From: Prasinococcaceae sp. CCMP 1430
Taxonomy: Eukaryota > Prasinodermophyta > Palmophyllophyceae > Prasinococcales > Prasinococcaceae
Assembly (NCBI GenBank): GCA_013416795.1
Contig: RQSC01000018.1
Coordinates: forward strand, 161,857-225,856
DNA length: 64,000 nucleotides
Reading direction: 5' to 3'
Shown here: piece by piece, positions 1 to 64,000 of the stretch
How positions within the stretch are numbered: the first letter of the stretch is position 1
Layout of the letters: every line of letters begins with the position of its first letter
Translations under genes and position numbers: made by a program
The notes under the pieces: model-generated
Database searches by the model: none
Seen by the model: only the letters and a program-made list of their open reading frames with translations
Told to the model about the DNA's origin: nothing

Positions 1-20
1 NNNNNNNNNNNNNNNNNNNN
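1..20. other. Assembly gap (N run)
   Basis: Twenty undetermined bases open the window, so it starts at a scaffold gap. Further single undetermined bases lie at 32721 (inside the FHA-PP2C gene) and 58422 (upstream of the UBA-like gene). Both single Ns are embedded in GCC/GCG-rich repeats, where read errors are common. Confidence 0.99.
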
Positions 21-654
21 CGCGCGCGCGGCCACACGCGCCGCCGCCGCCCCCCCGCCCGGCCGCCGATCCACATCACACACCAACCAATTCCACACTG
101 ACGAGATTCCGTAAGTACCAAACAGGATATGTGCAGAATGTAGTCTATCGTGCGGAGAGTACCATCCGATGGCACGTACTCGCTATTTAGAGAGAGACGG
201 CACAGACACGGTCCGCACGGCTGCCACCGGCGGGGAGTGTGTGGCGAATCGGAATCGAATGCGGAACGCGGCGGTGCGCAGACTCTAGAATCGAATTGAT
301 GCCTGGTATCGCGAGCGTCGACCGGACGCGCGCGCGGGGCCGGCCCCGTTCGCGCGCGCGACGCGCGCGCGCGGCTTTTGATGGCGTTTCGGAGAGGCGG
401 GGGGCCGTACGGCCCGGCGGCGGGCGCAAGCGAGGGGGGGGGGAGGGGGGGCGCTGAGATGGTCCCATCACACGAGGTAGTACCACCATGGCGCAGCTCT
501 GCAGGCGACCATCGACGGCGGCGGGCTGGGCGCGTGCAGCTCGGCGGCGCGGCATCTCGTGGGACGCGCACGCCGCCCGAGGTGGTGGCCTGCTCGTGGC
601 GGACTCATCTTGCTATTTGCTAGTACTACGTCTGGTCTAACGTGCGTCCACGCC
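21..654. other. Gene-free stretch with short palindromes
   Basis: I see no supported gene here. Open frames in this stretch have no recognisable domain. It is the downstream side of the ADAT2 gene. It holds a near-palindrome at 159-175 (GTACCATC, one base, GATGGCAC) and a second at 458-469 (GATGG, two bases, CCATC), related to motifs seen in other gene-free stretches of the window, followed by a GC-rich simple-sequence block at 325-450. Confidence 0.6.
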
Positions 655-1412
655 TCACTCGTCGCCAGCGGGGGCGCCTGTGGCAGCCACGACTGCTGGC
701 GCCTTCGGTCGGTGCGGCCGCGGCGCGCGTGGATTGCCCATGACGTAGAAGTCGCGCAGAAGGTCAACCGCCTCCTCGGCGAAAAAACCGCCGTGCGCCT
801 CGTACGTGCCCGCACGCCAGCCTCCGGCGCTGGCGCCGGCGGGCGGCTCGCCAGCACACGGGCCCACGCCTGCAAGCGCGCGAGCGCGACAGAGAGGGTG
901 CGGAGCGGCACGTCCGTGCTGCAGTCGTCAGCTGGCGGCAAGCACTCTCGACGCTCGAAAAGGGGGGGCGGCGGCTGGCGCGCATGTCGCTCGCACGCAC
1001 CCTCCTCGTGCACGCGCAGGATCGATCCACACCCGCCAAACTTGTCGTTCGGGCACCCGTAGAAGACACGCTTGAGGCCTAGCGCAGAGAGTGCAGCGGC
1101 GCACATGATACACGGCTCGACGCTGACGAAGAGCTCGACGTCAGCGAGCAGCTGTGCGGCAGCCGGGCCGCCTGCGGCGGCCGCGGCGGCCCGTTCGGCA
1201 TCGGCGGCGAGCAGCGCATCGACTGCCTCCAGCTCCGCGTGGCGTGTCCCATCCTTGCTTGCGTTCGTGCGGTTTGCGCCCACGGCCAGCACACCATCCC
1301 CATCCCCGTCCCTAGCCCCGCCCTTCCCCCCATCCTCCAGCGCGAGCACGCAGCCGACAGGCGCTCGCCGCGCGTGAGCTGCTTGGTGGCGCCAAAGTCG
1401 ATCAGTCACCAT
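655..1412 (-). CDS. ADAT2: tRNA-specific adenosine-34 deaminase, catalytic subunit ADAT2/Tad2-like
   Basis: Likely the catalytic subunit of the A34-to-inosine tRNA wobble deaminase, which normally pairs with ADAT3. Two exons fit: 1001-1412 and 655-869, joined in phase 1 across a 131-nt intron with a GTGCGT donor and TTGCAG acceptor, giving 208 residues. The zinc-dependent deaminase signature is complete: HAE at residues 58-60 and PCIMC at 100-104, followed by the NDKFGGCGS segment typical of ADAT2. The C-terminal block [11 protein letters not shown]...NPRAPKP-like (NPRAPRPHR here) is also ADAT2-specific. The start is the first in-frame ATG; upstream codons in the open frame are non-ATG. It shares a roughly 400-bp divergent promoter with the next gene. 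Cytidine deaminases are less likely because of the C-terminal block. Confidence 0.88.
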
Positions 1413-1815
1413 CGCCGCCGCGCCCTCGCGCCCTCGCGTTGCCGCGCCCTCGCGTGGCCGCGCCGCTCGCACCGCGCGCCGGGCGAGATGTGGCGAGGGC
1501 TCGCTGGCGCTGGTACGACCGGATATTTGGAGGGCGGCGTTCTTCTCACTAGGTCATGTGCGAGAACGCTCACGCTGCTGAAGCCGACAGCGGGCACGCC
1601 ACTCGGCGCGCGGCGTTCCCGACACCCGACGTGCACCCTCTTTGCACACCGCCCCCTCGCAGGCCTTCCCGCCGCCGGCACGAGCACCCACATCACTGCA
1701 CGCTCCCGCCTTGCGACCGCTGCCGCCGCCTGCGCAGCAGCTTCGAGCAGGCGCCGTGCTTCCAGGGCGGGCGCACGGGGGGGGCGCCCGCTCTGGACGC
1801 GGTCGGGACGCAGAC
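1413..1815. promoter_or_regulatory. Divergent intergenic region between ADAT2 and the ESSS-like gene
   Basis: About 400 bp between two ATGs on opposite strands, therefore probably a shared promoter. No TATA box or named motif is evident; the stretch is GC-rich with short purine runs. Confidence 0.4.
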
Positions 1816-2582
1816 ATGCTGCGGCGCGCGGCGTCTAGGCTCGCAGCAGCCGCGCGCGGTGGCCAGGGCGCGCGGCGATACGCCAAGGATGGCGGTGCCG
1901 CGGGGAAACAGCAGCCCGCCGCTGGCGGCAACGCCAACGCCAACGCAGGCAACGCGGGCGAGGGCCCGCTCGCGCCCGGCAGCGCTGGCAACGACCAGGG
2001 GAACCCGCTGAGCGCATACATGTTCCCGTGGGAGCGCTCCGTGCTCGACCACGGCGGCGAGGCGGGCAAGATCGACTCATGGACCAAGGCGTATTGGGCA
2101 GTTTTCGCCACTGCGATGATCGGCTACGTGGCGTACGACCTCTCCACGGCGACAGCGCGCCCGAAGAAGGCCGAGAAGACGGCAGAAGAAGAGGTGAGCG
2201 GGGCGGTCATGCGCCGCGGCGCTCCGGGATGCGCACGCTGCGGTGGCCGAGCGTCGGCCGGTGACGTCGCGCATTTCTTGCCTCGCACATGCGCGAACGC
2301 GCATCGTGTATCGTGCATCCTGCTGACCTATCGCGTGCCGCGCAGGAGTGGGAGCGTAAAGAGATCACGCGCATCGAAGAAGAGCGCGTGCGGCAGGCGC
2401 TCGCCGGCGAGGCGAAGCTGGGCGCGGCAGATGAGGATGTCTTCGAGGGTATGGAGCCCGCGCACATCGAGCTCTGGATGGCGCACGAGCGCACCAAACG
2501 CGGGAAGGCTTCTCTCCACGACGTCGACCCTTACGAGGGGCTGAGCCCAGAGGAAATTCAGGCCCTGGTGGACGGCAAGTAG
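1816..2582 (+). CDS. Small mitochondrial inner-membrane protein, candidate complex I subunit ESSS/NDUFB11-like
   Basis: Two exons, 1816-2193 and 2346-2582, joined in phase 0 over a 152-nt intron (GTGAGC donor, CGCAG acceptor, a CTGAC branch-point-like site near the acceptor), giving 204 residues. The N-terminus MLRRAASRLAAAARG is a typical arginine-rich mitochondrial presequence. A single membrane span (YWAVFATAMIGYVAYDL) sits near residue 100, followed by a charged EWERKE...ERVRQ helix. That order, one span and then EW-R-E, resembles ESSS/NDUFB11 of respiratory complex I, but overall similarity is weak. The C-terminal 40 residues (ending LVDGK) have no match I recognise. The gene structure is well supported; the family assignment is tentative, and another single-span mitochondrial membrane protein is possible. 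Confidence 0.55.
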
Positions 2583-2847
2583 GCCTCGGGACGTGCTGTC
2601 GAGACCTGGCTGCAACGTGACCAGCGTGGTCGTCGCACGCTGCGGGTGCGCGTGCAGCGTCTACGAGCCAGTCTTTGCGTCAGTGCTGCGGGGCGCAGGC
2701 TGTTGTGTGCGCACATGCCGCGCGCGCCCCAGTACTTGCCGCGTGAGCGAGCTAGCCAGCACGCGCGTGTTACGAACGATTTTGAGCTCTTGAGCCGCGC
2801 GCGCCTGCTGAAAGGCGCTCGGCGCGCCGCTACCATCGGGCGCGCTA

Positions 2848-3722
2848 CTATTTCTTGTAGAACTCTCGCTCAAGGTCATCGAACGACTGCGGCACGTCCA
2901 GTGCGCCGCCGCTGGGGTTTCTCGCCTGCGCCTTGAGCTCGGCCGCGTTGGCCGCGCCGCCCTCGATAATGCGCTCGAGCGACGCTGCGCGCGCTGCCAG
3001 TGAGTCGACCGCAGCGCTTGCACGTTCGACCCTCCTGATGGCCTCCTCCAACGCCTTCTCGTCGTCGTCGAGATCCTGCTGCCGACGCTTGCGTTCCACA
3101 AGCAGGCGCCGCGCCTGGTCCTCATCCCCATCCCCCTACGCGCGTGCGCGGGCGCACGCCGAGCAAGGTGTCAGCAGGGGCGAGCGACGCACGAAGCAGG
3201 GCGCGCGGAGTGGGACCGGGCGCTATGCTACGGGACCGCGCGCTACACATGCACGCGCAGCATGCTGTGAGTGCCAGGTTGCGAGCGGAAGCAGGGCGTT
3301 GCTTGCGCGCTTGGATGCCCGCGCGATTGAGAGCGCTCCCGCACCATTGCCGCTTCAGCCTCAGCATAAAGATCTTGGGTGAGCTGCCTGCCGCGGTCCA
3401 CGCGCTCGCGCTCGCGATCCTCAGCCTCGCGCAGCACGTTCAGGCTTCCTTCGGCCTCGCTCAGGTCCTCGGCGAGCTCCTGGAACTCCTGCAAGAGTTC
3501 GGGCGTGAGCCCCACTTTCGCGAGCTCGTCGCGCTGCTCCCTCTCTAGCTGTGCGCCGGCGCCGAGCGAGGAGCCGATCTGCGCGCCCCAAATCGCACCG
3601 AAGGGCCCCGCGATCAGGCCGCCGAGCACGGCACCCGACACGGCGCCGCCGACAGGGCTCTTGGCTGCGTCGCCCAGCCCGCCGCCGTCGCCACCGCGCC
3701 CACCGCGCGCTTGCGGCTGCAC
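2848..3722 (-). CDS. Glycine-zipper and coiled-coil protein, function unknown
   Basis: Two exons are visible, about 3722-3345 and 3114-2848, joined in phase 0 over a 230-nt intron (GTGCGG donor, ACCAG acceptor). The product has a glycine-zipper segment (GGAVSGAVLGGLIAGPFGAIWGA) likely to pack in or on a membrane, then about 150 residues of heptad-rich coiled coil, and ends EREFYKK. The 5' end is unresolved. The open frame reaches 3722 with only GTG, while an ATG near 3829 opens a different frame with an alanine/arginine-rich, transit-peptide-like N-terminus. An unrecognised splice or a sequence error may join the two. I do not recognise the family. Confidence 0.6.
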
Positions 3723-4294
3723 GCGCCGCTCCGCGCGCTCCGCGCGCGCGCCCTCGTCGTCGCTGCGGTCGACAGCACCGCGCGGACGTCGCCCGCGGCG
3801 CGGCCGCCGCCGCCGCTGTCGCAGCCATAACTGTGCGCGCGCGCAATGCCACTTCCCCCCACCACCACCTCTCGCGCGCGCGCACGCGACCAGCCACCAC
3901 CGCCCCCCCTCCCCCGCGCACGCTGTGACACCTGCAGCTCAGCCCAAGCAGCACGCTCTCGGCCACACACCACCGCGTGCACCATTGCCGCTTCATTGAA
4001 AGCAACCAGTCATCGACCCCTCGCTCCGAGTTTAGGTTGCGTGTCGGGGCTCCCTGACCTCGGTTCGCGTCGGTGTTGAGGGTTTGGTTTGTGGCTCCGA
4101 AACGAAGGGTGTTGTGGCCTGGGAAGTGGGAAAGTGTCCGGCGGAGGTGCTATTTTTTGCACGCGCGTCCGATGGTGCTCGCCTCCTTGCCATGTTCGAA
4201 TGTCTAGCGCGTTGGCACGGGCGTGTGTTCGCCACACTGCACGAAAGGGGCGGCGCCGCCAGCGCCTGGTGGCCGTGCGGCCCGGGGCCCCGCC
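3723..4294. promoter_or_regulatory. Divergent intergenic region
   Basis: About 570 bp between the glycine-zipper gene (-) and the HTTM-like gene (+). It probably contains the unresolved first exon of the minus-strand gene. I see a GCG/GCC-rich part up to 3900 and a more AT-balanced part around 4000-4200, but no named promoter element. Confidence 0.35.
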
Positions 4295-7200
4295 ATGCCG
4301 CAGGATGGGACCCTGCGGCACGCAGCAAGCACGCGCTCGCCTGGTGCACCGCAGCGGCCGCTGCCCGAAGGACCCAACGGGCGCGCTCGCAGGCTGCCGG
4401 TGCGACGCCTGGGCCGGGCGCTGCGCGCCGTTGCGGTCGCCATGGCGGACCACGTCGTCCTCTGGTGGCTGCTTGCGGCGTCGCCTGAGTGGCACGAGGA
4501 CGTGGGCGCCGACGCGAGGTGCCGGTCAGCAGCAGGAGCGCTCGTCACTGCGCACGCGGCGGCCGCCGCGGCCAGGGCCACCTTCACGGCTGACGATTTG
4601 GGCGCGCGCCACAACGCGTGGCCAGTGGCTGTTGCTACGGCCTCCAGCGTCCACGCGTTCTTTGCAACGGTGTTGGCGTGGCCTACTGGGCTGGGGTTGG
4701 CGCTCGCAGGCGTGGGGGCGACGGCGCTGCTCGCGGGCACGCGATGCTGCCTCGAGCGCTTCCTCGAGTCCCTCGTCAAGCGCGTCAATCGGCGCGCCCG
4801 TACGGACTCGCCCTTAGGCCTGTCACTCGCAAGGCCGCGCTTACTGCGGGTGCTGGCCATTGTGCTGGCGTCCGCCACGGCGTCCGCGATGCTCGCATTA
4901 TCCGCGATGCTGTTCGCCCCCGTCCCAAGCGAGGGCGAGCCAGCGCTGCCGTTGTTGTTCCTGCCGCTCATGCTGCTTGTAGGCGCTCTGTGCCTGGCCG
5001 TGCGCCCCATCTCGTGGCTACTCGTGGCCCTGTTCGACGCGCAGGCGCCGCCGCACCACCTTGCGATAGCACGCATTGTGATTTTCGGATGCTGGTGGTG
5101 GGATATGGTACGTGCGCCACGGCGCCCTTCGGCCCTCGCCGCCCCCGTACCGGCAACTAGCACGGCGCGCGAGAGAGCGATCTTGTTCTGCAAGGCCCTA
5201 AGGGCGCGCATAGTGAAAGCGCGTGGTGCGACGGGCGCGCGACGATACACTGACGCTGTCGTGGTGCTCTCTGCTGGGGCGTGCAATACCGTGCATCTGA
5301 TTGACTCGACGCGCGCTGACCGACTCGCGCTGAATGCGGGGGGGCGTAACAATCGTGACAGGCCGTCAGCCCGATGGAGCTCGCGATGGCCCTTCATCAT
5401 CCTTGTCACAGCTCTGCGTGCGATGCCGTTGTCCATTTGGACCCCTGGCCGCACATGTGGAGCACCCAGGGACTGCCGCGCGAGCTGCTCGACTTCGCAG
5501 GCGGTGCCACGATTGGAGGCAACCTGAGCTGGGTCTCTTCCACGAACTTCATTCTGGCGCCTCGCCTAGACTCGGGCGAGCCCTCGACGGGCGCAATAGG
5601 GGCCGCTGCCACGAGGCTGGCGATTGTTAGTGCCATGGCGTCGGCCGGCGCGCTCTGCTGGTTGAGCCTCCCGCTCGCGGCGGTGCTGGCATTGCATTTC
5701 ATTACACTGATCAATGCCGCCAGCCTCCATCTCTCTCACGGACCAAACGCTCCCTTGGTGGCTTCGTTTGTGCTCGCGCTCGCTGGCGCGCGTGCCGGGG
5801 ATGCGTGGAGCATTGACGCGCTGGTTAGACGTCACTGGCCATCGCGGGCCTCGTGGCGCCGGGAGCGCATCTTCAGCGCCGGAATTCCCTACAAGGCCGC
5901 CGCTGGGAGAGACCACGGGCTCGGAGGCGATCCTTCGACGAGGCCTTCGTCGGAGCCTGCATGGTACCGGCCGTTCATTTGGCGCGCAGCACCAGCGCTT
6001 GCGTTGCTCGCCGTCGGCTTTCAGTACACCAACGGCGGGTACCCCAAGCTCGGCTCGTCGCCGCTGCTTCCGCACGGCGGCTGGACTACCGACAGAAACC
6101 TCGTGCACTCCGGGTTAGTCATTTGGTACCGCGAGACCATTCTGCATCTAGATACGGGCTACCCACTGAATTATTTGACCCCGCGCTTGCCCGTCCTTCA
6201 CGACATGCTGCAAGAGTACACCACGTTGGCAGCGGCGCCGTCGCTGCTCGCCGAGCACTTTGCGCCTGTACTCTTCGTTGGGCCAGGCAAGCTGCGCGTC
6301 TTTACGGGCATGTTCTTTGCATGCTTCCACTCTTCCATCGAAATGCTGATGTATATCAGGCACTTTCGAACAACCATGTGCATCGTGCTGGCGCTGGGAC
6401 TGCCTGCCTGGTGGCTTCGAACGCCGGCGAGCGACCGAGGGTACGCCCGCACCGGCAACGCGATCGACGAGGAGAGCGGACAGGAGGGGCGTGGCAATAA
6501 CTCTACTGGGGTCGAAGACGAACACTTGGTGAGGAACTGCAACTGCTGTGGTCGCCGTCGTGCAATCACTGCGTGGCTACACGCGACACTCTTGGTCGTC
6601 GGGGCGGCCGTGCTATGCGCCAGCAGCGCCCGCACGGCGGTGTGCTCGTCACGTCGGCGCCTGCGGGAGTTACCAATATGTAGGGGCCCGCTAAACGCTG
6701 GCGCCGTCATGTTTTCGGCGGGGCCCAAGTTCGCGCGTTCGTGGTATCCTGGCGAGAAGCCTCTCACCGTTGGTCGCAAAAGTGTTAGCGCCTTTCTGAA
6801 AGAGGCACCCGCTACCGCTGTCGTGGTGCTCGTTTCGCCCTCTGAGGAGAATGCGGACACGGCGTCGTTTAGCCACAGCGCGTCGGTGGTGGAGATCGAC
6901 GCGCTCGCAGCCGCGGGCGCGCCGCCGGCTGGGCGCGTGCGCTCGACGCCTCTGCGCTGCTCCGCCGCGGCGCCGTTGCGGCCATTGTCAGACCTCGCAG
7001 GACCCGGTAGTTGCTCTGATGAGCCACTCGTTGCTGCTGCGCTCAGCCAGTGGTGTGCCTCGTCGGTGTGCTTCCGTGCCATGGTGCCTGATGCGGAGGC
7101 CGAGCAGAGGCTGTGTGCCGAACTTTTGGAGCTCGCGCCCGCAGCAGCGTCCGCGTCCTTGTCTCGAACCGGCGGTGCAAATGTCAGCGTGACTGCTGCA

Positions 7201-7719
7201 CAGGTTGCTTCCGTTCGAGTGGTGGCGTCCCGCGTCTCCAGATTCTACAGGCCGCAGATGGGACTTGAGCGCCTTGAGAGGAGCCTCCCACGCATTGGAA
7301 TGGACAATGCGACATCCCTCCTCGCCCGCACCTTCGATTCCGCATCGTTGCTGGACCGGCACCCGCTCTTCAAATCACATCACCCAAAGGCCCTGCGCTT
7401 GGCGGAGCAGGCCGTAAAGAACAGGGACAGGCACCCGGTCTTGCTGGAATGCTTCCGAGGCGACGGTGTGCCCCCCACGCACTACGAGGCAATGCCGGTG
7501 AGAGATCTCCGAGCACTCGCAACGAAAACAAAAAAATCCAAAACCAAACCACGCTATTTGTCGAAGGTGCGTCAGTGCATCGGACTCGGCTGCGTGCACC
7601 CTGCCGATCGTCTCCTCGTTGAACACAAGCGTGCTGTCGTCGAGAGCACGTGGCGGCATGGCGTCGGGGGCGCGCACGGGAGTGATTGGCTCGGCAGGAG
7701 TGGCCCTGATAGCGCGTAG
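4295..7719 (+). CDS. Large multi-pass membrane protein, HTTM (gamma-carboxylase-like) candidate
   Basis: Two exons, 4295-5107 and 5362-7719, join in phase 0 over a 254-nt intron (GTACGT donor, GTGACAG acceptor), giving about 1,056 residues; a second ATG at 4442 would remove 49. Many hydrophobic spans are visible in the first exon and in the first third of the second. The segment around the splice (ARIVIFGCWWWDM) and later HFAPVLFVGPGKLRVFTG with repeated histidines resemble HTTM membrane domains, the family that includes vitamin K-dependent gamma-carboxylase. The last 350 residues look soluble and are unrecognised. Its stop is only 27 bp from the stop of the convergent channel gene, so 3' UTRs must overlap. 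The family call is tentative; the exon model is good. Confidence 0.55.
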
Positions 7720-7746
7720 CTCGCTGCTTGGACGTACTTTTGAGTA

Positions 7747-9688
7747 TTATTGTTCAGAAGAGGCAGCGGCCGCCGGGTCCTCGCACGCCCGCGCGCGCAT
7801 GGTAACGGCGGGCGGCGGTGAGCGGTGCGGCCGAGGCGGCAAGGTGGACGGCCAGGAGTTTAAGCGCTGGCGGCGGCGTTTGCGCTCTCCGCGGCGGCAG
7901 AGGATGGCCTCTGAATTAAGGACCGTCCCCTCCTCTGTGGCCGTCTCCACCTTCCCGTGCCACGCCGAGCGGAGCTCGAGAGGGTGGTTTTGCGACGCGT
8001 CCGCTTCTAGCGCACGCGCGAAGGGGGAGGCGAGCGGCGACTCAGCTGTGCCGAAAGATGGCCGGCCAAGCACAACGTCGTCAACTGTCGACGGCCGCTT
8101 GGCGTGTGTCGGCTGTGCACTGGCGGCGAGGGCGTACACGTCGGTCGAAACGCCCGCGAGCGCTGATGCGACGAAGTCCAACTTGGCCTCAAGGCTCGAG
8201 AGTGAACCGCGACGCTTGTTGTTTGGTATGGCCGCCGCCGCCTTCTCGGCAGACACTGGCTTGCTGCCGCCCCCCTCGCCTGGCGCGCCGAGTGGCGGCG
8301 TGAGGATCTCTGCATGCGAAGTGGCGGAGATCCGCGCAGCGGTGACCGCGTTGGCGGTGCCCTGCCACGAGCAGTAACAACAATTCCCCGAGAAAGCACG
8401 AGAGCGTTGAGGAACGGCGTTGGTGGGACGCCGGGAGCGTCAGCGAGTGTCGGGGGGGGGGGGGCGGGGGGGCATGGGCGAGTCCAGCAGAGTGCGAGCG
8501 ACGCCCACGCGGCGCAGAAGCGAGGGTGGCCCGCACCTGTACAGATCTCTCCAAAAAGGAACTCGAAATGGACGCGATGAGCATGATATACAAGCTTGCA
8601 CCAACAATCATAGAGCCGATCGTGATCCCCAGCTCGACGCTGGTCGCCGGTGAGTAACACGGAGGTCCGTAGCCGATGCAGAGCATGTGACTTGTGGCTA
8701 TGAAGAGGGCGTATGTGTACTGGTGGATCTTGGAAGCATCCTCCAGGCCCTCGCAGCTCACCCATCCAGTCTCGGGAAAGTCTTGCAAAGCCTGCAGGAA
8801 AAAGAGCACGCACGCGTCCAGGTGTGGAAAGAGAATGATGCCAGAGGCGATCTTGATGGCGTGCAGCACCTGCGTGGCGCGCTCGCTGCCCGTGTACAGG
8901 ATCCAGCGCCGCGCGTAGCGGAAGAGGCGCGGCAAGCGTAAGAGGCGCAGGAGGCGTGGCAGACGGAGAGTCATTCGCGTACGCGTGTCGCCACCCACAT
9001 CAAGAAGCAGCGGCAGGTCGGCGGGCACGCTCGAAACAAGGTCCACCACGAACATCTGTCGCAGGTAGCGCCGCCGTGCTACGCGCAGCCGTCGCTCGGG
9101 AGGGCCGCCGCCGTCCGGTATGAAGCCGGTGTTCATGTTGAGCCAGATGTCCACGAGGAACATAACGTCTATCAGGCAGTCAAGTATCGATAGCGGTCCG
9201 AACGTGTCGTCACCAAAGCCGAGCCGGAAGGGGAGCACCACTGCATTGTATAGCACGCAGCACACTATGAAGAGATCCCAGCGGCAGCGCGGCGCGGACA
9301 CCGGATCGAGCGCAATGCGCTCACCCGGCGGCACGATGGGCTCCAGGGGCGCATCGTGGGCGTCTGCCGCATCCTCGCTCTGTAGTGGCGCCAACACTGA
9401 CTCGTGCGCCGAGGAAGAGACGGACGCCTGGAAGCTGCCTCGATGCCCCATGAGCTTGGCTAGGATGCTGCGCTGGCCGGCATTTTTCTTGGAGGGAGAC
9501 GAGGGGACCACGGAGGGCGCATCGGATGCCGCATCTGGGATGGAGAAGATCTGTGGCGCGGCGAAGGCGCTTGCGGCGCTCCGCGGCGAGCTCGCAAGCG
9601 GTGTGCCAGGACCGCCCAAACTGCCGCGGCGGCGGCAGCCGTGCGTGAGGGCCAGAGGCAGGCTCAACCGCCGGCCGGCGCGCGACAT
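7747..9688 (-). CDS. HCN/CNG-class voltage-gated cation channel lacking a cyclic-nucleotide-binding domain
   Basis: Two exons, 8537-9688 and 7747-8361, join in phase 0 over a 175-nt intron (GTGCGG donor, GTGGCAG acceptor) to give 588 residues. After a disordered serine-rich N-terminus come six spans: S4 is an arginine ladder (LPRLLRLLRLPRLFRY), and the pore reads SHMLCIGYG near residues 335-341, almost identical in style to animal HCN channels, preceded by LQDFPETGWVS. The selectivity filter GYG predicts K+ permeability, possibly mixed with Na+. After S6 (IGSMIVGASLYIMLI) the C-terminal 200 residues are polar and low in complexity; no C-linker or cyclic-nucleotide-binding fold is visible. The start is the first in-frame ATG. 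It likely acts in the plasma or flagellar membrane. Confidence 0.85.
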
Positions 9689-10208
9689 CCCGCGTGCGCC
9701 CACGCTCGCGCCCGTCGATGCTTCGAGCTGCTCCTGCGCACCCGCACCCTCCGCGTCCCTTGCGCCCACCCCCCCTCACCGCCGCCGCCCCCCTTCCACC
9801 GGCGCGCGCGCCTTGGCGGCGGCGCGACCGCCTTGTGGCGCAGTGGGCGCGTCCGCGCGCCCCCCCCACCCGTACCCCTGACTGGGCGCGCCGTGCCCCT
9901 TCGTAACCCCGCGGCTTTTCGTCCGAGCCGGCGGCGGCGGGGGAAACAGCGGCAGCCGCGCAGTTACGGTCAAGGCTTAGGGTAGACCAAGGCACATGCC
10001 CACTACTGTACCATCTGATTGCACATCATATTCAATATAGGGTCTGAAACCTTCCAGAGGCGCGTGCGTTTTGACGTGCGTTTCAAACGCTCGCGATCGT
10101 GGCGGTGCGGCGGCGGCGTGTCGACCCTCGCATTCGCGGGGGGGTGCGCCCCACACCGCGCTCGCGCGTCGCGCTGCCTCACCTCACCGGCACGGGCGAC
10201 GGGGCGGG
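9689..10208. promoter_or_regulatory. Divergent intergenic region
   Basis: About 520 bp between the channel gene (-) and SEM1 (+). A GTACCATC half-site of the window's recurrent palindrome lies at 10008-10015, in a local AT-richer patch (9990-10040) that could be a promoter. No other element is recognised. Confidence 0.4.
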
Positions 10209-10717
10209 ATGGCGGGCACGGAGGGTGCGGCGCAGGAGCAGCCCGCGGCCAAGGTGGCGCTGGACAGCGTTGAGGATGACGACGAGTTCGAGGAGTTCGA
10301 GTGCGAGGGTGCGTGCCCGCGGCGCTGACGCGCGCTGGTAGGCTCGGACGCGAGCGCGCGCGCGGTGTAGATCTAAGGAGCGAGCGCGGGGCGGCGCGGC
10401 GCGGGGCGCGCACGGGGGGCGCACGGGGGGTGGGCCCCGGGGTGCTGCAGCGAGCGCGTTGTGACTCGCGATCGGCACAAGCTCGTAACCACGCCGCGCT
10501 CCGTAGATGCGCGTCAAGGCGTGTGCTGACGTCTACCCGTGCTCGTGTTGGTACGTCGTGTGGCTGCCTCCTGTGCGGCTTCGCATGCACAGACTGGGGC
10601 AAGGCTGATGAGGCCAAGGGGGAAACGAAGATGTGGGAAGACGATTGGGACGACGCGGGCACCAAGGACGACTTCTCACAGCAGCTGCGTGCCGCTTTGA
10701 AGGCTGGCACTAAGTGA
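10209..10717 (+). CDS. SEM1: 26S proteasome lid / TREX-2 subunit SEM1 (DSS1)
   Basis: A tiny acidic protein of 74 residues from two exons, 10209-10308 and 10593-10717, joined in phase 1 over a 284-nt intron (GTGCGT donor, TGCACAG acceptor). The two hallmark acidic/tryptophan blocks are intact: DDDEFEEFE...DWG, which spans the splice junction, and MWEDDWDDAGTKDDFSQQL near the C-terminus, as in DSS1 of other eukaryotes. In known systems it stabilises the proteasome lid, binds ubiquitin, and joins BRCA2 and mRNA-export complexes. Because each exon is short, the gene is easy to miss without splicing. Identification is firm from the motif alone. Confidence 0.93.
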
Positions 10718-10938
10718 GAGCGCACTGTGCCGCCGCGCGGTTCGGCGCGCGCGCATGCGTACGCGCCTTGTGAAATAGGCAAGTTCGGAATAAGGGCCGC
10801 TCCAACCACAGCGCCGAGTGCGACTGGCGCGACACGCACCTGCGCGTCTGGTCGCCGGCGAGCCGACACAGCGAGCGCACGAGAATGCAAAGCGGGAATT
10901 TACCAAGTGCCAACCTAGCCATAGCCACGCAGCCATGC

Positions 10939-12219
10939 TCAGTAGACGGGCGTCTTCTTGAGCGAGTTTTGCAGGAGCGTGTGCTGAGCGACGCCAATCC
11001 GCACCTCCATGCCCTTTAGCTCGTCCGTGAGGCGCGCGATGGCGTTCTTGATCTTCACCAAGGGGCTCGTGTCGGAAATGTTTCCGCTGCGCTCGTCCAG
11101 ATTGCCCTTCACCTGCTCCAGCTCCTCGGAGATGCGCGCGAACTCGTTTGTAAGTTCGGCCACGCGCTCGGTCTGCTTGTTGTAGCGCTCCTGGACGACC
11201 GACAGCGCGTCCCGCGCTTGGCGGTAGTCGGCGCACGCGGCATCGAACTGGGAGTTGATGTATTTCTCACGCTGCGACACCTTCTCCACCGCATCGCGCG
11301 CCGCCGCCTCGACCCCTCGCAACATCGACATGCTCGAGGGCACGATCTTCTTGATGGACTCGTGGTGCTGTTTGGCCTGCTCGAGGTGTGACCGCCAGTC
11401 CTTGCTGTCCTGCACCACCGTCACCCGAAGCTGCGGCGCCACGCGCTCCACCTCCATGCGCCACTCGGCCGCAGGCACGCGTGACTCGATCGCCGCGCGG
11501 TCCTCCGCGTCCTGGTCCATGTTGGACGAGTACAGCCCATCGGCGCCGCCGCCGGCAACATCCTCGCCCTCCCCCTGCGTGTCTGCCCCTAGCAGCGCCT
11601 CCTCCTCCTCCTCGTCGTCGACAACGAAGTCGTCTGGACCGCCCTGCTGGTCTGGTCCCTCGTTCTCGTACTCTGACTCCTCCACCGCCGCGTCCACCCC
11701 CAGCTTCTGCGCGGCCCACCTGAAGCCCGTTCGCTCGAGCGCGAAGTCGCACAGGTTGTCCAGCACACCGCACACAGCCTCCCCGTGCCCCTGCTTGAGC
11801 TTCGTGGGAGGAAATGGGGGCGGGGCGAAACCCGCGTTCCTGAGCTCCGCCAGGATAGAAGCGCACGTCGCATTAGGGTCGTCGAACTGCCCCGGCGCTG
11901 GGAAGGCGCGCCCACCCTTGCCAAGGAGCCACGACACCAGCGACGTGAAGTAGAAGAACTGCTCGTTGGGGTTGGCTGCCGGCGCCGCGAAGTAGGCACG
12001 CCCAACGGGCGTCAAGGCAGGGCGTTGCTTTTTGCAGAAGTCGGCCTCGTATTGCAGCAGCTTGAGCTTGTCCGCGACAGCCTCCATGACGACATCGGCC
12101 GGCGCTGCGCTGTCGAGTGCCCGTCCAGCAGTGCCACTCTGCCACTCCGCGGCGCTCTGCCAGAGCGCCGTGTGTGGGGGAAGGCATCGCGGCGCGAAAG
12201 CACACAGCAGTTGCAGCAT
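10939..12219 (-). CDS. IFT57: Intraflagellar transport protein 57 (IFT-B subunit)
   Basis: A single exon encoding 426 residues. The N-terminal calponin-homology-like domain shows the IFT57 blocks VADKLKLLQYEADF, NPNEQFFYFTSL and FDDPNATCASILAEL. An acidic linker (about residues 215-250) follows, then EWRMEVERVAPQLRVTV with DSKDWRSHLEQ, and a C-terminal coiled coil ending in SPLVKIKNAIARL and RIGVAQHTLLQNSLK, all diagnostic. IFT57 pairs with IFT20 in the peripheral part of the IFT-B train that moves cargo along cilia. The start is the first in-frame ATG; the conserved domain begins about 45 residues in. Its presence implies that the organism builds flagella at some stage, or kept the machinery. 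Confidence 0.93.
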   Translation of the reverse strand: MLQLLCAFAPRCLPPHTALWQSAAEWQSGTAGRALDSAAPADVVMEAVADKLKLLQYEADFCKKQRPALTPVGRAYFAAPAANPNEQFFYFTSLVSWLLGKGGRAFPAPGQFDDPNATCASILAELRNAGFAPPPFPPTKLKQGHGEAVCGVLDNLCDFALERTGFRWAAQKLGVDAAVEESEYENEGPDQQGGPDDFVVDDEEEEEALLGADTQGEGEDVAGGGADGLYSSNMDQDAEDRAAIESRVPAAEWRMEVERVAPQLRVTVVQDSKDWRSHLEQAKQHHESIKKIVPSSMSMLRGVEAAARDAVEKVSQREKYINSQFDAACADYRQARDALSVVQERYNKQTERVAELTNEFARISEELEQVKGNLDERSGNISDTSPLVKIKNAIARLTDELKGMEVRIGVAQHTLLQNSLKKTPVY

Positions 12220-13237
12220 GGCCGCAGCAGGCAGATTGGCCCATCGAAGCTTGCGGGTCAGAGCAGCACAGGCGCGGGCCACTCCGCGCGCATCGCCAGT
12301 CGATCGCGGGCGCACGCAGAGGGCGTGGCGCGGCAAGCGCGCGCCGCGCCGAGATGCCGGTCAAACGCGCGATCCACGGGGCGGCACGCGCACGGATGGG
12401 AGGGGGGGCGCCCCGTCTCTGGGGCAGCACTTGGCTTCGCAAATACGCCGCGCCGCCCTATTCGACCCGCCCTCTTCACCCGTGCGCCCCGCGGGCCATC
12501 CCGTTCCGTCCCCTCGCCTGCGTCGCCGCCGGTCAACAGCGCCGACGACTCGCGCGCGCGCGCCGAAACCGTGCCGGCGCGAAATCAAACGCGCGCTCGT
12601 GCAGCCGTGCTCGCGGCGCTGTGCGCCACAGTTGGGCTGAGCATGCGCACGTTTTCGCTGTCCTCCCTCCCCCCTTGCGCAGCGCGCGCTGTGTGGCGAG
12701 TGCCCCCCTTGTCGCCCGCCCCCCTCCGCGCCCCGTGCATGCGCCCGCCCTCACTAACAGCCACTTCCTCATCCTGAGCAGAGAGCGTGCTCGAGGGGCG
12801 AATGTTGCACCGTAAGTTAGGGGTTCGAATTGGGGTAATCTAAAGGGTTAATACTGTGTGCCTCGCGAGCTCGGCCCACGCGGGTGAGGCCTCGAGGCCT
12901 CGATTGCAGCCTCGCTGAAGGCCTCGCCACAGCGCGCGCGGCGAGCGCGGGTGAAGGCGGGCAGGCGGGCGGGGAGGGAGAAGGGGGGGGCGGTGGGTGT
13001 TTGAGCTGGGGCACGAAACGGGCGGGGGTGTGTGGGGGGGGGTGAAGGGGACAAGGGCTGCTGGGTGCGCGCCCGCGCGCTTGCGCGGGGCTGCGTGTCG
13101 GGCGGCGAGCGAACGAGCGACCTGCAGCGTCACAGCGCAGGCGCAGGTTGGAGAGCCCCGGCGGCCGCTGGCAGGGCCGCGGAGCGTGTGGACGCGGGTA
13201 ACAGTCGCAGGCGGTGCTGTTGCTGTTGCTGCGAGAG
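12220..13237. promoter_or_regulatory. 1-kb divergent intergenic region
   Basis: This separates IFT57 (-) from a small unknown gene (+). It is very GC-rich with pyrimidine and purine tracts. Around 12800-12860 there is a short AT-richer patch (GTTCGAATTGGGG), which I checked as a tRNA T-arm and rejected. I find no supportable gene. Confidence 0.4.
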
Positions 13238-13573
13238 ATGGAGGGAGGGATGTCTCCCGCAGGCTACGCTCGCACCGACGACTCCCCGCCACAGCCCGTG
13301 AGCACGTCGAGCGCTCAGAACGCTGGAGGGGACCAGCCCCAGGCGCTCACCCCGCGCGCGAAGGAGAGGCACGAACGGGGTAGCGGCGCTGGCATGAGCT
13401 CAGGGGTTCCGATCTCTCACACCGAGCGCGCACGCAACGCGGAGATGCTCGGTTACGACATGCTTGCGTACGGATCGTTCGACGCCGACGACCAGCCGAT
13501 GGGTGTGATGCCTCAGGACACGAAGCTGCTCCACGCCGATTTCTGGAATCCACCAGACGACCTGGCGGAGTAG
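13238..13573 (+). CDS. Small acidic protein of unknown function
   Basis: A 111-residue single-exon frame starting at ATG 13238. The first half is proline/serine/glutamine-rich and likely disordered. The second half has an ordered-looking block (ISHTERARNAEMLGYDMLAYGSF) and ends LLHADFWNPPDDLAE. The HADF-N plus acidic tail faintly recalls COP9 signalosome subunit 9 (CSN9/CSNAP), which is usually about 57 residues, so that idea is weak. No start in the same frame is better placed. It converges on the OTUD3-like gene. Confidence 0.5.
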   Translation: MEGGMSPAGYARTDDSPPQPVSTSSAQNAGGDQPQALTPRAKERHERGSGAGMSSGVPISHTERARNAEMLGYDMLAYGSFDADDQPMGVMPQDTKLLHADFWNPPDDLAE

Positions 13574-13907
13574 GATCGCAGGTGGGGGAGGGGGGGGAGG
13601 GTATAGAGTAGAGATCGATGGCGTAACGAGGCGGCCGAGGGGCGGCGGACTCCTACAGCCAATCGCGAGAGGCAGCTCTTCATCCCAACGCCCATGTAGG
13701 GCGGCATTTCAGATGGCTGCAAAGGATTTGTTACCGCAGGACATGAAGCTGTCGTATCTGTGAATTTTTCGCGTACATAGGACTACCAATCGGTACATTC
13801 GGTGAGAGCCGGTGAGGATCAGAAGCTCGGATTGCACGGTGGGTCATTCGCTTGCACACCTTGTGAGTAGTGAGTCGCAGAGGCCTCAGCGAGATCGCGC
13901 CTGGCGA
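13574..13907. other. Convergent 3' intergenic stretch
   Basis: 334 bp between two stop codons on opposite strands. It carries a G-rich tract right after the upstream stop (13581-13601) and an AT-richer segment (13730-13800) suited to 3' ends. No gene is seen. Confidence 0.5.
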
Positions 13908-14870
13908 TCACATGTCTCCTCCAGCGGCGAGCTCGATATCGATGCGCACGGCGTTGAGGAGCTTGCGCCGAATGAAAGTTGGACGTGTGGAGCGCGTCTC
14001 GTATCCGAATACACGCTTGTGCTCCCTGCGCAGCGCAGCCTCGCTCATCGCTCCGAGCGCCGCCGCCGCTGCCTCAAGTGAGCCTGCAGGTGTGTCCGCC
14101 GAGCGTGATCCGGCCGCTGCCCCAGCCCCTGCATGATGAGCTGCCGCTACGTCGTTGCAAGGAGTGCTGCCGCCGGTGCGCTTTGCTGCGCCCATCCGTT
14201 TCTTTGGGGGCAGGTTGGCAGCGTTGCGCGAGGGTGCGAGCGGCTTCTTTTTCGGCGGCTGGACGTTCGCAGCGACGGCTGTCGGTGGAATCGAAGATGC
14301 CGTCGGTGCAGACTCGATCAAAGAGGTCAACGCCGCATGCTCGTCAAGCCGCCGCACACTGTTGTAGTGCTCGTGGGTCCAGCAGTGGTACGCCAGACGC
14401 ACGGGGGCGACGGGGCTCTTCGGCGTAGCTCCCTCGGCGTCGTCGCTGCTACTTTCGCCACTCGTCACGACGGTGGGTGAGCTCTCTCCAAGCGTGTGGA
14501 TCTCAATCGGACGCCCGTAGGCGTGGGCAGCTGCGGCCAGCTCCAGGTGGCCGCCCCACGTGCCATCTCTACCGACGAGATTGCAGTAGCGCTGGTACGC
14601 CGGTCGAGTACCTGGCGCGAGAAAGTCGCGGAACTCGTGCTCGTGGTCGGCGAGGAACTGGCTGACGGTCGTCCGCACGGCAAAGTGCCCCGAACCGCCG
14701 TCGCCGCCAGGAGCCTCCGACAGCTGATCGGACAGCGCACGAAAAAGGCATTTGCCGTCGCTACCGACCTCGGTCAGGCGCAGGCCGCGAGCCGCGAGCT
14801 GCTCATTGAAGTCCGCAAGCTCCGCCTGCTGGCCTTGGCGCGTTGCACGCCCCGTGCGACGCGAGCGCAT
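13908..14870 (-). CDS. OTU-domain deubiquitinase, OTUD3-like
   Basis: A single exon of 320 residues. The OTU cysteine-protease fold is clear: the catalytic-cysteine loop SDGKCLFRALSDQL near residue 40, then YCNLVGRDGTWGGHLELAAAAHAYGRPIEI, and the catalytic-histidine block HCWTHEHYNSVRR near residue 170. This arrangement and spacing match OTUD3, which removes ubiquitin (K6/K11-linked chains in animals). The C-terminal half is a basic, alanine-rich linker followed by a 45-residue block (LRREHKRVFGYETRSTRPTF...) that OTUD3 proteins normally lack; it may be a small nucleic-acid- or protein-binding module. The start is the first in-frame ATG after an unlikely GC-rich upstream extension. Confidence 0.85.
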   Translation of the reverse strand: MRSRRTGRATRQGQQAELADFNEQLAARGLRLTEVGSDGKCLFRALSDQLSEAPGGDGGSGHFAVRTTVSQFLADHEHEFRDFLAPGTRPAYQRYCNLVGRDGTWGGHLELAAAAHAYGRPIEIHTLGESSPTVVTSGESSSDDAEGATPKSPVAPVRLAYHCWTHEHYNSVRRLDEHAALTSLIESAPTASSIPPTAVAANVQPPKKKPLAPSRNAANLPPKKRMGAAKRTGGSTPCNDVAAAHHAGAGAAAGSRSADTPAGSLEAAAAALGAMSEAALRREHKRVFGYETRSTRPTFIRRKLLNAVRIDIELAAGGDM

Positions 14871-15851
14871 GGCCGCGCGACGTCGTCCGTGCACTGCCTG
14901 ATTTGTGATTTCCCTGCTCCGTTGGTCGGCTGCGCGCCGCGGACGAGAAAAAAGAACGCAGCGAGCTGTGCGCCGCCAGCTTGGCGCGAAAGAAAACACG
15001 CGCAGCCGCAGGGGCGCCGGGGCGCGCCCTCCGCCCCCGGGGGACCCTCTCCGCCCGCCCCGCCGCGGCCAGGAACGCGCACCCGCCCACCCCCTGTGCC
15101 CGGCAGGCTGCTCGCCGCAGCGCCCCGTGCGCACCGCGTGCCCCGCGCGCACCAACTGCCGCGGCAGCGAGCGCGGCGCCACCGGCGCGCACCAGCGCGC
15201 ACCAGCGCCCTGCTGGCAACAGTCTGCCTGCAGCGCGCGCTTGCCGCGTGCCGCATGGCAAACAGGAATATCTGATTCCTTCGTCATTTTGAATGCTCAA
15301 GTGCGCGTCGAGGTCGAGAACTCTCCCGTGATTGCGACGCACGCAATTCGGCCTCTGCCCTCTTCGCGCGTTTTCCCACCACCGAGGCTGAAGCTTCTCA
15401 GTTCTCACCGCGCTCGCTCGCGAAGAGGCAGCGCGCGGTCCGCGCTGCGTGCGCGCGGCGCTGCCACCGCCACACGGCGCGCGCGCGCACGGCGCCTGCG
15501 CGCAGCCATGGCCGGAGCAGACGGCGACGAGGTGCGTCGCTGCCGCGGAGGGGAGTTGGCGAGCGATGGGCGGGCCGAAGGAGCGGCTGTGAGGCCCTCT
15601 GCGCATGCGCCCACGCCCGGCAGTGGCGCGGCGGCAGCGGCGCCTGAGCGGTCGTCTCATTTTTCTGGGAGCATGCGCCATGCAAACACGTGCACGCGCG
15701 ACGCCAGTGCGGGCGTCACCTTGCGGGACCGGTATCGCTAACAGCGCTTACTGCTGCGTTCGCCTCGACATCTCTGCCTCCTTGCCTTCCCTGCGAATAG
15801 TGCGATGCATTCGATGCGCCTTGGAAGGGAGGCGGCCCTTGGCAGTATCTC
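14871..15851. promoter_or_regulatory. Divergent intergenic region, may hold the first exon of the PhyH gene
   Basis: Nearly 1 kb between the OTUD3-like ATG (-) and the open part of the oxygenase gene (+). An ATG at 15508 opens MAGADGDE, directly followed by GTGCGT, the donor form used throughout this window, so it is a candidate first coding exon. However, I find no acceptor in the right phase. The rest is GC-rich without recognisable motifs. Confidence 0.35.
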
Positions 15852-17924
15852 GTGCCTGCAGGCGCGGCGAGCGGCACCTCCGACACCTCTTGCAGCGGTT
15901 GGGCATATGGCCCGCTGCGCATCCGTGAGGTAGGCGCTGTGACCAATTCGCCCCGTCACGCAGGTGGAACAGAAGTAGTTATCGAATGTGAGGCGACTGC
16001 ATCAAATCTTCGCCCAGCGCCTCACCTGCCGTGGAGCGCAGAGGAGGACGTCGTGGACCCACTCAAGCGCGCGAACTCGGCTGCCATCACCGAGGACAGC
16101 GCGCCCGTGCTGAATGTGAACGCACATGGCGCCCTCGGCAAGCTGGCACGATGGCGTATGGTTCCACACTGGGATGATGCGCAGGCCGCGGTGTCTTTTG
16201 TGAATACGATGCATCGCACCGCATCTTCCGCCGGAGCTGAGAACGTTGAGGAAGTCGCGTCGTATGTCCTCGTGGCCGCATGGGAAAAGGAGTCGCCCGA
16301 GATGGCGAGGCTCTTCGCGGTGAACGAGCGCAACCTGGAGGCTATCGACGAGCACGTCGTTGGATCGTCGGGTGTTCACATTGGCGACGAGCACGCGCAC
16401 AGCAATGAGAACGGCGCTAGTGGCGCCACTGGCATCCAGGACGTGCTCGCCCGTTGCGCCCGCAGCTTCGACCCCCTCCGCGAGGGTGCGGCCGCTGGAG
16501 AGACAGACGGCGCCTGTGTAACGCGCTGGTTCGAGCTCGTCGAGACCCCCCCGAAGGGTGCTGCCATCGTGGACGCTCCTCGTCCCAAGATGCAGCGAAA
16601 GGCCGCAGCGAAGGCCCGTGCCAGCAAGGAGGCGGCCAGTCGATTCGAGTATGACGCGAAATGGCACGAGTACGCCATGCCTTTGACCGACGAGCAGGTG
16701 CGCCAGTTCGCAGAGGAAGGCTACCTGCACATTCGAGGCGCTGTCCCCCAGAGACGCGTGCACAGGACGCTACGTCTTATCAATTCGCAGATGACAGTCC
16801 AGCTGCGTGGCCAGCACGAGTCCGCCGGGACCAACAACTCTGCGGGGACGCTTCGCAAGGCCGAGCTCGAGCTGCGCCCTCTCCTGCTCGAAAGCCCCGT
16901 GCTGGCGTACGCCGAGCAACTGCTTGGCAAAGGTCGCGTAGAATCGCACCTCTCCAAGGCGTTCGACGAACACAATTATGACGGTCAGGTACGCAACAGC
17001 GCGGGCGCGGCACATGCAGCGTGCGGGCGCATCAGGCAGCTGACGGTGCATGTGCGCGCTCAGCTCGCGACAACCTATCCGAGGATCGACTCTGAGCAAG
17101 GGGCCAACTTTCCAAAAGACGTGGACGATGGTGCGTATCGAAAGCGCGTGTATGGCAATCATGCGGACGCGTGCGCGCGCTGACATGGCCGCGCCCCCGC
17201 GCGCGCGCCCGCATTGATGGGAACACGCACACGCACACGCACACCAGACTCCTATCTCCACTCGATGTGGGAAAACCAGAAGTGGCACATAGGTGAGAGC
17301 ATGGACGCGTGCGCTTGCGCGTGTCGCTTGACACTCCCAGGAATTTTCACTGCGTTGGCGCTGAGCTTGTCCGGTGCTGAAGCGTTGCTGACATCGTGGC
17401 GCCTCTCTCCAGACGGCTGGAATAGGCAGAAGCGGGGACTGAGCGTCCCCAACAAGATGCCCTTCTCAGTGCTTTGCGGCATAGCCCTTACCAGCCAAAG
17501 CGCTCCGGCCAACGGCGGTCTCGTGGTGTATCCTGGCTCTCACCATGTTATCGGAGCACATATCGCGCGAATGATTGCCGAGCCCCAGCTGGCGGATCTC
17601 GACGGAGATGAGCTGGCCGCGGCCCTCGATGGCAAGCTTCCTGACTTGAAGTCAGTGGCTCCAGTCAAGGTGCCGATGGAGCCGGGCGATATCGTGTTGG
17701 TCCACCCTCGGGTGGCCCACCGGAGTGCACCTAACGCCGGGTGCAATGTGCGTATGACCGCCTATTTTCGGCTCAAGACGGCGGAGTGTGGTGCGGTGAA
17801 CGAATGCAACAGGAGCTTGCTCGCCGACCCTTGGAAGGACTTTCAGGGGGACGGCGTCGCCAGCGCGGGCCGCGCTGCCGCTGCGGCGGTGGAGGCCGCA
17901 AGTGATGGATGGGAGGCAGTCTGA
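15852..17924 (+). CDS. Phytanoyl-CoA dioxygenase (PhyH)-family protein, iron site apparently altered
   Basis: Four exons fit: up to 16988, 17064-17130, 17248-17292 and 17341-17924, with introns of 75, 117 and 48 nt (donors GTACGC, GTGCGT, GTGAGA). The PhyH fold appears from about 16670 (LTDEQVRQFAEEGYLHIRG), through KWHI, PFSVLCGIALTSQ, NGGLVVYPGSHHV, to VAHRSAPN and VRMTAYFR. Family members are Fe(II)/2-oxoglutarate oxygenases using an HxD...H triad. The distal histidine and the arginine are present, but the splice after KWHI gives HIG rather than HID, so the aspartate seems lost. About 270 residues precede the domain and are unrecognised. The 5' end is unresolved: the frame is open to 15852 without ATG (first in-frame ATG 16158), so an upstream exon is likely. 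Confidence 0.75.
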
Positions 17925-18160
17925 AGGAACGCGAGGATACTCTGTACACCTGCTGTGACGAAGAGGGGCGCGGCCAAGCGACGATGCCCGCCCGCGCTCC
18001 ATACCGCACCCCAATGCGGGCTAAGCCGCGAGAGACCAGACGAGCACGGCCTCGTCTTCGTACGCTCGAGTCGAGCAGCGACATGTTCGTCATTGCGCGA
18101 ACTGCTCATTAAAAGAATGTACTGTACACAGAGAAGCATTGTCGCCAAGGCCCGCGCTTC

Positions 18161-19654
18161 TCAAAGCCACAGCTGGCCATTGCAGCCTTGGCCGCGCCCT
18201 CGCCAATGAGGAGCGCGTCTCCCTTTGGCGACTTCGGTGAGGCGGCCGGCGCGCGCCCTCCTAGCCCTCGCTGCAGTTGGAGTTCGCGCTCCTCCTGCGT
18301 CCTCAATGCGCTCCTCTGCGTCCAGCATCAGCGCCTGCACCTCGATGGCGTCGAGCCGCAGCATTTCCAGCGTGGCCTCGGAGCCCGCGCTGGTCGCGCT
18401 CGCATGCCAGCTGTCCGTGTACGAGTCGAAGTCGAGCTCCTTGGACCAGGTGACCAGGCTCTCAAGCTCATCGTCGTCCGAGGGCATTTCCGGCTCAGCC
18501 AAAGTTTCGTGTGTCGCCTTGGCCGCATCTGAGTCCCGGCCCAAGTCGTCGCCGCTTGCCAACGCGCTTCTCATGCCCTGGCGGTACAATGACATCATCC
18601 ACTCGCGCCGGCGCCGCCTCTGGCGTGCCTCCTTGTCCGCGAGACGTTCCGCGCGCAGCACCGGCCAGTACGCTTGGCGCCGCTGGCGTGCGCCGAGCTC
18701 ACCCGAGGCGGCCTGGCCAGCCAGACGCTCGGACAACGGGCGCCAGCCGTTATTCTCCACGCGGCGGTACCATTCGGACATCTCGAGCTCCCACGCAGGC
18801 GGCACACGGGTGTTGCGCGCTTGCCGTGGCTCGGGCGAATCCATGTGGTAGCGCGCCGGTGCGCGCTGGCAATCCGTCCCGTCTCTCGTCAGCTCCCGCA
18901 GCGTGGAGGCGGGCAACCGCTCCGGCATCGTGGCCCCCATCCAATCGCGCCCGCTGCTGCCGGTCGTATTCACGCCCCCAACGAGCAGGCCGCTCGCGCC
19001 CGCCGTCGCACGGAGTGCGTCCTTGGTTCCGCGCCACTCGCTGCGCTCTTGGCGCTTGCGCACAGCCTCGCGCACGTAGTCCCTGGGAGCGAAGGTGCCT
19101 ACGTCCGCCACCGGCCGGTGCGTGTATATCTTGAAGTAGATCATTGGCGGAAACCTCCCGCCGCCGAGCCGGAAGCGCACGTGCACTCCTGCGGCCGCGT
19201 CCATCATCTGTGCCTCCTGAGGGAAGGTTGCCTTGAGCAGCTGACGCGGATCGCCCCGGCGCTCCACTGCGGCGATCATGGAGCGGTAGTACTTGTACAC
19301 GCGCCGGCTGGAGTGCGAGCGCCACGCTTTTTGTATCGTCTTCGCCGCCTCGCTGGGCGTGACGCGTCGCCGCACGCGGTCGGCGTAGTCGCGCCACGCG
19401 CGCTGGCAGCGAATGATGCAGCGGCGCGTGTAGAGGTACCTCAGGCGGCACTTGCGCCCGCGAAACCACGCCTGGACGCGCGTGGCTGTCCAGTTGTAGA
19501 GCAGCGACGTCGCGACGTCGGGTACCGTCCCATCCGCCATCGCAGACCTCCGCCGCGCGCTGTGCTGGGCGAACTCGGCGTCGGCCGCTGCACGCGCGAA
19601 CGCCGCTGCGGCCGTATCAACCGCGTCCCTGCCGACCATTCCCGCGCTCAGCAT
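18161..19654 (-). CDS. IQ-motif protein of the C11orf65/CXorf58 type
   Basis: About 497 residues in one exon. The first 130 residues carry two or three IQ-like calmodulin-binding helices (ATRVQAWFRGRKCRLR, IIRCQRAWRDYADRVRRR, AAKTIQKAWRSHSSRRV). Next comes a compact block around VHVRFRLGGGRFPPMIYFKIYTH, which resembles the conserved core of animal C11orf65 (MFI) and CXorf58 proteins. A tryptophan-rich stretch (PPAWELEMSEWYRRVENNGWRPLSERL) and an acidic region follow. Function is poorly known even in animals. The start is placed at ATG 19654 before the first helix; ATG 19804 would add an arginine-rich extension that looks unlikely. It is convergent with the PhyH gene. Confidence 0.65.
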   Translation of the reverse strand: MLSAGMVGRDAVDTAAAAFARAAADAEFAQHSARRRSAMADGTVPDVATSLLYNWTATRVQAWFRGRKCRLRYLYTRRCIIRCQRAWRDYADRVRRRVTPSEAAKTIQKAWRSHSSRRVYKYYRSMIAAVERRGDPRQLLKATFPQEAQMMDAAAGVHVRFRLGGGRFPPMIYFKIYTHRPVADVGTFAPRDYVREAVRKRQERSEWRGTKDALRATAGASGLLVGGVNTTGSSGRDWMGATMPERLPASTLRELTRDGTDCQRAPARYHMDSPEPRQARNTRVPPAWELEMSEWYRRVENNGWRPLSERLAGQAASGELGARQRRQAYWPVLRAERLADKEARQRRRRREWMMSLYRQGMRSALASGDDLGRDSDAAKATHETLAEPEMPSDDDELESLVTWSKELDFDSYTDSWHASATSAGSEATLEMLRLDAIEVQALMLDAEERIEDAGGARTPTAARARRARAGRLTEVAKGRRAPHWRGRGQGCNGQLWL

Positions 19655-20588
19655 GACTTTCACGCGGCGGCGATTGGCACGCCGCGCGTGGGCGCGCGCG
19701 CGCTCTGCCTCCTTTCCCCCCCCCCTCACCCCTGCATGCTGCCTGCGCCCGCCGCGACGCAACCAGCGTCGCCGGAAGCGGCGGGTACGTCGTCCGGCGG
19801 GCATTGCTTCGTACCGCCGCGGTGTCCTGCCGCCCGCATTCGTTTCGACCTCCGACCGACAGAGTCGCCCGTGGCTAATTATGTCTGTTTCGGTTTGGAG
19901 TGTCGCACACGCACCCAATCCAAGTCTGGATACAGCCGCTGCGGATCTCGCTCGGGACTCGGAGACGTTCGCGCGCGGTGTGGAGCTCGGATTGGCGTTT
20001 CGGGCGCGCGCGCTTTTTTGCGCTTTTCGAGGTCTGTTACCTTTTGCTTTTGCCCCCGCCCGCGGGCGTTCACAGCGCTGGCGGGCGCGCGCGCGCGGGG
20101 GGCGGCGGCCGAGTGGGAGGCAGGGCGCGCGGCGGCCAGGCGGGCGCCGGCAGAGCGCGCGAGAGAGGGGGCGCAGGCGCGAGAGGGGGCGCGAGAGCGA
20201 GCCTACCTCTCCGTGCGGCTCGTGCTCTCCTGCGCGCGCGAGAGAGAGAGTGTGGGTGGGTGCGCGCGGGTGCGTGCCAGTGCGCGCGCCCGCACGCTCG
20301 GGTGGTGGTGGGGAAGGGTGTTCGCTGCCCGCCTGCACTGGCGACGGCAGCTCAAGTGCGGCCCACGGACACTGCCGCAAACGCACACGCGTCATCGACG
20401 GCGCCCGAGCTCACCTGATGGCAGCGCAGGTTCCCTCGCGCTCACCGTCGGTGGCGACGGCACAGGGCCGGTCGAAGGACTCCACGCCGAGGCTGCGGCG
20501 CCCTTGCCCGCGCAGCTGCCACCGCCATCCAGCGGTGGCGCATGGAGGCACCGACGGCGCGCGCTCCGACGGGGCCGGGGGTGATCAG
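19655..20588. promoter_or_regulatory. 0.9-kb divergent intergenic region
   Basis: Between the IQ-motif gene (-) and the TLC gene (+). It contains AT-richer DNA at 19870-19920, a G/GC-rich simple-sequence block at 20080-20300 with GAGAG tracts, and an alternative in-frame ATG for the TLC gene at 20418. No other signal is seen. Confidence 0.4.
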
Positions 20589-21910
20589 ATGGACGGTGTG
20601 CTTGCGGGCACCGCGGGAGAGGTAGCCGACGCCAACAGCGTGAGCTTGGATGATGAGAGGGTCTCTCGCGGCCCCGGGCCCATTCAGCGTGTGAGGGAGC
20701 TGCTGATGCGCGAGCGCGAGTTCTTCCGCGGCGGTGGTGGCGCCATGCCGCTCGACAACGGCAGCGGTGGTAGCTGGTTCGGGGGCGGCGGCAGCGGCGA
20801 TGCCGGGCGTCGCTTTCTCGGCGGCGGCGGCGGTGGGCGTGAGGACAATGACAGCGAGGATGAGTGGCGCGCGAGGCTCCCCGGTGAGCGCCGCCTCCTA
20901 CTCGGGGGATGGGTGCCGCCTGTCCTCCTCTACTACAACAAGCTGCTCGTGAGCTGGTTTCTTGACCCTGAGGACTACCACACGCTTGCCATCCTCGCAG
21001 ACTTCGGGTTCCTGACCTTCCTGGGTGCTATGAGTCTCGTGACGCTCATCTCACGCACTTACGCCGTCGCGCCCTTCATTATTGGTACGTACGAAGTATC
21101 ACGGGCAGTCGCTGCCCCTCAACGCCGCGCGCAGTGCGACGAACGCGCGTGCAGCTGCGCACTCTCACGCACAGCGAAAGCACGCGCTAACAGTCTTGCC
21201 ACGCGTTCACATCGTTTCACTTGGGACGATCCTCAGAGTGCGGAATGGTGCACATGGCGATGGAGATCTTCTTCGATGGCTTCGTCGGCCGACACGGCGC
21301 CGAGGGGCGCAATTTGATGACGCCCGACATTTTTATGCACCACTTCGCTGCCATAGTGGGCTTTATGGCGTGCGTCGCGGCGGACAGCCCGCGTCTCTAT
21401 CTTGGGTGCACAAAACTGGTGCTCACAGAGGTCACGGTTGCGCTCCCGGTGGCGTTCCACCAAGGGCGCAAGCGTAAGAACGTGCACGGCGCGCGGGCGG
21501 CGGTCATCGGCGTCCTGATGCCACTCGCCTTTGCGGCGCGGACCGTATGGGTCTTCGACACGGTTGCTCGGGAGTTCTACAGGCGCCCTGAACTACTCCT
21601 CAAGAGCCCCGTCCTCATGGCGGGCTCGGTGGCCGGCACAACGCTCTGGGTGCTCAATGCGCTATGGACGGCGAAGTGCACCCAGGGGGCGTTTAAGGTC
21701 TTCAGCAAGACGGTGGATGGTAGGACCAGGACTGCCGCGCCGGCGCGGCAGCCCGTGAGCGACAACAGCTCGCGAGCGCCGGTCGCACCTGCGACGGCAG
21801 AGGGGCTGGCGCAGGCGCCATCCGAGACCAAGGTGCGCGACACGATTGCGCAAGCAGGAAAAATGCTCCTAGGCATGCGCGGGCCCGATCTCGGGCGGGC
21901 CGGCCCGTAG
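20589..21910 (+). CDS. TLC (TRAM-LAG1-CLN8)-domain membrane protein
   Basis: Two exons, 20589-21084 and 21237-21910, joined in phase 1 over a 152-nt intron (GTACGT donor, CCTCAG acceptor), giving 389 residues. A glycine-rich disordered N-terminus (about residues 40-100) precedes five to seven hydrophobic spans. The core CGMVHMAMEIFFDGFVGRHG...MTPDIFMHHFAAIVGFMA, with its paired histidines, is typical of TLC-domain proteins, the group containing ceramide synthases and lipid-sensing TLCD proteins. The Lag1 motif of true ceramide synthases is not obvious, so a TLCD-like role in membrane lipid handling is more likely. ATG 20418 in frame could add 57 residues. The C-terminus is disordered. Confidence 0.75.
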
Positions 21911-22113
21911 CAAGACGTGCATGGCTGAGACTGCAAGGAACCGCACCAAGAGGAAAGAATGGCACCATTTGTGCTCGTGCTAGATGGCGCATGCATGAGC
22001 GTCGCGTATAAGCAGAGCACCATACAATGCAAATTTGGACACGCTTCTCGTAAGCGGGCTCGCGGTGCGCCACGTGGTATTGTTGTTAGACCGCCCGCAA
22101 GCAACGCGGCGCG

Positions 22114-23272
22114 TCACGTGTGCGCGGCAAACGCGGCATCCGGGTCTTTCGCGTCGATATCTTTGTTCCACGGGAAGTCGTACGGCGCGTCGTCATGAGT
22201 GAGGTTGTACCAGAGCAACGGTGCCCCCTCAGAGAGCGCCGCCGCGAGCGCATTGTACACGGTCTTGTTTCCCGCTGCTGTAAAGTGCAGGCCGTCGTCG
22301 AACAAGGCCGAGAACTCCTCGCCCTTCTTTGCGAGGAACGCGGCGTGGGTGTCGACGAACACGCACGCGTGCTTCTCTGCGACACGTTTGCAGGCCTCTG
22401 CGTACACAGCAGCATGCTCAGTTGTGCGTTCGTTCATGCCGGTGCATGAGTCTGGGTACTGCTCCTTTTGGTAAATGAGACGTGCGGGTTCATCGACCGG
22501 TGGAGGCGAAATGAGAGCGACTGTTGTTCTCTCCCTGGCGCACCACGGTTGCACAGCCCGCAAGCCAAGTCGCAAGCGTCCGCATCAGCGTCAGCACAAT
22601 GCACCGACAAGACGCGAATGCGTGCGCTGCAGACGCACGAGCGTGTGCAACTCCAACAGCCGCGGGCTGGGTCGCCTTCCCCGCACCTGTTTGCTTTCTG
22701 CGCACGCTGTACGAAGGCCGAGAGCCTCTCCTCGTACTCGGCGACAGGCACATGCTGGCGGCTGGCATCACCTGGCAGGCCCGGCAACACGGCGTCGTTC
22801 GCACCGAAGAAGATCGTCACGAGATCGGCTGCTGTGGAGGGGGGCGCAGCTGTTGGGAACACACTTTCGACGACGCACGCCGCCCAGCGCGTGTTGTAAC
22901 TGTTGATTCGCGTGCAAGTGCAACGGTGCGCAGCGGCCGTCCCAGCGCGCGGAGCACGGGCGGAGCGCGCGAGGCGCGGGTGTACGTGTGAGCACACGTG
23001 GGTGTGATGGCAGCACATCGTAAGGGCAGCGCGTCGCGCAGCGTGAACGTGCATTCTTCGCCCGAGTGCGAGCGCCCAGGCCGATTCCAGCGCAGCTGCG
23101 CGGTCGAGCGCTCCCGTCGCGCGCAGTCGCACCCGCTGTAGCCGCGATTGATGACGTCTGCGCGCCGAACACTCGCGTCGGCGACGCGTGCGCCCCAGCC
23201 GCCAGGTGCAAACGAGCGCTGTGTGAGACTGTCGCCGAAGAGCACTACGCGTAGCCGCCTGACGCCGTCCAT
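22114..23272 (-). CDS. SGNH/GDSL hydrolase, isoamyl-acetate esterase (IAH1)-like
   Basis: Three exons, 23133-23272, 22687-22899 and 22114-22534, join in frame over introns of 233 and 152 nt (donors GTGCGA and GTGCGG, acceptors AACAG and GCCAG), giving 257 residues. All SGNH blocks are intact: block I VVLFGDSLTQRSF with the nucleophilic serine, block II NRGYSGYNTRWA spanning the first splice site, block III FFGANDA, and block V DDGLHFTAAGN with the catalytic aspartate and histidine. SPPPVDEP and EYEERL also match IAH1. The yeast homologue hydrolyses short-chain acetate esters; here the substrate is unknown. The exact frame match of all three exons makes the model strong. Confidence 0.9.
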
Positions 23273-23589
23273 CGCAGGCTCTGGCAGCGCCCGCGCCTGC
23301 CGCAGCGACACGCGCGCACATGCAGCGCAATGGCGCCGCGAGCGGCGACGCTGGCACGTGACTGTGTAGGACCGCAGCGCGTCCGCGCCCTCACCCCCTC
23401 GAAACAAGTCTTGCGCCGGCGCCATCCACACGCTCGCAACGAAAGCTCGTACCATCAGCTGCTAAATGGGCGGCCTACTGTGCAGCTGCAGTCACACTGG
23501 TGGAGTCTGCGATATTGCTACAGTAGCTAGTCTAGCGTGCGCCAGCAGCTGCGCGGCGCGCTGCTGAGACTGCGGGCGCGACTGGGTAT
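23273..23589. other. Intergenic stretch between two minus-strand genes
   Basis: 316 bp, acting as 5' region of the esterase and 3' region of the Toc64-like gene, one of only four same-strand junctions in the window. It carries a GTACCATC half-site at 23449-23456 and no recognisable gene. Confidence 0.45.
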
Positions 23590-25797
23590 TTACTGGTACG
23601 TGCCCGCGCTCTGCTCGAGCTTGAGAACCTGCGCAGCGGCCTCCTTGTTAGCCGGCTCCACCTCAAGTGCCGCGCGGTAGTCCTCGAGTGCGCCCTCCAA
23701 GTTCCCCTGGTTGGAACGCGCCGAGCCGCGGCGCAGGAGGGATTTGACACCCTGCGGCTCAATAGCGAGCGCCGCCGTGCAATCCTCCTCCGCCAACGCA
23801 TACTCGCCCAGCTTGATGCGTGCCATCGCGCGGTTGGACCACAGCACTGCGTGCATCTTGTCGGTCTCGATGGCCTTGGTGTACGCGTCCACAGCCCCAG
23901 CGTAGTCCTTCTTGCGAAATGCTGCATTGCCCTCGTTTTTGTGCTGCTTCCACACCGCAGCGGCGGCCTCCGCGGCCTCGGCGGCGGCCGCGGCCTCCGC
24001 GGCGGCTGCCTCCGCCTCCGCTGCTTGCTCCTCGTCGAACGCCAGCGTGGGCACCGGGCCGGCGCTCACCTGCGCAATCGCATCGGGCAGTGCGGCGTCG
24101 AATTCGAGCGCGCACATGAGCAGTGACAGATCGGTGCCGGCGGCCGAGCTGAGCGAAATGGCAGGTACGCCACCCTCCACGAGCTCGATGGGCAGCACCA
24201 CCTGTGGCACACCCGCGGCGCTCGCAAGGCACGAGCACGCCTGCGAGGGCGCCCAGTCGCCGGGCTTCACGCCATCCGCCAGGGGCGGCGGCGCGCCGAA
24301 GAGCGCGGGAAGCACGAGCACCGCGCCGTTCGCGAGCAAGCGGTCAACGTACGCCGCGGCCTCGGAGGTCACCTCGGTCGCCTTGTCGGCGGCATCTTTG
24401 GGGATGCGGCTGGAGGCGACAACACGCTCCATGACGCCGCGCGGAATGGCCCCCTGGTTGGCACGCAGCCACTCGTTGTGTGCCTCGAAAAACTCGAAGG
24501 CCTGGCGAGCGGCAGTCGCGCGTTGCACGCCAGCCATCGCACCATCGTCGCGCGACCACGGGGCGTGCGAAGGGACTTCTGCGGCCATCTCCTTCGCGAG
24601 GTTGATCTCAATCACCTCGGGCGACGTGACCACGTTGGCGGCAGCCGCGCGCACCGCCATGACGGTCGCGGCCGCCTTGGCCTTGGAGAACTGGTCGACG
24701 GCCACGATGATGCGCGAGGGGCTGACCTGCGGGCCACCGCGCGGCAGCGCTGCCTCGGCTGCCTTGGCGAGCTTCTTGACGTCATTCGAGAGGAAGGCGA
24801 TCGCGTCAAGAGAGGGTGCCATCGGGACAACACCGGCAGTTGGGAGCGCGCCGGTCGTCACGCGCATGCAGCAGGCGCCGACTGACGCCGCAGCGATGCG
24901 CGCCGCGCCCGTCGTGTCGAGCGCGACTGCAAAGTCGACTAAGCCAGCGGCGGCCGCCACAGCCGGGCCATTCGCGGCCGGGCCAGAGAGCATGCCAGGG
25001 AAGCGCGGATTGGGCAGCTTGTGCCCCTGGCTGCTGCCAAGACCCAGTTCGCTCGTCACTGCGAGGCCCGTGCAGTGCGCCCCCGCCTGGCGGATCTTCT
25101 CTAAGACGCTGGCCGTTTCCGCCGCAGGCGTGTGCGAGAGCGCCCACGCGCGGTTTCCGAAGCCCGTCACCTCGCCCGCCACTGCTATCTGCTCGGACAC
25201 CCAGTACCTCAGCCCGTGCAGCGGCCCAGGGGCGAGTGGAGGAGCCGGGGTGGGTGGCGGTGCGAGGTCGATCGCCTTCACAAGGCACGCACCCTCAACA
25301 TCGTCTGACGCGCCAGCGCCATCTCCATCCGCAGCAGCCGCGCCATTGCTCGGCGGCTGCGCTGGCGCCTCCGGCGCATCGGCGTCCCCCTCCGCGCGCG
25401 CGACGGCGGCCTTCTGCGTCTTCTTCCCGCCCTTCGCCTTGCCCTTGCCCTTGCCCTTGCGTGCAAACGTCCACACGAGCGCGAGCACACCGGCGGCTGC
25501 GGCGGCGATCGCGCCTATGACCGCAGGTTGTAGCCCTTCGTCGCCGGTGCCGGCAATCTCCGCTGCATCCCCCACCTCCTCGTCGGTACCGCCCTTCTCC
25601 GCCTCGGAGGCATCGAGAGCTTCCTCGGCAGGCGCAGCCTCAAGCTCCTCGTCGTCCGAAGCCTCGTCAACGTGCTCCGGGGCATCCTCGGCCAGCACGC
25701 TGTCTGCCGCTGGCGCCCCGCCATCGATCGGCTGCGCAGCCGGCGGGGCGGCCGCCGCCGCTACCGCCGCGCCTTCGGCGCCATCGGCGGCGCACAT
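23590..25797 (-). CDS. Toc64/OEP64-like receptor: inactive amidase domain plus TPR
   Basis: A single exon of 735 residues. An acidic N-terminus leads to one membrane span (about residues 90-110, LQPAVIGAIAAAAAGVLALVW) followed by a basic GKGKGK stop. An amidase-like domain comes next; its segment LVDFAVALDTTGAARIAAAS...GALPTAGVVPMAPSLDAIAF closely follows plant Toc64. The usual GGSSSG catalytic-serine motif is replaced by LSGPAANG, so it should not hydrolyse amides. Three C-terminal TPR units (from about residue 620) could form the clamp that docks Hsp90/Hsp70. Plant relatives receive chaperone-bound preproteins at the plastid (Toc64) or mitochondrial (OM64) outer membrane; I cannot say which applies here. 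Confidence 0.8.
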   Translation of the reverse strand: MCAADGAEGAAVAAAAAPPAAQPIDGGAPAADSVLAEDAPEHVDEASDDEELEAAPAEEALDASEAEKGGTDEEVGDAAEIAGTGDEGLQPAVIGAIAAAAAGVLALVWTFARKGKGKGKAKGGKKTQKAAVARAEGDADAPEAPAQPPSNGAAAADGDGAGASDDVEGACLVKAIDLAPPPTPAPPLAPGPLHGLRYWVSEQIAVAGEVTGFGNRAWALSHTPAAETASVLEKIRQAGAHCTGLAVTSELGLGSSQGHKLPNPRFPGMLSGPAANGPAVAAAAGLVDFAVALDTTGAARIAAASVGACCMRVTTGALPTAGVVPMAPSLDAIAFLSNDVKKLAKAAEAALPRGGPQVSPSRIIVAVDQFSKAKAAATVMAVRAAAANVVTSPEVIEINLAKEMAAEVPSHAPWSRDDGAMAGVQRATAARQAFEFFEAHNEWLRANQGAIPRGVMERVVASSRIPKDAADKATEVTSEAAAYVDRLLANGAVLVLPALFGAPPPLADGVKPGDWAPSQACSCLASAAGVPQVVLPIELVEGGVPAISLSSAAGTDLSLLMCALEFDAALPDAIAQVSAGPVPTLAFDEEQAAEAEAAAAEAAAAAEAAEAAAAVWKQHKNEGNAAFRKKDYAGAVDAYTKAIETDKMHAVLWSNRAMARIKLGEYALAEEDCTAALAIEPQGVKSLLRRGSARSNQGNLEGALEDYRAALEVEPANKEAAAQVLKLEQSAGTYQ

Positions 25798-26409
25798 CGC
25801 GCGCGTTTGTGCGCTGCGCCCGGGCGTACCGAGCCGCGCGTCTGAGCGCAACCCTGCGCGACGCGGACGGGCGACTGCGTTGGCGGAAAAAAGGACGGCA
25901 GGGGCGTCCGGACCGGGAGGGAGGGGGCGCGCCCGCCGCGCGCAGTGTGGCACCAGGGCGCGCTGCGTGCCGCGCCAGCTGCAGCTGCGCGCAGAAAAAA
26001 AGCCCTAATGCAAACGCCATCAATGTGCACGCGATCGCCTCTTCATCGAGGCTCCATACCATTCGGCAAATTGTTGGGCCATTTAACGCGACGAGAGATC
26101 AAATGTGTGAAATGAAATGACTCGCAGGAAGCGCCACACAGCGCGCGGCGGGTCAGGCGGGCGCGCCTGTTGACGCGCGTGCGGCGGCGTAGGGGGGAGG
26201 GGTAGCGGCGGGATCCCGCTGCCCTGGCTGCGGCGGCGTGGCCGCGACTCGCGCGCGGTTCCGAGTGGACCTCGCGCCTGCACCCGTGGCGGGCGAAGAG
26301 CCAGAGACAGCTTTTTTTTTTTTTTTTGCTCGGGCCGGACCTCAGCGAACGGGGGTGAGGCAGGGCCTAGAGGCCGAGCCTCGTCACCCTTCGTGGCAGC
26401 ACCTGGGCA
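25798..26409. promoter_or_regulatory. Divergent intergenic region with a 16-T run
   Basis: About 610 bp between the Toc64-like gene (-) and the bHLH gene (+). An uninterrupted T run lies at 26312-26327, about 85 bp before the bHLH ATG, and an AT-richer patch at 25990-26110. No named element is seen. Confidence 0.45.
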
Positions 26410-28601
26410 ATGCAGGCGCCCGCGTCTAGCAAAGGCTTGCCCGAAGTGTCCGAAGAGGAGCTGATGACGATGGCGCCAGAAGATTTTTTTGACCAGCTGC
26501 TGTCCGACACGCCGGGCGCCCTGCTCGCGCAACCTACCCCCTTGACTTCTGAGCGTGCGCGGCCTGCAGCTGTGCCACGGAGTGACGACCTGCAGGCTGC
26601 CCAGGGGCGGTCGGCGACTCACCCGCTCCGACACGGTTCCGGCCAGCTGGGCGAGCCCGCCGCAGTGGCAAGGGTTGGATCGCGTGAAGAGGAGTTCGCT
26701 GCCAGCGGAAGCGCTACTCGCTTCCACGGCAGTGTCAGCGGTGAGCTTCAACTTGAGGCGCAAAGACTGGCGCGCGACGCTGGCATGTACGGAGCGTGGT
26801 CCGGGGACGGTGCGCATCCGTCCGCAGTGCCTAGACGGGAGGTCCGTATGGCCATACCCGTCGCACAGCCCATCAAAGTAGCCGCAGACAACGACCCTTC
26901 CTCGCGCTCTCCAGCGAGTACCGCTCAACAGGCGCACGAAGAGCAGGGCACGCCTGCGGAGCTTCTGTCGTCGTATAACGAGGTTCGGGCAGCGCTCAAG
27001 CACACCCTTCACATCGGCGGCGCGAGCAGTGGCTCGCTTGGAGGTGGCTCGCAGTTCATGTCAGATGGCTCGCCCGTGCCATCTGGTTCGGGCGCCCGAC
27101 AGCAGTCGACCGAGTCAGGTCGCGCAGCGGCTGCAGCTGCCATGGCTGCTGCCACCGCCGCCGCTCGTGAGCAACTTCTGCCGAGGCGGCCTTCGCGCAA
27201 CTCCCCGTCCATACCAGCAGCGGCCGCAGTGTCGCATTCCGCGCAAAAGCCGCGGTCATCTGCTGCGCAGTACGAGAAAATGCGGCGGGATCAGATGAAG
27301 GAGCGCTTCGAGGCGCTCCGTGCAATGCTCGGCGAAGAGGCCCTTCAGAAAGACAAGATCTCGCTCCTCGACATGGCTAGGGAGCACATCACCTCGCTGG
27401 AGGCACAACTGGGCTCGCTGACGGCGCGGATGTCCACAGCCTCCGACGAGCAGGCGCGCCTTTCTCACCAGATCAACGAACTGACAGACCAGCTGCGTCA
27501 GGCACAGCTATCCGGCATCACAGGGACGGGCGAAGTAGACACGCCTGACGCCACCGGAAGCAAGGCTCGCAAGGCTCGCACGATGGCCGAGGTAGACAAG
27601 CTCGTCGATGACGCCCTTCACGGGGATGCCAATGGACGTGGCGTGGCTCGAGACGTAGCCACGAACAGTGCCGCTGCAGCAGACAGCGTCGCCTCGCTGA
27701 AGGCGTCTGGTGGCGGCCTGAGCGGCGCCCATGCGCGCGTGTTCAAGCGCTCAGGCAAAAGCATTGATGAAGACGCCGCGAAAGCCGCAGCGCGCGCCGG
27801 AGTGTTCAAGCGCTCGGACAGCTATCTTTGCTACAGAGAGGACGCTGCCGTGATCGAGATAGAAGAGGTGTCGGACGAAGAGCTCTTTTTCAAGGTGCAG
27901 GCCATCGACCGCCTCGGCGGCTTGCTACACGAGCTCACGAAGGTGCGACGGCGCTTTTCCCGGTCGATGAGGCTAGCGTCGTTATTTTGTAGACGCCCAG
28001 CGAGGTCGACGCGATGCTGCGCGAGTGATAGTCGATGCGCGCTCTGGCGTGCGCTGACTGACGCTCAAATCAGGTCGTGAAGGCCCTGCCGCTTCGGATC
28101 GTGTCTGCCGCGTACGTGTCTTCGGAGTTCCGCGGCACGCAACCTCCCCCCGCGCGAGGAGACACAACGGAGAACCCTTCTCCTGCAGAAAAGCCAACAG
28201 CACGCCCTGCCGGTGCCAGCAGAGCAATGAGCACCGACATCCAGGAGGAAGACGAAGCAGGCGCTAGCGGCGCTAAGAAGGACCTGCCTGGGATCCATGA
28301 CGATGAATCTGGGCCTGTGGCATCTGCTGCTAAGGTGGTGCTGCGACTCAAGCGCGAAAGCGCGAGCTTTTCCAAGGCCCAGATGATGCAGCACCTGCAG
28401 TGTGTGCTCAACAGCGGAAATACCGCCGCAGAGGCCGACGCCGCCCTGGTGGGAAAGCGTGCACGCTGCACGCGCGTGGACACACTCGACGGCCAGAAGA
28501 TGGCACTTTCGCCGTCTACCTCCACCAGGTCAGCCTCGACGGACGAGACCGACCCCATTATGAGCGACACCACGCGGACGACCAGTGACGACAAACGGTA
28601 G
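26410..28601 (+). CDS. bHLH transcription factor with C-terminal ACT-like segment
   Basis: Two exons, 26410-27942 and 28074-28601, in phase 0 over a 131-nt intron (GTGCGA donor, AATCAG acceptor, CTGAC branch-point-like site) give 686 residues. The basic region and first helix read AAQYEKMRRDQMKERFEALRAM (from about residue 286), followed by KDKISLLDMAREHITSLEAQL and further leucine heptads, so it is a dimerising DNA-binding bHLH-zipper. The usual His/Glu E-box contact (H-E-R) is not clear: the basic part has YEKMRRDQMKER, with Glu and two Arg in place. A segment spanning the splice (ELFFKVQAIDRLGGLLHELTKVVKALPLRIVSA) looks like the ACT-like dimerisation fold common in plant bHLH proteins. Long flanks are disordered. 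Targets are unknown. Confidence 0.82.
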
Positions 28602-29450
28602 TAGTAGCTCTAGTCGTTCTGCGACATTCCAAATTTGGCGTCCGCTGGCGAGGACATCCGCACCCCGTGGCAAGGCTTTAGCTTTTATCTCGCGCACCCC
28701 ACCCCGCCCCCGCCCACCTAGTAGCCTTCCACCTCAGCCTTTCACCGCTGCCTATTGGTCCCCCCCTTCGACCCCGGCCCCTTAGCTTCATAAGTTTCCC
28801 CACCTCTCGACGCACATGCAAGCGCGCGCGCGCCGTCCGCCCGCACGTGCCTCGCATCCCTGGCCCGACCAAGCACGCGACGCGCCTGCTGCGCGTGACG
28901 TCCAGCGGCCCGGCACCCTGCGCGCGCCCCTGCTCCTCTAGCGGCGAGCTCCCGCTGCAGCGCCGTGCGCCCCACACCGGACTTCGATCGGCACTCCACC
29001 GCGTCAGTCCTTTCTTGTGGCCATTTCCGCATTTCGACATTCGGCAACCCGGCCGTCGGATGATGCTGCCGTCGCATGCATGGGATCCCGCTCGTCAATG
29101 TCATCTCCCGTGGCTAAGTTTGATCTACTAGGAGTAGAAGTATCACGTACGACAAGTCCGACCACCCGCCCGACTTTTATTTCATTTTGACCTTCCGCCT
29201 TCTCAAGCGCGGGCCCATGCCTTGGATTGTTTTTTTTCTCCGCCTCTGCCTGCGCGCGCGCGTGCGCGCCACGCGCCGGTGGCAGTGCGCGTGGCGCAAT
29301 GGTGTCAGAGTGCGCGCGGGGTGCGGCGGCGCGCGTGCCTGCGCCGGGGGGGCGCGGGCGTGCGGGCACGGCGCGATCTCGCGCGTGTGCGGGGTCGGGG
29401 TCGGGCTGGAGGCAGTGCGAGGGCGGTGGGGATTGCCGCGTCGGGAGCGA
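28602..29450. promoter_or_regulatory. Intergenic region upstream of the PP4 subunit gene
   Basis: 849 bp between two plus-strand genes. The 5' half is moderately AT-rich and would carry the 3' end of the bHLH gene; the 3' half (29190-29450) is extremely GC-rich. No gene is supported on either strand. Confidence 0.4.
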
Positions 29451-30794
29451 ATGAGCACCGCCGAGGCGATGGAGGCGGTCGGGGCTGCTGCGGCGCCCGG
29501 CAGCGCCCCCGCAGGTGCCGCGGACCCGCCCGAGTGCGCGCTCGCCGCTCTGGCGGGCGTCGCCCGTGGCGGCAGTGGCGAGCAGTGCGACCCCGGGCAG
29601 CCGCATCAACGGCCGCCAACACAGCAGTCAACTCTGCACGCAGATCAGCAGCAGCGGTCGCAGCAGCAGGAGCACCTCGAGCCGGGACAACGGTGGCAAC
29701 AGCACCAGCATGACGAGGCCAGCGAAGGCGGGCAGGAGCCAGGCGGCGCCGCGTGCGGCGACAGCGGCGGTGCGCACGCGGGCGGCCACGCCAGCGCGGA
29801 CGCTCGGGTGGACGTCACTGCGAACGAAAATGGCGCACCCGCTGGTGGGATCAACGTCACTTCGGGGGCGCAGCCCGGGGCGGATGTGCCGGCGGCCGAC
29901 GCCCACGTGCCCTCCGCGAGTCCAGCCGACGACGGCACGGCCGCCGTGCGGACCAGCTCCTGGGGCGCCAGCGCCGCGCCCGCTCCAAAGCGCATCCGCA
30001 GCGCCGACTCGCAGGGCTCGCCTGCGGTTGGGCCGCATGAGAGGGCCTCGCCTGCGAGCACCGCGAGGGTTGGAGGCGACGGCAAGGCCGCCGCCGCGTC
30101 CGCGCGCGCGGAAGGTCACACGAACGCCGTGTCAGAGGACACGGGTACTGTGGGGCCGCCCGGAGGCGCGTCGGCCGGCGGCGGCGCGCTCAGCGCGCAC
30201 GCGCGCGCGCTCAAGGCGCCCTTCGACGGGCACAGCATGCTCGTCGATACGGCAGCCGACGGGGTGGTGCGCGTTGCGTGGACGGAGATGCACGCAGCGC
30301 TCGAGGAGCGCTTGTGCCGCGTGCTCGACCTCTACCACGCGCGCGCGTCATCGTCCGCCAACCTGTGCGAGGGTCCACAGCTGCCCGTCCTGCCCGACGG
30401 GGAGCGCTTCGAGGAGATGCGCGATCGTATGGTTGGCGCACTGCGCGCCTTCCAGCAGGGGCCGCCGTTCTCCATCCAGCGCCTTTGCGAGATCATGCTC
30501 GTGCCCACGCTGCACTACTCTACGCTCTCAAAGCTTGTACTCGCGCTCGAGAAGTGCCTGCTGGTGACGACCATGATCAAGGTGGACGTGGGCGCGCCGC
30601 GGCCCCCACCAACGCTGGCCACGCGCGCGGGGGCCGGCGCCGCGCGGCCCGCGCCTGCGCCATCGCAACTTTGTCAGGCAGACTCACCGGCGCGCGAGGA
30701 TGGCAACGCGTCTGACACGGACGGAAGCGACGGCGCGCGCAGCGATGCTGCGACTGTCCCTTCGATCTTGGACGCGAGTGCCGAAGTGCGGTGA
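29451..30794 (+). CDS. Protein phosphatase 4 regulatory subunit 2 (PPP4R2)-like
   Basis: A single exon of 447 residues. The first 250 residues are low-complexity (Q, A, G, S). The conserved core begins near residue 275 (VVRVAWTEMHAALEERLCRVLDLYHAR) and contains ERFEEMRDRMVGALRAF, followed by GPPFSIQRLCEIML and YSTLSKLVLALEKCLLV, which match the PPP4R2 family. R2 with R3 targets the PP4 catalytic subunit, for example to dephosphorylate H2AX-type marks after DNA damage. The tail is acidic and disordered. The start is the first ATG consistent with a normal N-terminus; the frame is open upstream, but without ATG support. Confidence 0.8.
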   Translation: MSTAEAMEAVGAAAAPGSAPAGAADPPECALAALAGVARGGSGEQCDPGQPHQRPPTQQSTLHADQQQRSQQQEHLEPGQRWQQHQHDEASEGGQEPGGAACGDSGGAHAGGHASADARVDVTANENGAPAGGINVTSGAQPGADVPAADAHVPSASPADDGTAAVRTSSWGASAAPAPKRIRSADSQGSPAVGPHERASPASTARVGGDGKAAAASARAEGHTNAVSEDTGTVGPPGGASAGGGALSAHARALKAPFDGHSMLVDTAADGVVRVAWTEMHAALEERLCRVLDLYHARASSSANLCEGPQLPVLPDGERFEEMRDRMVGALRAFQQGPPFSIQRLCEIMLVPTLHYSTLSKLVLALEKCLLVTTMIKVDVGAPRPPPTLATRAGAGAARPAPAPSQLCQADSPAREDGNASDTDGSDGARSDAATVPSILDASAEVR

Positions 30795-31048
30795 CGGACT
30801 CGGGCCCACGTGAGCTGCCTCTATTCGACGCGGCGCACTCATGCGCTGGCGGCGCCTCGTTGGACGCTCGACAGGCTGCCGCAAGACGCGCGCGCACGAT
30901 AATACGATGTCTGGGAGACCACGAGCAGCCCGTGTGCCGCGCCGCCACAGCGCGGACCCTGAGATGCGCGCGCGCCGGGCAGCGCGGCCCTCTGCGCGGC
31001 GCGCCGATGCGCACCGATGGCGACGTGGGAAACGGTAGAGCCTCGCTA

Positions 31049-32935
31049 CTACCTGTTGACGTTATCGCTGGCGGTCAGTTGGATTGCTCCGACACCACCG
31101 TGTGCAGCACTCGCGTGCTGCGTATGGCTGGGCTTGCGGCTTAGCAACGGCCGCGCCCCGGGCACCTCCCGGATTACCACCACGCTGACGTTGTCGCGCG
31201 AGCGCATGGCGCGGGCGTGGCCCATGAGATTGGCGGCGCCGACAGCCGCGCTGACACCCACATCAGCGTCCTGCGCGGCCGCCGCGTCGTTCGCCTCGCT
31301 TTGCACGGTCGCTGACGACGCGCTGGCGCCCGCGAGCTTCCAGGGTAGCGTCGCGATGGACACAGCCTGTTCGGGCGTGGTCACGTCCCACAGGCCATCG
31401 GAAGCGACCACCAGTACGTCGCCGGGCCCAACGAGCGCGGTCGGATCCGACACGCTCGGTTCTGCTGACAGCCCCACGTCCTCGCTCTTGAGGTACCCGT
31501 CCCCGAGGACGCGGCTCACCGCCAGACCATATAGCCGCCGCTCGCCATCGCGCAAAGAAACGCCCGCCTCGGCGAGCCGCTGCCGCTCACCCTCCGCCAA
31601 GAGGGTGTGGTCGGACGTCAGGATCACACAAGCGCAGTTTGCGCTCGCGGCTCCGTCGGCGCTCGCTCGTGCGCCGCCCTCGATGCCGCCGCCAGCACTG
31701 CCGTTTGCCGTCGCGGACAAAGCCTCCCCAGCACCGACGGACCCAAGGACCGCGGCACTGTCTCCCACGTTTGCGATTTGTACGACGGCGCGCTGTTGTT
31801 TGCGCCTAGTGTCGCGCCACGTGAGCACGACAGTAGCGGTGCATCCCTCGTGATCGCACTTGTGCTCGTGCAGGACGGCCCTCTCCGCCTCTGCAAACGC
31901 TTCTCGCAGCAGCCCTGCCGCATCGCAGTCGCGCAGCACCTGCCGCCTCCGCGCCGGCGCCTGCAGCATGCGCGAGAGCACCTCCGGGAACGCGGCGGCG
32001 GCGCGCGTCGCCGCGAGCACGCCGCAGTGCCCGTCGAAGACGCCAAAGAGGCCGAACTCCGGGCAGCCGCGCAGCGGGGACTCGGAGACGACAACGTCCT
32101 CCATCGCGCGCTGGTTGCCTCCGGAACCCCCATCGCCCGAACCCCTGCGCCGCGCATCGCCCGGGAGTACGCTGGCGGCCTGCCGCACCGACGCGTGCAG
32201 TCGCGGCGCGTGGGCCGCAGCGCCGTCGCCTAATATCCTGACGAGCACCCGCACGCGCGCGCAGAGCGTGAGCACGTCGCCGTGCGCGAGCGCCACCGAC
32301 GCCCCTGCGCTGCGATTCTCCGGCGCCGACACGCCCGCGCCGTTGAGCAGCGTGCCGTTGAGGCTGCCGCGGTCGCGCACCATCCAGGCCCCTGCGGCCT
32401 CATGCCACTGCACCTCGAGGTGTCGGCTCGAAACGCCATGGTCCTCGATCCCCAGCCAGCCGCACTGCGTGACGTCCTCGGCCTCCGTCCCCGCGCGTCC
32501 CACGACGACCAAGCCCGCACTACCTCTGCCAGCCGACGAACGCGAGCCCGCGCCGCACACCACGCTCGGCGCGCCCGCGTCGCCGCCGGCCTTGTCGTCC
32601 GCGCCCAGCACCTCAAGCCGCAGCTCGCTCCACCCCTTGCGCGCCGGCGCGTTGGCCGGCGCCCCGCCGGCAGACCCCCTGCGCGCGCGAGCTAGCGCCC
32701 TCGCCGCCGCCGCCGCGGCGNTCCGCCCGGCCGGCCGGCGCCGCCCCGCACCCCCTCTTTCGCGCCGGGGAGAAACGGGCGCGCCCGCGCGCGCTCCGCC
32801 CGTTCTGTGAAAAAAATAGACCCCCCAAAACATCCCAGAGGAAGGGCCCGCGCCCGCCCGCCACGCCGCGCGCGGCCGAGGCGCCTTTCCGTCCGCGGTT
32901 CCGCAGCCATCAGTCATTTGCTCGGTCAATCGCAT
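31049..32935 (-). CDS. FHA-domain PP2C protein phosphatase (KAPP-like arrangement)
   Basis: About 628 residues in one exon. An N-terminal FHA domain (LVVVGRAG, GVSSRHLEVQWHE, VRDRGSLNGTLLNG) would bind phosphothreonine. A PP2C domain follows with the metal-binding blocks FGVFDGHCG, VVQIANVGDSAAVLG, ILTSDHT, GLAVSRVLGDGYLK, VVASDGLWDV and the terminal SRDNVSVVVI, all acidic metal ligands intact. The same order occurs in plant kinase-associated protein phosphatase, but no clear membrane anchor is seen here. The 5' end is uncertain: in-frame ATGs lie at 32962, 32935, 32917 and 32833, and one base (32721) in the low-complexity N-terminal part is undetermined. It is convergent with the PP4 subunit gene. 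Confidence 0.85.
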   Translation of the reverse strand: MRLTEQMTDGCGTADGKAPRPRAAWRAGAGPSSGMFWGVYFFHRTGGARAGAPVSPRRERGGAGRRRPAGRXAAAAAARALARARRGSAGGAPANAPARKGWSELRLEVLGADDKAGGDAGAPSVVCGAGSRSSAGRGSAGLVVVGRAGTEAEDVTQCGWLGIEDHGVSSRHLEVQWHEAAGAWMVRDRGSLNGTLLNGAGVSAPENRSAGASVALAHGDVLTLCARVRVLVRILGDGAAAHAPRLHASVRQAASVLPGDARRRGSGDGGSGGNQRAMEDVVVSESPLRGCPEFGLFGVFDGHCGVLAATRAAAAFPEVLSRMLQAPARRRQVLRDCDAAGLLREAFAEAERAVLHEHKCDHEGCTATVVLTWRDTRRKQQRAVVQIANVGDSAAVLGSVGAGEALSATANGSAGGGIEGGARASADGAASANCACVILTSDHTLLAEGERQRLAEAGVSLRDGERRLYGLAVSRVLGDGYLKSEDVGLSAEPSVSDPTALVGPGDVLVVASDGLWDVTTPEQAVSIATLPWKLAGASASSATVQSEANDAAAAQDADVGVSAAVGAANLMGHARAMRSRDNVSVVVIREVPGARPLLSRKPSHTQHASAAHGGVGAIQLTASDNVNR

Positions 32936-33623
32936 GCGCTCTCCGTCCCTCACTCCACCCATCAACAATCGGTCGGTCGGTCGGTAGGTAGGTCGGCTGA
33001 CGCGATGCGCTGCTGGACGCAGGAGGAGGGCAAAATCAACGCAACCGAACCAACAACGGACGGACATGCAGGCTTTTTTGGTTTCCCCCGCTTTTTTTTT
33101 TTTGCTGGTGCGTGCGATTGTAGCAACGGGCAAATATGTGACTGCCCGCGTGCACAGGCACGTGTATCGGATATGAATATACTGTACAGTATGTGCGATC
33201 AGTACAAAACAGGGTGAACCCTATACCTCACCCGAAACTGAAACCTAAACCTCCGGCGGGGCCGCGCGCGGGGTTTCGCCGGGGCCGTCTGTCCGCGCGG
33301 CGGCTCGCGGAGACGATCAGAGCGAATGTGGTTCTGGATTGCACACGGGCGAGCTCGGATGCGCCTTTCGAATTCGATGCGTTCTGATGGTTCATCACTA
33401 GTACTACAGTACTCTTTCGACCCCTGGAGCTTCGGGCGTTTGACGCGGCAGGTGGCCGTTGGGGCTCGGTCGAATGCGCTTTGACCTGCGCGCGCCGTCG
33501 CCCCCCTCGGCGCGCGAAAACGCGCGCGCGCGGAGGGGGGCGCGGCGGCGCCAGGCTTGCGGACGAGCGGCGCGGCGCCGCGCCGCTCGGTGGCGGGTCG
33601 GCTCGCGCGGGGCCGCGCGCGAC
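32936..33623. promoter_or_regulatory. Divergent intergenic region with short repeats
   Basis: About 690 bp between the FHA-PP2C (-) and TPR-DnaJ (+) genes. It contains an imperfect GGTC tetranucleotide tract (32971-32996), a T run near 33092-33104, an AT-richer patch with GTACAGTA-type palindromes (33170-33200), and a 16-nt segment (33237-33252) whose exact reverse complement recurs at 47880-47895. A GATGG motif lies at 33386-33390. Confidence 0.45.
32971..32996. repeat. Imperfect GGTC/GGTA tetranucleotide tract
   Basis: Six and a half tetranucleotide units (GGTC x3, GGTA x2, GGTC) in the divergent promoter between the FHA-PP2C and TPR-DnaJ genes. Confidence 0.9.
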
Positions 33624-36515
33624 ATGGTGGCGCCCTTAGCCGAGGAGAAAGAGAACGTGGCAAACGCCGAGGGTGGCGGGGCGGCGACTGCACAGCAGCA
33701 CGCGTACGCCAAGGACCTGCGCGAGAGCATGAAGCGCTTCGCCGGCCGCGGCGACGAGCGCGACGCGAACGGGGGGCACCGCGTACTCAAAGAGGCGCCG
33801 GCGGCGCCGCAGAAGCGCAGTGGGAGGGAGGACAGCATGCGCCGGCGCGCCATGCGCGGCGTTGCGGCCTCGCCCACGCCGCAAAAGGCGCCGCGCACGC
33901 CGCGCCGCGGAAGCAGTGCTAAAGACGCGCGCTTCGATGGCGACACCACGCCAAGGCGGCACACCGAGGGCGGCGCCACGCCGAGCGCCGCGGCCAAGGA
34001 GGGCGCCGAGCTGTCCGAGCGCGCGCGCAAGCTGTGGAAGGAGCTTCAGGATCGCGAGGCGGACACAGGTGGCGCGAATGCGGCAGCGAAGCCCAGCCGG
34101 GTGCACCCGAAGGGCGCGCGCAGCGGCGCGTCCGACGTCGCGCACGACAAGAGCATGGCCACGCCCGGCAAATCGTCACGCATGCGGCCACGAGACGACG
34201 ACGTGGACATGCAGGACGCGCCGGTGGCCCCCAGCCCGCGGCGATCCAAGCAGCGCGCCGACCGCGCGCAGCAGGCCGCGCGCCCAGCGTGGGCGAGCGT
34301 GCTCGACGAGGACAAGGCCATCGCCGCAGCTGCGCCCGACGCGGAGCGCGCGCCGCGTCTGCGTTCGGCGCTCAAGGCGGCGGTTGCCGACCACGGCAAG
34401 GCCGTGTCTCGCGCGTCCGCGCTGGAGGAGGAGTGCCACATCCAGCAGACGCTGCTGCGGTCGGCGCTCAAACGCCAAGCTGACCTGACGGCGCAGCTGC
34501 AGCGAGCACGGCGCGAACAGTCGGCGGCCGCTGCTGATGCGACGAGCAGCCGCGCGGCCGCTACCGAGGCAGAGAAGGCCTGTCGGTCCGCGCGCCATGC
34601 GCTCTCTGAGTGCGCCGCGCAGAACGCCAAGCTAGTGGCAGCCTATGCGGAGAAGAAGAAGGAGGTGCGTGAGCTCTCGAGTGAGGTGGAGCGCCGCGAC
34701 GCCAGCAAGGCAAGCGAGACCCAGAGCACCCAGGACGAGTTGGCCGTTCTGCGTGCCGAGCTTGAGGCCTCGAAAGCTGAGGCCGAAGGGCTGCGCGAGC
34801 GCGCTATACGCGCTGAGGTACGACTGGAAAAAGCAGAGGTGGCAGCCGCCACGGCAGCGACGCAGCGCCCCACGCCCGTGCCTGCAGCGCCTGAGCCCGT
34901 GAGGCCCGCGCCGGAAGCCCCCTCGGCGTCGACCGCCGAGTCGGGGAGCGAGGCGCAGCACACCGCCCCGATGGCCGAGCCAACCGTCTCCGATCACGGC
35001 TCGGCGGGCGCGAGCCCTTCAATCAGCAGTGGCAGCAACAGGAACTCATCGTCGAGCGAAGAGGAGGCGCACTGGGCCGAGGAAAAGGCACGATGGGCAG
35101 CCGAGAAAGAGCGCTGGGCAGCTGAGAAGCAGCGCTGGATGAACGAGCTCGAGAGCACGCGTCAGACCATCCGCGGGGGTGCGCCTGCCCCCGGCACATC
35201 AGGCTCGCAGGCCCCTGGCGCGGGCGCGCCGCCGGCTGAGGGCAAGCATGCGAGGCGTCAGTCGCTCAGTAGCGGTGGCTCAAGCTGCGCGAGCACTGAC
35301 ATAGAAGGTGCTGAGTCGCAGCCGGCTCGTGGCATGGCCGACGGTGCGCGTGCGCACCAGGCCCACTTGGATCGCGAGGACGCCAGCGCTCCACCACCAG
35401 TCGTGCACTCAACGAGCGCACCGGCTGTCGCGCAGGCGGCCGACCGGTCAGGCTCCGCTGTGCCTAGGGCCAGCGCAAACACCCCATCCGCTGCAGCGCA
35501 CAGGACGCCGGGGAAGGCAACGCCGCAGTGTCCGTCGACTGCGCCGTCGCACAAGCCCAAGCAGCAGGTGAAGCCGAGTCCTGGACATCGATCGCGGGAG
35601 GCCTTTGTGGCCGAGAAGGTGCGCGAGGTGGAGCAGGAGCGAAAGCAAGAGGCGGAAAAGCAGGCGCAGGCACAGGCGCAGAGGGCAGCAGCAGCTACCG
35701 CCGCTGCCGAGACTGCAAAGAAAGAAAATGAGTTCAATCAGGCGAGCACCGCCTCGAACACGCAGAAGGCGCAGCAGTATAAGGCGTCGGGCAACGCCTC
35801 GTACCAGAAGGGCAAGTACAAGGAAGCGTATGACGAGTACACCAAGGGCATCAACATGAAGTGTGGTGACAAGTCCTTCGAGGCCATCCTACACTGCAAC
35901 CGCGCGGCGGCACTCATGGCCCAGAAACAGTATGTGCATGCCGCGGCGGACTGCGATGCCGCGCTGGCACTCGACCCGTGCTACTCGCGTGCATTGCAGC
36001 GCCGCGTGGACGTGTGGACCGCCATGGGCGACTACCAGCAGGCCGTGCGCGACTTGCAGGCGCTCATCGGGCCGCCGCATCGCCTAGGCGCCGAGGCGAC
36101 CACCAAGCTCGCCGATGCTCAGCGCCGCGCGCGAACGTCCAAGGGTGCCGATCCCTACGTGGTGCTCAATGTGGAAACCACCGCCAAGGACAGCGAGGTG
36201 AAGAGCGCCTATCGCAAGCTCGCGCTGCGGTTCCACCCCGACAAGTGTCGCGACGAGGCGCTGCGGCCGCAGGCGGAGGTGCTCTTCAAGTTGGTCAGCG
36301 GCGCGTACAACACGCTCTCGGACCCAGCCTCGCGCCGCAAGCACGACCAGCAGGCCTTCGCCAACATGGCGCGCGAGGCTCGAAACAACTACGCTGCAGC
36401 TACAGGGCACGCCAGGTCCACCTATGGTGGCTACGGCCGCGCGGGCGCGTCGGCGTACAGCCACTTTGGCGGTGCCACCTACGCGCGCGCGCGGTCGTCC
36501 TCCTTTGCTGTTTGA
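33624..36515 (+). CDS. TPR and J-domain cochaperone with long coiled-coil N-terminus (DNAJC7-like C-half)
   Basis: A single exon of 963 residues. The N-terminal 230 residues are basic and disordered; a coiled coil spans roughly 240-430, a serine-rich spacer follows, and a second charged coil with the repeat WAEEKARWAAEKERWAAEKQ near 480-510. The C-terminal 270 residues carry TPR units (from about 715: AQQYKASGNASYQKGKYKEAYDEYTKGI) and a J domain (from about 843) with intact HPD in RFHPDKC, the motif that stimulates Hsp70 ATPase. TPR plus J order matches DNAJC7/TTC-type Hsp70-Hsp90 cochaperones, but those are about 500 residues, so the coiled-coil half is an extra. The start ATG is followed by an open frame without better candidates. 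Confidence 0.82.
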   Translation: MVAPLAEEKENVANAEGGGAATAQQHAYAKDLRESMKRFAGRGDERDANGGHRVLKEAPAAPQKRSGREDSMRRRAMRGVAASPTPQKAPRTPRRGSSAKDARFDGDTTPRRHTEGGATPSAAAKEGAELSERARKLWKELQDREADTGGANAAAKPSRVHPKGARSGASDVAHDKSMATPGKSSRMRPRDDDVDMQDAPVAPSPRRSKQRADRAQQAARPAWASVLDEDKAIAAAAPDAERAPRLRSALKAAVADHGKAVSRASALEEECHIQQTLLRSALKRQADLTAQLQRARREQSAAAADATSSRAAATEAEKACRSARHALSECAAQNAKLVAAYAEKKKEVRELSSEVERRDASKASETQSTQDELAVLRAELEASKAEAEGLRERAIRAEVRLEKAEVAAATAATQRPTPVPAAPEPVRPAPEAPSASTAESGSEAQHTAPMAEPTVSDHGSAGASPSISSGSNRNSSSSEEEAHWAEEKARWAAEKERWAAEKQRWMNELESTRQTIRGGAPAPGTSGSQAPGAGAPPAEGKHARRQSLSSGGSSCASTDIEGAESQPARGMADGARAHQAHLDREDASAPPPVVHSTSAPAVAQAADRSGSAVPRASANTPSAAAHRTPGKATPQCPSTAPSHKPKQQVKPSPGHRSREAFVAEKVREVEQERKQEAEKQAQAQAQRAAAATAAAETAKKENEFNQASTASNTQKAQQYKASGNASYQKGKYKEAYDEYTKGINMKCGDKSFEAILHCNRAAALMAQKQYVHAAADCDAALALDPCYSRALQRRVDVWTAMGDYQQAVRDLQALIGPPHRLGAEATTKLADAQRRARTSKGADPYVVLNVETTAKDSEVKSAYRKLALRFHPDKCRDEALRPQAEVLFKLVSGAYNTLSDPASRRKHDQQAFANMAREARNNYAAATGHARSTYGGYGRAGASAYSHFGGATYARARSSSFAV

Positions 36516-36560
36516 GCGTGTGCTGCGGGAGCACCGGCGCGGGCTGCGCGGGCATTCATA

Positions 36561-36650
36561 CTTTCTTCGTCGCGAGTAATCACCAACAGCTTGAAGCTCT
36601 CTTGTCCGCGTCTCGAGTCCAAGAGCCGAGTCAACTTCTCCGCCAGTACG
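36561..36650 (-). pseudogene. Decayed duplicate of a RAD50 exon segment
   Basis: Just beyond the RAD50 stop codon, on the same strand, lies a 90-bp segment that translates as LAEKLTRLLDSRRGQESFKLLVITRDEES. It is clearly related to [29 protein letters not shown] encoded by the second RAD50 exon (about 37012-37101). The H-loop histidine is replaced by arginine and the D-loop/Walker B part upstream is not recognisable. It therefore looks like a partial tandem duplication that has decayed, rather than a working gene. An alternative terminal exon cannot be excluded. Confidence 0.7.
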
Positions 36651-36735
36651 TGCGCGTGAAGCTCCGCGGGAAAAGTCACGCCCAGAGCAGTGCATCTCGA
36701 GCACCCCAACCCAAAGTCCCCCCAGCCGCATGTCC

Positions 36736-39700
36736 TCATCCCTCAAAGATGTCCTGCCGGTGGATCGTGCTCTTCTGATTCTTGTCTTTCGAAATACGCC
36801 CTGGTGTGCGTGCGCGCGCGCGCGCGCGTGTGCGTGTGCGCGTGCGCGTGCGCGCGCGTGTCAGATCTCGATATGCGGACAAACTGAGACCACACGTCTC
36901 AAAGCCACAGCCCGCACGAGGGTACTTCGAGCGCGTCAAACAGGCGCATGCGCAAGCGAACGCGCACGCACAATACCGCTCAGCATGCTCTCGAAGGCCG
37001 ATTGAGCGCGCGAACTTCTCGTCGTGAGTAATCACCAGCAGTTGGAAGTTCTCCTGTCCGCGTCTCGCGTCCATGAGTCGAGTGAGCGCCTCAGCCAGAG
37101 CCTGCGCGTTGGGCTCATCGAGGTTGGTGGTCGGCTCGTCAAGCGCCAGGATGCCGCATGTGACGCAAAAGCTCTCCGCAAGCGCCAGTCGGATGATGAG
37201 GCTCGCCAGCACGCGCTGTCCCGCCGAGCAGCGACCGCGCATGTCCAGCTCCGCGCCAGACGAGCTCGTCATGACCTGCCGGGCACGCCGGCGCGAGGAC
37301 ACGAGCGCGCGGACCGGAATGCCGAGCTGCTGGGTCAGCACACATGCATGCACAAGGGGGGTGCGCTCGTCGAGCTCGGGGCGACGAGACCCACACCGCG
37401 CGACAGCGCTGGCGCGCACGCACCACGCGGTAGTTGTGCGACCGGCCCCGTGCATTGGTGCCCTCATCCACGTCCGACCTGATCTCCAACTTGTCGATGT
37501 CCTGGTTGCGGTACACGCTTTGCCACAGCTCCTTGATCGTCGAATTGATCTCAGCCATCTTCTGCTGGTGAAAAGAGGTCAGCGCCCTGTCCAGTGCCTT
37601 CATGTACTTGTCCAGGTCGGCACACGCCAGCTCGGCGCTCGTGAGCTGCACCAGCATGTCCCGATACTTGTCATCGACGTCGACGTACTGGCGGTCAGCC
37701 AGTTCTGCAGCAGACTCCTGCCGGCCGGCCTGGATGGCCTCCATGGCGCCGCGCTGCTGCTCTCGAGCCTGGCGGGCGGCGACAGCCTCCTTGTTGGCAT
37801 TCTTGAGCATCACGCCAAGCTTGCGCGCGCGCTCTGGCGAGGCTCGCACGCGTGCGGCCGCGGTCTTCTCACGAAGTGCATCGAGCTCTCCGCGAAGTTG
37901 GCGCAGTTTCAGGTTGTCTTCGAGGTTCCGACGCGTCTGCGCCATCTCCGCCAGCGACTGCACTGCGCTGTCTACCTTGGCCTGGGCGTCGGCGCGCCGC
38001 CGTGCGGCCTCGGCCTCCTGCGCATTGAGTTTTTCGAGCCTCTCGCGCTCGCGTTCAACCCCGGTCGTGCGACCCGCGGCCTCGTCTGCAGCGACCGCCT
38101 TCGCGAGCGAGGAGATCTTGTTTTGCGAGCTCTCAGCCTCCGTCAGAAGCTCCACGATGCGCCGCTCCTCGGCTTGCGAATCGGCGGCAGCGGCGTCCCG
38201 CGCGTTCGCCGCATCGGTCCTCTCCCGCGCATAGCGCGCCGCCGCCTCGTCAGCCTGCGCCGCCTCAAGTTTGAGCGTTGCCGCATTGTTTGCCGCCTCT
38301 TCGGCACCCCTCGCCGCGTTCATGCGCTCCGCAGCCTTGTGCTTCTCATCGCTGACCCGCTGCCGCGCGCTCGCGTGCTCCCGCTCAAGCTGCGAGAGCT
38401 CGTCCTTCTTCGACGATAATTGCTGCATCTTGAAGTCGCGCTTTCGCTGCGCGCCATCGCGTTTCTCCTCAGCGTCATGAATCTCCTCAGCGACAACAGA
38501 CACGTCCCGTCCGGGGCGTCCGATGCCCGATCCGAGCTCGCGGCGCAGGGTGGCCAAGTCGGCTGCTGCATGCCTGGCCTCGAGAGCGGCGCGCTCAGCT
38601 CCCTCGGCCAAAGGAAGCACGTCGCGCAGCTTCTCTTCGTCGTCCGTGACCTTGCGCGCCGTCGTCTCGGCGGCATCCGCCGCTTCCTGCGCGGCCGCCT
38701 GAGCCTGCTCAGCATCGTCGAGCGCCTGCCGCGCCTCCGGGATCTGCATTTCGAGCTCTTCGACGCGACGCAAGAGCGGCTCCACCTTTTCGAGGATTTC
38801 GACCTGCCCTTTGGCGGCCGCTGCCAACTTCTCACGTTCCATGACCTTCGCTGGCAGGCTACGCAGATTGCGGTCCAGGTCTGCGGCCGTCTTCTCTCGT
38901 TCGGCAACGTCAGCGAAGGCACGGGCGCAGCATGGGCACCTATTGTCCTCCTTGATCTTCTTTGTGAAGTTCGCAAACACGCTCTTCGTGGCCTTGGCGT
39001 ACTCGAGCTCTGTTGTCGCCGCCTGAAAGCGCTGGCGCGCGTCGTGCAATGCCTCGGGGGAGGCCTCACTGATGGAAGCAGCCCCAGTCTGGAGTGTCAC
39101 CTCCTCACGCGCCGACGTACACTCCTCCTTTCGAGACGACAGCACGCGCCGCGCATCCTCCACTCGCCCTGCGGCGCTTTCAGCTGCGCGGCGGGCGGTC
39201 GAGGCGTCCGCATCAACCGTCTTGCGCTGCTCCTTCAATCGCGCGATCTCAGCTCGAACACGCCTCAAGAGAGCATCGGCCGTATCGCCAGCGTCTGCTT
39301 CAACGCCTGCGCTGCTCGCAGCATCGCAAGCCTTCTGCAGACTGCTCGCAGCCGCCGAATCGAGGCGGTCCTTCTGCTGCTCTGTGAGGTGTAGGCGGGC
39401 ATTTGCCTGCTGCGCCGTCATCAGATTCTGCTGCTCCTTCTGAAGGGCGGAGATTTCGGCCGACGCATCGCGAATAATCTTCTCGATCTCGGCGATCTGC
39501 GTGTCGTAGTCGCCGGAGCTGAGCTGATTCCGCTTGGCCTCGACCTGCTGGCTGAGATTCTCAGCCTCGTTTTCTAGCCTTTCGACCGCGCGTACTGCGT
39601 TCTCTCCCTCGCGCATCTCGGTGCGAAGCTGTGCCTCCCTGGCAAGTTCGGCCTCCGCCGCCTCCTTTTTCATGCGCGCGGTCTCCGTCGCGCCCGCCAG

Positions 39701-41011
39701 GGTCTCTGCGGCGGCATCGACCTTCGCGCTCATTGCGGCGGCCTCGTTCGCCGCCTTGGCGCGGTGGTCCCGCAGCCTCTCGCGCTGAGAGCTGACCTCC
39801 GCCGCGAGCTGCGCGACACCCGCTTCAACAGAGGCTTTTGGTAGGGGCAACGTGCCGAGCGTCGGCAGCCCGAGCTGGCGGCAGGCGGCTGCGAGCGAGG
39901 CGTCCAGCTCGGCCTGGCGCCCGCGAGCGGCCTCGGCATCTGCCTGAGCCTTTCCAAGTGCCCTTGATTGCTTGGCGTGCTGGCCCTTGAAGCTTTCGAG
40001 GTCGATGCTGCACGTGCTCAAGTCGCGCTTGTTTCTCTCCTGCTCGCTCTCGAGATCTCTCACCCTCTTGACGAACTCGCGCGACGCCTTCTGGAGCTGC
40101 TCGGTCGTCATGTCGTCCGCCACCTCCGCGCATGTCTCGGTGGCGTCCTGGAGAGCGCGCTCCTTGTCATGCACCTTGGACTCGTAGATGCTCACATCGC
40201 GCTCGGCCTTCCGAAGCTCCTCCAGCTCATCCTGATGCGCGCTCAGCTCCCCGTCGGCTTTCTCGATGGTCGCCTCAGCCTTCTCGATCTCGCCGGCGAG
40301 CTGCTGGATCTTGGCGTCCGCTTGCGAGATGGCGGCGCGCAGCTTGTTGGCGTTGTCCCTGTCGCGCGAAATGGTCTGTAGGCGCAGCTTACTCTCCTTG
40401 AGCGCATCCGCCTGCTCCTTGCGCGTCTTTTTGAGCGCATCCAGCGCCGCTGTGAACTTGGTCGCCTCGAAGATGTCATCGAACTTCTTCTTCAGCACTG
40501 CAGGCTCAGCCAGTGGCCAGTTGGAGTCGTCCTGGTGCACGAAGATGACGTTCTCCAGCACGGCCTTCGACACGCCCATCATCTTGGCTACCTCCATGTC
40601 CATGTCGGCGTTGCGGAAGCTCACGCGCTCCGTGTCGCCGCTGACGCCGTTCACCCTTTGCAGCGCGTTGTCGAGCGTCTTGTACTGCAGCTTTTTGCCC
40701 TTCTTTGACACCTGCATCGAACGTATCGCCGTTGCGCTCTGCCCGTCGACGGTATCGAATCGTAGCTTGATCTGCGCCTTGGTCTCGGTGTCGTTGGAGA
40801 TCTTGGGATCGTGCACGAAGGACTCGCCCTTGTTCGTGTTTGGCGGCACCTCGCCCGTCGTCGCCATTTTCAAGGACTCGATAATGGTCGTCTTGCCGCT
40901 GCCGTTGGCGCCGACGATGAGCGTGAGCGGCTTGAAGAACTCGATGACGTCCTTGTTGTCCGGGTCGAAGGAGCGAATGCCCTTGATGAGCATCTTGTTG
41001 ATCGTGCACAT
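36736..41011 (-). CDS. RAD50: RAD50, ATPase of the MRE11-RAD50-NBS1 complex
   Basis: Three exons, 37424-41011, 36972-37275 and 36736-36800, join in frame over introns of 148 and 171 nt (both GTGCGT donors), giving 1,318 residues, the normal RAD50 length. Walker [10 protein letters not shown] is near residue 34 and the Q-loop HQDDSNWPL near 155. Long coiled coils flank the zinc hook CPCC near residues 691-694, and the C-terminal lobe has the signature [17 protein letters not shown], Walker B/D-loop [15 protein letters not shown] and H-loop VITHDE. The last exon encodes only 21 residues (ending HRQDIFEG) and was recognised by similarity to plant RAD50 tails. The complex tethers and processes DNA double-strand breaks. 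It shares a divergent promoter with the FANCE-like gene. Confidence 0.95.
36804..36861. repeat. Alternating purine-pyrimidine tract in a RAD50 intron
   Basis: A 58-bp run of strictly alternating GT/GC steps fills the acceptor half of the last RAD50 intron. Such tracts favour left-handed Z-DNA and are mutable. Confidence 0.9.
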
Positions 41012-41727
41012 GATTGCCGGCTAGAGAGCGGCGGCTCCTCCTCCGCCGCGCCCTCGGCCCGCACACCTCGCCGGCGCCCCACCTGCCGCCGCCGCGCCTG
41101 TGCGAATTGCCGCGCGCGCTTCCTGTCTGGCCTCTCTGACGCCGCCGCGCAGCCCGCCGTTCCAGGCGGCACGGCATACACCTCCCCCACCTCTTCCCAC
41201 CCCACCCCGCGCCCGCCTGCTCCCCGGCTCGCCCGCTCGCCCGCCCGCCAGCCGCGCGATCTGTGGCTGCGCCAATGCACCCGCGCCTGCACCGCCACCG
41301 CCTCTGCGCGCGTTCTCGCGCGCCTCTGCCGCTTTTGTGCCCTCTGCTCTCCGCGCGGCATTCGCATTCGCGTTTGTGTGCCATTCGCGCTTTGCATTCG
41401 TTTCGATGGGCGTTCGAACGCGACGTGCGGCGGCGCGCCCGACGGCGGGCGGGGCGAGCGGGGGAGGGGGGAGCCAGACCGACAGCGGCGAGCGGCGAGC
41501 GGGGTGCGGCGAGGGGAGCGGAGCGGGCGGGTGGCGTGCGGCGTGCGGAACGCGCCGACGCCAGCGCCGCCTCGCCCGCGGCGCCACGAGACTCCGCGAG
41601 GCGAGGCGAGGCGAGCCCTCCCCCGGACCCCCCTCTGCCTCCACGGGCTTCTTTCCGTCCGTCGCCCGGGGCGACGCCCTCACCTCTGGGCCTCCGGCCG
41701 CATCAGCCGCGCTCGTGCGCCTGTGCG
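41012..41727. promoter_or_regulatory. Divergent promoter region shared by RAD50 and FANCE-like gene
   Basis: 716 bp between the two ATGs, GC-rich throughout, with pyrimidine tracts near RAD50 and G-rich GGCGAGCGG-type tandem blocks at 41480-41530 and GAGGCGAGGCGAGGCGAG at 41597-41614. No TATA-like element is seen. Both flanking genes are DNA-repair candidates, which makes co-regulation plausible. Confidence 0.45.
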
Positions 41728-43164
41728 ATGCTGGCGCGCGACGATGGCGAGGTTCCACTGTGGGAATTACCAGCGCCGGACGTCGGCGCAGCGCAGGTGG
41801 ATGCAGGCGCGCAGTCCTTGGAGCACGTGCAGCGCCGGCGTCGCAAGCGGCGGGCATGCAGCGGACCAGGCTTAGGAGGGGCGCGCGATGGAGTACTGGT
41901 AGACGCGCTGACGCGACTGGCGGCGTGCTCGTCCGGCCACGATACTGTCGCCGCGCTGCGAGCACTGCAACGCGCTGCGGCCGATCCGTCCACCAGTGAC
42001 GCAGCGCGGTGCGCGGCAGCTGTCGCAGTGCGTGCCGTTCTGGAACGCCCGCCACCACTGCATGTCAGCGCTCGCACCGCAGCGCAGAGCATGCTGTGTG
42101 GAGGTGGTGGGGGCGGCAGCAACGACCGAGAGTCGGACTTGTCTCTGCCTTCAGATGTGCTCGAAGCGCTCATGAGCTCGGCGCAGCCGCCCCCATCATG
42201 GCTAACGCCGTGTGCAACCGCCGAGGGTGGCATGCCCGCGACGCAAGCAGGGAGCGCTGATCGCGAAGAGATGGCTCGGCATAAGGCTGAGGCAGCGATG
42301 GTCGACAATGGCGGGCGTTGCCCTGACTCTGGTGTGATGGATACCGAAGAGGCTGGCTCGGCCACCGACGTAGGCCTGGGCGAGGAATTGTGCAGCTGGG
42401 CGGAGATTTCTGACGCATTGCCAGGGGAGAGAGTCGCCGCGGCTGCACGCGCGCTCGCCGAGCTTCTTTGCACCCACGCCGAGGCCGTCTTCTCCGAGGC
42501 GCTGCAGCTAGCGTGGCGGTCCTTGCGCGATGACAGCGTGCGAGTGTTGCTCCAGGAAGTCCTTGGTGATCATGGCCCGGACGCGGCCGTTCCTGTGGTA
42601 CGCTACTCGTTGAGCCATGCAGCGCGCGTGGCACTCTTGCGAGCTATGCTGCTCCCGCGCCTGCTGTCGCTGAGTGCACCTGCAGCCCGTGAGCTGCAAG
42701 CCGCGGCGCTTGTGGCCGCCAGCGCTTGCCCCGCAGCCGCTGCAGACGTGCTCGTGATCAGACTGCTCTTCGCGGAGGGGTCGGGGCCCATGCAGGGCGA
42801 CGTCGCGGCGCGAGTCACTGCAGCCTTGCCAGCCGACGTTCGCCCTGAGCTCTTGCAAACGCTTTGCGCGCACTCCGCGGCGTGGTCGGAGCAGACGTGC
42901 ACCGTGGCCTTGGCATCGCTCTCGCCGCCGCGTGCAGGAGTTTCCTCATCACACATCAGGGACATCGCCGCGGCGCTGCGAGCGTCTGTCGCAGCCCGGC
43001 CGCAACTTGCGCGAACGCAGAAATTTGGCAAGTTGCTGCACGAAATCGCGACCAAGCTTGATGCAGGCCTTATTTGCGACCACAAGGGCGAGCTGATGGA
43101 GCTCGCGTCGGCCGGAAAGGGCATGCTAGCTAAGGCAGCTCTCAGCAGGCTCAAGAAGCTCTGA
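41728..43164 (+). CDS. Fanconi anaemia group E (FANCE)-like protein
   Basis: A single exon of 478 residues. The first 230 residues are polar and unrecognised. The C-terminal 250 form an all-helical array with repeated leucine/alanine patterns, including VALLRAMLLPRLLSLSAPAARELQAAAL and ending KFGKLLHEIATKL...ELMELASAGKGMLAKAALSRLKKL. This ending and the preceding helical repeats resemble the FANCE C-terminal domain, which binds FANCC and FANCD2 in the interstrand-crosslink repair core complex. Similarity is by pattern, not by catalytic residues, so another HEAT-like protein remains possible. Head-to-head position with RAD50 is consistent with a repair role. Confidence 0.55.
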   Translation: MLARDDGEVPLWELPAPDVGAAQVDAGAQSLEHVQRRRRKRRACSGPGLGGARDGVLVDALTRLAACSSGHDTVAALRALQRAAADPSTSDAARCAAAVAVRAVLERPPPLHVSARTAAQSMLCGGGGGGSNDRESDLSLPSDVLEALMSSAQPPPSWLTPCATAEGGMPATQAGSADREEMARHKAEAAMVDNGGRCPDSGVMDTEEAGSATDVGLGEELCSWAEISDALPGERVAAAARALAELLCTHAEAVFSEALQLAWRSLRDDSVRVLLQEVLGDHGPDAAVPVVRYSLSHAARVALLRAMLLPRLLSLSAPAARELQAAALVAASACPAAAADVLVIRLLFAEGSGPMQGDVAARVTAALPADVRPELLQTLCAHSAAWSEQTCTVALASLSPPRAGVSSSHIRDIAAALRASVAARPQLARTQKFGKLLHEIATKLDAGLICDHKGELMELASAGKGMLAKAALSRLKKL

Positions 43165-43286
43165 GCGCCATTGTCAGACTAAAGTGGGTTCGCACAGCAG
43201 CGCCGGGCCCTGGTCATCGACTGCTTATGAAAGAATCGTTAATAGCAAAAATGGTAGTGTATATGTACAACACGCCACGGCCGTGC

Positions 43287-46200
43287 CTAGGCGAGGCTGT
43301 CCAGGCTCGCCGTGCTCGTGCTCGAGACCATGCTCGCCAGGCTCACGGTTGAGTCTGAGTTGCCGAAGCGCGACTTCTTGACGCGCTTGCCCTCGTTGGG
43401 GTCGACAATCATCTTGACGGTGCCGTCCTCCACGCGCCACACCTCGTTGCAGACGCTGTCGATGAACGCCTGGTTGTGACTAATCACGACGACGCCACCC
43501 TTGAAGTCACGGAGCGCTTTCGTAAGAGCGGCGAGCGTGTCGTTGTCCAAGTAGTTAGTCGGCTCATCCAGGGCGATCAGGTGAGGCTTGCTCCACATGG
43601 CCGCCGCGAGAACCAGGCGCGAACGCTGGCCCGCCGAGAAGCGGCGGATCTTGGAGTCCGCCAGCAGCGGACCGATGCCGAAGTCGTTGAGGTGCTTACG
43701 CACCTCGTCCACAGTGATGGGGCGGATGGCCAGGCCGGACGCCTCCGCCTTCATCGTTTCGTCGTAGTTCTTGCACAGCTTGAGGACGTACGAGGCCTTG
43801 TACTTGAGGGACTGGAGGGGCTCCCAGAAGGTCTTGTCAGAGTGTCCATTCTTGGTGAGCTCGTAGAAGAGGTCCTTGCCGCGCTCCTGGCGACCCACAA
43901 CAGCATTGATCTCGGCGGGCTTTTGCCGCATCTCCTCTTCCTCCTCGGTGAGCTTGAGGAAGTCCATCTTGGCCACCTCGCGGTCCTGGCCCATGAAGAA
44001 GCGCTGCTGGATGTACACGATGGGCGAAGTGTCCAGGTTGTCCTCAAGGTGATGCATCGAGTGCTGCGCCACGTAGGACATACGCAGGTTGTGGTGCTTC
44101 CACACCTCGCCCTTGAGCGGGTCCATCTCACCAAAGAGCAACTTCATAAGCGTCGTCTTGCCCGCGCCGTTGACGCCAGTGAGCGCCAGGCGCGCCGTCC
44201 GCGTGAGCTTCACGCTGACGTCATTCAGCAGGAGCTTCTCCGGCGTGTAGCCAAAGGTCATGCCCTCCGCCTTCATCACAGGCTTCGAGCGCGTGCGCAG
44301 GCCCTCGAGCACGCCGCCATCGGGAAAGACGATCGGCAGCGCCGAGGGACGGTTCGCCTCCTCGACGCGCTTGCGCTCCGCCTCCTTGGCGGCGGCGGCC
44401 TCTTCTGCCGTGGGCGCGGCCTCGCTCTTCGCACCGGTGCCAAGCTCAGCCTTGCGCGCCTCGAGGTCCTTCTCGGCCGCGGCGTCAGCCTTCTTGGCGG
44501 CGTTCTCCACGGTGGGTAGGCCGGCGACGATCTCTGGGTTGGCGGCCTGGAAGTCGTTGAAGCCACAGTCGTGGTAGGAGAGCATCTGGTCGTGGATGTG
44601 GATAATATTGGTGCACACGTCGTCGAGGAAGGTGTACTCGTGGGACACCACCAGCACAGTCACGCCGGGCAACTTCACCTGCAGGTACTCTGTGAGCCAC
44701 GCCACAGACTTGACGTCCAGGTGGTTCGTGGGCTCGTCGAGGATGAGAAGGTCGGGCTCGTGCAGCATGGAGCGCGCGATGGCGAGCTTCATGCGCCATC
44801 CTCCCGACAGCGCCGACACGGGGCCCTCGCGCATGGCGTCGCTGAAGCCCACATCCGTGAGCGACGACACCAGCGTCTCCTCGGAGGTGCCCTTAGGCAC
44901 CATACCGCGCATGAAGTTGATGACCGTGTCGTCCTTCTCGCTCAGGATTTCGTGCGCCACGTAGTAGCACTTGACGTCCGCTGGGAACCCGTTGATGTCG
45001 CGTGCCGCCACGCGGGTGAGCAGCGTGGTCTTGCCCACGCCGTTCTGGCCCACGATGCCGTAGCGGCGGCCGCGCTCGAGTAGCAGGCTGGTGCGGCGCA
45101 GCAGCACGCGGCCGGTGAAGGCCAAAATAATGCCCTCAAGCTGCACGAGGTAGTCGCGTTTGGGGTCCGGGTGCACGTTCGACTGTGGGGAGCCCTGCGC
45201 GTCGCGCACGATCTTCTCCATTGCCTTGGCGAGCTCAGCCACTCTGGCGCTCTCCACGCCGGCGGACTTGGCGATGGGCTTGAGCGCGGCCTGCAGTGCG
45301 GACGCCACGGGCGAGAGGCGAGGCGTGCCCTCATACGCACCGCACAGCTTGGCGGCGTGCGCAGCGAGCTCGGGTGCCAGGCCCCACTCGGCGATGGCCT
45401 TGGTCGCCGCCTCCTCGATGGCGGCGACGGTCGCTTTGGCCTTGGTCTCGACCGCGTCGGCCTTGGTGTCGCCTAGGCCCTTCGTAAGCACGTCCATGGC
45501 CACCTCGGCGGCGGCGCGCACCTCGGGCTGGTCGTGGTTGAGCGCCTTGTTGATTTCGTACGCCAGGGGCGGCGCGAAGGGTGCGATTGACGCCGGGTCC
45601 ATCACGAGGTTGAAGATGTTGCTCGCGGTCTGGCACGCCTGCTTCATGATCTCGGGCTTGCGGTCGCGGAGCGAGCGCAGCATGACGGGCACCATCAACG
45701 CAAGCGAGGGTGAGTCGATGGAGTTGACGAACGTGATGTCCATGAGGCGCTCCAGGCACGCGGCCGTCTCCTTGTCGGGGCGCGTGAGCGCGCCGACGAA
45801 GAGCTCCATGAGGGTCTGCGTCTCAGCGTTCTGCACGACGCCGCACACGGTGGGCATGGCCGCGACGGCCGCCGCGTGGACCTTGTCGTGCGTGTCGGCG
45901 ACGCTGTCCATCATGGCGGGCATGACTGCCGGCAGGCTCTGCTCCATCTGCGCGGGCGCCGCTTTGGCAATGTCCTTCACCAGCTTGAGGCACCCCTCCT
46001 TGGTGCGCCACTGCTTGTCGTGCATACCTACGAGCAGCATGGGGAAGGCAAGCTTCGCCGCGGGCGCCGAGCACTTGGAGAAGAACGTCTTGCCAGCCTT
46101 CAGCGCGGCCTTGCGCGCGTCCTTGTCGGAGTCGCCCTGAGCTGCCACGAGCAGCGGGAATAGCTCGAGCGCCGCGGGTTCGAAGGCCCAGCCGAGCCCG

Positions 46201-46574
46201 CGCACGAGCCCCTCGAACGTCGCGGCCGCCGCCTCTCGTGAGCCCGCGTCCTTGCGCTCGCCGAACATGCGGCGCAGCTCGCCCACCGCGCCAGCCGCGG
46301 CCAGCGCGTCCGCGCCTGCCGACTTGGCGGTGCCTCCTACGCTGAACGCCGCCGCGCGGCGCTCCTCGGAACTCCCCACGCTCAGCGTCGCCGCGAGCTG
46401 CGCCGCGAGAGCGTCGGCCGCTGCCGCCGCGTCGAGCTCTTTGGCGGCCGCCGCCGCAGCATCGAGCGCCACGAGCGCTGCATCCCTCTCCTTCTTGCCG
46501 CCCTTGGCATCCATGGCGGCGGACGACCCCTCCTTCTGCTTGCTGTCGAAGCGGGTCCCTGTCTTAATCGCCAT
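43287..46574 (-). CDS. Translation elongation factor 3 (eEF3), ABC-F-like ATPase with HEAT repeats
   Basis: A single uninterrupted exon of 1,095 residues. A HEAT-repeat region occupies roughly residues 80-400 (for example LLVGMHDKQWRTKEGCLKLV), then two ABC cassettes: Walker A GQNGVGKTTLL near 509 with LSGGWRMKLAIARSML and DLLILDEPTNHLD, and Walker A GVNGAGKTTLM near 800 with FSAGQRSRLVLAAAMW and LIALDEPTNYLD. A chromodomain-like insertion in the second cassette (YKASYVLKLC region) is also eEF3-typical. In fungi eEF3 drives late translocation and tRNA release from the ribosomal E site; homologues occur in scattered algae and oomycetes, not in animals or land plants. The tail is serine-rich rather than lysine-rich. 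Confidence 0.93.
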   Translation of the reverse strand: MAIKTGTRFDSKQKEGSSAAMDAKGGKKERDAALVALDAAAAAAKELDAAAAADALAAQLAATLSVGSSEERRAAAFSVGGTAKSAGADALAAAGAVGELRRMFGERKDAGSREAAAATFEGLVRGLGWAFEPAALELFPLLVAAQGDSDKDARKAALKAGKTFFSKCSAPAAKLAFPMLLVGMHDKQWRTKEGCLKLVKDIAKAAPAQMEQSLPAVMPAMMDSVADTHDKVHAAAVAAMPTVCGVVQNAETQTLMELFVGALTRPDKETAACLERLMDITFVNSIDSPSLALMVPVMLRSLRDRKPEIMKQACQTASNIFNLVMDPASIAPFAPPLAYEINKALNHDQPEVRAAAEVAMDVLTKGLGDTKADAVETKAKATVAAIEEAATKAIAEWGLAPELAAHAAKLCGAYEGTPRLSPVASALQAALKPIAKSAGVESARVAELAKAMEKIVRDAQGSPQSNVHPDPKRDYLVQLEGIILAFTGRVLLRRTSLLLERGRRYGIVGQNGVGKTTLLTRVAARDINGFPADVKCYYVAHEILSEKDDTVINFMRGMVPKGTSEETLVSSLTDVGFSDAMREGPVSALSGGWRMKLAIARSMLHEPDLLILDEPTNHLDVKSVAWLTEYLQVKLPGVTVLVVSHEYTFLDDVCTNIIHIHDQMLSYHDCGFNDFQAANPEIVAGLPTVENAAKKADAAAEKDLEARKAELGTGAKSEAAPTAEEAAAAKEAERKRVEEANRPSALPIVFPDGGVLEGLRTRSKPVMKAEGMTFGYTPEKLLLNDVSVKLTRTARLALTGVNGAGKTTLMKLLFGEMDPLKGEVWKHHNLRMSYVAQHSMHHLEDNLDTSPIVYIQQRFFMGQDREVAKMDFLKLTEEEEEMRQKPAEINAVVGRQERGKDLFYELTKNGHSDKTFWEPLQSLKYKASYVLKLCKNYDETMKAEASGLAIRPITVDEVRKHLNDFGIGPLLADSKIRRFSAGQRSRLVLAAAMWSKPHLIALDEPTNYLDNDTLAALTKALRDFKGGVVVISHNQAFIDSVCNEVWRVEDGTVKMIVDPNEGKRVKKSRFGNSDSTVSLASMVSSTSTASLDSLA

Positions 46575-47091
46575 CGCCGCCGGAGGCGGAGGGGGGGGGG
46601 CGCGAGTGCGCGCGCGTCGCCCCCAGCACGCGGTGTGGCGCGCCGCGCCGCGCGAGCCCCACCCGCGCGCCCCCCGCGCCGCGGCGGCCGCGCCCGTGGC
46701 TCGCGAGGCGAGGGTTTGGGGTTTGGGTCCAAAGAAGAACCCAAACAAAATCCAGGCACCAGAACGCGAAAACACCAACCATACTACTGTGCCATGATGG
46801 TACAGATTGGATTTGATTCGGAATTTGGATAGGCTTGCAAACCCTTCGAACTGCGGCGTGCCCTGCGTCGGTTATTACGTATTTCGATTTCCGGAATCGG
46901 AATGGCTCCAAACAGGCTTTGTCTCTCGCGCGCGGAGAGGCGAAATGGTGCCGTCGATCGATGGCGCGCGCGCGTGCCGCGCGCGCGCGTTTTCAGATGG
47001 TCGTGTCGATAGGGACAGTGGGAATCTCGTGCATCCATTCATGCAAGTCACGAATTGGATGACGAGGCGTTTGGCTACCTTCAGAGAAACA

Positions 47092-47107
47092 TACCATCCG
47101 GATGGTA
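47092..47107. repeat. Perfect 16-nt palindrome
   Basis: TACCATCCGGATGGTA reads the same on both strands. It is the clearest member of a group of GTACCATC/GATGGTAC-type sites scattered through the gene-free DNA of this window. Confidence 0.9.
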
Positions 47108-47110
47108 GGT

Positions 47111-47156
47111 CCTTAAGTGTTTTCACTCTACCCCCTAAGTGTTCCTTAAGTGTTTT
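47111..47156. repeat. Three short direct repeats (TAAGTGTT)
   Basis: The octamer TAAGTGTT occurs three times within 46 bp, two of the copies extended as CCTTAAGTGTTTT. It lies next to the 47092 palindrome in gene-free DNA and might be a cluster of protein-binding sites or decayed repeat DNA. Confidence 0.7.
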
Positions 47157-48150
47157 GACACATGTATTCAAAGACCCCAGTTGAATTTCTTCACATGTTT
47201 TCGCACGCGCGCGCGAGAGCGCAGCGATGCGGCGGGAGCCCGGCAGCAGCGCTCGGTGTGTAGCCCGTGGGGTGGGGCGGGGCGGGGCCTGCTCGCGCGA
47301 GCCGCCGCAGCAGCCGCCGCACGCGCGCTTTTTCTGCACCGCGCCGAATTCCCGGGGACGCGAGCGCCATCCGGGGCGCAGCGCTTGCGAATCGCCACCA
47401 ATCGGCGGATTTTCAACGGGACGAATCCGGTCCGCGCTTTTCTGCGGCGCGTTCTGCTTGTGCGCGCGCCAATTCGCGGGGCGTGAAAGCGCGCGCCCGC
47501 GCGGTGCGTTCCGCTGGCGGGCGCCGCGGAAGGGCGCGCGCGAATTGGCGGACGCTCCGCAGCGCGCGTTGACTGGCCTCTGGGGGGGCTTCGCAGCGGC
47601 GTGAGGTTTGGGTTCGTGGAAGATGCGCATCTGTTGTGATGGTACTTCCTACGGTAAAGAGGGCACCATCAGATGATACCATCCTGGATGGCAAATTATT
47701 TGGGTTCAGGGTTTGCGTAAAAAGGCTCGGCTCGCGCGCGCGCGCGCCCCCCCGTGGTGACGGGGCGCTCCTCGCGCGCGGGCCTGGGCGCGGACGCCGC
47801 GGCCGGCCGCGCGTCGCGCGCGCCGAGTGAGGCCTCGGCCGGCCGGATGGGGCCTGCTCCTCTCGCTCGCGGCCGGTGCAGGTTTAGGTTTCAGTGGTGT
47901 TGTTTGGGGTTTGATCCTCTGAGGGTTGTGTGTTCTTTTAGGTCGAGGGCGCCCCGGCCTCGGGTGTGCTCGAGCAGGCTGCCGCGGTCGTCGCGCGAGC
48001 CACAGCGCGCCCCGAGGGGCGCGCCCACCCACCGACCCGCCCACGCATCGACCACACCTCGCCTGAGCGGAGGCGGCGGCAGCGACGGCGGCGGAGCGCG
48101 GCGCCGCCGCGCTTTCTTCGCCGTTCCCAGGTGGTCCTCGAGCGAGCGCC

Positions 48151-48996
48151 ATGGAGGGCGTCGTGGAGTGTCCGTCGGGCACCGCGCGGGGCATCGCGTC
48201 GCGCTGGGCGTCGAGTGGGCCGCCCTGTGGCGGGCGATGCATGGCCAGCCATGGCGTGCCGGGGTTCTGTTGGTGCACGCTGTCGACGGAGGCGCGCGCG
48301 GCGTTCGCAACAGGGAGCGCAGGGCTGGTCTCCGGGGGCGCGTCACCGCCTCCGTGGCCCGCCTCCAGCTTGCCGCTCGCTGCGCAGGTGCAGGAACGCA
48401 GTGACGCGAACGTGCTGCCACCGACGCCCGCGGCCGAGCGTCACGACGCCGGGCCTGATGGCCGCGCCGGTGCGAGCGGGCGCCGCCTTTGCGTGCGCCT
48501 GTGGTGCGATGAGAGCCTCGCGCCGAGCAGCGACGGCACCCATACTCCCGGGACCAACACGCGCAGCCAGGGCAGGGTGCCACACGAGCATTCGCGAGGC
48601 GCTGCGAGGGTGGCGCTCGCGCCCTTGGCTGAGCCGGTGCCGCTCTCGCAGACCCTCGGCCCAGAGCAGCAGGGCCAATCTGTCGAGCATTGCGCGCCCG
48701 TGGAGGAAGAAAGGCCAGCGGGGCCGCGCCGTGCGCCCAGGCGGCGCAGACCGAAAGTTCCGCCGTGGCAGCGCTGGCGGTGCTCCGGCTGCTCTCGCGC
48801 GCTGCCTGAGGGCCACTCCGGCTGTCCGTATGCAGCAGCGCGCTCCTTCGACCTGGACCCACGCTACGGCCCGGCGAGTGGCCTGACGCGCCGCGAGCGC
48901 CACGCTCGCGCGCTCGGGCTCGGGCTCAAGCCGCCGGCGCTGTCGGATGAGGCGCTCTCGTACCCACCCACGGGCGCGGCCACGCGGTGGCTGTGA
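48151..48996 (+). CDS. Unknown protein with a small cysteine motif
   Basis: A 281-residue open frame from ATG 48151. The first 200 residues look disordered. The C-terminal 75 are more ordered: a basic patch (RRAPRRRRPKVPPW), then WRCSGCSRALPEGHSGCPY, which has C-x2-C and a third cysteine plus histidine that could bind zinc, then LTRRERHARALGLGLKPP. I do not recognise the family. A splice-acceptor-like CCCAG lies at 48126-48130, so an upstream exon is possible and the true start may differ. It converges on the ankyrin-FabD gene. Confidence 0.45.
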   Translation: MEGVVECPSGTARGIASRWASSGPPCGGRCMASHGVPGFCWCTLSTEARAAFATGSAGLVSGGASPPPWPASSLPLAAQVQERSDANVLPPTPAAERHDAGPDGRAGASGRRLCVRLWCDESLAPSSDGTHTPGTNTRSQGRVPHEHSRGAARVALAPLAEPVPLSQTLGPEQQGQSVEHCAPVEEERPAGPRRAPRRRRPKVPPWQRWRCSGCSRALPEGHSGCPYAAARSFDLDPRYGPASGLTRRERHARALGLGLKPPALSDEALSYPPTGAATRWL

Positions 48997-49158
48997 AGGA
49001 GACGCGCGTCAGAGCACGCAGACATGTACTGTATCCTTATTGTATTTTTTTTAGCCGGTGTTCTATTTTGCATTCTTGCAGCGATTGCGTACGATGGACG
49101 GTGGCTGCACGGGCGGCGCACGTGAGTTGTTGAGCTTTCCCGCACGTGGGCAGGCTTA

Positions 49159-49180
49159 ACACACACACACACACACACAC
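49159..49180. repeat. (AC)11 microsatellite
   Basis: Eleven uninterrupted AC units between two convergent genes, about 50 bp beyond the stop codon of the ankyrin-FabD gene and probably inside its 3' UTR. Confidence 0.95.
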
Positions 49181-49227
49181 TCCCCTGCTGCGTGTGCCCC
49201 GCCGGTGCGAGCAGCCGGCGAGCGTGC

Positions 49228-51350
49228 CTACACCTTGACGTTGGTGAAAGTCTTCCAAACGGCAGGATCGATGCGCTTAGTCATGGCCTTCACCTGCTGC
49301 CCGGGGCCGAGCTCGAAGAGCTCGTTCTTGCCCTTGCCGATGAGGGTCTTGACCGTGCTCTCCCAGAGCACAGGCTCGACCAGTTGCCGCTTGAGGAAGG
49401 CCTTAATGTCCTCGGCCTTCTCAAAGGGCATGGCGGTGACGTTGGAGTACACGGGAATCCGCGGGTCTTTGATGGTGACCTCGTCGAGCACCTTCGCGAG
49501 CGCCTCCGAGGCTGGCTGCATGAGCGGTGTGTGGAAGGCGCCCGACACGGCCACCTTCTGCGCCTTGAGGGCACCCTTGGCCGTCGCGAGCTTCTGTGCC
49601 TCGTCCAGGCACACGTGATGGCCGCTCACCACGCGACCCTGCGGGAACAGCAGGTTGGCCACCTGGCACGTCTTGCCAGGCATCTTCTCTCGCACCGCCT
49701 TGCACACCGACTCGATCTCCGCATCGCCCAGGCCGACCACGCTAAGCATGCCGTGAGGGTCGCCGGACTCGGCCGCGGCGGCCATGCCCTCTGCGCGCAC
49801 CTTCACCACCTTGATCGCGTCGTCGAATGACATCGCGCCGGCGAACACGAGTGCGGTGTACTCGCCGAGCGACAGGCCTGCCGTGCAGGAGCACTGCTCC
49901 ACCTTCTGCGGGTCCTCGTTGCGCAGCTTCTCAACCGCCGCCAGCCCGCCAACGAAAAGCGCTGGCTGCGAGTGCACGGTATTGTCGATCTTCTCCTTGG
50001 GGCCATTTAAGCACACGTCCAGAAGGTCGTAGCCGAGCACCTTGGAGGCCTTCTCGAACATCTCTTTCACAGCGGGGATGTCGGCGACGTCCTTGCACAT
50101 GCCCACAGCCTGCGAGCCCTGCCCGGGGAAGAGGAAGGCCACGGGCGTCTGCGGCGCTGCAGCGGCCGCCGCCTCAGCACTCGTGAGGCCCGCCATGGCG
50201 GCCGCCTCTGCGGTCGACAGCCCCATGGCCTTCGCCTTCTTCAGCGCCTTAGCCTTTGCCTTCTCCTTCTCGCACTTGTCGCGCCACGCGATTTCCGGGT
50301 ACGGGTGCTGGTAGTCATAGTCCCACGCCTTGACCGTTTCAAGGCTGTAGTCGTACAGCGTCCACCAGCAGCCGATGTCCGGGTGCGGACGGCGGACCTT
50401 CGGGACATGGGCGTACTTCTTCTCGAGCGCCAGAATGCGCGTGCGCACGTCCTCATCGTCCATCGCGACGTCAATGGGCAGCTTCTCGCCCGGGTCCAGA
50501 TACGGGTCGTATTCGATCGTCCTCAGCGTGGTGTCAGCACCCTGTGACAAAAGGTACTCGTAGATCTCCGGGTATCCGTCGTGGTGGAACAGGTAGGCTG
50601 CGCGGTGAAGCGGGGTCATGCCCTTGTTGTCCTGCTGGTTGACCTCCGCACCCATCTCGAGCAGGTGGGCAATCATGTCGAGTTGCTTGTAAGTCGTCGC
50701 GAAGTGGATCGGCGCGCCCGCCCCATTGTCCTGAGTGACGTAGTACGGGTCCGTCTTCATGACCTGCGGGTGGGCGAGGGCGCGCCCGAAGGGAAATGGA
50801 TGCAGCGCGGTGCACGACAGCGCGTGTGCGCGCGAGCGCGCATGCGTGTGTGTGCGTGTGTGTGGACGGGGTGGGGCAACGCGACCATGCGTCCGCGAGC
50901 GGCGAGAGTATGGCGTACGAGCAAGCAGGCAGGGGAGCGTCAGAGCGCGCCCCTTCGCCCGCGCTGGCGAGGGCGTCGCTGAGGCGCTGCGCGCCGGCGC
51001 GCGCACACTCCCATTGCCAACGCCCGCCGCGCCCCGCATCGCACGCCGCACGCAGGCGGGCAGGCGGGCAGGCGGGCCTCGCACACCTCCCACGACCGTG
51101 CCGGCGCGCCAACGGGGGCGGCCGTTTTTTTTTCTTTCTTTTTTTCGAGTGGGCACCTCTTCGTCCGCCCGCGGCGGCGAGCGGCACCGAGCTCCGCGGC
51201 GCGGCGCAGCACGGCGCCGCGCGGCGGGGGTTGAGAGAGAGGCGGGATGGTGGTGACGCGCGCCTACGCACCACCTCGAGCTGCTCGGGGTTGCCGAGGC
51301 GGACGCAACTGTAGAAGGCAAATGGGGGGTACTTTGGCTGTGGCGGGAAG
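49228..51350 (-). CDS. Ankyrin-repeat protein fused to malonyl-CoA:ACP transacylase (FabD)
   Basis: Two exons are placed, 51272-51350 and 49228-50763, in phase 0 over a 508-nt intron (GTGCGT donor, CCGCAG acceptor); a further 5' exon is needed because the first placed exon begins inside a codon after a CTCTCAG acceptor and has no ATG. The N-terminal part holds ankyrin units (GAPIHFATTYKQLDMIAHLLEMGAEVNQQD, KGMTPLHRAAYLF). After an alanine/lysine linker comes a full FabD domain: VAFLFPGQGSQAVGM, the nucleophile elbow GLSLGEY, the catalytic histidine in GAFHTPLM, and the C-terminal GPGQQVKAM. FabD loads malonyl groups onto acyl carrier protein for type II (plastid) fatty-acid synthesis. The ankyrin fusion is unusual. 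No plastid-targeting peptide can be assessed without exon 1. Confidence 0.88.
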
Positions 51351-52026
51351 CTGAGAGGCGGGGGGCGTCAGCACAGCCGTCGCGGGCACGGAAAAACGGA
51401 CCGTGCCCCTTCGCGCGCGCGCGCGCGCGTGCCGCCGCCGCTGCCTGCCTCTCGCGCGGGCGTGGGCGCGACGAGCCGCAGCCAGTCAGGTCGCGAGGCA
51501 TGGCTGCCAGTGCGCGGTGGCGGACCCTGCCCGCGAGCGAGTGCTGGCGCTCGCGTGCCGCGCTCGCGCTGTGGCGCGCGGCGCGCTCGCCCCGTCCTGC
51601 GCCCGCGCAGCCAGTGCCAATTCGGGGGGAGACGATCAGGCACACACCACACAAGCAAATTCTTACGCCGTCATAGTTTTTCCGAATTGCGTCTCAATCG
51701 CGGTTATTGCATTTTGAAACTGCGTTGTTCGAAGCGAGGAACAACAGAAGAGCTGGACAGTGCACGCCGGCACGACTCGCGCGCGGTGGCCCTCGAGGAT
51801 GCGAGCAAGCGGCGAGAAACGGGGGCTTTTACGGTGCGCCCAGCTGCGCCTCGCGCTGCACCTCCCGCGAGCGGGTCTAGTCGCACGATCTTATCGCAGT
51901 GTTCGGTGTGCGCAAAGGCCAGGCATGGCTGGAGGGATGGGCAGAGGAAGTGCCGTGCGCTCGCACCATGCCGTGCTGGCCCGCCTGCAGTTGGGGGATT
52001 TGCACGCATCTCGTGGGCTCCGTGTG
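51351..52026. promoter_or_regulatory. Region holding the unplaced 5' end of the ankyrin-FabD gene
   Basis: About 680 bp between two minus-strand genes. The start exon of the ankyrin-FabD gene should lie here. An ATG at about 51502 (MPRDLTG...) is one candidate, but I could not find a donor in the matching phase. An AT-richer patch at 51650-51720 may be the promoter. The distal part is the 3' region of the next gene. Confidence 0.35.
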
Positions 52027-53326
52027 TCAGCCCCACCAGCTAGGCATGCCCTGCTCTGCCCGTGAAGCCGCTAGACCTGTGTCGTAGGCGCGCGCCGCCT
52101 GCGTAGCGGCGGCCTCGCTAACGCCGTACCCGTACCCTCCGCTGCGCGGCGCGCGTGGCGCGAGTTGCTTGCGGCGCGGGATGGCGCTCTCTTCAACAAG
52201 CGACGGCACGTAGCCGCCATAGATGGCGCTCTTCGCACCGCGCCCGTGGCCACCGCTCGCGCGCTCGCTCTTGACCACCTGCTCGGGCGAACCGCGGGCC
52301 GCGGCACCGGCCGGCATGGGCACGTCGCCGCCCCCGTAAATGGCGCGCGCGGCGCTGCGCCCGTGGCCACCACTCGCCTGCGCCATTTTCTGTGGTGACG
52401 AGTGAGAGCCACCATTGCTGCTACCGTCGCCGCCGCCGTAGATTGCATCACGCATGCCGCGACCGTCGCCGCCACTGGCGTTGCGCATTTTGGAGCTGTA
52501 CTCCCTCACCGGCAAGCCGCCTGAGTGTGTGGCAGGGGCGGGGGGCGCACTGCCATGCGAGCCAACGTTCGGGTTGGCATTCTCAAAGCTGAGGTTTTCG
52601 AGGTGAGGCGCGTCCGCGTACGGCAACGCGCCAGACGTGGCAGAGCCACCGGGGCCGGACGCAGCTGCTGGCGGCGGCCCGTACGACGCGACCCCTGGCG
52701 TGGGGTAGCCACCACCGACAGGTTTGGCCGCCTGGTTGCTCGCGGGGTCCAGGTGGCCTGTGCGCGCGCGCAGCTCGGCGAGCTCGCGTTCGAGGTCAGC
52801 GATGTCCATGTTGCCGTATGCGTCGGGCATGGCCGCTCCCCCACCGCCCGGCGCCTGGCGCCTGTGCTGCGGCAGCGATGATCTACGAGCCGCCTGCAAT
52901 TGCTCGTGTTCTGCGAGCTGCGCCTGATACTCGGCGTCCTGAGCCGCGTAGTCAGCGTAGCGCCGAGCCGGTGGGCCACCCCCGCCGATGAGCGACTTCA
53001 CGCTATTCCCTGACTCGTATCTGTGGGCGCGCCGAAGTGAAGAGGACGTTGTGACGGATGCGCACGCGCCATGAGTCAGGGCTCGAGGACAGTTTGCGTG
53101 TGCGCGTGTGTGTGGTTTTGTGCGTGATTGAAAGGGAGGGGAGCGTACGTGTTTGTAGGGGGGGAGGGGGGGCTGTGAGCCGGCGCAACTTCCAGCAGCG
53201 TGTCGTCGCGCCAGCTGACGAGTGACCGCACCTCTTGTACAGATCTGACTGTCGAACGCACGGCCGGGAGCCGAGCAGGTTGCCGACATTCTGGCTTGTG
53301 GCCCGCGAATCGTGGCTATGGCTCAT
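52027..53326 (-). CDS. Unknown protein with GGxGR...AIYGG repeats
   Basis: Two exons, 53232-53326 and 52027-53020, join in phase 2 over a 211-nt intron (GTGCGG donor, CCCACAG acceptor), giving 362 residues. After MSHSHDSRATSQNVGNLL comes a short coiled segment (ADYAAQDAEYQAQLAEHEQLQ) and another (DIADLERELAELRART). The C-terminal half carries three copies of a roughly 17-residue unit, SGGDGRGMRDAIYGGGD, SGGHGRSAARAIYGGGD and SGGHGRGAKSAIYGGY, spaced by disordered linkers. Such units suggest a repeated peptide-binding or scaffold motif. I do not recognise the family. The clean in-frame splice supports a real gene. Confidence 0.65.
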
Positions 53327-54310
53327 GACTTCGCACGATCGTCACCGTCGTGCCCCGCCCGCGCCCCGTCGACAACCCGCCTGAACGCCTATGCAGCGTG
53401 CAGCGCCCCTGCTCCGGCCGCGTCGCACGCAAAGCGCAAGCGCCGCCGTTCCCTTCGGGCGCGTGACGCGGGCGTGCACGCCACCCCGGCGCCGCCCGTC
53501 CGCCGCTCCCGCACGCACCCAACAAGCCCGCTCGCACCCTGCACCACCTAGCTCCACGCTCGACGCGCCCGATCCCCGCAATCCCAGCACCACACCACCG
53601 CCACCTGCCCTGCTCGTGGTGTGGCGCGGCCGCGGCGGCGGCAGCGGGCCCCGCGCTTTGACCGGGGCGCCCCGCGCGCCCGCCCGTTCAAGGGCCGCGC
53701 GCGCGCGCGCGCGGCTGCCGCGGGACGAGGCGGTGTTTAGGTATGACAAAAAGGGTCCACACATTCATCCGAAGCTACGGCCGATGTTCTCCTGCCACTG
53801 CGAATGGCGTGCCAAACGCGCGCGAGAACACAACACAACACAAAGTGGGCTTCGGGTTTGTGGGTGCTGCCGCGCGCGCGGGCGCGCAGGCGCGCGCGGG
53901 CCGGAGGCGCTCGGGGAACGGGCGGACGCAAGCGGCGAAAAGCGCGCGCGGCCGCGAAATGAATTCGAAGCGTACGTGTCGCCAGATTCTACGGCATCGA
54001 TGCCGTACCGACATGGGCGGTCCCAAATATTCCCCGGGGCAGCGTCACGCGTCAGATGGTACAGTACAGCTGTACCAATTGGTACTGTACCATCACGATG
54101 GTACACCATCGAATTTGCTGTGCAGTACGGTATATACCCTCTTTCCTGAACCCTTATTAGGTTCGGGGTCTGCGGGCGACCACAGTGCAGGCCGGTGCGC
54201 CGCTGCTGCCGCGCGGCGGCGTCGGCGGCGCAGCAGAGCGCGGGCGCGAGGCGGTGTGGGCGTGGGCGTGTGTGTGTGTGTGGCGGTGCGGGGTGGTGGT
54301 GGTGGCAGCG
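53327..54310. promoter_or_regulatory. Divergent intergenic region with palindromes and a TATA-like site
   Basis: About 980 bp between the repeat protein (-) and the heme lyase (+). A palindrome cluster lies at 54055-54104: a GATGGTAC half-site, then GTACCATC-AC-GATGGTAC (54087-54104), with nested GTAC palindromes between. GGTATATACC at 54129-54138, about 175 bp before the heme-lyase ATG, is a TATA-like candidate. The 53330-53740 part is GC-rich without a gene. Confidence 0.5.
54087..54104. repeat. 18-nt perfect inverted repeat
   Basis: GTACCATC, two bases, GATGGTAC: perfect eight-base arms with a two-base centre. A further GATGGTAC stands at 54055-54062. It belongs to the same motif group as sites near 160, 10010, 23450, 46800, 47100 and 47640. 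Confidence 0.9.
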
Positions 54311-55861
54311 ATGGGTGCGGCGCAGTCTGCGGAGGGAGGCGCGCCCGGGACGGCGCGGGGGGCGCCCGCGGGCGCCGACGCCTGCCCCATGGCTGGCGAC
54401 GGCGTCGAGCCACGCCTCCAGCAGCGCCACGCGCTCCTCGTTGGTGTCGGCGGGCCACCGCCGGCGGGCGGGTCGGCGTGCCCGGTCGTCGGACAGGAGG
54501 TGCGTGCGCGGCGGAAGCGCGGCGGCTTCAGCTTGGCGCGCTCCTGCCGCACCAAAGCGCCTGCGCTCGGCGGCGCCCGCCGGCGCTCGTGGCCGCCCCC
54601 TGCCGGTCTCCTGACGCTGCGCGCGCCGCTGGCGCTGGCGGCCGCCGCCGCGCATTGCAGGGCGGCTCGCAGGGCGAGCCCGTGTACAACGTGTACAGCG
54701 AACGCATCAACCCGCTCAACCGAGTGCCGACAGGCACGAACCGGCCTGGGCTGTCGCCGCAGCAGAAGGTGCCACTGTCGACGGGTCGCGTGCAGAGCAC
54801 CATCCCCAAGGGCGGCACGGACGGGCAGTGGACGTACCCGAGCCCGCAGATGTTCTACAATGCCCTCATGCGCAAGGGCAAGGGCGGCGACGTGCAGGAG
54901 TCCGACGTCGCCGACGTGGTCTCCGTGCACAACGCCATGAACGAGCGCACGTGGCGCCAGGTGCTCGACTTCGAGCGGCTGCACGAGGCCGAGTGCGGCA
55001 CGCCACGCCTCACGCGCTTCGAGGGGCGTCCTTTCGACCTCAGCCCGCTTGCGCGCCTATACACGCTCATGGGCTACACCGCTCCCTTCGACCGCCACGA
55101 TTGGTACGTCGACCGATGCGGCAAGCAGGTGCGCTACGTCATCGACTTCTACTACGACGAGGCGCAGGGGGTGGAGGGCGAGGGCGCGGACGCGGGCGCC
55201 ACCGGGGAGACGCCTACCGGCGCGGCGATGCGCATGATCACCGTCGATGCACGGCCCGCGCTCGACTCACCCGAGGCGGCGTGGGACCGCCTGCGCAAGT
55301 GGATGGCCGGCCCGTCGAGCGTCGCAAGTGTCCCAACGAGCGTCGAGCAGCCGCGCACGGCGGAGGAGCGGGAGGCGGCCCAGGTCCCCGCGCTAGGGCA
55401 GCGTGAGGTGCGTGGCGCGCGTTGCGCGCACGCCCATCGCGCGCTGTGCTCCCGCGTTTGCGCTGACTCACCTTGCCGCCGTTGTCGCCATGTGTTGGGG
55501 CGCGCAGGGCCCCGCTGCGGCGAAGATGCGCCAGCTGCAATCGGACTGCGCGCCGTGCTTCAAGGCGACACAGACGTGCGAGGACGAAATCGCGTGCTAC
55601 GCCGCAGGCGCGGCGCTTGAGCTGTGCATGGCACGCGTGCTGTGTCCGGCGAAGGCCGACAGGCTCGCGATGGCAATGGACAGGAATGAACGTGCGTCGT
55701 CGGCCGCGGCTGAGGTCGATGGCGTCGGCGGCGTGCGTGCCTGGTGGCGACGGCGCGGCGCGGCGGGCGCCGCGCGCGCTGAGGACAGGGCGCGCAGCGC
55801 GGTGCAGACGGAGATCGAGTCCTTCCGCGCAAAGCTGCGTAAAGAGGTCGGCCTGGAGTGA
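54311..55861 (+). CDS. Holocytochrome c synthase (cytochrome c heme lyase) with a cysteine-rich tail
   Basis: Three exons, 54311-54499, 54661-55407 and 55508-55861, all phase 0 (both donors GTGCGT), give 429 residues. The N-terminus has two CP heme-regulatory motifs (ACPMAGD, SACPVVG). The core is diagnostic: QQKVPLSTGRVQSTIPKG, WTYPSPQMFYNALMRKGKG, VVSVHNAMNERTWRQVLDFERLH, LSPLARLYTLMGYTAPFDRHDWYVDRCGKQVRYVIDFYYDE and ARPALDSPEAAWDR; the histidine of HNAMNE is the heme ligand in this family. It attaches heme covalently to apocytochrome c in the mitochondrial intermembrane space. The last exon adds about 115 residues with a C-x9-C...C-x9-C pattern (DCAPCFKATQTC and ACYAAGAALELC), absent from known heme lyases I recall. 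Confidence 0.93.
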
Positions 55862-56347
55862 GCGCATTCGCGCGCACCGAACACCAGCTATCTGACTTCC
55901 CGCTGTGCGATAGCGCCCCATACTTTCCGCGCGCCCAGCCCAACGAGCGGCGCGGCGTGCTGCTGGTCTGTTCAAACATGTTTTTGTTTCTTTATGTCGT
56001 TCCGGCGCGCGAGGCACCGCGCGGGCGGTGGCTGCTAGTGCCACACCTCGCCGCGTCGCCGCCGTACGTCGCCACAAATCTCCGTCGACGCTTTGATAAC
56101 TAGCGCTTGGGGGCGACACTGGTTGCCCCCATCCTTAACTTCTACTAACTGGTAGAGTGTTGTAAAGCTGCTGGCTCGCGCCGCGGGCTCGTCCTAGTGC
56201 CGAGTCTCACGGCGGAGAAAAGAATGCTTGCCGCGCGCACACACGCAGCGCCTACTGTAGCCGTGCCGATGACCATGACCAAACGAATGCCTAGCTGTGT
56301 GGTGAGACCGCGGGAACACTGCGACTGCGCGGCCCGTCTCGCGGTGC
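55862..56347. other. Convergent 3' intergenic stretch
   Basis: 486 bp between two stop codons. It includes an AT-richer segment (55970-56010) and mixed sequence beyond, suitable for two 3' UTRs. No gene is supported. Confidence 0.5.
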
Positions 56348-58160
56348 TCAGATGGCCAGCGTCTGCAGCATCGACGACGACAGCTGCTCCATGTAGAGCG
56401 GCGAGTTGCTGTCGGCATCGTCCACCGAGCCAACGTCCGCATCGCCGACGGTGCCTAGCAGGTCGGCGGGGAGCGCGAATTGCAGGGATGAGTCATCCAG
56501 GCCGCCCGCGTCGGCCGCGGTGTCACCTCTCGATCCGGAGCGCATGATGCCGCCCCCAAGCATGAGGTTGCGCGAGGTGCCCGTCGAGCGGCGCGAGTTT
56601 CCGGGCACGAAGGCCGGCGCCGACGACTTGAGGTCCGTGCCAACATCCCCACCATCCTGCTGGTGGTGCGTGTACATCGCCGGAGAGCCGTCGCCTGGCG
56701 ACGCCGGCAGCGACTCGGGAGACGCGCTCCCGTCCAGCACGCTCACCGGCGTCGCGCTGGCCTCGATGTCTTCCTGAGCGGGTAGCTGCGCTAGCGCCGC
56801 GGCATACATGTCCGCCGCTGCCGACACTGCCGAAGCGTCCACCGAGTCGAGCGGCGCCTGGCGCGGCTGCGCGACGAAGCCCTTCGCCGGCGGCGGGCCG
56901 GGCGGCAGGGGGGGGGCGCCACCGCCACCGGTGTTTCCCCAAAGGCGTGCTACAGCAGGCGGTGGGGTCGCCGTGACGTGCGCCGACTGGCCATCCGATC
57001 GCGCCTTGCTCGGAGGCGGCCCGGGAGGTAGCGGTGGCGCCGCCCCGCCGAGCCGCGATGGGGGCGGGCCCTTCGGCAGCGGCGGGCGCTGATACCCGCC
57101 ATCCGCGGCGGCCCCGGCGGGTGGCCGGGTCGGAGGAAGGGGTGGCTGCCAGTACGACGCACCGCCGCCCTCTTGGGCGCGCTCGGCGCCTGGAGGCGGC
57201 GGCCCGGGCGGCGGCGGCGGCTGCGACCTCGCCACCGTCCCACGCCGCGCCGCCAGGTGCGCCGGGGGCGCCCCCGGCGGAAGCGGCGGGGGTATACCGG
57301 GGGGGAGGGGCGGCTGGCCGCCATGCGGGTACCTCCTGTGCGCGCCCGGCGGCGGTTGCGGCGGCAGCGGCGGCTGGCCTACGCGCCCCCTGACGCTCAG
57401 TGAGCGCAGCGCAGTCTCCACATCGCCACCGGCGTTGGCCACCGCCGCGTAGACAACCGTCGCCGCCGTGCCGGCGGCTATGGCCTGATCCACGCGCACC
57501 ATCTGCGCCGCGATGTCGACGGGCGCGGGCGCGCGGCCCACCAGGCACGACGCTAGGTTGCTCTGGTCTTGCGCCACAGGATCCTCCATCAGGAACGCGG
57601 ACGCCCCCTGCAAATCGTCGCCGTAGAGCTGCACCGCCACGGCGGCCTGCCACTCCGCGAAGCCCATCGCAGTCAGCTGCGCCGCGGCGAGCGAGCGGCG
57701 CCACACCACGACCGCGTCTGCGCACATCGCACGCATGCCCTCGCTGCCGTCGGCCGCACTGCCGACCTGCAGCGAGTGCTGCTGCGCAGAACGACCGCCG
57801 CGTCGCCCGCCCCCAGTATTACCGCTACCCCCGCCACTACCTCCCCGCTGCTGGTGCTGCGCGTGGCCGTGGCCGTGCCCGTGCTCGGCCTGCTGCTGCT
57901 GGCGCCTCTTGGCGCGCTGCGCACTGCGGCGCTCATTCTTCGACTGGGACTGCGGCGCGCACAGAAACAAAAAGAGCGAAGCATGGCGTGTGGCGGGGCG
58001 AGCGCGCGAAGAGGTGGCGTCAGCACGCGCAGCCGCTCATGCGCGTCCCCGGCGGCAAGAACGGCGCGGCGGAGGACGCGCCCGAGCACGACGCCACGGT
58101 CGCAGAGCCGTGGAACGAGATGGGGTTGATGGGGAGGGCGGCCGCGCCGCGCCGCGCCAT
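56348..58160 (-). CDS. UBA-like and polyproline protein with PAM2-like motif
   Basis: The main exon 56348-57949 is preceded by a CCGCAG acceptor. A short first exon 58098-58160 (ATG, MARRGAAALPINPISFHGSAT) fits in phase 0 over a 148-nt intron with a GTGGCG donor, giving 554 residues; this 5' model is the least certain part. A Q/H/G-rich basic segment is followed by a UBA-like helical block (LTAMGFAEWQAAVAVQLYGDDLQGASAFLMED) and a second weaker one (VVYAAVANAGGDVETALRSL). Then come about 170 residues of PPLPPGPPP-type proline runs. Near residue 480, LKSSAPAFVPGN resembles the PAM2 peptide that binds the MLLE domain of poly(A)-binding protein. A role in mRNA-protein complexes is therefore plausible but inferred. 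Confidence 0.6.
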
Positions 58161-59016
58161 GTCGCGCTTCCGCCCCGCTGCCTGGCCGCGCGTTTTTTTT
58201 TTTTGCCGATCGCTCCGCGGCAGCGACGTCCGCTGCCGCCGCCCCAGCCGCGCCCCTTCCTTCCTCCGCCGCCCCCTTCCCCTCCTCCCCCCCCGCGCGC
58301 GCCGCCCGTGCTCCCGAACCCCTCCACGCGGAGGCGCGATTCCGCCGGGCCGGGCCAGGTAGGAGCGAGCGTGCCTCCGCCGCAAGCGCTGCCGCCGCGG
58401 CGGCGGCGGCGGCTGCCGCGGNCCTGCGCGGTGCGTGTACTGTCGTGCGCGACCAAATCGCACGCGCATGCGTTGCAGCGCGCGCGCACGCGCGAGTGTG
58501 AGCGCTGCGTCAGCTGGCGGATCGCGCAGGCGAGGCGCCAGGTGCCCCCCGCAGCACCTCGAACACGCACGCGGCGTACGCGCGGCGCGAAGCCTCGCAA
58601 AACGCGCCGGCGAAAGCGCCTCCCGCGAAACGCCCCGACGCTATCGCCGCGCACGCGAACGCGCGCGCGCCCGCGCGCGCCCGCGCGCGCCGAAAACGTC
58701 CCGCTCCGGAAAAAAAAATGGCATCGTCCCTGCCTGCGGTGCAGCGCCTCTCTGGTTCCCTCCACGGATGGATGGCATCCGGCTCCCGCGCGCACACATC
58801 CGATTGTACTGACGATTTGATGGCAAACAGCCTTTTCGATCGAGCGTTGCCCGGACGCCGGCGCGCTCCCGTCCGGGTCGCGGCGCATCCGATGCGACAT
58901 TTGGGGTCAATGCGAAAGAGGGTTTAATTTCTGGTCTGCGCAGCATGCCTCGCGCGTGGCGTCGTCGCGCCGCGGCGCGCCGGGCGCGGAGGCGCCTCCC
59001 GCCTCGGCCTCGCGCG
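58161..59016. promoter_or_regulatory. Divergent intergenic region
   Basis: About 860 bp between the UBA-like gene (-) and RBMX2 (+). A T run at 58194-58204, dense GCC/GCG repeats with one undetermined base at 58422, and an AT-richer patch at 58780-58930 just before RBMX2 are the only notable contents. An alternative in-frame ATG for RBMX2 lies at 58945. Confidence 0.4.
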
Positions 59017-59652
59017 ATGAACGTCCTCACGCAGATTCGCAACCGCCAGCGCGACACGCTCGCCGAGGTCGCACGCGGCGTGCCCGACAGCGCCTCGTGG
59101 CACGCCGAGTTCGCCGACTCGGCGTACGTGTTCGTGGGCGGCCTGGCGTACGGCCTCACGGAGGGCGACGTGCTCGCCGTGATGTCGCAGTTCGGCGAGG
59201 TGGTGGACGTGCAGCTTGCGCGCGACGAGGAGACTGGCAAGTCCAAGGGCTTCGCGCACGTCGCGTACGACGACCAGCGCTCGACGGTCCTCGCGGTGGA
59301 CAACCTGAGCGGCGCGACGGTCGCCGGACGCGTCGTCAACGTGGACCACGTCAAGGAGTTCAGGAGGAAGGTGCCCAAGCCCGCGGAGGGGGAGGAGGGC
59401 GACGAGGGGAAAGGCGATCGCGGGGGCGCCGACGCGCGCGCCGGGCCGGCCGCGCTCCCGCCGCCAACGGTCGCGCCACGCGTGCCGCCGCCGCGCGCGC
59501 CCGCGGGGCCCCGCGCGGCTGCAGCCAGAATCAGAGAATTCGTTCGCTCGAGCGCACCAGCCTGGCGGGGCGAAGCTCACGGGCTGGCTGGATGGGACGG
59601 GGGTGGGTGCCATGCATGTCGTGCCGTGCCGTGCCGTGGGCCCAGTCTGTGA
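59017..59652 (+). CDS. RBMX2: RBMX2/Ist3-like RRM protein of the spliceosomal RES complex
   Basis: A single exon of 211 residues. The start MNVLTQIRNRQRDTLAEVARG...DSASWHAEFADSAYVFVGGL is characteristic of RBMX2 (yeast Ist3/Snu17). The RRM has RNP2 VFVGGL and RNP1 KSKGFAHVAY, followed by DQRSTVLAVDNLSGATVAGRVVNVDHV. This family forms the RES complex with Bud13 and Pml1, which helps activate spliceosomes and retain unspliced RNA. An upstream in-frame ATG (58945) would add an arginine-rich stretch; I prefer 59017 because relatives begin there. The C-terminus after the RRM is proline/alanine-rich; its last 60 residues look non-conserved, and the true end could differ by an unseen splice. Confidence 0.9.
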   Translation: MNVLTQIRNRQRDTLAEVARGVPDSASWHAEFADSAYVFVGGLAYGLTEGDVLAVMSQFGEVVDVQLARDEETGKSKGFAHVAYDDQRSTVLAVDNLSGATVAGRVVNVDHVKEFRRKVPKPAEGEEGDEGKGDRGGADARAGPAALPPPTVAPRVPPPRAPAGPRAAAARIREFVRSSAPAWRGEAHGLAGWDGGGCHACRAVPCRGPSL

Positions 59653-60327
59653 GCCAGTCCGCCACGGCCACAGCCAGGAGGGCACGACACCGCGCTCGAT
59701 CGATCGATCTATGAATCGTACAGGGGAGTGAGCGGCGGCCGGGCGCACGTCGGAATGGCGGGGGGCGCGTCCGTCGCGGGGTCGCGTTCCCCGACCGACA
59801 GACGAGCCGCGCGCGCGCGCGCGTGGCGGGAAGGCACGGGGGATGCAAGTGACGTGGCGTGGAAGGGGCGTGGCACGAATTTCGATTTCGTGCGGGGCAG
59901 CCTCGCCAAAGTTTTGGCTGGCGAGGGGGCGTTCCTCCCAAGCAAAAGAACCAACCCCAACCAACCGGCTCGGTCAGTGAGGTGTGTGCTCGCGAGTCCT
60001 GGTGCGCGGGGCGCGCGCGGCCGGCCGGGGTCGAGCTCCGCGCCGGGCGAGCGCGGGCGCGCCACAGACGCGCTCCCGGGCGCTCGACTCCCTCCCCGCT
60101 GCGAAAGAGAGCCGCGCAGGAGGGGGCGCGCACGTGCAACTCCACCCACCCACCCACGCACCCCGCCCGAGGCTGCTGCACGCGCGGGCGAAGAAGTCGC
60201 CACACCAGCAGCGAGCTTACAGAGCGGGGCAAGGCGCAGCTCGCCGGCAGTGGGCCTGTGCGCCCACGCTTGCCTCATTTGCCCGCGGAGTCCGTGAGCG
60301 CGCAGCAAGATCGGGACGCCGGGCGGC
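59653..60327. promoter_or_regulatory. Intergenic region between two plus-strand genes
   Basis: 675 bp. A GATC tandem run at 59697-59708 is visible; otherwise mixed GC-rich DNA with C-rich CCCACCCACCCACG runs around 60145-60165. No gene is supported. Confidence 0.4.
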
Positions 60328-61113
60328 ATGCGCAGGTACAGCAGAGGCGACGACAGCGACGTGAGCGAAGAGAGCGAGGCGATCCTCATCGGCTCGCCCG
60401 ATGGGTGGAGCGCGCCCGCTTCGCGTCCATCCGGGGCGCCACCGCGCGGATCACCCGGCCTGGGTTCCGTCAAGGGATGGTTCAAGAAGAGGCTTGGTAG
60501 GGGCATGCCCACGGTCCAAGAAACGCCCAAGGCCAGGGATGCATACTCGTATGCTACCCGCGGCGACAGTTCGCTGAACGAGGCGCTCGGAGAAGGTGCG
60601 GTCCACCCTGTTGCCAATACACGTCGCGTGGCTTGGGGTGAGCCGGACGCGGTCGACAACTCCAAACCGCGCGCATGGGGCACTACGACTGAGGATGTGG
60701 AACGCGAGGCGTCGGACCGCGCTCGCGCTGCTGCGCTGGCGCTCGCCGACCAGTACGAGGCCGAGGCGGCGCAGCTGAAGAAGGAGGTGCAATGTGACAC
60801 CGACGCGGCGCTTGCGCGGAGACTGCAGAGGGCTGAGTTGGGCCAGGGAAATAACTCTCGGGCGAACGCTCTCGCGGGTGCGAGCGGCAGCGCATCCGGC
60901 TCGGGAGGGGCGCTTACCCGTGGCAGTACCTTCACGGACGGGATGACTGCCTCGCGAGCGCGCGTGGCGCGCAAAGATGCGAAGAAGTTCTGGAGCAGCG
61001 CCGCAAAAAAGGCGGCGCGGTTGGGCGGAGTGTCCACCGACTATGTCAGGTCGCGCGCTGCGCAGGACTTGAAGGGGCGCAAAATCGACTCGGTCGACCG
61101 CAAACGGAGATAG
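60328..61113 (+). CDS. Unknown basic protein
   Basis: A single exon of 261 residues starting at ATG 60328. The first 60 residues are serine/proline-rich with a short GWFKKRLGRG basic patch. A helical region around residues 125-175 (DVEREASDRARAAALALADQYEAEAAQLKKEV) ends in DTDAALARRLQRAEL, which faintly resembles ubiquitin-interacting helices. The C-terminus is lysine/arginine-rich (ARVARKDAKKFWSSAAKKAARLGG...KGRKIDSVDRKRR). I do not recognise the family. It ends 109 bp from the convergent GCP2 stop. Confidence 0.6.
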   Translation: MRRYSRGDDSDVSEESEAILIGSPDGWSAPASRPSGAPPRGSPGLGSVKGWFKKRLGRGMPTVQETPKARDAYSYATRGDSSLNEALGEGAVHPVANTRRVAWGEPDAVDNSKPRAWGTTTEDVEREASDRARAAALALADQYEAEAAQLKKEVQCDTDAALARRLQRAELGQGNNSRANALAGASGSASGSGGALTRGSTFTDGMTASRARVARKDAKKFWSSAAKKAARLGGVSTDYVRSRAAQDLKGRKIDSVDRKRR

Positions 61114-61222
61114 GCGACCCCGCGCGGCACCACACGCCCGCTGCTTGATGTATAATAATACGCGTGCATTAATCACTCGCTCGGGCGCGCGGGCGCGCGT
61201 GCACGCTGCGTATTTGCCCCCC

Positions 61223-63938
61223 TCACGCGATGCCTTGCGCCTGTAGCCGCGTGGCGAGGAATGCCAGGTGCGGCTCCAGCTGGCTGACGCCGCGCAGCCG
61301 GTCGAGCAGCGCACGCTGCTCACGGTCGAACGCCGCGTCGAGCGCGCGCAACTGTGCCACGACGGCGGCCCCTCCCGACCCTCCCGCCCCGCCGCCTTCG
61401 GTATCCTCCGCCGCGGCAATGGCGATGGCGGCGAACGCCAGGCTTGCCGCGCGCAGCCTCGCGAGTGCGTCCGCGAGCGCTGGCCGGTACAGCAGCGTCA
61501 GCGCCATCGCGCGGTCCAGGAAGGCGCCGTGCGCCGCCATCGCGCCGTCGGCGTCGGGAGCGGCGGCGAGCGCCGCCTCCATGTCAGCCCACGTGGGCTC
61601 TATCACTTCGAACGACACGTAGTGCTCGTACATGCGCCAGAAGTGCAACATGCGCTGCAAGCCAGCACAGCACGCCATCATCCGCAGACGGCCGCGCTCT
61701 TCCCAGGCGGTGCGCGCACGTTGCTGCGCCTGCCACGCGGCGCGCAGCTCGCGCTGCACGTGGTGGCACGCCAGCAGGTGGCGGAAGAGAAGCTGGTACT
61801 TGAAGACCGACGCACGGCTCAGCACGAGGCTCAGCGGGAAGGGAGCTGCGTACTCCAGCGTGAGCATGTCCAGCGCGGGCGTGACATCGCGCGGAACGGG
61901 CGCCTGCTCCTCAGGCGCCTCGCCGCCGACCAGCACCGAGAGCTGCGCCGCCACCGAGTGCGGCGCGAGCGCAACCTGCACCGCGCCGGCGAAGGGGTCG
62001 TCCACAGCTGCCGAATTGTGCTGCGCGACCGTCATCAGGCCCTGCAGCGCGCTCTCTTGCACTTCGGCGGTCGGACGCTGCAGCTCCGACGTTGCGAGGT
62101 CAAGGAAGTGCACTAGCCAGTCGCCGCGGTCCAGCAGGAAGTAGTGCTTCAGCGAGCGCAGGCGCGCGAGGAGCTCGCCGTTCGCCTTCACTGCGGCGAG
62201 CAGCCCAACCGCTGCGCTGCGCTGCGCGCTCATTACCCGCTCCTCCAGCGCGCGATTGCCCGGCGCGTACGAGAGCGGTGCGTCACCCGATTGTCGCTGC
62301 GGCGCCGAGTCCACCTTGTGGCCGGCGTCCTTGGCGGCGTTGATGTGCTTGCCCGCCGCGAGCACCATCGGCGCGACAGGGCGCAGCATGTTGGGCACGC
62401 CCTCCTGCCGCAGGCGATAGCGGCCCGTCCAGTAGGCGCTGTTCCCGTCCTGCGCCATGCTCGCAGGCGACACCCCATCCACGCTCACCATCATGAACTC
62501 GTCGTACGGGTCCTCGACGTCTCCGCGGTAGATCCAAGCCTCGAGGGCGGCCAGGCACGGGGTGGCAGCAGCCTGCAGCAGGTGCAAAATGAGCTGCTGG
62601 CCCGCGCTATCTCCGGCCTCACGCTTGGCGGCGATTTCCAGCACGTCCAGCAGCACCGCGCAGCCGCGTGAGTTTGGCGCTTGCTCCGCTGCATACACCA
62701 CCCCGGCGAGCGTCCGCATCGCCGCTGCGCTCGGCTCGCACCACAGCCACATGCTCTGCAATGTCAACGACCCCTGCCGCGCCTGGCTCTCCAGCTGCGC
62801 CAGCAGGAGGTCGAAGTCGCGCAGCACCGCACGCAACGCCGCACCAAGCGCCTGCGCTGTCATCCGCCCACCGATGGGGCTCTGGCCGCCTGTGCCGAGG
62901 CACTGCTCGGCGAACGCCTCCACCGCGACGCGGTCCGCGCACAGTGGCAGCAGGCGCGCCGTCAGCGCCGCCAGGCTTGCGTCCGCCGTCGAGTCCAGCA
63001 CGAACGCACCCGCCCTCTCCGCTTTCCTCGCGACGAACACGCCGTCAATGCCGCCAAGCGCGTAGAGCAGATCGTCCAGGATGAATGCCTCCTGCGCCGA
63101 TCGGTCGTACGAACCAAGCGGCAGCGCCTGCTTTGGCCCCGACCCAGGGGCGGGCCCCATGTCGAGCGCCCGCGCTGCCCCTCCGCGCGACGCAGCGATG
63201 TCTGCCCTCGTGCGCGCCGCGTCAGGGCGCCGCCGGTCCATCGCCACCGCCGCGGCCGCCGCCACGGGCTCCGCCGCGCTTGGTCTGTCCGCTGCTCCGT
63301 TGGCCCGGAGGCGCAGCCTCTCCTCTGGGTCGCTCTCGTAGAGGCCGTTGCTGCGCGTCTGGAACGAGGACGGCGAGTCGATCGGCGCACTCGCTGAGCT
63401 CGCAGCGGCGCGCTGCGGCGACGCCGCTGCGGAGGGCCGCACGGGGCTACCCCGCGCGCTGAACTGGCCGGGTGCCCGCCTCGACGGCGACGCGGGCGGC
63501 GTGGCGTGCCTCCCAAGCCGGCGGGGGTGGCGTGGCGTGCCTCCCAGGCGGCCGCGGCGGCGGCGCAGCGGGCGCTGCGCCACCCGCGGCTTGCGTGGTG
63601 AGCAGGGCTTTGAGCTGCGGGTCCTGCGCGATGCGGCCGAGCACAACGAGGTATCTATCCAGCCCGCTGTTCCTGCCCGCGCGATCAGCAAGCCGCTCGT
63701 ACGCGCCGCGGAACGCGTCGGGGTCGGGCGCCGAGTCCTGCAGCGCGCGCAGCGCCTTTGCGCCCACCGCCGGCGTCACACTGTACCCGCCCACCATTGA
63801 GCCGAGCATGGACGTGGCGGCCTTGGCCACGCCAGTCTCGAGCTCGCCGCAGCCCATCGCGCGGTACAGCGTTCGCACCGCCTCGGACAGCGCTGCGCTG
63901 GTCCCCTCGGGCGCCGCCTGCATCCGCGCGCCCGCCAT
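61223..63938 (-). CDS. Gamma-tubulin complex component 2 (GCP2/Spc97), frame broken in this sequence
   Basis: Gamma-tubulin ring complex subunit that nucleates microtubules. Conserved blocks run through the long frame: ILDDLLYALGGIDGVFV, then the GRIP1 part with LTLQSMWLW and LEAWIYRGDVEDPYDEF, then LRSLKHYFLLDRGDWLVHFLDLA, FPLSLVLSRASVFKYQLLFRHLLACHHVQREL, and GLQRMLHFWRMYEHYVSFEVIEPTW, as in GCP2. The N-terminal part starts at ATG 63938 in another frame. The two frames meet at an 18-nt direct repeat (63498-63515 and 63529-63546) offset by 31 bp; with one repeat unit the frame would be continuous at GRHATPP. No GT-AG intron of matching phase explains the shift. So either the sequence has an error or the allele is broken. 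Confidence 0.88.
63498..63546. repeat. 31-bp-offset direct repeat inside GCP2
   Basis: The 18-mer GGCGTGGCGTGCCTCCCA occurs at 63498-63515 and again at 63529-63546. The 31-bp offset is not a multiple of three and coincides with the shift of reading frame in GCP2. Confidence 0.9.
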
Positions 63939-64000
63939 CGCGCCGCGCCGCGATTCGAAAAAAAAGGCGGGCGCGCGCCCCCGCGCGCGCGCGCGCACGA

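Follow-up and report, generated by a model that had tools for sequence, protein, structure and literature searches.

The window (the 64 kb stretch of DNA that was analysed) contains, on the + strand, a gene for a System III heme lyase, predicted to consist of three exons that encode 430 amino acids from an ATG at 54311. Heme lyase is an enzyme of the mitochondrial intermembrane space that attaches heme to cytochrome c. The parts of the gene, in order, are:

54311 to 54499, + strand: exon 1, 63 amino acids, starting MGAAQS and ending GAG/GTGCGTG at the donor
54500 to 54660, + strand: intron 1, 161 nt, phase 0, GTGCGTGC...TTGCAG
54661 to 55407, + strand: exon 2, 249 amino acids, the cytochrome c heme lyase domain followed by a linker of about 35 residues
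54694 to 55302, + strand: the Cyto_heme_lyase domain (PF01265) within exon 2, profile positions 80-299 of 299, E 2.6e-55, 188.5 bits
55408 to 55507, + strand: intron 2, 100 nt, phase 0, GTGCGTGG...GCGCAG
55508 to 55861, + strand: exon 3, a C-terminal tail of 117 amino acids, then a stop codon

The domain score exceeds the curated PF01265 cut-off of 23.8 bits, and the heme-contact motifs are intact: the cap motif WTYPSPQMFYNA (W-x-Y-P-S-x-Q-M-F-x-N-A), the His-helix VHNAMNERTW, and PFDRHDW. In human HCCS, the regions of these motifs supply the heme contacts and the axial ligand His154 (PMC11727520). The host protein is, as predicted from domain and motifs, a bona fide heme lyase or holocytochrome c synthase, and the identification made in the earlier note is borne out by the E value of the PF01265 match. 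The start of exon 1, MGAAQS, is of the myristoylation type (MGxxxS), and the exon also carries two Cys-Pro motifs, ACPMAG and ACPVVG. Human HCCS is itself N-myristoylated, and its localisation is unchanged when myristoylation is blocked (PMC10752898).

Just upstream of the start codon, at window positions 54055-54125, lies an AT-richer patch of short palindromic and inverted repeats on GGTAC / GTACC, possibly a promoter element. The heme lyase gene is flanked by long open frames on the minus strand, at 56348-58036 (562 amino acids, very proline-rich) and at 52027-53322 (431 amino acids); a Pfam search of both returned no matches.

Splicing of exon 3 onto the heme lyase is suggested by the phase-0 fit, the repeated donor and the in-frame coding bias. 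The donor GAG/GTGCGTG is common to both heme lyase introns, both of which are in phase 0, and a similar donor, CAG/GTGCGTG, is found in the cytochrome c1 intron of the same genome. Intron 2 has a CTGAC about 45 nt upstream of its acceptor; if it is retained, the heme lyase frame stays open until a stop at 55618. With a codon bias model trained on 1047 codons from conserved genes, exon 3 scores +0.25 bits per codon in the frame of the tail and -0.14 to -0.93 in the other five frames. The cysteine part of the tail reaches +0.40, compared with +0.45 for the enzyme domain, and the read-through frame of intron 2 is non-coding-like at -0.58. Given that about 11% of stop-free frames of exon 3 length in the window score as well, the coding bias alone is no proof that exon 3 codes.

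The six cysteines of the tail stand at residues 14, 17, 24, 30, 40 and 46, with gaps of 2, 6, 5, 9 and 5 residues, and the remainder of the tail is Ala/Arg-rich. Three features are placed on it, the second and third of them predicted:

55547 to 55645, + strand: the cysteine core CAPCFKATQTCEDEIACYAAGAALELCMARVLC, CX9C-X5-CX9C-X5-C
55550 to 55642, + strand: predicted helix-turn-helix, tail residues 15-23 and 27-45 with the turn at 24-26
55736 to 55846, + strand: predicted long C-terminal helix, tail residues 77-113, basic/alanine-rich

The earlier note had described a CX9C, five residues, a second CX9C and one more cysteine, and the tail matches this description exactly (C14-X9-C24, X5, C30-X9-C40, C46). 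It had overlooked C17, which makes the first motif CAPC-X6-C. When all six frames of the 64 kb window are searched for CX9C-X(3-30)-CX9C without a stop, the only match is the one at 55547. The concentration of six cysteines within 33 of 117 residues has p ~0.006; given six cysteines spanning 33 residues, a twin CX9C is expected by chance in about 3% of cases and the five-cysteine 10-6-10-6 register in about 0.09%. In a table of human twin CX9C substrates (PMC12114033), the loops between the motifs measure X8 to X28, and X5 spacers appear in the COA5/Pet191 entry alone, in agreement with the remark in the earlier note that a five-residue loop is short.

AlphaFold2 was run in single-sequence mode on 117 and on 60 residues of the tail. 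The two folds agree on both helices, with a pLDDT of 90-94 over tail residues 11-40. Structure prediction, which had been proposed as a check, gives a candidate helix-turn-helix over the twin CX9C, for which no significant structural match was found. Foldseek and VIA searches with both tail models returned generic helical bundles only, with no CHCH entry and nothing significant, and such searches carry little information for small helical hairpins. Comparison with PDB sequences gave no worthwhile match for the tail and none for the enzyme, and an NCBIfam search gave a chance match only. Neither the tail nor its core matches the CHCH profile PF06747 or the Pet191_N profile PF10203, even at E 10, and the CHCH proteins of the same genome do match PF06747. 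Membership of the CHCH family by sequence, which the earlier note had implied, is thus not upheld.

The tail resembles the twin CX9C (CHCH) proteins MIC19, NDUFB7 and COX19 in its two CX9C motifs, placed by single-sequence prediction on a putative antiparallel pair of helices, and in its intermembrane-space setting, and MIC19 and NDUFB7 share with the window enzyme an N-terminus of the myristoyl type. It differs from them in its X5 loop, where theirs fall within X8-X28, in the missing CHCH profile match, in two extra cysteines and in being part of a large membrane-associated enzyme. By profile and by loop length, then, the tail was rejected as a CHCH domain; it may still work like one.

The wider genome contains some of the surroundings in which such a hairpin would operate. 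Erv1 is encoded. A Mia40-like first exon (G000:C1:284232-284330) reads ..ALGCDCIADLRAGACGAPLVEAFGCYL, with CDC where CPC is expected, which may be an artefact of sequencing or assembly, and the remainder of that gene falls in an assembly gap. Cytochrome c, with CAQCH, and cytochrome c1, with CAACH, are present as ordinary two-thioether substrates, as are CHCH proteins that by eye resemble COX19, CHCHD2 and COX6B. One further CHCH protein exon, at G000:C65:41700-41816 (CKEGMRKYVACLKEHGNNGADRECRALAKGYLQC), scores over the CHCH cut-off and at about the cut-off for Pet191_N. Light-harvesting genes are present and the best of them is closest to the Euglena Photosystem I antenna (9vfj), which points to an alga of the chlorophyll a/b type. 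At G000:C68:262793-264869, two light-harvesting genes sit in head-to-head orientation with about 1 kb between them, and the closest solved relatives of one of them are units of the Euglena LHCI polyprotein.

A second heme lyase is encoded in the genome (G000:C76:57446-58148, minus strand). It is about 51-53% identical to the window enzyme and ends ..AVKRAGNLLKHH, without the tail. The search for a hidden tail exon beside this paralogue gave only low-complexity, Cys-rich frames on the strand opposite to that gene, and no second copy of the tail was found in the organism's own genome. The window copy resembles the cytochrome c-specific group of heme lyases by what we take to be the motif of that group, which is a lead only. 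Chlorophytes have two heme lyase paralogues, one specific for cytochrome c and one for cytochrome c1, and two paralogues also occur in several other lineages (PMC10879542).

One relative was found outside the genome. When contigs of prokaryote genomes were scanned with a DNA motif for heme lyase, they yielded a eukaryotic HCCS on JAIYDP010000215.1, a contig binned as Verrucomicrobiaceae; its presence there is eukaryotic contamination of a prokaryote reference genome. This HCCS of a pond eukaryote (~8074-8785, minus strand, exons joined by eye) ends ..YRNVNPSKLDELSK and also has no tail; its gene has very short introns of about 35-50 nt. It shares KGGTD and RKGKGGDV with the window enzyme and is 56.6% identical to it, a higher value than that between the two paralogues, suggesting that the paralogue duplication predates the divergence from the pond organism. 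The tail would then reflect a gain in the window lineage or a loss in the pond lineage. An alignment scan of the same prokaryote contigs gave no relative, and the DNA pattern scan gave only this one real eukaryotic HCCS. Viral contigs held no tailed relative when searched with the enzyme, a two-paralogue alignment, the DNA motif pattern or the tail itself. Nor did the literature searched describe any heme lyase that carries a CX9C tail. The earlier note had proposed to look for the tail in other algal heme lyases; with the tail absent from the paralogue and from the pond relative, it is not general to such enzymes, and from these two comparisons it looks lineage-specific. Like System III HCCS of the chlorophyte HCS1 group (PF01265), the window enzyme has the full domain, the heme-contact motifs, an N-terminal MG, Cys-Pro motifs and two paralogues. 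Whereas the related copies checked end soon after the C-terminal helix, it adds a linker of about 35 residues and the 117-residue cysteine exon.

The reading that best accommodates these results, to which we assign roughly an even chance (about 0.5), is that an HCS1-like System III holocytochrome c synthase has acquired, through a lineage-added exon, a C-terminal CX9C hairpin that acts as a folding trap of the Mia40/Erv1 type. The extra exon, once spliced on, would provide a CX9C-type helical hairpin at the C-terminus of an enzyme with intact catalytic motifs. After arrival in the intermembrane space, C14-C40 and C24-C30 would be oxidised by Erv1, alone or together with Mia40; this pairing is the one suggested by the geometry of the predicted hairpin, and C17 and C46 would be left over as spare thiols. 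The normal pairing of twin CX9C proteins is the same one, with C14 facing C40 and C24 facing C30. Locked by disulfides, the hairpin would trap the enzyme in the intermembrane space and stabilise it, by analogy with MIC19 and NDUFB7. Both of these proteins combine a CX9C domain with an N-terminal myristoyl glycine, and both elements are required for correct localisation (PMC10752898). The cysteine-studded helical hairpin, then, probably helps to import the enzyme and to hold it in the mitochondrion. Of the earlier proposal that the tail is folded by Mia40/Erv1, the twin CX9C spacing, the predicted hairpin, the presence of Erv1 and the partial Mia40-like exon speak in favour, and the lack of a CHCH match speaks against. 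A parallel for a helper of HCCS is offered by FAM136A, a partner of human HCCS that affects HCCS levels (PMC12051016). A helper domain built into the enzyme would play a role comparable to that of FAM136A, which is a separate protein, and a sequence relation to the tail is not claimed.

Several points count against the folding trap. With X5, the spacer falls short of those in ordinary twin CX9C proteins, Pfam searches recover neither CHCH nor Pet191 even at E 10, and no tailed relative was found in the scans. In addition, the heme lyases of yeast and human get to the intermembrane space with no domain of this kind, and a second import signal is in principle unnecessary. The localisation of human HCCS is, moreover, independent of myristoylation (PMC10752898), which also argues against an import trap.

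Alternatively, the tail may be a neutral or weakly selected lineage-specific extension with partly fortuitous cysteine spacing, or a metal-binding cluster, which we consider unlikely. The collections searched hold no homologue of the tail, the twin pattern has a chance of occurrence of a few per cent once six clustered cysteines are granted, and the Ala/Arg-rich composition elsewhere in the tail would suit such an origin. Set against this are a coding bias in the cysteine part that nearly equals that of the enzyme domain, a confident predicted helical hairpin that is in register with the cysteines, and a cysteine spacing typical of the compartment in which the enzyme itself works.

A little less probable is a COA5/Pet191-like docking module, by which the heme lyase would be tethered to assembly factors of the respiratory chain and the tail would have no part in import. 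The COA5 entry "CX9C-X5-CX9C-X5-CX9C" (PMC12114033) agrees with the tail at five of six cysteines, in the C-X9-C-X5-C-X9/10-C-X5-C register whose low chance probability is given above, and human PET191 physically connects heme a enzymes and copper chaperones in mitochondria (PMC9232578). A clear separate Pet191 gene over the Pfam cut-off was not seen in the genome, where the sole sub-cut-off match, on C65, is a CHCH protein; this speaks for a docking module, but a missing match proves little in an assembly that is incomplete and intron-rich. The position of the sixth COA5 cysteine is Ala in the tail (position 56), C17 is extra, there is no PF10203 match, and the tail is fused to a heme lyase. 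In human PET191, furthermore, the structural cysteines lie in the outer CX9C motifs and C30 and C41 in the linker (PMC9232578; X22 in PMC12114033), whereas the tail is predicted to make a tight turn at 24-26. On the outer structural pairs, the missing sixth cysteine and the lack of a Pet191_N match, Pet191 itself was rejected as the identity of the tail.

The earlier note had also raised control of apocytochrome thiol reduction. In such a redox module, CAPC or the spare thiols C17 and C46 would act on the CXXCH thiols of apocytochrome c ahead of heme attachment, either reducing or protecting them, an arrangement that we regard as improbable. The polypeptide of the synthase does include a CXXC motif (C14-A-P-C17) and two cysteines in excess of the twin CX9C set, and twin CX9C proteins such as COA6 have been proposed as thiol reductases (a proposal cited in PMC9232578). 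The predicted fold, from single-sequence AlphaFold2, is not thioredoxin-like, and the tail-less paralogue and pond relative keep the same catalytic motifs. System III enzymes are not known to need a dedicated thiol reductase. Beyond the two unpaired cysteines and the CAPC motif, nothing was found in favour of the role. Less probable again is a combined scheme in which the CAPC and spare cysteines of the hairpin, together with the Erv1 relay, would determine whether the CXXCH thiols of apocytochrome are oxidised or reduced, such that relay import and cytochrome c maturation are coupled in one polypeptide.

Finally, it is quite doubtful that the tail forms a small gene of its own, immediately downstream of the heme lyase and starting at 55485 or 55526: there are in-frame ATGs upstream of the cysteine motif, and stand-alone twin CX9C proteins are usually small, but such a gene would overlap a heme lyase frame without a stop before 55618, the 100-nt gap is non-coding in the read-through frame, and donor and acceptor fit in phase 0 with the donor repeating that of intron 1.

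In short, the cysteine pattern described in the earlier note is confirmed and the interpretation given there is partly supported; the gene probably encodes a heme lyase to which a hairpin of the disulfide type has been added. The finding touches on how heme lyase is imported into and retained in the intermembrane space, and on whether System III and the Mia40/Erv1 relay evolved together. As a place to look for co-evolution of the two, PMC5731054 names a green alga with System III. If the folding trap is real, a built-in CX9C hairpin would tie the disulfide relay and cytochrome c maturation together in one protein. If it is only a lineage-specific import lock, it would be a modest, neat case of an intermembrane-space trap gained by the addition of an exon.
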